Translations under genes and position numbers: made by a program
In this document: positions 1 through 41,527 of the stretch, piece by piece
Numbering within the stretch: the stretch's first letter is position 1
How the letters are laid out: each line of letters begins with the position of its first letter
Source of the DNA: Elusimicrobiota bacterium
GTDB lineage: Bacteria; Elusimicrobiota; Elusimicrobia; UBA1565
NCBI GenBank assembly: GCA_016218495.1
Contig: JACRDU010000066.1
Coordinates: 1 to 41,527 of the forward strand
DNA: 41,527 nucleotides
Reading direction: 5' to 3'
The notes under the pieces: generated by a model
Database searches by the model: none
Seen by the model: the letters and a program-made list of their open reading frames with translations, nothing else
Told to the model about the DNA's origin: nothing

Positions 1-12
1 CCGAGACGCACG

Positions 13-40
13 ATTCTACCGCTTCAGACGTGCAATTCAA
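13..40 (-). promoter_or_regulatory. Putative sigma70-type promoter firing leftward off the window
   Basis: Read on the minus strand there is a TTGAAT -35 (35-40), a 16-bp spacer and a TAGAAT -10 (13-18). It points to a gene beyond the left edge that would be divergent from the response regulator. The sequence ATTCTACCG with a nearby TTC recurs upstream of tRNA-His (11142 onward), where TAGAAT also fits a -10. No gene start is visible in the window, so the target is unknown. Confidence 0.35.
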
Positions 41-42
41 CC

Positions 43-68
43 GCTCGCAGGCATGTTAGCCTGCGAGC
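43..68. other. Perfect 10-bp inverted repeat (hairpin)
   Basis: GCTCGCAGGC and its exact reverse complement flank a 6-nt loop (ATGTTA). It is followed at 75-88 by a second palindrome, six C, GC, six G. Neither has a T-run, so they are not canonical terminators. They lie between the leftward promoter and the response-regulator promoter and could be operator or 5' leader structures. Function is unknown. Confidence 0.4.
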
Positions 69-145
69 CCGGGCCCCCCCGCGGGGGGCACGTGTCGTTG
101 GGGGTACAACTCGTCAAAAGTCCGGGAACATGGAGAAGCGGACGC

Positions 146-174
146 TTGACCGAACCCCGCCCGCCTTCCATAAT
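146..174 (+). promoter_or_regulatory. Promoter of the response regulator, nearly leaderless
   Basis: TTGACC (146-151), a 17-bp spacer and CATAAT (169-174) each match the sigma70 consensus at 5 of 6 positions. The ATG of the response regulator begins only 8 bp after the -10, so transcription would start within about 2 nt of the start codon. No Shine-Dalgarno is present. Confidence 0.6.
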
Positions 175-182
175 AACCGCGC

Positions 183-869
183 ATGGCGCGCTTCAAGGTC
201 CTGGTCCTGGAAGACGAGCAGTCTACGGCGACCCTCATAGGGGACCTGCTGTCGGCGGAAGGCTTCTTCGTGGAGCACGCCCCGACCATCGGCGCCGCTC
301 GGGAGCGCTCGAAGGAAGGGGAGTTCGACATCTTCCTGGTCGACCGGACCCTCCCCGACGGGGAGGGGCTGGACTTCGTGCACGAGCTGCGCCACGCGTC
401 GAAGACCCGGCGCACGCCCGTGCTGTTCCTGACGGCGAAGGGGACGCCCAAGGAGAAGGTGGAAGGGCTGCGGGCCGGGGGCGACGACTATCTGACCAAA
501 CCGTTCGACCAGGGCGAGCTCTGCGCGCGGGTGGAGGCGCTGCTGCGCCGCTCCGGACGCCTCGGCACGCCGGAGACCCTCGAGCACGGGCCGTTCCGCA
601 TCGATTTCGACGCGCGCAAGGCGCAGGTGAAGGGAAAGGCCGTGGACCTGGCCCCGCGCGAGTTCGACCTGCTCTCGCTCTTGGCCTCGCAGAAGGGCCG
701 GGTGCTCTCGCGCGACTTCTTGCTCGAGACCCTGTGGGGCTACGCGCCGGGCTCCCAGCCCGACACGAAGGTGGTGGACGTCACCATCAGCCAGCTGCGC
801 CAGAAGCTGGGGCCGGGGGCTGAGAAGCTGGTGACGGTGCGCGGCTTCGGCTACCGGCTCGACGCCTAG
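183..869 (+). CDS. OmpR/PhoB-family response regulator (orphan)
   Basis: A 228-aa two-component response regulator. The receiver domain (about 4-115) has the acidic pocket E10/D11, the phospho-acceptor D54 in FLVDRTLPDG, T84 and the conserved K106 in YLTKPF. A PhoB-type winged-helix DNA-binding domain (about 130-226) follows, with AREFDLL at its start and RGFGYRL at its end. No histidine kinase lies next to it in the window, so its partner is unknown. The promoter TTGACC-N17-CATAAT puts the start codon almost at the transcription start. Its stop codon overlaps the stop of the convergent TPR gene through CTAG (866-869). The family call is safe; the regulon is not inferable. Confidence 0.93.
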   Translation: MARFKVLVLEDEQSTATLIGDLLSAEGFFVEHAPTIGAARERSKEGEFDIFLVDRTLPDGEGLDFVHELRHASKTRRTPVLFLTAKGTPKEKVEGLRAGGDDYLTKPFDQGELCARVEALLRRSGRLGTPETLEHGPFRIDFDARKAQVKGKAVDLAPREFDLLSLLASQKGRVLSRDFLLETLWGYAPGSQPDTKVVDVTISQLRQKLGPGAEKLVTVRGFGYRLDA

Positions 870-1405
870 TTCTTGGAGCCGAACTCCTTCATGACCTTCG
901 CGTAGCCGGGCCGCGCGCGCAGCGCGGCCAGCTGTGCGTCGGTCCGCGACTCGCGCATGTAGTAGACCGCGTCCCCGAAGCGCCCGTCCTTGGCCCCGGC
1001 CTCCAGGGATTTCCGGAAGGAGGCCTCGGCTTCGGGCAACTTGCCGAGCACGCTCTGCGCGCAGGCCAGGTTGTAGAAGGTCCGCGAGTCCGGCGACAGC
1101 GTGGACGCCTTCTCCAGGATGGGCAAGGCCGCCTTGGCCTTGTCCTCGAACAGGACGGCGATGCCCTTCATCGAATAGACCAGGCCCAGCTCGCGGGGCT
1201 TGAGCTTCTTGTGCTTGGCCTCGAGCTTCAGGGTCTTGTCCGCTTCCCGGACCACGGCGGGGGAGTCGTGCTCCTCGAAGGCGGCGATGGTCTTGAGCAT
1301 CTGGGCGCGCACCGGGTCGCGGCCGTCGAGGACGGCCTCCACGTCGGCGCCCGGGGCGGCGGCGGCGGAAAGTGCGAAGAGCGACACGGCCAGCATGGCG
1401 TTCAT
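866..1405 (-). CDS. Exported TPR-repeat protein
   Basis: A 179-aa protein with an N-terminal signal peptide (hydrophobic LAVSLFALSAAAA, cleavage probably near residue 17-20). The mature part is all-helical. TPR-like segments are visible around residues 70-140, including 'YNLACAQSVLGKLPEAEASFRKSLEAG', given here only by its position near 110-136. It probably acts as a periplasmic scaffold. Its ATG overlaps the stop of the upstream ankyrin gene in an ATGA (1402-1405), implying translational coupling. The C-terminus converges on the response regulator with a 4-bp overlap. No specific function can be assigned. Confidence 0.8.
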   Translation of the reverse strand: MNAMLAVSLFALSAAAAPGADVEAVLDGRDPVRAQMLKTIAAFEEHDSPAVVREADKTLKLEAKHKKLKPRELGLVYSMKGIAVLFEDKAKAALPILEKASTLSPDSRTFYNLACAQSVLGKLPEAEASFRKSLEAGAKDGRFGDAVYYMRESRTDAQLAALRARPGYAKVMKEFGSKN

Positions 1406-1938
1406 GGTTTGGCTCCTTTGAGCGCGGCGACGGCCCGTTCGTCCTTGAGGTCCTGGGCCAGGTCGAGCGGCGTCGCACCTTCCCCGTCCTTGACGGCGGG
1501 ATCCGCTCCGCCGGACAGCAGGGCGGGCAACAGTTCGGGGTGCTCCATCATGAGGGCGAGATGGAGGGGGGTGGCCCCATCGGTGTCCTTGATGTTCGGG
1601 TCCGCGCCGGCCTTGAGGAGCAGGGCCGTCATCGCGGCGTCGCCCTCAATGACGGCGTGATGGAGTGCCGCGTTGCCGGCAGAGTCCCGGTCGTCCAGCC
1701 TGGCGCCCATCTCAAGAAGGACGGCGACGGCCCCGGCGTTTCCCGAGCGAACGGCGCTGATGAGCGGGACCTCCCCCTCCGAACCCCGCCGGGCCAGGGC
1801 GGGCTCCGCGGCGAGGAGCTCCCTCAGGCCGGCGATGTCGTCACCGGCGACCTTGACGGCGACGGACCTTCGGAAGGAACGCCGGAAGATGAACACCAGG
1901 ACGGCGGCCAGCGCGAGGAAGGAAATCAAGTCGAGCAT
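1402..1938 (-). CDS. Membrane-anchored ankyrin-repeat protein
   Basis: A 178-aa protein with an N-terminal transmembrane helix (about residues 4-19) followed by a basic RRSFRRS stretch, so the N-terminus is probably outside and the repeats cytoplasmic. Residues 33-175 form four ankyrin repeats, recognisable by G-A-D-P-N-x-K-D-x-D-G-A-T-P-L-H style consensus. It is the first gene of a two-gene unit with the exported TPR protein. AAGGGGA lies about 10 nt upstream of the ATG. Ankyrin repeats mediate protein-protein contacts; the partner is unknown. The pairing with a TPR protein suggests an envelope-associated complex, by inference only. Confidence 0.85.
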   Translation of the reverse strand: MLDLISFLALAAVLVFIFRRSFRRSVAVKVAGDDIAGLRELLAAEPALARRGSEGEVPLISAVRSGNAGAVAVLLEMGARLDDRDSAGNAALHHAVIEGDAAMTALLLKAGADPNIKDTDGATPLHLALMMEHPELLPALLSGGADPAVKDGEGATPLDLAQDLKDERAVAALKGAKP

Positions 1939-2013
1939 GAGGTGTCCCCTTCAGATGATGTTAGAACCTGGCCGAAGCGAGAGCAAGCCCCAAACCAGGC
2001 TTTAATTGAGCGA

Positions 2014-2042
2014 TTGATAATTTAAAGATAACCATCTATACT
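2014..2042 (+). promoter_or_regulatory. Strong leaderless promoter of the Fic gene with flanking AT-rich repeats
   Basis: TTGATA (2014-2019), a 17-bp spacer and TATACT (2037-2042) form a near-consensus sigma70 promoter. The expected start, 7 nt past the -10, is 2049, exactly the A of the Fic ATG. CTTTAATT occurs at 2000-2007 and 2041-2048, and an inverted relative (AATTTAAAG) lies in the spacer, so a repressor could bind there. The block is far more AT-rich than its surroundings. Confidence 0.65.
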
Positions 2043-2048
2043 TTAATT

Positions 2049-3227
2049 ATGGGGGAACCGACCAAAGGGTCGATACGGTCCGGCCGGTGGGAGCGGCAAC
2101 CCGGCCCGGAGCCGTTCAGATGTTTCTTCCCGGCGCCGCTGCCTCCAGACCCTCCGCTCGATCTATCCGAGAAACTCCTCATCGCGCAAGACCGGGCGAC
2201 CAAGGCCCTTGCGCGGCTCGACGGCATGGCGGCCTTCCTGCCCAACCCCGGGCTCGTCCTGTACGCCTACATCCGCAAGGAGGCCGTGCTCTCCTCCCAA
2301 ATCGAGGGGACGCAGTCCTCGCTCTCCGACCTGCTGCTCTATGAGAACAAGCAGGCGCCCGGCGTTCCGACCTCCACCGTCAACGAGGTCTCGAACTATG
2401 TCGCTGCGCTCGAGCACGGCCTGAAGCGGCTCAAGGGCGGATTCCCGCTGAGCCTGCGGCTCATCAAAGAGGTCCATGGAGTCCTGCTCAAGGGCACGCG
2501 CGGCGAAGATAAGCGGCCGGGTGAATTCAGGACCTCGCAGAACTGGATCGGGGGCACCCGGCCGGGCAACGCCGTCTATGTGCCGCCGCCGCCCCATGAG
2601 GTGCTTCCCGCGATGGGCGCTCTCGAGAAGTTCATCCACGGCGAACCCGTGCAGACGGCGACGCTGATCAAGACCGGCCTCGTCCATGCCCAATTCGAGA
2701 GCATCCACCCCTTCCTGGACGGCAACGGCCGCATCGGCCGGCTGCTCATCCCCCTGCTGCTCCACGCCGAAGGGACGCTGGCTTACCCTCTCCTCTACCT
2801 CAGCCTCTATTTCAAGCAGCGCCGCACCGAGTACTACGAAGCGCTCATGAACGTCAGGCTGCGCGGCGCCTGGGAGGAGTGGCTCGCCTTCTACCTGGCG
2901 GGCATCGAAGAGGTCGCGAAGGAATCAGCCCAGACAGCGGATCGCGCCGTGAAGATCTTCGCCGCAGACCGCGGCAAGCTCGGGGCGCTGGGCAGAGCCT
3001 CCGCCTCGGCCTTGAGGATTCACGGCCTCTTGGAGAAGCATTGCCTGTTGTCGCTCGCTATGGGCCAAAGGGAGCTCGGCCTCAGCCTGCCCACCGTGAC
3101 CCAGGCGATGGCGCGTCTGCAGAGACTCGGCATCGTCCGCGAGGTCACCGGCAAGCGCCGCAAGCAGGTCTTTTCCTACCACGCCTACTGGAAGCTCATT
3201 TCCAAAGGCATGCAATCGGCTGGGTAG
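2049..3227 (+). CDS. Fic-domain protein adenylyltransferase with C-terminal winged helix
   Basis: A 392-aa Fic protein of the Fic_N/Fic/wHTH type. The catalytic motif HPFLDGNGRIGR spans 220-231, with H220 as the expected catalytic base. An N-terminal inhibitory motif (S/T)xxxE(G/N) is present as SSQIEG, S82 to G87, with E86 the expected autoinhibitory glutamate, so this is a class II self-restrained enzyme. The last 90 residues resemble a winged-helix DNA-binding domain. The family transfers AMP from ATP to a Ser/Thr/Tyr hydroxyl on target proteins; the target here is unknown. No antitoxin gene is adjacent. The gene appears leaderless. It sits at the outer edge of the integrated element, and whether it belongs to that element is unclear. 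Confidence 0.93.
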   Translation: MGEPTKGSIRSGRWERQPGPEPFRCFFPAPLPPDPPLDLSEKLLIAQDRATKALARLDGMAAFLPNPGLVLYAYIRKEAVLSSQIEGTQSSLSDLLLYENKQAPGVPTSTVNEVSNYVAALEHGLKRLKGGFPLSLRLIKEVHGVLLKGTRGEDKRPGEFRTSQNWIGGTRPGNAVYVPPPPHEVLPAMGALEKFIHGEPVQTATLIKTGLVHAQFESIHPFLDGNGRIGRLLIPLLLHAEGTLAYPLLYLSLYFKQRRTEYYEALMNVRLRGAWEEWLAFYLAGIEEVAKESAQTADRAVKIFAADRGKLGALGRASASALRIHGLLEKHCLLSLAMGQRELGLSLPTVTQAMARLQRLGIVREVTGKRRKQVFSYHAYWKLISKGMQSAG

Positions 3228-3271
3228 ACTGCGAATCGCCGAGACAGGGAAGTCGTGAAGGGAAATCTGGG

Positions 3272-3856
3272 GTGGATGGCCTACCACTAATCAAACCCGG
3301 CCTGTGGCACGCCCCACCTGAACCCTCCAAACTGTCCGGGGCGGGCCTGTGGGACTGCGCGCCCTTCGGCCTCGTGACCGGCCCCGACGGCCGCCAATGT
3401 CTGCTCCCGGTGGACCAGTTCCGAGACTGGCAGGCCCGCCGCCAGCCCCGGCCGCCGCGGGTCCAGGCGGCCCTGCAACGGGCCTGGGACCTGCGCAGGC
3501 GGCTTGAGACGGCCCCGGAACTGACCCAGGCTGTCCTGGCCCGAGAACTTGGGCTCACGCGGTCCGGCCTGATTCGGGCCATGAGCCTGACCCGGCTGAG
3601 CCCCGAAATCCAGAGCCACATCGTAGCACTACCGCCAAGCCGCCGACAATGCCCCCTCACGGCCCGCAAGCTGCGTCACCTGGCGACCATCCGCGACCAT
3701 GCGCGGCAGAACGAGGAATTCGCCCGGCTGCTCGACTGCGCCGGTCTCCCAGCCAGTCCACCGGCCGGGGCGCTGCCGGACGCGGCCCCGGAAGGACCCC
3801 GCGGCGGCTCGCAGACGGACAACGGCTATGGGCACGTACAGCCAGCAGCAGCTTGA
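3272..3856 (+). CDS. ParB/HTH-like DNA-binding protein of the integrated element
   Basis: About 194 aa if the GTG at 3272 is used (AAGGGA lies about 9 nt upstream); the frame is open further upstream, so the start is uncertain. Residues about 60-140 look like a ParB-type helix-turn-helix: an ELTQAVLARELGLTRSGLIR segment, then LTRLSPEIQSHI, then LTARKLRHL. Small proteins with this pattern are often found beside serine recombinases in mobile elements (recollection of the family, not a search). The N-terminal 50 residues, with CAPFGLVTGPDGR, are not recognised. It probably regulates or partitions the element. The C-terminus overlaps the next small ORF. Confidence 0.6.
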   Translation: MDGLPLIKPGLWHAPPEPSKLSGAGLWDCAPFGLVTGPDGRQCLLPVDQFRDWQARRQPRPPRVQAALQRAWDLRRRLETAPELTQAVLARELGLTRSGLIRAMSLTRLSPEIQSHIVALPPSRRQCPLTARKLRHLATIRDHARQNEEFARLLDCAGLPASPPAGALPDAAPEGPRGGSQTDNGYGHVQPAAA

Positions 3857-4031
3857 GGCGAAGGCCAGGGCAATCCTACGCGCCACCCCATGCTGCGCGT
3901 GCGGGGGAGGTCAGGGCGCGGCGCGGGGGAGGATGGGTACATGGCTCATCGTGGTGGCTGGTCGGGGGCGGCTGGTGTCACGCGGACGCTGCGCGCGCGG
4001 CCACGAACTTGTCGGGAGCGCGGCCCTGTAG
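3828..4031 (+). CDS. Small putative zinc-ribbon protein
   Basis: A 67-aa ORF from an ATG that overlaps the end of the preceding gene by 29 nt. It begins MGTYSQQQLEAKARAIL, a plausible amphipathic helix, then has TPCCACGG and, near the C-terminus, GRCARGHEL. These give a possible C-x2-C / C-x3-H zinc site. There is no strong Shine-Dalgarno. It could be a translationally coupled accessory of the ParB-like protein. The call rests on composition and position only. Confidence 0.4.
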   Translation: MGTYSQQQLEAKARAILRATPCCACGGGQGAARGRMGTWLIVVAGRGRLVSRGRCARGHELVGSAAL

Positions 4032-4051
4032 TGCGTGGGCCGCGGCCAACA

Positions 4052-4276
4052 TCAATCCGAGGCCAGCGGACAGTCGGGGTAGTGCTTTTTGAGCCGCTCC
4101 CGGTAGACGCGCCGCGGCTCCTTGTTGATGCCGCTGCTCCACCGGGCCACCGTCATGTAGTCCAGCCCCGTGCGGCGGCTCACCTCGGCAATGGAGAGGC
4201 CCCGACGTTGAAGCCATTTCTTGAAGTTCGTCTTGCCTTTCAGCGTTCGCGCCGAAACTCCCGCACGGTTAACCAT
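4052..4276 (-). CDS. Small HTH (Xre-like) regulator of the element
   Basis: A 74-aa protein from the ATG at 4276, which has AGGTGG about 8 nt upstream; a GTG at 4285 would add three residues. A helix-turn-helix is visible in GLSIAEVSRRTGLDYMTVARW, read here as residues about 28-48, followed by a basic C-terminus. It reads in the same direction as the upstream Cys-containing protein and would follow or slightly overlap it, so the two form a leftward operon. The only palindromic site found upstream of this operon, AGTATATACT at 4736, recurs before the recombinase gene. It is the best candidate for the element's repressor. Confidence 0.65.
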   Translation of the reverse strand: MVNRAGVSARTLKGKTNFKKWLQRRGLSIAEVSRRTGLDYMTVARWSSGINKEPRRVYRERLKKHYPDCPLASD

Positions 4277-4703
4277 GGCTCCCACCTACGATAGCGCCGG
4301 GTCCAGCATACTTGGGGCAAGCCGCGCGAATCGCCTCCAGGGACAACTGCGCATCACAGCATACGGCCCATCTCTTGCCACCGGGTCCCTGACGAATGAC
4401 CTGATGCGAGTACTTAGTCTCGCCCATCAAGCCCGGGGTCCTGATGACGCACTCGGTCTTGGAAATCCACTCGTGCAGGTCCCCCGGCATGGGGGGATAG
4501 TCTGCCGTGATGCTGACGTAGAGGCATCCATCCGGGGTCGCATTCCCCTCATAACAATGGCGTTTACAGAACAGGTCGGGGTAGCCGTCTCGATACTTTG
4601 GGATGACCGCCTTCACCTGGTTGACATAGGGACGATTGTCCGTAATTGCAACTGTGTCCTTCACCACGGGGCAGTAGTCCTTTATCGTTCGCTCTTCCGC
4701 CAT
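4269..4703 (-). CDS. Cysteine-containing hypothetical protein of the element
   Basis: A 144-aa soluble protein, not recognised. A good Shine-Dalgarno (GGAGG, 4 nt before ATG) supports the start. Cysteines at about 11, 46, 50, 60, 85, 114, 115 and 129 include a CKRHC pair that could bind metal. There is no signal peptide and no membrane segment. It is the first gene of the leftward pair with the small HTH regulator. AGTATATACT lies 33 bp upstream of its start. Function is unknown. Confidence 0.65.
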   Translation of the reverse strand: MAEERTIKDYCPVVKDTVAITDNRPYVNQVKAVIPKYRDGYPDLFCKRHCYEGNATPDGCLYVSITADYPPMPGDLHEWISKTECVIRTPGLMGETKYSHQVIRQGPGGKRWAVCCDAQLSLEAIRAACPKYAGPGAIVGGSHG

Positions 4704-5014
4704 GCGACCTCCGGTCCGTTCCAGCCCGCGCAGTCAGTATATACTATATGGCAACCGGCGACGAGTCCTCCCTGGCCCCGGCATCGGATTTGCGTAAAAC
4801 CGACCCCAAGGAGGGCGCATACTCCTGCCGGTGAGATTTTTTGTAATTGGAGCGCGGCGGCACGGTCGCAAGGCCGGGGGCGGCAGGCGCGACGGCCGGT
4901 GCGGTGGCGGTCGGGCTGGCTGGCGCTGGCATTTGTGGCGGCGGCTTGGCCCACGGCGCGGGCCTGGTGGCGGTGTTCCCTGTGACGCGGCCGGGCGCGC
5001 GGGAGGACACGGTA
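4704..5014. other. Divergent intergenic region of the element
   Basis: The 311 bases between the leftward Cys-protein gene and the rightward zinc-module gene. They hold the palindrome at 4736-4745, a weak AGGAG/CTCCT inverted repeat near 4810-4828 followed by a six-T run at 4836-4841, and the gggagga Shine-Dalgarno at 5001-5007. The open frame that continues upstream of 5015 is low-complexity Gly/Ala and is not counted as coding. Confidence 0.5.
4736..4745. promoter_or_regulatory. Palindrome AGTATATACT, candidate operator (copy 1)
   Basis: A perfect 10-bp palindrome, 33 bp upstream of the leftward Cys-protein ATG. The same 10-mer occurs at 9374-9383 before the serine recombinase, in an otherwise GC-rich region. 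TATAGT and TATACT hexamers inside it could also serve as -10 elements on the minus strand, so a bound repressor would block transcription. Confidence 0.5.
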
Positions 5015-5791
5015 ATGTGGACCGGCCGGGTACAGCGTGTCCACCTGAGCCCTGGGAGCGGCTACACGGCCTGCGGGCGGCGGTTGATTCCCGGCCGCCT
5101 CCGGGTGGACCCGCAGCACCGGGGCCGCGTGACCTGCAAGCGATGCCTGCGCTACCGCGTCCGCTACGACACCATCCACGAGCGCGACGGACACCGGCTG
5201 CGCGCCCTGTGCGGATTGCGCTACGACGTGGCCCGCCACCTTTTCTCGGACTGGATGGAGGATTTGGCGACGTGCGGCACCTGCCTGGCGGTGCTGGCGC
5301 GGCGGTGGGAACGGCGGCACCCGACACGGGTAATGCCATGCGGCAAGCCCTGGACATGGCGGGTGCATTGGGCCACCCCCACGTCCACCCGCGACGGCTG
5401 GACGGCTTGCGGGGTCCGACTGGTGCCGGACGTTCCGACGACACCGGCCCGGGACGCTGCGACCTGCAAGCGGTGCAGGCTGCGGCGGCGGGCCCTGCCC
5501 GGCTGGCGGCGAGCGCGGCGCGCGGCGCTGGATGCGGCGGTGGGGCGGTCCCCCCGGCCGCGTGGCCGCCGCGGCTGGCGGCAGGCGCGCTTCCGGTGGC
5601 TGGCTGCACAGGGCGTCAACGTGGCCCCCAGCCTGCTGACCCAGGCGGCCCGGGACGCGGCGCGGCGGGCGCGTCTTGCAGGGCCGCGGGCCCAGTCTGC
5701 TTTCGTTGCGACCCTGCCCAGGGTCCAGTATAATACCCTCTCTAAGGAGGTCACGCATCGAGTAGACAGCGACGCAACCAAGTTTGGCTGA
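5015..5791 (+). CDS. Protein with three tandem H-C-CxxC zinc-binding modules and a basic tail
   Basis: A 258-aa protein; the ATG at 5015 has a gggagga Shine-Dalgarno 8 nt upstream, so I reject the longer open frame. Three repeats share a His, a CG pair, a 19-21 residue gap and a CxxC: H10/C20/C41/C44, H60/C66/C87/C90 and H118/C132/C151/C154. Repeats 1 and 3 share TACG and TCKRC. Single modules of this kind occur in phage and actinobacterial proteins (recollection). Residues 155-230 are very Arg/Ala-rich and probably bind nucleic acid. No enzymatic motif is visible. A promoter for the next genes lies inside its 3' end. Confidence 0.7.
   Translation: MWTGRVQRVHLSPGSGYTACGRRLIPGRLRVDPQHRGRVTCKRCLRYRVRYDTIHERDGHRLRALCGLRYDVARHLFSDWMEDLATCGTCLAVLARRWERRHPTRVMPCGKPWTWRVHWATPTSTRDGWTACGVRLVPDVPTTPARDAATCKRCRLRRRALPGWRRARRAALDAAVGRSPRPRGRRGWRQARFRWLAAQGVNVAPSLLTQAARDAARRARLAGPRAQSAFVATLPRVQYNTLSKEVTHRVDSDATKFG
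5706..5734 (+). promoter_or_regulatory. Consensus promoter inside the 3' end of the zinc-module gene
   Basis: TTGCGA (5706-5711), a 17-bp spacer and a perfect TATAAT (5729-5734). A strong taaggagg ribosome-binding sequence follows at 5743-5750 but has no good start codon behind it. The promoter probably drives the membrane zinc-ribbon and lipoprotein genes at 5987 and 6421. Confidence 0.55.
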
Positions 5792-5952
5792 ACCCGTAGG
5801 CCGCGCTTAGGGCGTGGCAGAGCTTCCGTCCCCCACGTGGGACGGGGCACACTTCAGTACGGAAGTCAGCCGCCAATGTACTCTGGCCGAAAGGCCAGGG
5901 GAAAGGGCGGCATGCTCTTCCGGGTTACTGAAGTGGCTCGGGATTGTGTGTT

Positions 5953-5972
5953 CGCCCGATTTTTTTCGGGCG
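5953..5972 (+). other. Hairpin with a T-rich loop just before the membrane zinc-ribbon gene
   Basis: CGCCCGA and TCGGGCG form a perfect 7-bp stem around a loop of six T. It ends 14 nt before the chosen ATG at 5987. The T-run is in the loop rather than after the stem, so it is not a standard terminator; a 5' leader structure is more likely. Confidence 0.4.
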
Positions 5973-5986
5973 GACCGGGGGGATGT

Positions 5987-6424
5987 ATGGACCTGGTACG
6001 CGGGACGCTACTCTTCTTTCTGTTCCTTCTGGTCGGTGTGCCTGTCCTTGCAATTCTGCTCACGGGCGACAGGATTGCCATCATCGGCATGTCGGTTTCG
6101 TTCTTTGTAGTCGCGATGCCCATCGGCGTCGTTTACTTCATGCGCCGCGTCAAGAAAGCCATGACGGCTCGTCTGGTTTGCACGACCTGCGGCCACTACG
6201 GGGAGCCGGTGTCGCTCGTCAAGGGCGACATTGGCACCGAGATTGTCCTGTGGATATTGTTCCTGCTCCCTGGACTGCTGTACTCGATGTGGAGGCAGTC
6301 TAGTCGCTATGACGGCTGCGCCAAGTGCGGCGGGGCCAGCCTGGTCCCCGCGGATTCGCCGGTAGGCCGCAAGCTCCTTGCGGACGCGGGCGCGCAGCCC
6401 CAGCCGCCGCGGCCTTCGCGATGA
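5987..6424 (+). CDS. Membrane protein with split zinc ribbon
   Basis: A 145-aa protein from the ATG at 5987 (G-rich sequence just upstream). An in-frame ATG at 5913 would add 25 residues but runs through the hairpin. Hydrophobic segments cover about residues 5-25, 32-52 and 84-102. A CxxCG pair (CTTCG) precedes the last membrane segment and a second CxxCG (CAKCGG) follows PGLLYSMWR, so two half-ribbons flank a hairpin of membrane. This matches a widespread family of small membrane zinc-ribbon proteins of unknown role. Its stop overlaps the lipoprotein start as ATGA (6421-6424), so the two are co-translated. Confidence 0.7.
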   Translation: MDLVRGTLLFFLFLLVGVPVLAILLTGDRIAIIGMSVSFFVVAMPIGVVYFMRRVKKAMTARLVCTTCGHYGEPVSLVKGDIGTEIVLWILFLLPGLLYSMWRQSSRYDGCAKCGGASLVPADSPVGRKLLADAGAQPQPPRPSR

Positions 6425-7074
6425 GTGCGCCCCGTGTCGCGGACGCCCGCAGCCTCGTCCTCGGAGTCTTCGCCGTTGCGCTGGCCGCGGCGTGCGAGAC
6501 ACCCGGCAAGACCATCGAAGTCGGCGAAACCCAGCGCGGCCTCGCCCAGCACGACACCCTGGTGGTCGGTCAGGTTGAAACCGGCATCGGCGCGGGCGAG
6601 GACTTTCCGAAAAAGTTGCGCGACAGCATCCAGGAAAGGGTCACGGTCGAAATAAAGCACCGCAAGCTGGTCACGAATGTCCTGTTCGCCATCGGCGGCG
6701 CACAGGCTTTCGTGCTCGACTCCGCGCGCCCTGCATTCAACCGCGACACGGGGCGCATATCGAACAACATTCGCTGGGGCGCGACGGTCCCCATTCCTGA
6801 ACGCGCCGCACGGTTGGAAATGGAGTTGCGCATTTTCCAGGAGGGGAACCGGCTGGACCGCCTTATTGGTTGGGACGACTCGGCGGCTGGCAAAATCGAG
6901 ATGAGCTGCCGCTTGGTGGACGGGCAGGGCCGCAAGTTCGGCTCCTTCCTCGTGGAGGTCGTGGCCGACATAGGCTGGAGCCCTCTTACAGGCGTACACG
7001 CCGGGGGGACGACGGGGGACATGCTCGAAGGTCTGGCGGAGAAAATCACGCAGCAGTTGCGGCGCTACCGCTGA
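6421..7074 (+). CDS. Lipoprotein resembling the DUF4410 family
   Basis: A 217-aa protein. The start is set by the ATGA overlap with the previous gene. A lipobox LAAAC places the lipidated cysteine at about residue 25. The mature domain is mixed alpha/beta; 'DTLVVGQVE' followed by an amphipathic 'LRDSIQERV' and a C-terminal 'LEGLAEKITQQL' resembles DUF4410-type lipoproteins (family recollection). It is probably anchored in the outer membrane or the outer face of the inner membrane. With the membrane zinc-ribbon protein it forms a two-gene cargo unit of the element. Function is unknown. Confidence 0.65.
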   Translation: MSAPRVADARSLVLGVFAVALAAACETPGKTIEVGETQRGLAQHDTLVVGQVETGIGAGEDFPKKLRDSIQERVTVEIKHRKLVTNVLFAIGGAQAFVLDSARPAFNRDTGRISNNIRWGATVPIPERAARLEMELRIFQEGNRLDRLIGWDDSAAGKIEMSCRLVDGQGRKFGSFLVEVVADIGWSPLTGVHAGGTTGDMLEGLAEKITQQLRRYR

Positions 7075-7410
7075 CCGAGCTTTGCTGCGCGCTGCCGTCG
7101 TAGAAGTCACGGAGGGAGGGGAGGGACACCAAGCAGCGGCGTTTTATCGCTACTACGCCACCAGCGCCCCCCGCGCATCGAAGCTGGCCCCCCACCCGCC
7201 CATCGTCGAGCACGATAAGTCGAGGGGGCTAGGCCGATACCGCCAGATGGGTTCAAGGGACCAAGGGAATCTCGGAGCTTTGTCCTCCAATTTTCTTGAC
7301 GCAACCCTCCCATTTCACGCGCCCTGAAACTTCTGCTGCACTCGGTCGCCGTCAGACGCGGCTCCTCCAGAAAACGCTAGAATCCCGTTCAGGATGAAAT
7401 GGAGATGCGA
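7075..7410. other. Non-coding stretch of the element
   Basis: About 335 bases with no convincing gene; the short open frames here have random composition. A TAGAAT at 7378-7383 could be a -10 for the next gene, but no good -35 lies 16-18 bp before it. A purine-rich GGAGGGAGGGGAGGG block sits near 7110-7125. No tRNA-derived repeat or clear attachment site was seen. Confidence 0.4.
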
Positions 7411-8037
7411 ATGGCAAGTCAGAAGCGGCGGTCGCAGGGCAAGGACCCAAACCAATCCCTGACCGGATTGCTGCGCAATGACCTGGCCGGTATCCCAACG
7501 CGGTTCCCGGGCGGAATCACGGCGAGCATCACGCACGCACATGACAGCCGTGCCCACAAGGCGGCCAGGTTCCTGACAGCGGGGGCAGTCATGGCGTCGG
7601 TCAAGTTGTCTCCCTTCCTACTCCTGAAGCTTCCGCTTGAGGCCACGCACGCGCAGGTCCGCAAGGCGCTGATGCGGGTCCTGGCCTACTTCCGCAACAC
7701 GGTCCCTGCGGGCAATCCGGCAGACCATCGAACCGTGGCCGAACTGCGCCGCGCGGCCCGAGCCCCACACGGGAGCCGTTCGGGCGGCAGGCGTGCGCAC
7801 CGGCAGCGGGACGCCTGGCTCAAGAAAGAGCATGACGCCCTACGCCGGGAAGGGGTGCCCGAACAAACGCGCTGGACCATCCTCAAGGACAGGCTCCGCA
7901 AGCTGGGAACAACAGACCCGGAGCATTTCGGGAACTGGAAGGCGGACAAGCAGGACCTCTACAACCTGACGGCGGAGACCATCAAGAAAATCGTCTACCA
8001 GCCTCCCGCCAGGAAAATTCAGGTGCAGCCAATCTAG
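7411..8037 (+). CDS. Hypothetical basic protein of the element
   Basis: About 208 aa from the ATG at 7411 (GGAG 6 nt upstream); ATGs at 7399 and 7405 are alternatives. It is not recognised. The protein is basic, with an Arg/Gly/Ser-rich middle (about residues 112-130) and a helical C-terminal third containing 'WLKKEHDALRREG' and 'YNLTAETIKKIVYQ'. The basic character and helical end suggest nucleic-acid binding. It precedes the DUF5659-like and replication-type genes and so may take part in element replication or excision, by position only. Confidence 0.6.
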   Translation: MASQKRRSQGKDPNQSLTGLLRNDLAGIPTRFPGGITASITHAHDSRAHKAARFLTAGAVMASVKLSPFLLLKLPLEATHAQVRKALMRVLAYFRNTVPAGNPADHRTVAELRRAARAPHGSRSGGRRAHRQRDAWLKKEHDALRREGVPEQTRWTILKDRLRKLGTTDPEHFGNWKADKQDLYNLTAETIKKIVYQPPARKIQVQPI

Positions 8038-8074
8038 CACTATACCCCAAGCTGGTCCGGGCGCTAGACTGACC

Positions 8075-8099
8075 ACGGCAATGCTTTTGGCGTTGCCGT
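8075..8099 (+). other. Stem-loop in the intergenic region before the DUF5659-like gene
   Basis: ACGGCAATGC and GCGTTGCCGT pair over 10 bp with one G-U wobble around a loop of five. The ATG at 8081 lies inside the stem, which argues against that codon being the real start of the next gene. A leader structure is plausible. Confidence 0.4.
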
Positions 8100-8113
8100 C
8101 GGCAGAGATGCGA

Positions 8114-8401
8114 ATGGACATGACCGAACCAGCCCACACCTTCGCCACCCGAGACCTTTGGTTGAGCGCGGCGCTGCTGGCCGCGGGCGAGAGACTCCTC
8201 CGTCTTGACTGGCGCGACGGGCGAGCCCACTTCGTATTTCCCGACGCCCGACACTGTGGGGCGCTTGCCGACCGCTACTGGCGCGGCGACCTCCACGTGT
8301 CGGCCAAAGCATTCGCCGACAGCCTCAGGACGCTGAAGGACAGGCTGTTCAGCGAAGGGGGAAATGGAAATGGACGGACCGCCTCAAGACGAACGGCGTA
8401 G
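8114..8401 (+). CDS. DUF5659-like small protein
   Basis: About 95 aa from the ATG at 8114; ATGs at 8081, 8108 and 8120 are possible. The pattern FATRDLWLSAALLAAGERLL, then an R-x-H-FVF strand and an 'ALADRYWRGDLHVSAKAFADSLRTLKDRL' helix block (about residues 50-80), matches small DUF5659-type proteins that often accompany serine recombinases (recollection). It overlaps the next gene by about 32 nt. The sequence GAGATGCGAATGG at its start also precedes the gene at 7411. Function in the family is unknown. Confidence 0.6.
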   Translation: MDMTEPAHTFATRDLWLSAALLAAGERLLRLDWRDGRAHFVFPDARHCGALADRYWRGDLHVSAKAFADSLRTLKDRLFSEGGNGNGRTASRRTA

Positions 8402-9155
8402 AGGAAGCCCAGCCGCGACTAAACGTACCAGGACCGGGCGATACCCGTGGTGGATGGTCGAAACCGGACTCCTCAGCAATTTGAGCTGGAAAGCCAAGGC
8501 GCTAGTCTTGGTCCTCTACGGCTACGCCTCGGCAGACCAGCGGAAGGCATGGCCGAAAGCGAAAAGGCTGTGCGCCGACATTGGGATTTCTAGACGCCAT
8601 CTGGGACGGGCGAAAATCGAACTCGCCCACCATGGCCTACTCTGCTTCGCCTGGGCCCCGCGCTGCGGCGGGGGACACTGGCTATGGATGGCAGGCGAAC
8701 GACCCTTCGATTTCGCAGTTGACACCCTTGGACCGGAATTCTCGGAGTACCGCGGGCTTCTGAACCCCGCACAAACGGTAGCGGAGCCCTGGGACAAAGG
8801 GTCACCGAACTCAGGCACAAATGGTCATGGACAAGTGACTACCTTTGGTGCGCAGACTGCCGACGAGCCTCCACCTCCATCGGGAATGTCGAACAGTGAA
8901 GGGAACAGCACACCTGAACAGAAGTGGAATAACCACGTCGGCCCTGGCGGGCCGACCGCGGCTTCAATGATGGACCTCGCCAAGCGCGCGGTCCAGTCCG
9001 CGGCTGAGGCATTCCGGCACCACGTTGGCACCCACAAGTTCAGGCGGCTTGTCGAGAGCGGCCAGCTCGGCAAGCACCTGATTTTGCGGGGGTACAGCCC
9101 TGTGCTTGTGACCCAAGTGCTCCGCGACTACGAGGGCACCCTCCTCGACGAGTAG
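8370..9155 (+). CDS. Winged-helix replication-initiator-like protein
   Basis: 261 aa from the ATG at 8370, which has AGGGGG at 8 nt; the ATG at 8364 is too close to that sequence. Residues about 22-100 form a HTH_36-type winged helix: PWWMVETGLLSNLSWKAKA, an aromatic 'LVLYGYAS', then 'AKRLCADIGISRRHLGRAKIEL'. This arrangement is typical of phage and plasmid replication initiators or primosomal DnaD/O-like proteins. A long Pro/Ser/Gly-rich linker follows and then a helical C-terminal domain (about 190-261). It lies three genes upstream of the recombinase and probably starts replication of the excised element. Confidence 0.65.
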   Translation: MDGPPQDERRRGSPAATKRTRTGRYPWWMVETGLLSNLSWKAKALVLVLYGYASADQRKAWPKAKRLCADIGISRRHLGRAKIELAHHGLLCFAWAPRCGGGHWLWMAGERPFDFAVDTLGPEFSEYRGLLNPAQTVAEPWDKGSPNSGTNGHGQVTTFGAQTADEPPPPSGMSNSEGNSTPEQKWNNHVGPGGPTAASMMDLAKRAVQSAAEAFRHHVGTHKFRRLVESGQLGKHLILRGYSPVLVTQVLRDYEGTLLDE

Positions 9156-9161
9156 ACGACA

Positions 9162-9407
9162 ATGAAAACCTGCCGCCGCTTCCTTCACCCTGACTTGTTG
9201 ACGCCAGCGGAACGCCTGGAGCGGTTCGCGGAAGTTCTCGCCGCCGCCTGCGCGCGCCGCGCACATGGAGCGCAGCCGGACACGCAGCGGGCCCAGTCCG
9301 CCAGCAGCCCCGACGTTGGACCGCGACCAGACACGGAAGGGCTCGCAAGAGACCCGAACGCCTGTTATACTAAAGTATATACTTACATGCCGCGGGAGGA
9401 GCGATAA
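9162..9407 (+). CDS. Small protein preceding the serine recombinase
   Basis: An 81-aa ORF whose TAA stop shares its last base with the recombinase ATG (TAATG), so it is translationally coupled. It contains LTPAERLERFAEVLAAACAR, a helical segment of a type often seen in small ORFs just before large serine recombinases. The C-terminal half is low complexity. There is no strong Shine-Dalgarno. It could be a recombination directionality factor or merely an accessory protein; nothing in the sequence decides this. Confidence 0.5.
   Translation: MKTCRRFLHPDLLTPAERLERFAEVLAAACARRAHGAQPDTQRAQSASSPDVGPRPDTEGLARDPNACYTKVYTYMPREER
9374..9383. promoter_or_regulatory. Palindrome AGTATATACT, candidate operator (copy 2)
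   Basis: Identical to the 10-mer at 4736-4745, here within a 12-bp palindrome AAGTATATACTT and directly after TATACT (9366-9371). It ends 23 bp before the recombinase ATG. The position suits repression of the recombinase by the element's small HTH protein. Confidence 0.5.
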
Positions 9408-11122
9408 TGCCAGAGCAGACCAGCAAGCCGCCCGTCTGGGTCGCCATTTACACGCGCAAGTCCACCGACGAGAACATGGGCGGATTCAATTCGTTGCAAT
9501 CCCAGCGTGAGTACTGCTTGCGTCACATCAAGTCCCGCGAATCGGACGGCTGGCGTCTATATCCCGAGGAGTACAGCGACGCGGGCTGGACTGGAGGCAA
9601 CATGGACCGCCCCAGCTTCCAAAGACTACTGGCCGACGCCCAGGCGGGAAAGTTCCAGGCGGTCGTCAGCTACAAGATGGACCGCATCAGCCGCTCCACG
9701 CTCGACTTTCTCCAACTCCTTGTCCTCCTCGACAAGCTCGGCATTTCGTATGTGAGCGCGACAGAACCGATTGACACGAGCACACCCGCGGGACGTATGC
9801 AGCGCGTGGTAATGATGAGCTTCGCACAGTTGGAGCGGGAAATGATTTCTGCCCGTACCCGCGACAAGATGGCAGTCATGGCGCAAAAGGGAAAGTGGTT
9901 GGGCTCCAATCCGAAGTTGGGCTACGACTACGCCCGGAAGAAGAAGGTCCTTGAGGTCAACGAGGAGGAGGCCGTGCAGGTCCGCGAAGTCTTCCAGACC
10001 TACCTGCGAGTGAAGTCCCTGGGCGAGACGGCCAAGGCCGTCACCGCCAAGGGCTACCGGATGAAGACCTGGACTACCGAGGAGGGACACCGGAAGGGCG
10101 GGGCCCGGTTCAGCAAGTGCAGCCTGGGTGCGCTGCTGACCAGCCCCATTTACCTCGGGAAAATCAGGCACAAGGGCAAGCTGTACGACGGAGAGCATCA
10201 GGCTATCGTTGACCCCACCGTGTTTGAGGCCGTCGGCCAAGCGCTCCGGGAGAACCGCCGCGGCGTCGTTTCCCGGGTCAAGAGCGAGGCGGCCTACACC
10301 TTCCTGTTGCAAGGGCTGCTGCGCTGCGCCTGCTGCGGCTCCTCCATGACGCCGCATTTCGTCTACAGCCGACTCCGGAAGAAGGTCCACTACTACACCT
10401 GCCTGTCCGTTCAGAAGCATGGCAAGGAGGCCTGCCCGGCCCGCCGCGTCCCGGCCCTCGCGGTGGACCGCTTCGTGGCAGAGCGCCTTGCGTACCTGGC
10501 GAACCAACCTGAGGTGGTCGGCCGGATTGTCGAGCAGGCCAGGGACACCGCGCGGGATGTGCTGCCCGAGCGTGTCCAGGAGAAACGCCAGACCGCCGAG
10601 GAGCTTGCCAAGGTCGAGCTTGAGTTGCAGAACGTCATGGGGGTCCTGGGAGAGGAAGGCCCGAACTCGCCGCGCAAGAAGCTGCTGCTGGAACAGCTCG
10701 ACCGCGTGGCCGCCCGCCGCGAGGAACTGCGGACCAAGCTGGACGGGCTTGCGCACGAAATCCGCGGCCTGGAGGAGCGCAAGGTCGAGGCCCCGTCCGT
10801 CCTGGCCGACCTCCAAGGCTTCAGTCGTCTGCTGCCCGAAATCCCGCCCAAGGAGCAGCAGGAGCTTGTCCGGCTGCTGGTCAAGCAGGCGGTCTACGAC
10901 AAGAGGGCGTCGGAAATCCGGTTGGAGCTACGGCCCCTGCCGCCGGGCATGAAGTGGCGGGGCACCGATGGGGTCACCCACGTTTCAGGGCCGATTTGGC
11001 GGCCGGTGAGGGTGGGGGATGTGGCCCACGGGGGGCCTGTTTTGAACAGCGTAAAGAGTGGGGTGACCGACGGGGATCGAACCCGCAGCCTCCAGGGCCA
11101 CAACCTGGCGCTCTACCATTGA
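9407..11122 (+). CDS. Large serine recombinase (integrase) of the element
   Basis: A 571-aa large serine recombinase. The catalytic resolvase domain spans about 12-150, with the nucleophile S19 in YTRKSTDE and the YKMDRISRS motif near 89-97. The Recombinase domain is about 168-285, a zinc ribbon uses C307, C310, C332 and C343, and a coiled coil covers about 385-460. GGGAGGAGC precedes the ATG. It would cut and rejoin attachment sites to integrate or excise the element. The last ~20 codons (…GVTDGDRTRSLQ…) are the antisense of tRNA-His, so the reading frame runs into the target gene. The natural C-terminus on the circular form would therefore differ. Confidence 0.95.
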   Translation: MPEQTSKPPVWVAIYTRKSTDENMGGFNSLQSQREYCLRHIKSRESDGWRLYPEEYSDAGWTGGNMDRPSFQRLLADAQAGKFQAVVSYKMDRISRSTLDFLQLLVLLDKLGISYVSATEPIDTSTPAGRMQRVVMMSFAQLEREMISARTRDKMAVMAQKGKWLGSNPKLGYDYARKKKVLEVNEEEAVQVREVFQTYLRVKSLGETAKAVTAKGYRMKTWTTEEGHRKGGARFSKCSLGALLTSPIYLGKIRHKGKLYDGEHQAIVDPTVFEAVGQALRENRRGVVSRVKSEAAYTFLLQGLLRCACCGSSMTPHFVYSRLRKKVHYYTCLSVQKHGKEACPARRVPALAVDRFVAERLAYLANQPEVVGRIVEQARDTARDVLPERVQEKRQTAEELAKVELELQNVMGVLGEEGPNSPRKKLLLEQLDRVAARREELRTKLDGLAHEIRGLEERKVEAPSVLADLQGFSRLLPEIPPKEQQELVRLLVKQAVYDKRASEIRLELRPLPPGMKWRGTDGVTHVSGPIWRPVRVGDVAHGGPVLNSVKSGVTDGDRTRSLQGHNLALYH

Positions 11123-11134
11123 GCTACGGCCACC
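11059..11134 (-). tRNA. tRNA-His (anticodon GTG)
   Basis: A full cloverleaf on the minus strand: acceptor GTGGCCG/CGGTCAC with one G-U, D stem GCTC/GAGC, anticodon stem CCAGG/CCTGG with loop TTGTGGC, T loop TTCGATC. The extra G-1 opposite C73, diagnostic of tRNA-His, is encoded, and so is the CCA end. The 3' end faces the integrated element and overlaps the 3' end of the recombinase gene. A TAGAAT -10 lies at 11142-11147 on the minus strand. Confidence 0.96.
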
Positions 11135-11141
11135 GTGCCGG

Positions 11142-11147
11142 GCATTC
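11142..11147 (-). promoter_or_regulatory. Likely -10 of the tRNA-His promoter
   Basis: TAGAAT on the minus strand, 7 bp before the G-1 of tRNA-His. A TAGACG about 18 bp further upstream is a weak -35. Upstream of that, at 11181-11196, two GGGCCC blocks separated by AGAA form a hairpin between this promoter and the exported TPR gene. Confidence 0.4.
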
Positions 11148-11258
11148 TACCGTTTCCGGCCGGGACGCGTCTAGGACTTAGGGCCCAGAAGGGCCCAGGC
11201 CCCCGGACCCTGCTATTGCGAGGGATGCCCCCTTACACTCATCCTAGAGGTGGGGGAC

Positions 11259-12767
11259 ATGAAGAAGATCATCACTCTAGCGACAGCGCTGGGCCTGGCC
11301 TGTGGGCTGGGCCTTCCCGCGCGGGCGCAGTCCGAGGACGAGTCGGCGCCCGTAGCCGCCGACGCCCCCGAGGAGGCCGCCCCCGCCTCCGAGCCGGCCG
11401 CCGCCCCCGCCAGCGACGCCCCTTGGAACGACGCCGTGCCCATCGAGACCACCGCCGCCCCCGCCTCCGACGAACCCGCGGCGCCGCCGCCCGCCGCTGC
11501 CGCGCCGGCGCTGCCGGCCGCCCCGGAAGCCGACGCGCCCCCGCCCGCCCCTCAGCCCGAGAAGTCCCGCAAGAAGGCCCGCCGCGCCCCGGCCTCGCTG
11601 AAGATCGCCAAGGTCCTCGCCCAGGGACGCCAGGCGGAACGCGCCCAGCAGTACTCCCGGGCGATCACCATCTACGAGCGGGCCACCCGCATCGACTCAT
11701 CCTCCGCCGAGGCCTTCCTGCACCTCGGCAACGCATATTTCTCCCGGGCCTTCGTGCACGGCAACGGCTCGGTGGACAAGGACGACGCCCAGGGCGCCGT
11801 CGACGCCTATGAGACCGCCCTGGGGCTGGACCCCAAGCTGGCCTCGGTCTCGAACCCTTACACCCTCTACCACGGCCTGTCGCAGTGCCACGAGGCCCTG
11901 GGCAACTATGGCAAGGCCCTGGCCTCGCTCAAAGGCGCCGCCAAGAGCAACCCCGACAACCCGATGCCCCACCTCTACGGGGCGCGCATCCGCACCAAGC
12001 TCGGCGAGACGGACAAGGCTTCGGCGAACCTCTACTGGAGCGCCCGCCGGGCGCTGAAGCTGAACATGTACCCCCAGCTCTCGAAGCTCGTCCGCACGGA
12101 CCCCATGTTCGCCGGCCTGATGGGCCAGCCGCGCAGCAAGGTCATCATGGAGTCCTTCGACGCCGTCTCGCGCGGCTCGCTCACCGAGGAGCAGGCCAAG
12201 GAGCGCATCCGGGCCGCCGGCACGGCCGAAGACCTGCGCGACGCGGTCCGCGACGTGCCGACCCTCTCGACCAGCCGGCCGCGGTCGATGGACATCCCCG
12301 CCGTCGACGAGGCCGTGATGGCCCGCATCGAGGACGGTCACCGCGCCTACGAAGCGGGGGCCTTCTCGGACGCCGCCGCCGCCTACCACGCCGCCGTCAC
12401 CGCCGACAAGACCCGCGGCTCGATGGACACCGTCATGCGCTCCCTCGTCTACGAACGGCTGGGCTCGGCCTACCGCCACCTGGGGCATGCCGGGGAAGCC
12501 TCCCGGGTGCTGTCCAAGGCCGTGGAATCCCTCCCGAACAACTCTTCTGCGCATTATGAGCTCGCGCTGTGCCTGGCCATCGGAGGGCGGCCCGGAGACT
12601 CCCTGTCCGCCCTCAACCGGGCCCTCGACACGGCGGCCACCATGCCCCAGCTGCGCAAGACCCTCATCATGGCCAAGACCGACCCCGAGCTGGCCTCCAT
12701 CCGGGACCTGCCCAGGTTCAAGCTCATCGTCGAATCGCACTCCCGCAAGCTCTCCGCCCGCCGGTAG
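11259..12767 (+). CDS. Exported TPR protein with Ala/Pro-rich linker
   Basis: 502 aa from the ATG at 11259, which has a GAGGTGGGG Shine-Dalgarno; a GTG at 11250 would add three residues. The signal peptide is MKKIITLATALGLACGLG followed by a cleavage site near ARAQ. Residues about 25-110 are an acidic Ala/Pro-rich linker. Two TPR blocks follow, about 120-270 (with 'YSRAITIYERATRI' and 'YGKALASLKGAAKSNPDNP') and about 345-480. It is probably periplasmic. The gene sits just upstream of the FNR-like regulator but has its own 3' gap of about 95 bp. No specific partner can be named. Confidence 0.85.
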   Translation: MKKIITLATALGLACGLGLPARAQSEDESAPVAADAPEEAAPASEPAAAPASDAPWNDAVPIETTAAPASDEPAAPPPAAAAPALPAAPEADAPPPAPQPEKSRKKARRAPASLKIAKVLAQGRQAERAQQYSRAITIYERATRIDSSSAEAFLHLGNAYFSRAFVHGNGSVDKDDAQGAVDAYETALGLDPKLASVSNPYTLYHGLSQCHEALGNYGKALASLKGAAKSNPDNPMPHLYGARIRTKLGETDKASANLYWSARRALKLNMYPQLSKLVRTDPMFAGLMGQPRSKVIMESFDAVSRGSLTEEQAKERIRAAGTAEDLRDAVRDVPTLSTSRPRSMDIPAVDEAVMARIEDGHRAYEAGAFSDAAAAYHAAVTADKTRGSMDTVMRSLVYERLGSAYRHLGHAGEASRVLSKAVESLPNNSSAHYELALCLAIGGRPGDSLSALNRALDTAATMPQLRKTLIMAKTDPELASIRDLPRFKLIVESHSRKLSARR

Positions 12768-12819
12768 AGGCCTCGTCCGGATAGGACTTCCGGGCCGTCG
12801 AATTCCGGGCATTTTGTGT

Positions 12820-12864
12820 TACCATGTTCCCGTTTCAGGGGAGCTCCCCTGAAGGGGTTTTTTT
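12820..12864 (+). promoter_or_regulatory. Promoter and structured 5' leader of the FNR-like gene
   Basis: An extended -10 (TGT then TACCAT, 12820-12825) predicts transcription from about 12832. The leader begins with the perfect 20-bp palindrome TTCAGGGGAGCTCCCCTGAA (12834-12853). The CCCC at 12846-12849 can pair instead with the GGGG at 12854-12857, which is directly followed by seven T and then the ATG. AAGGGG is also the only Shine-Dalgarno candidate, so one fold exposes it and the other hides it. The palindrome could alternatively be a DNA operator. Confidence 0.5.
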
Positions 12865-13578
12865 ATGGGATTTTCGAAGAAAGAGGCGCCGAACTGCGAC
12901 TGGTGCCCGGCGCGGAAGAACTGCTTCTACGAGCTTCTTGAGGACAAATCTTCGAAGAAAGCCTGGCGCGAGATCCGCATCGCCAACCGATTCCGCTCCA
13001 ACGAGACCGTCTTTTACGAAGGCGAGAACCCTTCGGGCATCTACGTGGTCTGCACCGGCAAGATCAAGATCCTCAAGGCGTCCCGCACCGGCCAGCAGCT
13101 GCTGCTCCGCTTCGAGAGCCCCGGCGACCTCGTGGGCCACATCTCCTCCCTGGCCGGCTGGCCCTACGCCGGCTCGGCGGAGGCGATGGAGGAGTCCGTC
13201 GTCTCGATGATAGACATCGAGACCTTCAAGAAGTTCCTGCTCCACCACCCGCGTTCGGCCCTGGCGCTGCTGCGCGAGGTCTCCCGGGACGTCCGCCGCG
13301 GGGAGGCGAAGGCGCGCGACATCGCCTTCAAGCCGGCGCGCGGACGCCTCGCCGGGACCCTGCTTCGGACCGTCCCCGAGGCGGCCGTGAAGAAGAACCA
13401 GGCCGTCATCAGCGGCCTCAAGCGCAAGGACATCGCGGAGATGGCGGGCCTGACCATCGAGACGACCGTGCGCCTGCTCAAGGACTTCGAGAACCGCGGC
13501 CTCGTCGCGCGCAAGGGCAAGGACATCCAGGTCCTCGACGTGGAAAAGCTCAAGTCCCTGTCCGGGCACTTCTCCTGA
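12865..13578 (+). CDS. Crp/Fnr-family regulator with FNR-like N-terminal cysteines
   Basis: A 237-aa transcription factor: cyclic-nucleotide-binding-type sensor (about 35-145), dimer helix, and C-terminal HTH (about 175-230). The N-terminus holds C11-x2-C14-x5-C20, the same spacing as the Fe-S ligands C20/C23/C29 of E. coli FNR. The position equivalent to FNR C122 appears to be Ser; the only other Cys is C63. The recognition helix reads LTIETTVRLL; Glu and Arg align with FNR E209 and R213, which read a TGA core. This suits the TTGAC sites just downstream. It is likely an oxygen, NO or redox sensor; whether it binds a [4Fe-4S] cluster is inferred. Confidence 0.9.
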   Translation: MGFSKKEAPNCDWCPARKNCFYELLEDKSSKKAWREIRIANRFRSNETVFYEGENPSGIYVVCTGKIKILKASRTGQQLLLRFESPGDLVGHISSLAGWPYAGSAEAMEESVVSMIDIETFKKFLLHHPRSALALLREVSRDVRRGEAKARDIAFKPARGRLAGTLLRTVPEAAVKKNQAVISGLKRKDIAEMAGLTIETTVRLLKDFENRGLVARKGKDIQVLDVEKLKSLSGHFS

Positions 13579-13604
13579 GACGCCCGCCCTGTTGAGCGCG
13601 GTCA

Positions 13605-13618
13605 TTGACCCAGGTCAA
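13605..13618. promoter_or_regulatory. Crp/Fnr-type operator, distal site
   Basis: TTGACCCAGGTCAA, arms TTGACC and GGTCAA around two bases, extended to 7-bp arms by flanking A and T. It fits the FNR pattern TTGAN6TCAA. The centre is about 65 bp before the predicted start of the Cys-peptide transcript, near the spacing used for class I activation. Confidence 0.65.
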
Positions 13619-13627
13619 TTACCGGCG

Positions 13628-13641
13628 TTGACCCGGGTCAT
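13628..13641. promoter_or_regulatory. Crp/Fnr-type operator, proximal site
   Basis: TTGACCCGGGTCAT, containing the perfect palindrome TGACCCGGGTCA. Its centre is 23 bp from the distal site and about 42 bp before the predicted transcription start, the class II activator position. It takes the place of a -35 hexamer, which is otherwise missing from this promoter. Confidence 0.65.
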
Positions 13642-13661
13642 AAAGGGCCTAGGACCTTTAT
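13640..13661. other. Inverted repeat between the operators and the -10
   Basis: ATAAAGG (13640-13646) and CCTTTAT (13655-13661) flank a CCTAGG palindrome, giving a nearly perfect 22-bp dyad. It lies between the proximal Crp/Fnr-type site and TACATT (13665-13670, the probable -10). It could bind a second regulator or form a 3' hairpin for the regulator transcript. Confidence 0.4.
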
Positions 13662-13676
13662 GGGTACATTGGTCCC

Positions 13677-13865
13677 ATGATCCAGATGATCCTCGTCAGC
13701 CTCTTGAGCCCCTTCTTCGCGGTTGCCCCATCGGCCCAGCTCGCCGCCGTCCGGCCCTGCGTCTGGCCGAACCGCTGCGGCGCCACGGTGTCCGCCCCCG
13801 CCATCGCCCAGTTCAAGCCCTGCGTCTACCCCAACCCGTGCGGGAAGACGCGCTCCATCGCCTAG
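13677..13865 (+). CDS. Small exported peptide with two C-x5-C repeats
   Basis: A 62-aa ORF. Residues 1-20 form a signal peptide (hydrophobic core MILVSLLSPFFAVA, likely cleavage after PSA). The mature part of about 42 residues carries two copies of (R/K)PCVxPNxCG, with C28/C34 and C49/C55, so four cysteines in two C-x5-C pairs. The spacing suits disulfides or metal/cluster binding. The ATG is 6 bp past a TACATT -10 and has no Shine-Dalgarno, so the mRNA is predicted leaderless. Two Crp/Fnr-type sites lie at about -42 and -65, and a strong terminator follows. These signals together argue it is a real gene. No family is recognised. Confidence 0.65.
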   Translation: MIQMILVSLLSPFFAVAPSAQLAAVRPCVWPNRCGATVSAPAIAQFKPCVYPNPCGKTRSIA

Positions 13866-13890
13866 GACCGATTCACCGCCACCACCGAAA

Positions 13891-13924
13891 GACGGCCCCT
13901 TCCACCAAGGGGCCGTCCCTTTTT
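13891..13924 (+). terminator. Rho-independent terminator after the Cys-peptide gene
   Basis: GACGGCCCCTT and AAGGGGCCGTC form a perfect 11-bp stem with a CCACC loop, followed by CCTTTTT. It closes the regulator/Cys-peptide unit. It lies 27 bp before the end of asnS, which reads in the opposite direction. Confidence 0.9.
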
Positions 13925-13951
13925 CCATAAGCGCCTGACCCTAATGGGAAG

Positions 13952-15361
13952 TCAGAAGTCGGCGGAGCGGGGGACGCGGGGGTAGGGGATGACGTCGCGG
14001 ATGTTGGACATGCCCGTGACGAACTGGACGGTGCGCTCCAGCCCCAAGCCGAATCCGGCATGCGGCACGGTGCCGTAGCGGCGCAGGTCGAGGTACCACC
14101 AGTAGTCCTTGGGGTCCATTCCCTGGGCCCGGATGCGGGACTCGAGCACCTCGAGGCGCTCCTCGCGCTGGGAGCCGCCGATGAGCTCGCCGATCTTGGG
14201 GACGAGGACGTCCATCGCCGCCACGGTGGGCCGCTCGGGCGCGGCGCCGTCGTTCAAGCGCATGTAGAACGCCTTGATCTTGGCGGGGTAGTCCGTCACC
14301 ACCACCGGCTTCCTGAACTTCTCCTCGGTCAGCCAGCGCTCGTGCTCGGTCTGCAGGTCGACGCCCCAGGAGACCGGGAACTCCCACTTCTTCCCGGACT
14401 TCTCGAGCAGGTCCACGGCCTCCGTGTAGGTGATGCGGACGAAGGGGCTCTCGACGATGCCGCGCAGGGTCTCGACCAAGGTCGGGTCGTTGCGCTCGGA
14501 GAGGAACGTGAGGTCGTCGGGGCAGCGCTCGAGCACCGACTTGAAGACGCTCTTGAGGAAGCGCTCCGCCAGGTCGGCGTCGTCGGAAAGGTCCGCGAAC
14601 GCCAGCTCCGGCTCGATCATCCAGAACTCGGAGAGGTGGCGCGGGGTATTGGAGTTCTCGGCGCGGAAGGTCGGGCCGAAGGTGTAGATGCGCCCCATCG
14701 CGCAGGCGTAGGTCTCGCCCTCGAGCTGTCCCGAGACGGTCAGGTAGGCCTGCCGGCTGAAGAAGTCCTGCCCGAAGTCCACCTTGCCTTCCGGCGTGCG
14801 CGGAGGCTCGGAGGCGTCCAGGGTGGAGACCCGGAACATCTGGCCGGCACCCTCGCAGTCGGAGGCGGTGATGACGGGGGTGTGCACGTAAAGGAAGCTC
14901 TCGGACTGGAAGAACTCGTGCACGGCGCGGCAGACCTCGTTGCGGACCCGGGCGACGGCGCCGAACAGGTTCGTCCGGGCGCGAAGATGGGCGACCTCGC
15001 GCAGGAACTCGAGCGTGTGCTTCTTGGGCTGGATGGGGAAGGTCTCGTCGGACTTCCCGAGCACCGTCACGGACGCCGCCTTGACCTCGACGGTCTGGCC
15101 CTTGCCCTGGCTGGCCGCGAGCTCCCCGACGACCAGGACCGAACAGCCCGGCGTCAGACGGGAGACCTCGGCGTCGTAGTTCGGCAGGGCCTGGTCGGCC
15201 ACGACCTGGATGGAGGCCTGGCAGGAGCCGTCGTTGACGGCTACGAAGCAGAAGCCCCCCTTCGAGGCGCGCAGGGTCCGGACCCACCCAGCCAAAGTGA
15301 CCTGTCCGCCGGGGGGGGAGGACAACAGGGCCTTGATGAGCCGCCGGGAGGGGAAGGCCAT
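13952..15361 (-). CDS. asnS: Asparaginyl-tRNA synthetase
   Basis: A 469-aa class IIb aminoacyl-tRNA synthetase that charges tRNA-Asn in the cytosol. An OB-fold anticodon-binding domain (about 15-120; [20 protein letters not shown]) precedes the catalytic domain. Class II motif 2 appears as '[30 protein letters not shown]' (about 225-255) and motif 3 as [15 protein letters not shown] near the C-terminus. The [12 protein letters not shown] stretch points to AsnRS rather than AspRS. It is the last gene of the punA-deoA-upp-asnS operon; its ATG lies 2 bp after the upp stop. Confidence 0.95.
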
Positions 15362-15363
15362 GG

Positions 15364-15990
15364 CTAGAGGGTCCCGAAGATGCGGTCGCCGGCGTCGCCG
15401 AGGCCGGGCACGATGTAGCCGACCTTGTTGAGCACGGGGTCCACGGCGGCGGTGACGATGGCCACGTCCGGATGCTCGCGGTGCACGCGCTTGATGCCCG
15501 CCTTGGTGGCCAGGAGGCAGACCAAAGTTATGTCCTTGGCTCCGTCGGTCTTGAGGATGCGCACGGCCTCCGCGGCCGAGCCGCCGGTGGCCAGCATGGG
15601 GTCGAGCAGGAGGGTCTTCGTGTCCGGCAGCCTCTTGGGCAGCCGCACGTAATAGCGGATGGGGTTGAGGGTCTCCTCATCGCGATAGAGCCCGATGTGC
15701 CCGGCGGCGGCGTCCGGCACCATGTCCGAGAGCCGGGGCAGCAGCCCCAGGCCCGCGCGCAGGACGGAGACGAAGGCCACCGGCTGGCCGATGCGCTGGA
15801 CCTTCGCGGTCTTGAGCGGCGTCTCCACCTTCCCCGCCGCGGTGCGCAGGTCCTCGAGCGCCGCCAGGCCCAGGATGAGGCCGGCGTCGCCCATCAGGCG
15901 GCGGAACTCGGCGGGCTTGGTGCCCTTGTCCCTCAGGCGCGCCAACGCCTCCTGCAGCACGGGGTGCGCCACGATTCTCACGGTGCTCAC
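15364..15990 (-). CDS. upp: Uracil phosphoribosyltransferase
   Basis: A 208-aa enzyme converting uracil and PRPP to UMP. The PRPP-binding loop [17 protein letters not shown] lies at about residues 130-146, and the uracil-binding '[16 protein letters not shown]' at the C-terminus is characteristic. Length is normal for the family. It lies between deoA and asnS on the same strand. The reaction follows deoA logically, since phosphorolysis of uridine or deoxyuridine releases uracil. Confidence 0.96.
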
Positions 15991-16003
15991 GCTACCTCCA
16001 CAC

Positions 16004-17302
16004 CTACCGGACGACCGGCACGCGGCGCGGGGGCCGGGACCCCACCTCGAGTCCGGAGGCCAGCAGGGCCAGCCCTTCCTTGAGCTTGCCGGAGTCGGAG
16101 CCGTAGAGGCGGGCGATTTCGGCGCCCCGGCTCACGGCGTCCCCGACCCTGCGGGCCAGCACGATGCCGGCGGAATAGTCGAGCCCGTCCTCCATCTTGG
16201 AGCGGCCCGCGCCCAGCGCCACGCCGGCCCGGCCGGCGGCCAGCGCGTCGAGGCGCGTCACCCAGCCCGCGCGCGGCGCGAGGAGGGGGAGGCTCTTCCT
16301 GGCGCGGGGAAGGACCTTGTCGGGGTCGTCGACCACGCGCGGGTCGCCGCCCTGGGCCTTGACCATCTCCCGGAGCTTGGCGGCGGCGGCGCCCGAGCGG
16401 ACCAGCGCGCGCAGGCGCTCGGCGCCCTGTTCGGCGGTGCGCGCCTTGCGCCCCAGCACGAGCATCCAGCCGCCCAGCGCGTACATGACCTCGAGGTAAT
16501 CGGGGCAGGACTCGTCGCCGTGCAGGACGGCCACGGCCTGGCGCATCTCCAGCGCGTTGCCGATGGCGCGGCCCAGAGGCTCGTCCATCCCGGTCAAGAG
16601 GCCGACGCAGCCCAGGCCGAGGTCCTTGGCCGTGCGGATGAGGTCTTCGGCCAGGGAGCGCGCCTCCACCTCGGTCTGGAAGATGGCGCCGCTCCCGCAC
16701 TTGATGTCGAGGACCAGCCCGTCGAGGTCCTCGGCCAGCTTCTTGGAGAGGATGCTGCCGACGATGAGCGGACGGGCCGGCACCGTGCCCGAGGCGTCGC
16801 GCAGCGCGTAGAGCTTGCCGTCGGCGGGGGCCAGGTCTCCGGACTGGCCGAACATGCAGACGCCCATCGCCTTCATCTGCCGTTCGACCTCGGGGGTGCG
16901 CATCCGGACCTTGAGGCCGCGCACGGATTCCAGCTTGTCGAGCGTGCCGCCGGTGTGCCCGAGCCCGCGGCCGGACATCATCGGCACGGCCACGCCGGCC
17001 GCCGCGACGAGGGGGGCCAGCGCGATCGAGACCCCGTCTCCGACGCCGCCGGTGGAATGCTTGTCGACCTTGGCCGCGCGAATCCCCGACAGGCGCAGGC
17101 GGCGGCCGGAGCGGGCCATCGCGTCCGTGAAGGCCACGGTCTCCGGGCGCGTCATCCCGCGCAGGAGCACGGCCATCAGCCAGGCCGAGAGCTGGTAGTC
17201 GGGCACGGAGCCGGCGGCGGCCCCGCGCACGACGAAGGCGACTTCCTCGGCGGTGTGGGTGCCGCCGTCGCGCTTCTTGGCGATGAGGTCCAGCATCCTC
17301 AT
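16004..17302 (-). CDS. deoA: Thymidine / pyrimidine-nucleoside phosphorylase
   Basis: A 432-aa enzyme that splits thymidine, deoxyuridine or uridine with phosphate to a base and (deoxy)ribose-1-phosphate. The family signature is clear: KVDKHSTGGVGDGVS near residue 80 and SGRGLGHTGGTLDKLES near 110-127. The N-terminal helical domain and the C-terminal PYNP domain are both present. Whether thymidine or a broad pyrimidine range is used cannot be read from sequence. The start is 7 bp from the punA stop, so the two are co-transcribed. Confidence 0.94.
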   Translation of the reverse strand: MRMLDLIAKKRDGGTHTAEEVAFVVRGAAAGSVPDYQLSAWLMAVLLRGMTRPETVAFTDAMARSGRRLRLSGIRAAKVDKHSTGGVGDGVSIALAPLVAAAGVAVPMMSGRGLGHTGGTLDKLESVRGLKVRMRTPEVERQMKAMGVCMFGQSGDLAPADGKLYALRDASGTVPARPLIVGSILSKKLAEDLDGLVLDIKCGSGAIFQTEVEARSLAEDLIRTAKDLGLGCVGLLTGMDEPLGRAIGNALEMRQAVAVLHGDESCPDYLEVMYALGGWMLVLGRKARTAEQGAERLRALVRSGAAAAKLREMVKAQGGDPRVVDDPDKVLPRARKSLPLLAPRAGWVTRLDALAAGRAGVALGAGRSKMEDGLDYSAGIVLARRVGDAVSRGAEIARLYGSDSGKLKEGLALLASGLEVGSRPPRRVPVVR

Positions 17303-17309
17303 GGGGGGC

Positions 17310-18149
17310 CTAGAGCTTCTCGAACAGGGTGGCGACCAGGTCCTTGAGACGGCCGGCCATCCGCTGGCCGAGCGCCAGGACGTCGTGGTGGGTCAGCGTC
17401 TCCTTCACGATGCCGGCGGCCATGTTGGAGATCCAGGAGAGGCCCAGGACCTGCATCCCGCACTGGCGCGCGACGATGACCTCGGGGACGACGGACATCC
17501 CGACGACGTCGCCGCCCAGCTTCGCGAATGCGCGGATTTCGGCGGGCGTCTCGTAGGACGGCCCGGGCGCCGCGATGTAGACCCCCTCCTTCGTGGCGAT
17601 CTTGTGCTTGCGGCAGGCGGCCAGCGCGAGCTTGCGCAGCGCGGGGGTGTAGGCGCCCCCCATGTCCGGGAACATGTCGCCGAACTCGGCGGTGTGGAAG
17701 CCCCTCAGCGGGTTGTGTCCCAGGTAGTTGATGTGGTCCGAGAGGACGCAGACGGCGCCGGGGCGCAGGGTGCGGTTGATGGACCCCACCGCCGAGGTGA
17801 GGACGATGGTCTTCACCCCCAGCGCGGCCAGGACGCGCACCGGCAAGGTGATCTGGGCCATCGAGTGGCCCTCGTAGAAATGGAAGCGCCCCTGCATGAC
17901 CGCAACGCGCAGCGGGCCGGCCGCGCCCTTCTTGTAGGTCCCGAACAGCAGCTTGCCGCTGTGGCCCGAGACGGTCGGCTTGGGGAAGCCCGGGATCTCG
18001 GTGTAGGGGACCTCGACGCGGTCGTCGAGGTCCGGGATGGAGGCCGCCAGGCCGCTGCCTAGCACGAGCGCGACCCTGGGGGCACCGGCATCCGCGCGCA
18101 GATGGTCCGCGGCGCGTGAGACTGTCTCAAGGAGTTCTTTGGGGGTCAC
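17310..18149 (-). CDS. punA: Purine-nucleoside phosphorylase (trimeric type)
   Basis: 279 aa from a GTG at 18149. The enzyme converts inosine and guanosine with phosphate to hypoxanthine or guanine and ribose-1-phosphate. Markers are LVLGSGL (about 28-34), SGHSGK (about 61-66), MQGRFHFYEG, and SWISNMAAGI near the C-terminus; the Asn supports 6-oxopurine specificity. It is the first gene of the salvage operon. A TAGAAT -10 (18158-18163) with TTGTCG at 17 bp lies so close that the GTG would be at or within about 2 nt of the transcript start. The longer open frame upstream is antisense to the transketolase gene and is rejected. Confidence 0.93.
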   Translation of the reverse strand: MTPKELLETVSRAADHLRADAGAPRVALVLGSGLAASIPDLDDRVEVPYTEIPGFPKPTVSGHSGKLLFGTYKKGAAGPLRVAVMQGRFHFYEGHSMAQITLPVRVLAALGVKTIVLTSAVGSINRTLRPGAVCVLSDHINYLGHNPLRGFHTAEFGDMFPDMGGAYTPALRKLALAACRKHKIATKEGVYIAAPGPSYETPAEIRAFAKLGGDVVGMSVVPEVIVARQCGMQVLGLSWISNMAAGIVKETLTHHDVLALGQRMAGRLKDLVATLFEKL

Positions 18150-18157
18150 AGGCTGGG

Positions 18158-18186
18158 ATTCTAGACGATTTGCTAGACTCCGACAA
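18158..18186 (-). promoter_or_regulatory. punA promoter, leaderless type, overlapping the divergent transketolase start
   Basis: On the minus strand TTGTCG (18181-18186), a 17-bp spacer and TAGAAT (18158-18163), 8 bp before the punA GTG. On the plus strand TAGACT (18174-18179) ends 6 bp before the transketolase ATG at 18186. The two promoters therefore overlap and both genes appear to be leaderless. Confidence 0.5.
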
Positions 18187-19019
18187 TGCCGATTGCCACC
18201 CCCGACGCCAAGACCGACCTCAAGGCCCTGACGCGCGAGCTGCGCGTCGACATCATCCGCATGCTCGAGACCGCCGGCTCCGGACATCCGGGCGGCTCGC
18301 TGTCCGTCATCGACATGCTGGCCGTGCTCTACTTCAAGGCCCTCAGCCACCGGCCCTCGGAACCGGCCTGGCCCGACCGCGACCGGGTCGTCCTCTCCAA
18401 GGGCCACGCCTGCCCCGCGCTCTACGCCGTCATGGCCAAGGCGGGCTACTTCCCCAAGTCGGAGCTGGCCACCCTGCGCAAGCTCGGCAGCCCCCTCCAA
18501 GGGCACCCCGACCGCCTGCGCCTGCCCGGAATCGAGGTCTCGACGGGCTCGCTGGGCCAGGGGCTGTCGATCGCCCTCGGGATGGCCCTGGCCGCCAAGC
18601 TGGACGGCAAGCCCTACCGGAGCTGGTGCTTCATGGGCGACGGCGAGGTGCAGGAAGGCCAGGTCTGGGAGGCCTTGATGGCCGCCCCCAAGTTCAAGCT
18701 GGACAACCTCGTCGCCGTCGTCGACTACAACGGGGGTCAGATCGACGGGCAGGTCAAAGAGGTCATGGACCTCGAGCCCCTGGCCGACAAGGTCAGGGCC
18801 TTCAACTGGCACACCCTCGTCATAGACGGCCACGACCTCTCCGCCATCGAGGCCGCCTACGCCGAAGCGGCCAAGACCAAGGGGCGCCCCACCGCCATCA
18901 TCGCGCGGACCGTCAAAGGCAAGGGCGTCTCCTTCATGGAAGGGGACATCGGCTGGCACGGGAAGGGGCCGAGCAAGGACGAGGCCGACCGGGCCGTCAA
19001 GGAGATCCTCAATGGGTAA
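18186..19019 (+). CDS. tktA: Transketolase, N-terminal subunit
   Basis: A 277-aa thiamine-diphosphate-binding half of a split transketolase (non-oxidative pentose phosphate pathway, two-carbon ketol transfer). GSGHPGGSLS (31-40) and the ThDP/Mg motif GDGE at 151-154 with N182 about 28 residues later are visible. The C-terminus has the GWHGKGPS sequence normal for this subunit. It overlaps the C-terminal subunit by 8 bp. Split subunits occur in many anaerobes and archaea. The start is supported by a TAGACT -10 placed 6 bp before it. Confidence 0.94.
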   Translation: MPIATPDAKTDLKALTRELRVDIIRMLETAGSGHPGGSLSVIDMLAVLYFKALSHRPSEPAWPDRDRVVLSKGHACPALYAVMAKAGYFPKSELATLRKLGSPLQGHPDRLRLPGIEVSTGSLGQGLSIALGMALAAKLDGKPYRSWCFMGDGEVQEGQVWEALMAAPKFKLDNLVAVVDYNGGQIDGQVKEVMDLEPLADKVRAFNWHTLVIDGHDLSAIEAAYAEAAKTKGRPTAIIARTVKGKGVSFMEGDIGWHGKGPSKDEADRAVKEILNG

Positions 19020-19959
19020 GGCGACCCGGCAGTCCTTCGGAGAAGCGCTCGCCGCCATCGGCGAGAAGAACCCCGCGCTCGTGGTCCTCGACGCCGACCT
19101 CGGGAAGTCCACGTCCACCGGCGCCTTCATGAAGAAGTTCCCGGGCCGCCACCTCGAGTTCGGCATCGCCGAGCAGAACATGATCGGCGCCGCCGCGGGG
19201 CTGGCGCTCTGCGGCAAGGTGCCCGTCGCCGCCAGCTTCTCGGCTTTCCTGATCGGACGCCTCGAGACCATCCGCGTCGCCGTCGCCTACAACAAGACCA
19301 ACGTCAAGCTGGCCGGGACCCACGCCGGCATCGGCATCGGCGAGGACGGGACCTCCCAGATGGGCCTGGAGGACGTCGCCGCGATGCGCGCCCTGCCCAA
19401 CATGACCGTCCTGCAGCCCGCCGACGACGCGGAGACCCGGCAGATGACGGACTGGATGGTCGCCCACGAGGGGCCGGTCTTCATCCGGCTCACGCGCCAG
19501 AACGTCGACGACGTCCACGACGCCGCGTACCGGTTCGAGCTCGGGAAGGCCGACACGGTCTACGAGCCCGCCGGCGCGAAGAAGGGAGTGAAGCTCCAGG
19601 CCGCCGTCTTCGCCTCGGGCGGCACGGTCGGCCCCGCCGTCGCGGCCGCCAAGGACCTCTTCAAGCGCGGCTTCCGGGTGCGCGTCGTCAACGCCGGCTC
19701 CCTCGTCCCGTTCGACCGGGACGCCGTCGCGCGCGCGGCGGCGGACTGCCAGCGCATCGTCACCGTCGAGGACCACAACGTCAACGGCGGCCTCGGCTCG
19801 GCCGTGTGCGAGGCGCTGGCCGTGCAGGGGCTGGCCTGCCCGGTCTCCCGCCTGGGGCTGACCACCTTCGGCGAGTCGGCGACGGGGCCGGAGCTCTACG
19901 ACAAGTACGGCCTCTCCGCGCCGCACATCGTCGAAGCCTGCCTCAAGAACCCGGGTTGA
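19012..19959 (+). CDS. tktB: Transketolase, C-terminal subunit
   Basis: A 315-aa pyrimidine-binding and C-terminal half of transketolase. Visible markers are RHLEFGIAEQNMIGAAAGLA (the catalytic Glu that activates ThDP), 'GTHAGIGIGEDGTSQMGLEDVA' at about 103-124, and a C-terminal 'VTVEDHNVNGGLG'. It works as a complex with the adjacent N-terminal subunit. The stop shares bases with the TTG start of the outer-membrane protein gene, linking expression. Confidence 0.94.
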   Translation: MGKATRQSFGEALAAIGEKNPALVVLDADLGKSTSTGAFMKKFPGRHLEFGIAEQNMIGAAAGLALCGKVPVAASFSAFLIGRLETIRVAVAYNKTNVKLAGTHAGIGIGEDGTSQMGLEDVAAMRALPNMTVLQPADDAETRQMTDWMVAHEGPVFIRLTRQNVDDVHDAAYRFELGKADTVYEPAGAKKGVKLQAAVFASGGTVGPAVAAAKDLFKRGFRVRVVNAGSLVPFDRDAVARAAADCQRIVTVEDHNVNGGLGSAVCEALAVQGLACPVSRLGLTTFGESATGPELYDKYGLSAPHIVEACLKNPG

Positions 19960-20621
19960 CCACCCTCGCCCTGCTGGCCCTGCTGGCCGCACCGGCGCGA
20001 GCGCAGCTCCCGTACACCCCGGTGTTCTCGGAGGGCTGGCGCTCGATGGGGCTGCACCTGGGCATCGCCCAACCCACGGGCACGAGCGGGCTGGACGCCG
20101 TCTCCGGCCGCGGGCCCTCCGTGGGCGCCGAGTTCTACTCCTACTGGAGCGATTGGCTGGCCTGGGGGCTGGGCCTCGACATGCACCAGCTGGGCACGGC
20201 CTCGGACCCGGGGCCGCCCGCCCTGAAGGGGAAGGCCTCCTTCAAGTCGTTCAACCTGCTCGCCCGGGTGAACTTCATCCGAGGGGAATCCTGGACGCCC
20301 TATGCGGCGGGGGGGGTGGGATACGGCCTGGCCGAAGCGCAGACGACGGCCACGGCGGCTCCCGGCTCCGTCGTCTGCGCCGACGTGAACAAGCCCTGCG
20401 CCTCCACGGCCTCGGTCACCCTGTCCGGCGCTGGCCCCGTCGTCAGCGCCGCCGCCGGCCTGGAGGCCTTCCTGACCCAGGGCCTCAGCGTGAGCGTCGA
20501 GGGCCGCTGGCAGGAGTACCGCCTCCCGCTCGCCTCCGCGAACTTCAACGCCCCGTCGCGGCGCGCCGAAGCGCTGTCCGCGCGCCTGGGCTTCCATCTA
20601 TGGTTCGGCACCTCGTCCTGA
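19956..20621 (+). CDS. Outer-membrane beta-barrel protein, paralog 1
   Basis: 221 aa from a TTG that overlaps the transketolase stop (TTGA). The signal peptide (TTLALLALLAAPARAQ) is clear. The mature protein alternates hydrophobic and polar residues in strands ending with LSARLGFHLWFG, like small eight-stranded OmpW/opacity-type barrels. It includes 'SWTPYAAGGVGYGLAEA' and two cysteines about ten residues apart in a loop. The downstream gene is a clear paralog with the same SWxPYAxGGxGxG segment. Function is unknown. Confidence 0.75.
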   Translation: MTTLALLALLAAPARAQLPYTPVFSEGWRSMGLHLGIAQPTGTSGLDAVSGRGPSVGAEFYSYWSDWLAWGLGLDMHQLGTASDPGPPALKGKASFKSFNLLARVNFIRGESWTPYAAGGVGYGLAEAQTTATAAPGSVVCADVNKPCASTASVTLSGAGPVVSAAAGLEAFLTQGLSVSVEGRWQEYRLPLASANFNAPSRRAEALSARLGFHLWFGTSS

Positions 20622-21244
20622 CCGCCCTGCTCTGCGCGGCCGCCCCGGCGCGGGCCGAAAACCTGTCCTTGCCCGTCTTCACGGGGGGCCACCTGGGCGC
20701 CGGGCTCCATCTGGGGACCGCCCTGCCCAACGGGACCAACGGTTTCGGCTCCAGGGCGGGACGAGGCCCTTCCATCGCGCTGCGCCTGACCCGCTTCCTC
20801 AACGATTGGGTCGCGCTGGGCGCGGAATTGGGGGCCGAGGTGTTCCTCAAGCACTCCTCGCCTTCGCTGCCCGACGGGACGAAAGCCGACGCCTCCTTCT
20901 CCGCCCAGGCGCTGCACCTGACCCTCCTGGGCCGCGTCAACCTCTTCGAAAGCAGGTCCTGGTCGCCCTACGCCTTGGGCGGGGCGGGCATCGGCAAGTT
21001 CTCCGTGAAGGCTTCGGCCCCCGGGCCCGTCTGCTGGCCGCTCTCCGACGCTTGCTCGAACGCGCTGAACGCGGCGGCCACCGGCCTCCACCTGACCGGC
21101 GGCGGCGGCATCGAGTTCTTCATCATGCGCGGCATGACCTTGTCTCTGGAAGGACGCTTCCACGAGTACCAGTCCGACGGCAAGAAGCTCGCCGCCAGCG
21201 CGGAGAGCATGACGGCCACCCTGGGGGCCACGTTCTGGTTCTGA
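20600..21244 (+). CDS. Outer-membrane beta-barrel protein, paralog 2
   Basis: 214 aa from the ATG at 20600, overlapping paralog 1 by 22 nt. The signal peptide is HLVLTALLCAAAPARA. Shared landmarks with paralog 1 are 'GLHLGTALPNGTNG', RGPS near residue 55, 'SWSPYALGGAGIG', a two-Cys loop, and a C-terminal terminal aromatic (ATFWF) as expected for barrel assembly. This is a tandem duplication. Its stop overlaps the next start as TGATG. The partner or ligand is unknown. Confidence 0.75.
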   Translation: MVRHLVLTALLCAAAPARAENLSLPVFTGGHLGAGLHLGTALPNGTNGFGSRAGRGPSIALRLTRFLNDWVALGAELGAEVFLKHSSPSLPDGTKADASFSAQALHLTLLGRVNLFESRSWSPYALGGAGIGKFSVKASAPGPVCWPLSDACSNALNAAATGLHLTGGGGIEFFIMRGMTLSLEGRFHEYQSDGKKLAASAESMTATLGATFWF

Positions 21245-21744
21245 TGCTCCTCGCCGCCCTCTTCGGCGCGGGCTGCGCCGGCCACCGGCCGGGACCCGCC
21301 CGCACCCTGAGCGTCACCCAGTCCTGGGTCTGCCCGCTGCCGCCCCATCGCGGCTTGCTGGTCATCGACCCCGACGGCAAGGCCTCGCTGAGCATCTTCG
21401 AGGGGCTCGACGTCCCCGGCGCCATGAGGAGCGAGCGCAGGAAGAAGCGCCTCCCGCCCGAGGACATGGGCGCCCTGGCGGAGGCCGTCGCGAAATCCGG
21501 CTACAGGTCCATGCCCGACCGCGCCGAATCGTTTCCTCCCCGCTACGACCAGACCGACCCCTGCAGCCGTTCCCTGGAGGTCTCGGAGGGGGGGAAGACC
21601 AAGCGCATCAGCTTCCACGACGGCGACGTCCCCGATGACCTGGCCCGCCTGGTCCAGGCCATCGACCGCATCCTCGACAAGACCGCTTGGGAGCCCGACG
21701 TCTACCCTTGGGAAGGGACGGGCGGGGACGACGGGAGGCCTTGA
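21244..21744 (+). CDS. Small lipoprotein
   Basis: 166 aa from an ATG that overlaps the preceding stop (TGATG). A short signal peptide MLLAALFGAGC puts the lipid-modified cysteine at residue 11. The soluble part of about 150 residues contains one more Cys near 35 and one near 113, and is not recognised. Its last 43 bp overlap the convergent zinc-ribbon membrane gene. As the last gene of the tkt-OMP operon it may work with the two barrels, by position only. Confidence 0.7.
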   Translation: MLLAALFGAGCAGHRPGPARTLSVTQSWVCPLPPHRGLLVIDPDGKASLSIFEGLDVPGAMRSERRKKRLPPEDMGALAEAVAKSGYRSMPDRAESFPPRYDQTDPCSRSLEVSEGGKTKRISFHDGDVPDDLARLVQAIDRILDKTAWEPDVYPWEGTGGDDGRP

Positions 21745-22214
21745 GGCGCGGGCGCGCCTGGGTCCGGAACCGGGACCGGCGGAGGGGCCGGCGCGGGGAT
21801 CTCCTGGCGGATCGCCTCATGGGGCGGCAGGATGAGGCCCGCCGGAGGACGGCCTTCCAGCCGCCGCGCCTTGGAGGCGAACCAGGCCATCCCGACGGCC
21901 GTCCAGAGGACGACGAGCGCCAGGAACGCCCAGGCCGCCTTCTTCGCCACGGGGGGCAGCTCGGCGATGCGCTCTCCGTCGCCCAACTCGGCGAACTCGG
22001 GCGGGATCTCCGGGGCGTAGGGCGACGCGCTCGGCCCCGGGGCGTTCTTGTGGCTGAGCAGCTTCTCCATGACCTCCGGGGGGACGACGACCTGCTGGGC
22101 CGGCTTGGCGACGGGCGCCGCCGGAGCCTCCGGCTTCTTGCGGAAGGGCTCCTTGCAGAAATCGCAGTACCCCTGCTCCTCGGGGGTCTCCATCGAGCAG
22201 GCGGGGCACTTCAC
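21702..22214 (-). CDS. Zinc-ribbon membrane protein with Pro-rich tail
   Basis: A 170-aa protein. The N-terminus MKCPACSMETPEEQGYCDFC is a two-CxxC zinc ribbon (C3/C6 and C17/C20). One transmembrane helix follows at about 96-114 and then a Pro-rich C-terminus of about 40 residues, presumably outside the cytoplasm. Its ATG overlaps the yraN stop as ATGA. It is the last gene of the long leftward operon. Such proteins are common and rarely characterised; no function is assigned. Confidence 0.7.
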   Translation of the reverse strand: MKCPACSMETPEEQGYCDFCKEPFRKKPEAPAAPVAKPAQQVVVPPEVMEKLLSHKNAPGPSASPYAPEIPPEFAELGDGERIAELPPVAKKAAWAFLALVVLWTAVGMAWFASKARRLEGRPPAGLILPPHEAIRQEIPAPAPPPVPVPDPGAPAPQGLPSSPPVPSQG

Positions 22215-22570
22215 CGCGTCCAGCCCCGCGCCTCGAAGGCCGCCCTGATGAGGCGGACCGTCGGCCCCTCGACGGCGGCCACGTCGAAGCGCATCGGCCG
22301 CTCGGCGAGGCCGTTGGCCCGCGCGTACTCCAGGGCGGTCCGCGCCAAGCGCCCCTGCTTGACCCCGTCCACCGCCTCCTCGGGAAGCCCGTGCGTGCGC
22401 CCGCCGCGCGCCTTCACCTCGACGAAGACCAAGGTCGGCCCGTCGAAGGCGACAATGTCGAGCTCGCCCCCGCGCCCCCGCCAGTTGCGCGCCGCCACCG
22501 TCCAGCCCAGCGACTCCAGGTGCGCGGCCGCCAGGGCCTCGGCCGCCGCGCCGGCCTCGCGCGTGCTCAC
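22211..22570 (-). CDS. yraN: YraN-family putative endonuclease (UPF0102)
   Basis: 119 aa from a GTG overlapping the rnhB stop as GTGA. The family core is clear: an N-terminal AAHLESLGWTVAARNWRG, then GELDIVAFDG and LVFVEVKAR, giving the E-x-D…E-x-K arrangement of a restriction-endonuclease-like fold. The family often follows rnhB, as it does here. The biochemical role is not established; a DNA repair or recombination role is generally assumed. Confidence 0.9.
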   Translation of the reverse strand: MSTREAGAAAEALAAAHLESLGWTVAARNWRGRGGELDIVAFDGPTLVFVEVKARGGRTHGLPEEAVDGVKQGRLARTALEYARANGLAERPMRFDVAAVEGPTVRLIRAAFEARGWTR

Positions 22571-23217
22571 CGGACGGCCTGCGGCGGCGTGAGGCGCTTC
22601 AGGAACGAGGGTCGGTGCGCGGCGCACAGCCCCAGCCTGCCCAAGGCCTCGTAATGGTCCTTCGTGCCGTAGCCCTTGTGCTTGGCCAGCCCGTAGCCCG
22701 GATGGCGGGGGTCGAGCAGGCGCATCCAGCGGTCGCGCACGGTCTTGGCGAGGATGCTGGCGCTGGCGACGCAGAGGGACTGCGCGTCCCCGTCGACCAG
22801 GGCCTCCTGCGTCCCGTCCCAGCCGGGCAGGTCCTTGTCCCCGTCGACGATGACGCGGGCCGCGCGGGCCTGGGGCCCCAGCGCCTCCAGGGCGCGGCGC
22901 ATGGCCAGGAAGGTGGCCTGCAGGATGTTGCGCGACTCGATCTCGGACACCGAGGCCGCCCCGACCCCCCAGGCCAGCGCCGAGCGCCGCACCAGCCGGG
23001 CCAGCTCTTCGCGCCGGGCCGGGCTCAGGACCTTCGAGTCGCGCACGCGCGACAGGCCTTGCGGCGCCGGCGGAAGGATGACGGCGGCCGCGACGACCGG
23101 GCCGGCCAGCGGGCCGCGCCCCGCCTCGTCCACGCCCGCCAAAAGAGAAGCCCCGCGCCGGCGGCGCAGGGCTTCGTCGAAGGCCGCCAGGTCGGCAGGT
23201 CCTCCGGAGCGGGCCAC
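22567..23217 (-). CDS. rnhB: Ribonuclease HII
   Basis: 216 aa from a GTG at 23217, four bp after the rplS stop; a longer Pro-rich N-terminal extension in the open frame overlaps rplS and is rejected. It cleaves RNA in RNA-DNA hybrids and starts ribonucleotide excision. The markers are GVDEAGRGPLAGPVVAAA, VIVDGDKDLPG and ASILAKTVRDR, with the catalytic Asp/Glu in the first and Asp in the later motifs. The rplS-rnhB-yraN order is conserved in many bacteria. Confidence 0.95.
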   Translation of the reverse strand: MARSGGPADLAAFDEALRRRRGASLLAGVDEAGRGPLAGPVVAAAVILPPAPQGLSRVRDSKVLSPARREELARLVRRSALAWGVGAASVSEIESRNILQATFLAMRRALEALGPQARAARVIVDGDKDLPGWDGTQEALVDGDAQSLCVASASILAKTVRDRWMRLLDPRHPGYGLAKHKGYGTKDHYEALGRLGLCAAHRPSFLKRLTPPQAVR

Positions 23218-23221
23218 AGCT

Positions 23222-23617
23222 TCAGGCGGCGGCGGCTTCGGCCTTGGGCTTGGGAGCCGCCTCGGCGGAGGCGGCCGGCGCCTCGACGCCCTCACGGGTG
23301 TCCGCGTCGAGCCGAGCGGCCTTGCCGGCCAGGTCGCGCAGGTAGTAGAGCCGTGCGCGGCGGGCCTTGCCGGCCCGGACGAACTCGATCTTGGCGATGC
23401 GGGGCGAGTTCAGGGGGAAGGAACGCTCCACGCCGACTCCGAACGAGATCTTCCTCACGATGAAGGACTCCGAGACGCCCTTGCCGCGACGGCGGATGAC
23501 GACGCCCTCGAAGGCCTGGATGCGCTCGGAATCGCCTTCGACGACCTTCACGTGCACGCGCACGGTGTCGCCCGGGGTGAAACGGGGGATGGTGTTGTTG
23601 TCTGCCGGGGCGGCCAT
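23222..23617 (-). CDS. rplS: Ribosomal protein L19 with Ala/Pro/Lys tail
   Basis: 131 aa; the ATG at 23617 has an AAGGAGA Shine-Dalgarno. The body matches bL19: '[19 protein letters not shown]', the '[15 protein letters not shown]' loop, and [17 protein letters not shown]. It sits at the 30S-50S interface. The last 20 or so residues ([19 protein letters not shown]) are a low-complexity extension not usual in the family. It lies in the rpsP-khpA-trmD-rplS cluster. Confidence 0.97.
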
Positions 23618-23645
23618 ACTGTCTCCTTTGCTTCCTGGTCGGTTA

Positions 23646-24320
23646 TTATAACAAATCCGGGCGCTTCTTCCGCGTCGCCGCTTTGGCGGCCTTCCGCCTC
23701 CAGGCGGCGATGGCGGCATGGTCCCCGCCGCAGAGCACCTCGGGGACGGCCCGGCCCCTCCAGACCCGCGGGCGGGTGTAGTGCGGGTGGTCCAGGCTCG
23801 GCCCGGTGAAGGACTCCGCCTCCGCGGCCCCTTCCTTAACCAGCACCCCCGGCAGCAGGCGCGTCACCGCGTCGATGACGGACATCGCCGCGATCTCCCC
23901 GCCGGTCATCACGAAGTCCCCGAGGCTGAGCTCTTCGTCGACGAAGTCCATCACCCTCTCGTCGACCCCTTCGTAGTGCCCGCAGACCAGCACCAGGTCC
24001 TTGGCCGCCGACAGCCGCCGCGCGGCCGCCTGGTCGAAAGGCCGGCCCTGCGGGGACATCATCACGACCGTCGACCCCCGCCGGCGGACCTTCTTGACGG
24101 CCCGGTAGAGCGGCTCCGCCATCAGGACCATCCCGGGGCCGCCGCCGTAGGGACGGTCGTCGACGGTGCGGTGCCTGTCCTCGGAGAAGTCCCGCGGGTC
24201 GCAGAAGGCGAGCTCGAGGATGCCCTTGTCCCGGGCCCTCTGGACGATGCTCTCCGTCAACGGCCCCTCGAACATCCGCGGGAACAGCGTCACCACCCCG
24301 ACCCGCAGCGCCGGGGGCAT
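23646..24320 (-). CDS. trmD: tRNA (guanine37-N1)-methyltransferase
   Basis: A 224-aa SPOUT-family enzyme that uses S-adenosylmethionine to methylate G37 next to the anticodon. Visible features are [15 protein letters not shown] at the start, [12 protein letters not shown], and the knot region [14 protein letters not shown] with GDFVMTGGE. It starts 6 bp after the khpA stop; the rimM gene normally found here is absent. Confidence 0.96.
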
Positions 24321-24326
24321 CTCAGC

Positions 24327-24554
24327 TCAATCCAGGTCGACCTCGACCTTTTTGCCCGCCTTGGCGGCGGCGATCGAGACGACCGAACGCACGGCCTTGA
24401 TCACCTTGCCCTGCTTGCCGATGATCTTGCCTTTGTCCTCTTCGGCGACGCGGAGCACGAGCGTGACCTCGTCGCCCTCCTCGTGCGCGGTCAGCTCGAC
24501 CTTGTCGGGCTGGTCCACGAGGCTCTTGACCAGATGGAGCGCAAGCTCCTTCAT
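24327..24554 (-). CDS. khpA: KH-domain RNA-binding protein KhpA
   Basis: A 75-aa single KH domain with the GxxG loop as GKIIGKQGK (about 42-50). KhpA proteins bind RNA and often pair with KhpB/Jag. The gene lies between rpsP and trmD, its usual place. Its ATG is 6 bp after the rpsP stop. Confidence 0.93.
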   Translation of the reverse strand: MKELALHLVKSLVDQPDKVELTAHEEGDEVTLVLRVAEEDKGKIIGKQGKVIKAVRSVVSIAAAKAGKKVEVDLD

Positions 24555-24560
24555 GGCGCC

Positions 24561-24827
24561 TTACGTCGCCGGGGCGGCGGCCTTGGCGGAGGCCTTGATC
24601 AGCGACGCGACGGTCTCGGACGGCTTCGCGCCGACGCCGAGCCAATACTGCACCCGGGGCTGATCGAGCACGACCTTGTCCTTCGCCTTCTCGGCGCGGG
24701 GATTGTAGGAGCCCAGCACCTCGAGCGGCTTGCCGCCCTGCGCCGCGCGGCGGCGGTCCACGGCGACGACCCGGTAGTAGGGCTGGTGCGGCTTCCCGAT
24801 TCGCTGCAGTCTGAGTGTAACGGCCAT
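24561..24827 (-). CDS. rpsP: Ribosomal protein S16
   Basis: 88 aa from the ATG at 24827, which has GGAGG 6 nt upstream. The sequence VTLRLQRIGKPHQPYYRVVA and the DRRRAAQGG region with LGSYNPRAEK are typical of bS16. The open frame extends seven residues further upstream into rpe, but the Shine-Dalgarno and family alignment favour this start. It begins the translation cluster of the operon. Confidence 0.96.
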   Translation of the reverse strand: MAVTLRLQRIGKPHQPYYRVVAVDRRRAAQGGKPLEVLGSYNPRAEKAKDKVVLDQPRVQYWLGVGAKPSETVASLIKASAKAAAPAT

Positions 24828-24844
24828 GTGTTCCTCCGGTTCCT

Positions 24845-25543
24845 TCAACGGCTATCAAAGGCTTCTTGCGCCTTGGCGGTCAAGTCGCGCCAGGCCCGCG
24901 CGGGGTCCGGGGCGCCGAAGACGGCGCTGCCGGCGACCAGGGAGTCGGCGCCCGCGGCCGCCGCGGGGGCGATCCACTTCGCGTTGACCCCGCCGTCGAC
25001 CTGCACCCAGACATTCCGCCCGTCCCGTTCGATGGCGGCGCGCAGCGCGCGCACCTTGGGGAGCATGTCCTCCATGAAGGACTGCCCGCCGAAGCCGGGC
25101 TCCACCGTCATGACCAGGGCGAGGTCGATGTCGCCGAGGAGCTCCAGGAGCCCCGCGACGGGGGTCTTGGGCTTTATCGCCACGCCGACGGCGCAGCCGA
25201 GCCCGCGCAGTTCCTTGGCCAGCTCCTTGGGGCGTGCGCAGGCTTCGAGATGGAAGGTGACCCAGTCCGAACCGGCCGCAACGAAGACGGAGCCGTACTT
25301 GCCCGGGTCCGTGATCATGAGGTGAGAATCGATGAACGGCGCACCCGGGCGGCCCTTCATCGCCTTCACCAGGTCGGGGCCGAAGCTCAGGTTCGGCACG
25401 AAATGGCCGTCCATCACGTCGACGGAGGCCCAGTCGGCTCCGGCGGCCGCCAGGACGGCCCAGTCCTGGCGGACCGCGCCGAAGTCGGCGGCCAGCAATG
25501 AGGGGACGACGCGCACGCGCCCGTCGGGCCGGGGGGCGCTCAC
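24845..25543 (-). CDS. rpe: Ribulose-phosphate 3-epimerase
   Basis: 232 aa from a GTG that overlaps the PASTA-gene stop as GTGA. It interconverts ribulose-5-phosphate and xylulose-5-phosphate. The TIM-barrel markers are VVPSLLAADFG, SVDVMDGHFVPNLSFGP, DSHLMITDP, MTVEPGFGGQSF and QVDGGVN, which contain the metal-binding His and Asp residues. It supplies substrate to the split transketolase encoded elsewhere in this window. Confidence 0.96.
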   Translation of the reverse strand: MSAPRPDGRVRVVPSLLAADFGAVRQDWAVLAAAGADWASVDVMDGHFVPNLSFGPDLVKAMKGRPGAPFIDSHLMITDPGKYGSVFVAAGSDWVTFHLEACARPKELAKELRGLGCAVGVAIKPKTPVAGLLELLGDIDLALVMTVEPGFGGQSFMEDMLPKVRALRAAIERDGRNVWVQVDGGVNAKWIAPAAAAGADSLVAGSAVFGAPDPARAWRDLTAKAQEAFDSR

Positions 25544-26496
25544 AGGTCGCGCTCCTCGACCAGGATGCCGTTGAGGAAGATCTTCACGCGGGCCCGGCCG
25601 GCCTGGGGCACGGCCAGGTCGATCTTCGTGCCCGGCGCGCGCAGCCCGTTGAAGAGCTCGCGCTCGCCGTGCGTGTCGGTCAGCAGGATGCGCACCAGCG
25701 CGTCGGCGCTGCCCTGGGGGACCTGGTACTGGAGGTCGGTCATCGAGGCCTTGTCCTTGGCGTCGGTCGGCCGGGCGCTGATGGTGAGCTTGACCTTCGT
25801 CTCGTCGTCGACGACGGCGTCCGCGGCGGGGTCCTGGGCCAGGATGGTGCCGTAGGGGAACAGCGAGCTGGCGTCCTTGTTGATGGCCAACGGGACGCTG
25901 ACCTCGGAGGCCCACTTGGAGGCCTCGGCGAGGTTCTTGCGCAGGAAGTCCGGCATCAGCACGATCTCCTCGGGGGGGGAGCCCGCGGAGACGACGACGT
26001 TGACCAGGGAGTTGCGCTCCACCGACGACTCGGCCGCGGGGTCCTGCGAGAGGACCAGGCCCTTCTCCAGGCGCAGCGAATAGGATTCCGAGACCTCGCC
26101 CAGCGTCAGCTGCCCCTGGCGCAGCAGCATCTCGGCGTTGCGCAGCGGCAGCCCGGATACGGCCGGGGCGAAGACGGTCTCGCCGCCCTGGCTGACCACG
26201 ACGCGGATGGCCTTGCCCTCGCGGACCCGGGTGCCCGCCGGAGGCCGCTGGCGCAGGATGGAGCCGATCGGCACCGCGCTGTTGAACTCCGAGCCCTCCT
26301 TCATGATGGCGAGGTTGAGCGGGCCGAGGATGTCCAGCGCCCCGGCGATGGACTTGCCGACCACGGGGGGGACCGTCTGCACCGCGCGGCTGTGCACGAT
26401 GCCGTCCATCGCCCAGCGGAATCCCAGGAGGCCCACGGCCCCCAGCAGGACGAGGACGACGACGAGCTCGACGGCGGTGACGCTCTTTTTGCTCAT
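25540..26496 (-). CDS. Membrane-anchored PASTA-domain protein without a kinase
   Basis: A 318-aa protein. A short cytoplasmic tail, one transmembrane helix (about 9-29), then three PASTA repeats (about 40-103, 105-170 and 175-240) and a C-terminal beta-rich domain of about 75 residues. PASTA domains bind peptidoglycan or lipid II and are normally the outer part of Ser/Thr kinases or of penicillin-binding proteins. Neither enzyme is attached here. Its ATG overlaps the fmt stop as ATGA. A cell-wall sensing or scaffolding role is inferred. Confidence 0.88.
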   Translation of the reverse strand: MSKKSVTAVELVVVLVLLGAVGLLGFRWAMDGIVHSRAVQTVPPVVGKSIAGALDILGPLNLAIMKEGSEFNSAVPIGSILRQRPPAGTRVREGKAIRVVVSQGGETVFAPAVSGLPLRNAEMLLRQGQLTLGEVSESYSLRLEKGLVLSQDPAAESSVERNSLVNVVVSAGSPPEEIVLMPDFLRKNLAEASKWASEVSVPLAINKDASSLFPYGTILAQDPAADAVVDDETKVKLTISARPTDAKDKASMTDLQYQVPQGSADALVRILLTDTHGERELFNGLRAPGTKIDLAVPQAGRARVKIFLNGILVEERDL

Positions 26497-27464
26497 GCAG
26501 ACAGCGGGGCGGACGGACCGGAGGCCGCGCCCTGAAGCACCTGCCCAGCCTTCAGACGCAAGCCGTTCATGAAATCCGCAGCAGGAAGCTTCTTTTTGCC
26601 TTCAGGCTGGACTTCTCGGACCCGCAACGACCCGGACCCGCATTGTACCAAAACCGCTCCGTCGGGCTCAACGACGAGGATGCGCCCCGCGGGGCCCGAG
26701 GCCGCAGGGTCCCCCGGCGCCGTCCGGATGAGCTTCACGCGCATCGGTCGTCCGGCCGCCTCCAGCTCGAACCAGGCTCCGGGGCCGGCGGCCAGGCCGC
26801 GGACCCTGTTGTGGATGTCTGAGGCGCTCATGTCGAAGGATATACGAGCCTGCTCGGCGTCCAATTTCGGGGCCAACGAGGGCTCCCCGGCCTGCGGCTC
26901 CCGGACCACGCGCCCGGCCGAGAGGTCGCCGAGCGCGGCGCGCAGCTCGCCCACCCCCAGCTCGACGAGGCGGGGGAAGAGGGTCCGGGCGTCGTCGTCG
27001 GCCGCCACCGGGCAGCGCGCCATGCGCTGGACCGGCCCGGTGTCCATCCCCTCCCCGATCCAGAACAGGGTGACCCCCGTCTCGCGCTCGCCCCGGATGA
27101 GCGACCACTGCACCGGGGCCGCCCCCCGGTACTTGGGCAGGAGCGAGAAGTGCACGTTCATGAACCCCAGGCGCGTGCCGGCCAGCACATCCGCCTTCAG
27201 CAGCCGGCCGTAGGCCACCACGACGGCCAGGTCGGCGCCCAGCGCGGCGAGCTCCGCCGACGCCGCCGACGGCTTCTCGGGCTGCAGCACCCTCAGCCCC
27301 AGGCGCAGCGCGGCGTCCTTGACGGCGGGGGCCTTCAGCTCCAGGCCCCGGCCCGAGGGCTTGTCGGGCTGGCAGACCACCGCCGCCACCTCGTGCCCGG
27401 CCGACACGCAGGCCTCCAGGAACGGGACGGCGACGGCGGGGGACCCGAAGAACAGGAGGCGCAT
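26493..27464 (-). CDS. fmt: Methionyl-tRNA formyltransferase
   Basis: 323 aa; the ATG shares a base with the def stop (TGATG). It formylates initiator Met-tRNA with 10-formyl-tetrahydrofolate. Markers are RLLFFGSPAVAVPFLEA at the start, the NVHFSLLPKYRGAAPVQW active site with Asn and His, and GMDTGPV with the catalytic Asp. The C-terminal OB-like domain (about 205-310) is present. Pairing with def is standard. Formylation matters for leaderless initiation too, given the promoter layout in this window. Confidence 0.96.
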   Translation of the reverse strand: MRLLFFGSPAVAVPFLEACVSAGHEVAAVVCQPDKPSGRGLELKAPAVKDAALRLGLRVLQPEKPSAASAELAALGADLAVVVAYGRLLKADVLAGTRLGFMNVHFSLLPKYRGAAPVQWSLIRGERETGVTLFWIGEGMDTGPVQRMARCPVAADDDARTLFPRLVELGVGELRAALGDLSAGRVVREPQAGEPSLAPKLDAEQARISFDMSASDIHNRVRGLAAGPGAWFELEAAGRPMRVKLIRTAPGDPAASGPAGRILVVEPDGAVLVQCGSGSLRVREVQPEGKKKLPAADFMNGLRLKAGQVLQGAASGPSAPLSA

Positions 27465-27973
27465 CAGTCCCAGGTCTTCTTGAGGTCCTTGAGGACGCCG
27501 GCCACCTTCAGTCGGCGCACCAGGTCGAGATGGTCGATGAAGAGCTTCCCGTCGAGGTGGTCCACCTCGTGCTCGAAGGCCCGGGCCAAGAGGCCGGTCC
27601 CGGTGCGCTCCCAGGGTTGGCCGTTCTCGTCGAGGGCGCGCACGCGCACGCGGCGGTGCCGGCTGACGCGGGCGTAGAGCCCGGGCACGGAGAGGCAGCC
27701 CTCCTCGTCGGTCACCGCGCCCTCGCGCTCGAGTATCTCGGGGTTGATGAGGACCAGGGGCTCGCTGCGGCCCTCCGGCTTCACGTCGATGACGGCCAGG
27801 CGCATGGCCAGCCCGACCTGGGGCGCGGCCAGCCCGACGCCGTTGGCGGCGTGCATGGTCTCCCACATGTCGGCGAGGAGCTTCGGCAGCTCCGCGCGGA
27901 CCGCCTGATAGTCGACCGCCGCAGAGGTCTTCTTCAGGACCGTCTCTCCGTGCTTGGTGATGCGGCGTATCAT
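27464..27973 (-). CDS. def: Peptide deformylase
   Basis: 169 aa; the ATG overlaps the APC-permease stop as ATGA. It removes the N-formyl group from nascent proteins. All three motifs are present: GVGLAAPQVGL (45-55), EGCLSVPG (91-98, metal ligand C93) and HEVDHLDG (135-142, metal ligands H135 and H139, catalytic E136). Length is typical. Confidence 0.97.
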   Translation of the reverse strand: MIRRITKHGETVLKKTSAAVDYQAVRAELPKLLADMWETMHAANGVGLAAPQVGLAMRLAVIDVKPEGRSEPLVLINPEILEREGAVTDEEGCLSVPGLYARVSRHRRVRVRALDENGQPWERTGTGLLARAFEHEVDHLDGKLFIDHLDLVRRLKVAGVLKDLKKTWD

Positions 27974-29982
27974 GTGAGGTCTGCCTCCATGCGACGGCCG
28001 TCGGGCCACAGGACCCTGACTTTTACGGGATGGTCCGGCTTGTGACCCAGGGCCCCCCAGGCCAGGGCCACCTGCTCTATCTGGGTGACCGCGCCGACCC
28101 GCAGCGAGACCCCCATCACCACCTCGCGGGCGCCCACGGCCTGCGCGGCCTGGGCGACGGCGTAGGCGGGGTCGTTCGAGACGACGACGAGGGGGGTGAC
28201 CGTCTTGCCGTGCTCCTCGGCGATGGTGATGACCCTGGTGAAGAGCAGCTCCGAATCGGGGTCTAGCGCGCCGACCTCGCCGGAGAGCACGATGCCGCGC
28301 GCGATGCGCGAGTGCAGGACGATGACGTCGGTCTTGTCGGTGTCGGTCTCCTCGAGCACCTTGCCGAGCGTGAACATGTTCATCGGGTTCTTCAGCGCGA
28401 CCAGCACGCGGTCGGGCTTGGTCAGCTCGTCCAACGCCCCGCTGACGGCGTTCTCGGCGCGCAGGTTGAGCTTCTCCCGGTGGTCCGCGTCCTTCAGCCG
28501 GCGCCGCTCGTTGAGCTTCTGGGAGATGAGGATCAGCACGTAGAACGCGGAGGTGAACGCCAGCCCCCAGATGGTGGCGACCCGCTTGGTGAAGAGGTTC
28601 GCCACGCCGACCGAGACCAGCACCGCGACGATGGCGCCCAGCCCGAGCGGGATTTCGTAGGGGCCGGCCTTGATGTTCCCCGGGACCAGCCATTCCTGCT
28701 CGCCGGGGGTCTTGAAGCGCAGCATCATGACCGAGAGCCCCATGAAGATGAAGCTCCAGGTCACCCCGAACGCGTACGCCTCGCCGAGGAGGTAGACGTC
28801 CCCCTTGCAGAGCACGATGGTCGCGGCCTGCATCAGGGCGACGAGGTGGATCATCCGGTGCGTCGTCCCGAAGCGGGAGTGCAGGACCCGGAACCAGTCG
28901 TGCAGGAGGCCGTCCTCGGCGACCCGGCACAGCACGGCGTTGGCGCCCACGATCGAGGTGTTGACCGCCCCGGAGAGGATGAGCACGCCGGTGGCGACGA
29001 CGAACCCGCGGAACGCGACCCGCAGCCAGAACGGGCCTTCCAACCACATCGCCACGCCGGCGACCAGGTTGTCGATGTAATGGGCCCGCACGTCGCCCGG
29101 GATCAGCATGACGGCCAGGAAGGCGCTGGCCGTGGTGACGATGAAGCAGAAGGAGAAGATGATGGCGGCGGCCTTGCGCAGGTTCTGGAGCTTCGGCGCC
29201 TCCATCTCGCGGTACACCTGGGCCAGCGTCTCCAGGCCGCTCATCCCCAAGAACGCGTGCCCGAAGGCCAGCAGGATTCCCAGGCTGCCGAGCAGGCGCG
29301 CCGGGTCCATGCCGTGCAGGAAGCCCAGCCCGTGCTCGCTGAAGACCGGCTGCAGCGGGGGCAGGGCGGGGCGGCGGACCCAGATGGTCCAGAGCCCCCA
29401 GAAGACGAGGACGACCGACAGGACGCCCATCAGGCGCATGATCTGCACGGCCTTGTCGGAGGACTCCTCGATGCCGCGGATGTTCTGACGCCAGAAGTAG
29501 GCGGTCACCGCCAGCGCGAAGAGGACCGAGAAGGCGTGCGGCTCCAGGTGCCAGCCGACGCGCATGTACGGGAAGACCCCGTTGAGGAGGCCGGCGAGGT
29601 ACTGCCCGGCGGAGACCGAGCTGATGGGGCCGGTCATGATCATGTCGAACATCAGCGCGGAGACGGAGATCTTGGCGACCGAGCCGCCCATCGCCACCTT
29701 GACGACCTTGTAGACCCCGCCGCGCACGAACATGCTCGACGACTCGATGTAGACGGCCATCACGCAGGCCGAGAAGGACATGACCCCGAGGATGAACCAG
29801 GGAGCCGCCGGACCCACCGCCTGCTCGGCGATGCCCCCGACGTAGAAGGCGGTGGACGCCATGTCGCACAGGACGATGGCCGCCGCGCGCCAGAACGAGA
29901 TGAAGGTGAGCATGGCGGTCGTGAGGACCACGACCTTGGTGACACGGCGCGAGCCCGCCTCGGGCCCGGGGACGGCGTCCAT
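27970..29982 (-). CDS. APC-superfamily permease with C-terminal USP-like domain
   Basis: 670 aa from the ATG at 29982, one base overlapping the EIIA stop. About 12 transmembrane helices occupy residues 15-500, in the APC amino-acid/polyamine/cation fold. Residues about 520-660 are a soluble alpha/beta domain resembling universal stress proteins, with 'RVLVALKNPMNMFTLGKVLEET' near its start. The substrate cannot be read: the family includes amino-acid carriers and KUP/KimA-type potassium importers. Co-transcription with a PtsN-like EIIA suggests phosphorylation-dependent control of transport (inference). Confidence 0.85.
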   Translation of the reverse strand: MDAVPGPEAGSRRVTKVVVLTTAMLTFISFWRAAAIVLCDMASTAFYVGGIAEQAVGPAAPWFILGVMSFSACVMAVYIESSSMFVRGGVYKVVKVAMGGSVAKISVSALMFDMIMTGPISSVSAGQYLAGLLNGVFPYMRVGWHLEPHAFSVLFALAVTAYFWRQNIRGIEESSDKAVQIMRLMGVLSVVLVFWGLWTIWVRRPALPPLQPVFSEHGLGFLHGMDPARLLGSLGILLAFGHAFLGMSGLETLAQVYREMEAPKLQNLRKAAAIIFSFCFIVTTASAFLAVMLIPGDVRAHYIDNLVAGVAMWLEGPFWLRVAFRGFVVATGVLILSGAVNTSIVGANAVLCRVAEDGLLHDWFRVLHSRFGTTHRMIHLVALMQAATIVLCKGDVYLLGEAYAFGVTWSFIFMGLSVMMLRFKTPGEQEWLVPGNIKAGPYEIPLGLGAIVAVLVSVGVANLFTKRVATIWGLAFTSAFYVLILISQKLNERRRLKDADHREKLNLRAENAVSGALDELTKPDRVLVALKNPMNMFTLGKVLEETDTDKTDVIVLHSRIARGIVLSGEVGALDPDSELLFTRVITIAEEHGKTVTPLVVVSNDPAYAVAQAAQAVGAREVVMGVSLRVGAVTQIEQVALAWGALGHKPDHPVKVRVLWPDGRRMEADLT

Positions 29983-30548
29983 CAAGCTCCGGCTTCTTTA
30001 TCCCGGATCGCCTTTATGACGGAGGCCGGAGCGGGGTCACGGATGATCGCCTCGATCAGGGCGGGCTGGAAGAGGGTCGAGACGCCGCGCAGCAGGTGCA
30101 GGTGCTGCGTGAAGGCCTCCTGCCGGTTCGGAGAGAAGAAGAGGAAGACCGCGCGGATGGAGAGGTCCGTCTGCTTGGGGTCGGGCAGGCCCCCGGGCAC
30201 GATGCCGAGGATGGCGGCGATCTCGGCCAAGCCGTCCATCCGGGCGTGCGGGACGGCCAGGCCCGTGTCCAGGGTCGTGCTGATGCCCTGCTCGCGCTCG
30301 AGCACCTTGGCCAGGAAGGGGGCGGGGTCCCCGAGGTTCGCCTTGGCGCAGAGGTCCTTCACCAAGTGGCCGATGAGGGCGTCCTTGGCCAGCCCCGTCG
30401 GCGGGATGACCACGAGGTCCTCCCTCAGCAGGGGGCCGATGCTCAGGGACTTGCGGGCCGCCGGGGCTCCGACCGGGGGGACGCTGGGCGCAGGCCGCGG
30501 GACGGGGGGCTCCGGCTCGACCTTCTTCTTGAACCAACCCAGGGTCAT
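29982..30548 (-). CDS. ptsN: PTS EIIA domain protein (PtsN / fructose type)
   Basis: 188 aa. A basic/Pro-rich N-terminal stretch (1-33) is followed by an EIIA-Fru/Ntr domain (about 38-185). The phospho-acceptor is H101 in GLAVPHARMDG, preceded by the usual STTLDTG. No EIIB or EIIC is present, so a regulatory role is more likely than sugar uptake. It is the first gene of the 13-gene leftward operon. A TATAAT -10 ends 6 bp before the ATG with no Shine-Dalgarno, so its mRNA is predicted leaderless. Confidence 0.88.
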   Translation of the reverse strand: MTLGWFKKKVEPEPPVPRPAPSVPPVGAPAARKSLSIGPLLREDLVVIPPTGLAKDALIGHLVKDLCAKANLGDPAPFLAKVLEREQGISTTLDTGLAVPHARMDGLAEIAAILGIVPGGLPDPKQTDLSIRAVFLFFSPNRQEAFTQHLHLLRGVSTLFQPALIEAIIRDPAPASVIKAIRDKEAGA

Positions 30549-30554
30549 CGGGCC

Positions 30555-30567
30555 ATTATACTATAAT
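30555..30567. promoter_or_regulatory. Divergent, interlocked -10 elements (ptsN-like operon and hemD fusion)
   Basis: ATTATACTATAAT is a 13-bp palindrome apart from its central base. On each strand it contains TATAAT, and each copy ends 6 bp before an ATG: 30548 on the minus strand and 30574 on the plus strand. Both transcripts would begin at the start codon. The two start codons are only 25 bp apart, so one polymerase should exclude the other. Confidence 0.7.
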
Positions 30568-30573
30568 CCGGCG

Positions 30574-32127
30574 ATGCGTCCCTTGGCCGGTTCCACCGTC
30601 CTGTTGACGCGCCCCCTGCGCCAGGCCGGCCCCCTGGCCCGCCGCCTCGGGGGACTGGGCGCCCGGGTCCTGTGCGTCCCGCTCATCAAGACCGTCCCTC
30701 CGCCCTCATGGGCGCCGGCCGACCGGGCCCTGAAGCGCCTGGGCGCCTACGACGCGCTGGCCTTCACCAGCGCGAACGCCGTGGAGGCCTTCTTCGCCCG
30801 CGCCCGGACGGGGCTCGGGCGCCGCCCCGCCCGCCCCGCGCGCCTCTTTGCCGTCGGGACGGCCACCGCCCGCGCCTTGGCCGGACAGGGCTGGGCCGCC
30901 GCCGCCGTCCCCGACCGCTTCGAAGGCGGGGCGTTGGCCCGGACGATGGGCCGCGTGCGCGGCCTGCGCATCCTCATCCCCAAGGCCCAGGAAGCCCGCG
31001 AGGCCCTGCCCGCGGCGCTGCGCCGCGCGGGGGCCCGGCTCGACATGCCGACGGTCTACCGCACCGTGCCGGACCCGCGAGGGACGGCCGCGCTGCGTGC
31101 CGGAGCCGCGGACCGGGCGGACTGGGTGGTCCTGATGTCGCCGTCGGCCGTCTCCCAGCTCTTCAAGGCCCTGGGGGAGAAGCGCGCCCGGGAACTGCTG
31201 TCCAAGGCCCGGGGCGCGTCCATAGGACCCGTCACCTCGGCGGCGCTGCGCGCGCGCGGGGCCGAACCGGCCGTCGAGGCCTCCCTGTCCACAGCCGAGG
31301 GCCTGTGCAAGGCCATGTGCCGGCGGGCCGCACCGGTCCCGGAGAAGAGGCTGGCCGCCTGCGTCGAGGCCGCGCTCCGGGCCGCCGGCCGCCATATGCG
31401 CGCGGGCTTCCTGACCGCGAAGGTCTCCTACAAGGGCCGGGCCAACCCGGTCACCGAGGCCGACCTAGCGGCGGAACAGGCCATCCTCGACACCATCCTG
31501 GGCCGCTTCCCCGACCACGACTTCCTGACCGAAGAGCGCGCCCCGCGCGCGTCAGGGTCGGAATACGTCTGGGTCATCGACCCCATCGACGGGACGCTCA
31601 ACTTCGCCCATGGCTATCCCCACTGCTGCGCCTCCGTGGCCGTGACCCGGCGCGGGACGGTGGTGGCCGGCGGGGTGTACGACCCGTTCCGCGACGAGCT
31701 CTTCACCGCCGTGAAGGGGAAGGGGAGCTTCCTCAACGGCCGCCGCATCCGGGTGGGCGCGGCGCGCCGCCTCGAAGACGCGCTCCTCATAACCGGATTC
31801 GCTTACGACAGGCATCAGAAGGCCGCGCTCTACACCGGCTTCGTGCGGCGCTTCCTCGAGCGCGCGCAGGACCTGCGCCGCTCGGGCTCGGCGGCGCTCG
31901 ACCTGGCCTGGGTCGCCGCCGGACGGCTCGACGGGTTCTGGGAATTCCACCTCAACCCCTGGGATGTGGCCGCCGGGCGCCTCCTCGTCGAGGAAGCGGG
32001 GGGGAAGGTCACCGACTTCGCCGGCCGCCCCTGGGGCGAGCTCAAGACCTGGGGCCGACGCACGCTGGCCACCAACTCCCGCATCCATCGGGAAATGGCG
32101 TCGGTCTTAAGAGACCGGCGCCGTTAG
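30574..32127 (+). CDS. Uroporphyrinogen-III synthase / inositol-monophosphatase fusion
   Basis: 517 aa in one uninterrupted frame. Residues 1 to about 250 match HemD: 'GSTVLLTRP' at the start, FTSANAVEAF (64-73), the 'LIPKAQEAREALPAALRRAGA' helix and 'DWVVLMSPSAV' near 183-193. HemD closes the tetrapyrrole ring with inversion of ring D. Residues about 258-517 are an inositol-monophosphatase/SuhB/CysQ-type Mg-dependent phosphatase: TEE (319-321), DPIDGT (336-341; D336, D339) and WD at 463-464 as metal ligands. The start is fixed by a TATAAT 6 bp upstream. This fusion is not one I know. It ends in a 4-bp convergent overlap with the PorV-like gene. Confidence 0.88.
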   Translation: MRPLAGSTVLLTRPLRQAGPLARRLGGLGARVLCVPLIKTVPPPSWAPADRALKRLGAYDALAFTSANAVEAFFARARTGLGRRPARPARLFAVGTATARALAGQGWAAAAVPDRFEGGALARTMGRVRGLRILIPKAQEAREALPAALRRAGARLDMPTVYRTVPDPRGTAALRAGAADRADWVVLMSPSAVSQLFKALGEKRARELLSKARGASIGPVTSAALRARGAEPAVEASLSTAEGLCKAMCRRAAPVPEKRLAACVEAALRAAGRHMRAGFLTAKVSYKGRANPVTEADLAAEQAILDTILGRFPDHDFLTEERAPRASGSEYVWVIDPIDGTLNFAHGYPHCCASVAVTRRGTVVAGGVYDPFRDELFTAVKGKGSFLNGRRIRVGAARRLEDALLITGFAYDRHQKAALYTGFVRRFLERAQDLRRSGSAALDLAWVAAGRLDGFWEFHLNPWDVAAGRLLVEEAGGKVTDFAGRPWGELKTWGRRTLATNSRIHREMASVLRDRRR

Positions 32128-33095
32128 AAGCGAGCGGTCAGGGTGATGCGGTGGGTGGTGCCCAGCTCGCCGAAGGGGACCCAGGCGTAGTCGACCACGA
32201 AGCGGTCCAGGTCGATGCCGCCGCCGGCGGCTAGGCCGGCTAGGCCCTCGAGGCTGCGGGTCCGCTTCAGGTTGTAGCCGGCCCGGATCTGGCCCTTGGA
32301 GGCCGCCCCGAACGCCTGCGTGAACTCCCCGGCGATGCTGGGGTAGGGCGCGGCGTCCACGTCCAGATGGCCGTCGAGCAGCATCGCGAACTGCCGGTTC
32401 GCATGCCAGCGCGCGCCGAGCTGGACGGCGAAGGGCAGCGGGTCCGCCACGCTGCCCACCGAGATGGCCGGGCCGAGGTTGCGGATGGCCGCGCCCAGAT
32501 CGACCTGGCCGTCGCCGACATCGCCGACGCGCTCCAGCTGGGCGCCCAGGTCCAGCGCGAAGGAGATTCCCGAGGAGCCGGCCAGCTCGCTGCGGATGAA
32601 CTTCCCGGCGGCTCCGGCCATCAGCGGGCCGAAGCGACGCGCATAGCCGGCCAAGAAGGCCAGATCGACGGGGGTGAACTGCCCGTTGGCGTTCCCGAAG
32701 CGGTCATAGGCGTCGATCGCCCCGGGAGTGTGATAGAGCAGCGCCGCTCCCACCGTCGAGCGCGCGCCCTTGAGCGGGCGGGCGTACGACGCCGCTCCGG
32801 CGTAGGAGGACTCGAGCAGGGCGTTGTAGCCGAAGCTGGCCTCGGAGCGGCCGCGTTCGGCCATGCGCGCCAGCCCGGCGGGGTTCCAGAACAGCGCGTC
32901 CGGGCCGTCGGCCGAGGCGGCCACCGTGCCGGCCAAGCCCTCGGCATGCGCTCCGGCGGGGAGCTTGAGGAAGGTCGCTCCCGTCGTGCCGGCCGCCGCC
33001 TCGCTGAACGGGGCGTCGGGGAAGATTCCGGCATGGGCGGAGCCTCCCGCGAGGGCGAACGCCAAGACCGCTGCGGGCAGCGTCCGTCCGGTCAC
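32124..33095 (-). CDS. PorV/PorQ-like outer-membrane protein
   Basis: 323 aa from a GTG overlapping the upstream stop as GTGA. The signal peptide is followed by 'GATFLKLPAGAHAEGLAGTVAASADGPDALFWNPAGLARM' (about 40-80), whose W/NPAGLA motif is typical of PorV/PorQ and UPF0164 proteins. The rest is beta-barrel, ending in LTARF. In Bacteroidetes PorV shuttles type 9 secretion cargo; without other T9SS genes here, that role is not implied. It is co-transcribed with the coiled-coil membrane protein. Confidence 0.82.
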   Translation of the reverse strand: MTGRTLPAAVLAFALAGGSAHAGIFPDAPFSEAAAGTTGATFLKLPAGAHAEGLAGTVAASADGPDALFWNPAGLARMAERGRSEASFGYNALLESSYAGAASYARPLKGARSTVGAALLYHTPGAIDAYDRFGNANGQFTPVDLAFLAGYARRFGPLMAGAAGKFIRSELAGSSGISFALDLGAQLERVGDVGDGQVDLGAAIRNLGPAISVGSVADPLPFAVQLGARWHANRQFAMLLDGHLDVDAAPYPSIAGEFTQAFGAASKGQIRAGYNLKRTRSLEGLAGLAAGGGIDLDRFVVDYAWVPFGELGTTHRITLTARF

Positions 33096-34105
33096 ACGGG
33101 CCAGACGGGTCCCTTGGACCCCGGGGCCGGTTCCTCTTCGGCGGGGGGCGGGGTCAGCGGCTCGCCGCCCGGGAACTTGAGCGACAGGCCGGCGGCGATC
33201 TGCTCGGGCGACTCCGGCTCGGCCTTCTTGGGGGGAATGACGATGGTCTTCTCGTCGGCCGGCGGCGGAGAAGCCACCGGGGCGGTGGGTTCGGGCGCGG
33301 GCCGGGGAGCGACCTTGGGGAGGGAAGCCTCCGAAGGCTTGGGGGCCACCTTGGGCATGCCGGGAGCAGGACGCGCCCCCAGCTCGATTTGGATGCTCGG
33401 CTGCTCGGCCGGGGCAGGAGCCGGCTTCAGCGCCGGAGCGGGAGCAGGAGCCGGAGCAGGTGCCGGCGCGGGAGCCGGCGCACGCTTCGGCGCTGGGGCA
33501 GGGGCGGGCTTCGGGGCGGGAGCGGAGGCGGCCTTCACAACCGGCGCCGCGACAGCTTCGCGGGGACGGCTCTGGATGTCCGTCTTGAGCTCGCCCAACT
33601 TCTCCAACAGCAGCTTGAACTCCTTGTCGTGGTTCTGGGTGTAGGTGAGCATCTGCGACTGGAGCTGATGGATCTCCTTCTCGAAGTGCTCCATCTGGAT
33701 TTTGAGGTTCTGGAGATAGACCACCGCCGGGGAGATGCCCCCCGTCGCGGGCTTCTCGGCCTTCGCCGCGGACGCCGGGGCGGCGGCCTGCTGGAGGTCG
33801 GCCCCGGCCCGCATGGTCATCTCAGACGGGACCGGCGACGGCGGCGCAGCCTTCTCTGGCGCGGACACGGACTTCGCCACCGGCTTGGGTTCCTCGGCTC
33901 CCGCGACGGAGAGGGCCGAAACCGCTTCCTTGACTACGGGAAGGGGGTCGTCGAAGGATTCTTCGGCGGGCACGCTCATCACGCTGGGCAGCGGCCCGGC
34001 GGAGGCGGCCCGCGCGCGCTTTATGAGGAACGGAAGCGCTCCCAGGCTCAGGAGCAGACCGGCCCCGGCCGCCAGCGCCCAAATGTCCGAGAAAATAGTT
34101 CCCAT
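33092..34105 (-). CDS. Membrane-anchored coiled-coil protein with Pro-Ala repeat
   Basis: 337 aa from the ATG at 34105. One N-terminal transmembrane helix (about 7-26) and a basic stop-transfer follow each other. A coiled coil spans about 128-180 ('IQMEHFEKEIHQLQSQM' and onward). Then a long Ala/Pro/Lys repeat, (PA)n, covers about 185-240 and could span the periplasm as in TonB-like linkers. No catalytic domain. It precedes the PorV-like gene and may tie it to the inner membrane. The repeat makes this region slippage-prone. Confidence 0.7.
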   Translation of the reverse strand: MGTIFSDIWALAAGAGLLLSLGALPFLIKRARAASAGPLPSVMSVPAEESFDDPLPVVKEAVSALSVAGAEEPKPVAKSVSAPEKAAPPSPVPSEMTMRAGADLQQAAAPASAAKAEKPATGGISPAVVYLQNLKIQMEHFEKEIHQLQSQMLTYTQNHDKEFKLLLEKLGELKTDIQSRPREAVAAPVVKAASAPAPKPAPAPAPKRAPAPAPAPAPAPAPAPALKPAPAPAEQPSIQIELGARPAPGMPKVAPKPSEASLPKVAPRPAPEPTAPVASPPPADEKTIVIPPKKAEPESPEQIAAGLSLKFPGGEPLTPPPAEEEPAPGSKGPVWPV

Positions 34106-34115
34106 AAGGAATGGA

Positions 34116-34144
34116 ATTTTATACGAATAAGTCCGAAGTGTCAA
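34116..34144 (-). promoter_or_regulatory. Near-consensus promoter of the coiled-coil / PorV-like operon
   Basis: On the minus strand a perfect TTGACA (34139-34144), a 17-bp spacer and TAAAAT (34116-34121). The ATG at 34105 is 10 bp past the -10, so the leader would be only about 4 nt, and there is no Shine-Dalgarno. Confidence 0.7.
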
Positions 34145-34328
34145 CAAGCTTTTCCGTCCATTGCGCAGGCGCGGTCCGGAGGCTCGGAGCGGCGCGGAGG
34201 CAGGCCCTGGTGTCAGGCTTTAGAGATGCCGTCATTGCCCAAAAGCCCCAGGAAAATCGATTCTTCACATGAGAGGCTCAGTCCCGGCCTCGGCGGCCTC
34301 CATCTCTTAAGTCCGGCACCGCTGGATA

Positions 34329-34366
34329 TTGACCCCGGCCCGCCCGATTTGATATCGTTTCAAATC
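34329..34366 (+). promoter_or_regulatory. Megasynthase promoter with embedded operator palindrome
   Basis: TTGACC (34329-34334), an 18-bp spacer and TATCGT (34353-34358). The -10 lies inside an inverted repeat with perfect 7-bp arms, GATTTGA (34346-34352) and TCAAATC (34360-34366). A protein bound there would block the promoter. The leader is about 35 nt and carries AGGAG 11 nt before the ATG. Confidence 0.5.
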
Positions 34367-34400
34367 TCGCAAGACCAAACTCATAGGAGAAGACCCTGTC

Positions 34401-41527
<7,127 letters not shown>

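Follow-up and report, generated by a model that had tools for sequence, protein, structure and literature searches.

Do an FNR-like regulator gene, the tandem operators that follow it and a small cysteine-containing peptide gene form a single regulatory unit, and what might the peptide be for? The question is raised by a 41,527-nucleotide stretch of DNA (the window; contig JACRDU010000066.1) that is part of a 4.15-Mb Elusimicrobiota genome (95% complete). Relatives of this genome include contigs of Elusimicrobia/Elusimicrobiota MAGs, mostly from groundwater. A preliminary description of the locus had listed a regulator, twin sites, a -10 element, a peptide and a terminator as one unit, and all of these elements are present where it had placed them (Table 1).

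Table 1. Positions of features in the window.
Feature	Position	Strand	Evidence or remark
Exported TPR protein, predicted signal sequence	11250..12767	+	ORF, TPR families
GC hairpin followed by T run, just before regulator start	12833..12854	+	z -2.1
FNR-like regulator, 237 aa	12865..13578	+	Pfam, orthologues, alignment of 30
Codons of C11, C14 and C20 (Cx2Cx5C, FNR spacing)	12895..12924	+	Invariant in 30/30
Codon of C63	13051..13053	+	Invariant in 30 aligned
Recognition helix core E199-T-T-V-R203	13459..13473	+	Alignment
Third, weaker operator TTGAGCGCGGTCAT	13592..13605	+	Abuts distal site, 13 bp from it
Distal operator TTGACCCAGGTCAA	13605..13618	+	Centred about -65.5
Proximal operator TTGACCCGGGTCAT	13628..13641	+	Centred about -42.5
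-10 element TACATT	13665..13670	+	Fixed geometry in relatives
62-aa peptide gene, predicted leaderless and exported	13677..13865	+	
Unit 1 RPCVWPNRCG	13752..13781	+	
Unit 2 KPCVYPNPCG	13815..13844	+	
Intrinsic terminator stem-loop with U tail	13891..13917	+	11 pairs, z -5.07

Conservation of the locus

Comparison across relatives indicates that the regulator, twin operators and peptide are one conserved unit; conservation in relatives was the check on which the preliminary description had made its proposal depend, and the proposal withstood it. The peptide gene lies <=1.7 kb downstream of the regulator in 29 of the 47 genomes with a regulator orthologue, across three families, and downstream peptide genes are often two or three tandem paralogues. 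The other 18 orthologues have no adjacent peptide gene. Chance or artefact as the source of the pattern was rejected by site counts against shuffles, by motif distribution and by site-model scores. We are highly confident that regulator, operators and peptide promoter constitute a regulatory unit.

In several relatives, the stretch immediately ahead of the regulator orthologue also contains the C-terminal sequence of the TPR protein. Upstream of the TPR gene, the window encodes a large serine recombinase (resolvase, recombinase and zinc ribbon; 9407-11122), which possibly marks the edge of a mobile element. The hairpin before the regulator is terminator- or attenuator-like and was not seen upstream in the regulator orthologues read; its last stem bases overlap the likely Shine-Dalgarno sequence of the regulator (AAGGGG; 12833-12862). 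In one genus, the regulator gene has an extended -10 (TTGCTATAAT) right before GTG/ATG, giving a leaderless start, and no FNR-type site was seen at this promoter.

Regulator

The regulator has a cNMP_binding domain (PF00027) and a Crp-type helix-turn-helix (HTH_Crp_2, PF13545), both above cut-offs, and thus belongs to the Crp/Fnr family. Orthologues are present in 47 of 57 relatives (54-88% identity), and 30 of them were aligned. The three N-terminal cysteines are in register with C20/C23/C29 of FNR. At the place of the fourth FNR ligand, Cys122, the alignment offset to A. fischeri FNR (5cvr) puts an invariant Ser114, and the invariant Cys63, located elsewhere, is a putative substitute ligand. 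The AlphaFold model (pLDDT 72, pTM 0.53) has a fold match to Crp/GlxR/FNR; it supports the fold only and is too weak (pTM 0.53) to place Cys63 near the cluster motif. Against the curated Fnr model of NCBIfam (PRK11161), the regulator scores 65 bits, below the cut-off of 228.

In E. coli FNR, the residues that read the box are Glu209, Ser212 and Arg213 (PMC4505428). The Glu and Arg readers of the TGA core, said earlier to be kept in this regulator, are indeed invariant in all 30 aligned sequences (E199, R203); Ser212 is replaced by Val202, which may go with a TTGAC rather than a TTGAT core. The regulator shares fold, Cx2Cx5C register and Glu/Arg readers with the oxygen-responsive activators FNR, ANR and FnrL (E. 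coli FNR; A. fischeri FNR 5E44) and can be classed as a diverged member of a familiar group of regulators. It is probably an oxygen sensor with an iron-sulfur cluster, which in FNR is an oxygen-labile 4Fe-4S cluster.

Operators and promoters

As the preliminary description held, two sites 23 bp apart (centre to centre) lie directly 3' of the regulator gene, with 26 bp between the gene end and the distal operator. TACATT is 24 nt after the proximal site and 6 nt ahead of the ATG. From this position the mRNA is predicted to be leaderless, with its 5' end near 13677, and the proximal and distal sites would be centred at about -42.5 and -65.5. A search for sigma-70 promoters with a -35 found none at the locus, in agreement with the earlier reading of a -10 without a -35. 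Because sites in FNR-activated E. coli promoters are mostly within 4 nt of -41.5 (PMC3688515), the proximal site is in the class II position. Both sites had been assigned to activator positions, and this is supported for the proximal site, but the distal one does not have the textbook class I position (about -61.5); judged by comparison of sequences, -65.5 is a conserved 23-bp neighbour position. The array described as twin usually has a third site, which is also present in the window. Compared with the TTGATN4ATCAA-type site of FNR, TTGAYCN2RRTCAW differs at one base of the core; the 14-bp TTGA...TCAA palindrome and the class II position, as in FNR, are common to the sites of the order (PMC3688515; PMC4505428).

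With up to one mismatch, TTGACNNNNGTCAW occurs nine times in the window (1.4 in shuffles). Exact TTGACCNNGGTCAW is found at six places in the whole genome. Two of these are the operators in the window, another lies directly before a second peptide gene (C95), and the remaining three are elsewhere. An imperfect palindrome, AAAGGGCCTAGGACCTTT, lies between the proximal site and the -10 (13642-13659), and GGCCTA recurs between these elements in some relatives.

Among the 57 relatives, 41 have the tandem pattern TTGAN6TCA-N8..10-TTGN7TCA, with few matches in reversed controls, and the genes downstream mostly encode small exported proteins. The tandem pattern is missing from some genomes that have the regulator, and G022 (99% complete), which lacks the regulator, also lacks tandem sites and peptides. 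A weight matrix was built from 32 targets other than the repeat peptide (distal TTGAYCRNVATCAA, proximal TTGACCGnngTCAT) and applied to 55 peptide genes, with 409 upstream regions, peptide genes excluded, as controls. With this matrix, 52 of the 55 peptide promoters score higher than the 99th percentile of the controls (Mann-Whitney p = 2e-33, a value that overstates the independent evidence because the peptide genes are related by descent); the top-scoring control region is itself that of a regulon-type gene. The best spacing (among 15-32 bp) is exactly 23 bp in 49 of the 55 promoters, a TANNNT element follows the proximal site by 23-25 nt in 51, and the distance to the ATG is exactly 6 nt in 20. 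In 44 of the 55 (3.4% of shuffles), the distal site is itself preceded by a third one at a distance of 13/14 (or 26) bp. Genome-wide in the 57 relatives, the promoter pattern (site, 22..25 nt, TANNNT, 6 nt, ATG) gives about 90 matches in 40 genomes, compared to 6 in reversed controls and 17 when shifted by one base.

Regulon and trigger

The source genome has three peptide loci (C30, which is the window; C95; and C125), all with site arrays upstream, that of C125 being weaker. In this genome, tandem sites are also found before the gene of an exported, Pro-rich protein (C89) and before two genes for exported proteins of C-x-VDARFF type (C58, C125). Of the exported protein types tested, only one, a DUF333 protein from a single genus, falls in a Pfam family. 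Compared to FNR, this regulator has an operator core of TTGAC/Y rather than TTGAT, tandem 23-bp arrays and many small exported peptides and proteins as targets.

Several exported families were observed in this regulon. One has two invariant cysteines (C-x-VDARFF...C; L082, L088, L091, L094, L113-L117, L065:7046-7516), with no Pfam family and no significant fold match (AlphaFold and Foldseek). Another comprises Pro-rich proteins with a conserved C-terminus, FDG...LPExDLExEIG, behind tandem sites (L083, L085, L086, L095, L096, L102-L109, L112). In a genus that has no PCVWPN-pattern matches, tandem-site promoters drive exported proteins with a different short repeat, HILP(W/Y/S). A further target, a peptide of 53 aa, has a CX5C loop as well, in its C-terminal PPPCAINHTCH (L097, L240 and L119 cover both kinds of target).

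In relatives, the promoter pattern is also found before genes for pyruvate:ferredoxin and 2-oxoacid:ferredoxin oxidoreductases, PEPCK(GTP), fumarate reductase/SDH cytochrome b and glutamate-semialdehyde (P5C) dehydrogenase. Here a leaderless promoter is combined with one class II FNR-type site (L298, L300, L302, L313, L317), and the genes likely represent an anaerobic regulon of the order. Control of such metabolic targets would be expected of an FNR that responds to oxygen, though some of the promoters with one site may belong to another Crp/Fnr paralogue. A redox, NO or metal trigger for the peptide had been suggested previously; the Cx2Cx5C motif, together with similar promoters before ferredoxin-dependent enzymes, points to oxygen, which we consider the probable trigger, although the Ser in place of Cys122 weighs against it.

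Repeat peptide family

The peptide has the two (R/K)PCVxPNxCG repeats, the predicted export and the strong downstream terminator attributed to it earlier. It is a member of a family of 58 proteins with 178 CX5C units, 1-5 in each, and the unit consensus is A-Q-F-[QRKT]-[PT]-C-V(81%)-W(81%)-P(98%)-N(74%)-x-C. In this family, 356 of 361 mature cysteines are in CX5C pairs. No match was found in Pfam, NCBIfam, PHROG or PADLOC. Unusually for a Sec signal, 55 of the 58 host peptides have no K or R among residues 1 to 14. Neighbours at the dispersed peptide loci are unrelated, with no linked modification enzyme, exporter or immunity gene seen, and no receptor or processing protease for the peptides was found.

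A degenerate DNA pattern for PCVWPNxC was found in 29 of 341 genomes of the phylum and had no control matches; all of these genomes are in the order of the source genome except two of the same class. Among 84,980 species genomes, all multi-unit matches are from Elusimicrobiota or from records identical to the relatives. Single matches outside Elusimicrobiota and in IMG/VR are mostly chance, having no signal peptide, repeat or operator. No mention of the core motif was found in 5.4 million open papers, and no description was found of the family, of its repeats, of its control by an FNR-type regulator or of its capture by phages.

Multi-unit peptide precursors of the yeast alpha-factor type consist of near-identical units with variable spacers behind a signal sequence. 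The repeat family has the same architecture; here it is bacterial and redox-controlled, and processing of its multi-unit proteins is hypothetical.

Phage-borne copies

Three unrelated phage contigs encode a standard signal peptide with exactly one unit, and all three peptide genes are near terminase genes. JAGXTB010000072.1 encodes MKNTAIVVLLLLAWAALRPAPAAA/QFKPCVWPNTCAQ, and two further IMG/VR contigs encode MKILTLILTVTILAILLFGIPARA/QFQPCVWPNICAQ and MKLILALMLALLAFSASRAHA/QFRPCVWPYTCG, where the slash marks the expected signal-peptidase cut. JAGXTB010000072.1 is the sole exception to the chance single matches among the 84,980 species genomes. It has the same sequence around the peptide gene as IMG/VR contig 3300001798_000009, their lengths are within 3 bases, and the two appear to be the same contig. 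It is filed in a 'Sphingomonadales' MAG (L162), where it is probably mis-binned because it matches an IMG/VR phage contig and carries the peptide. IMG/VR scans with loop variants gave one known contig for Met and none for Tyr/Phe. On a fourth phage contig (L211, IMGVR_UViG_3300032053_000204), a host-like peptide protein with three units is encoded amid DNA-replication genes, and no site was found directly upstream of its gene.

Two of the single-unit genes have a host-type leaderless promoter (TTGACTCCGGTCA-24-TAAGAT-6-ATG and TTGATCTTGCTCA-24-TATCCT-6-ATG). The third has tandem TTGACGAAGGTCA-N10-TTGACCGAAATCA (23 bp) with a weak -10, TATGAA, and was missed by the promoter pattern. In 806 kb of viral sequence (both strands), the pattern occurs only twice, both times before the repeat peptide. 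TerL searches aimed at linking the phages to Elusimicrobiota gave only distant matches, TerL has no close relative among known phages, and no tyrosine-recombinase integrase was found on the contigs examined, which are possibly fragments. It is the peptide and the operator that suggest Elusimicrobiota as hosts.

Because the phages carry a canonical signal peptide and exactly one unit behind the same kind of promoter, one unit is enough for whatever purpose it serves in the phage. The functional element is therefore probably the single loop, and this speaks against a metal site made of four Cys. The number four, emphasized in the preliminary description, has no special meaning in a family with 1-5 two-Cys units and one-unit phage copies, and the suggestion of a metal or cluster binder within one chain loses its support for the same reasons.

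Proposed mechanism and alternatives

The explanation that we favor, and consider somewhat probable as a whole, is that the regulator is the FNR-type activator of the order, most likely active at low oxygen. The active form would bind TTGAYC-N2-RRTCAW sites arranged in tandem at a 23-bp spacing. By class II activation, the dimer on the proximal site (-42.5) would recruit RNA polymerase to a promoter that lacks a -35, and cooperativity would come from the distal dimer or dimers. From the promoter at 13677, a leaderless mRNA would be made for a small exported protein of the new repeat family, with the loop AQF-[QRKT]-[PT]-C-V-W-P-N-x-C in 1-5 copies. Each CX5C pair is expected to close as a disulphide loop outside the cytoplasm; the single loop would be the working unit and the host proteins its multi-copy carriers. 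The product would be an extracellular or envelope ligand made in anoxia, possibly a signal, copied by phages to their own advantage within a lysogen or an infected cell.

The regulatory part of this explanation has one competitor. Each genome searched has 2-12 Crp/Fnr homologues (E <= 0.001), so another homologue could use some of the sites, and the operators might serve a different paralogue, with the neighbouring regulator linked by chance of gene order. The 18 of 47 orthologues without an adjacent peptide gene fit such an arrangement, but adjacency recurs in three families, the neighbour is the orthologue shared across the order with invariant cysteines and readers, and the genome without it (G022) also lacks sites and peptides. 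We regard the chance linkage as very improbable.

That the peptides are an extracellular ligand or signal is itself tentative, though it is the reading of their function that we prefer, and several other functions can be weighed against it. Envelope elements, whose surface loops bind a fixed partner (S-layer, polysaccharide or pilus) and are remodelled under anoxia, would be in keeping with repeats joined by Ala/Pro/Val-rich linkers and with the Pro-rich exported proteins in the regulon; phages might then add one to mask receptors and exclude rivals. The proteins have no anchor, lipobox or known binding domain, however, and the single-unit phage form would be freely soluble, making this structural or adhesive role doubtful. 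Bufferins and other Cys-containing exported metal-binding peptides are small exported Cys proteins under stress control, and the repeat units could likewise bind metal, haem or thiols, buffering copper, zinc, iron or redox when oxygen falls. Richness in cysteine, nearly all of it paired, export and FNR-type control would suit such binders. Yet the Trp, Pro and Asn between the cysteines are highly conserved, as in a recognition loop, His/Met/Asp ligands are not, and the unit number varies down to the two cysteines of the phage copies; compared to bufferins, no modification enzyme adjoins the genes, no motif is shared and the two-Cys unit has a conserved W-P-N. Binding of this kind is unlikely. 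Antimicrobials or inter-strain toxins (bacteriocin-like), with the phage copies as lysogenic-conversion genes, are less likely still: the peptides are small, exported and phage-borne, with a short disulphide loop and several paralogues per genome, but they are Pro/Asn-rich rather than cationic amphipathic, have no PADLOC or PHROG match, and no immunity gene, exporter or modification enzyme adjoins their genes.

If the ligand or signal reading is pursued, the closest comparison is with the RRNPP systems of Firmicutes and phages, including arbitrium, in which short exported peptides are released from precursors and are also phage-encoded (PMC10075063, PMC13389391). The repeat peptide differs in being a CX5C loop in tandem repeats under an FNR-type promoter, and its signalling role is putative. 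No adjacent TPR-type intracellular receptor was seen at the dispersed peptide loci; the TPR protein encoded ahead of the regulator is predicted to carry a signal sequence. In the most far-reaching form of this reading, which is speculative and rather unlikely, anoxia-induced multi-copy precursors would release a CX5C loop that acts between cells, and unrelated phages would have independently captured a one-copy version with the host FNR-dependent leaderless promoter to read or manipulate that state.

Through the locus, evidence from sequence alone links the redox regulator of an uncultured lineage with an entire regulon of exported products. The phage copies point to a minimal active unit of about 12-13 residues, a length open to chemical synthesis and assay. 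Should the peptides prove to be signals, they would constitute a peptide communication system outside Firmicutes that is tapped by phages.
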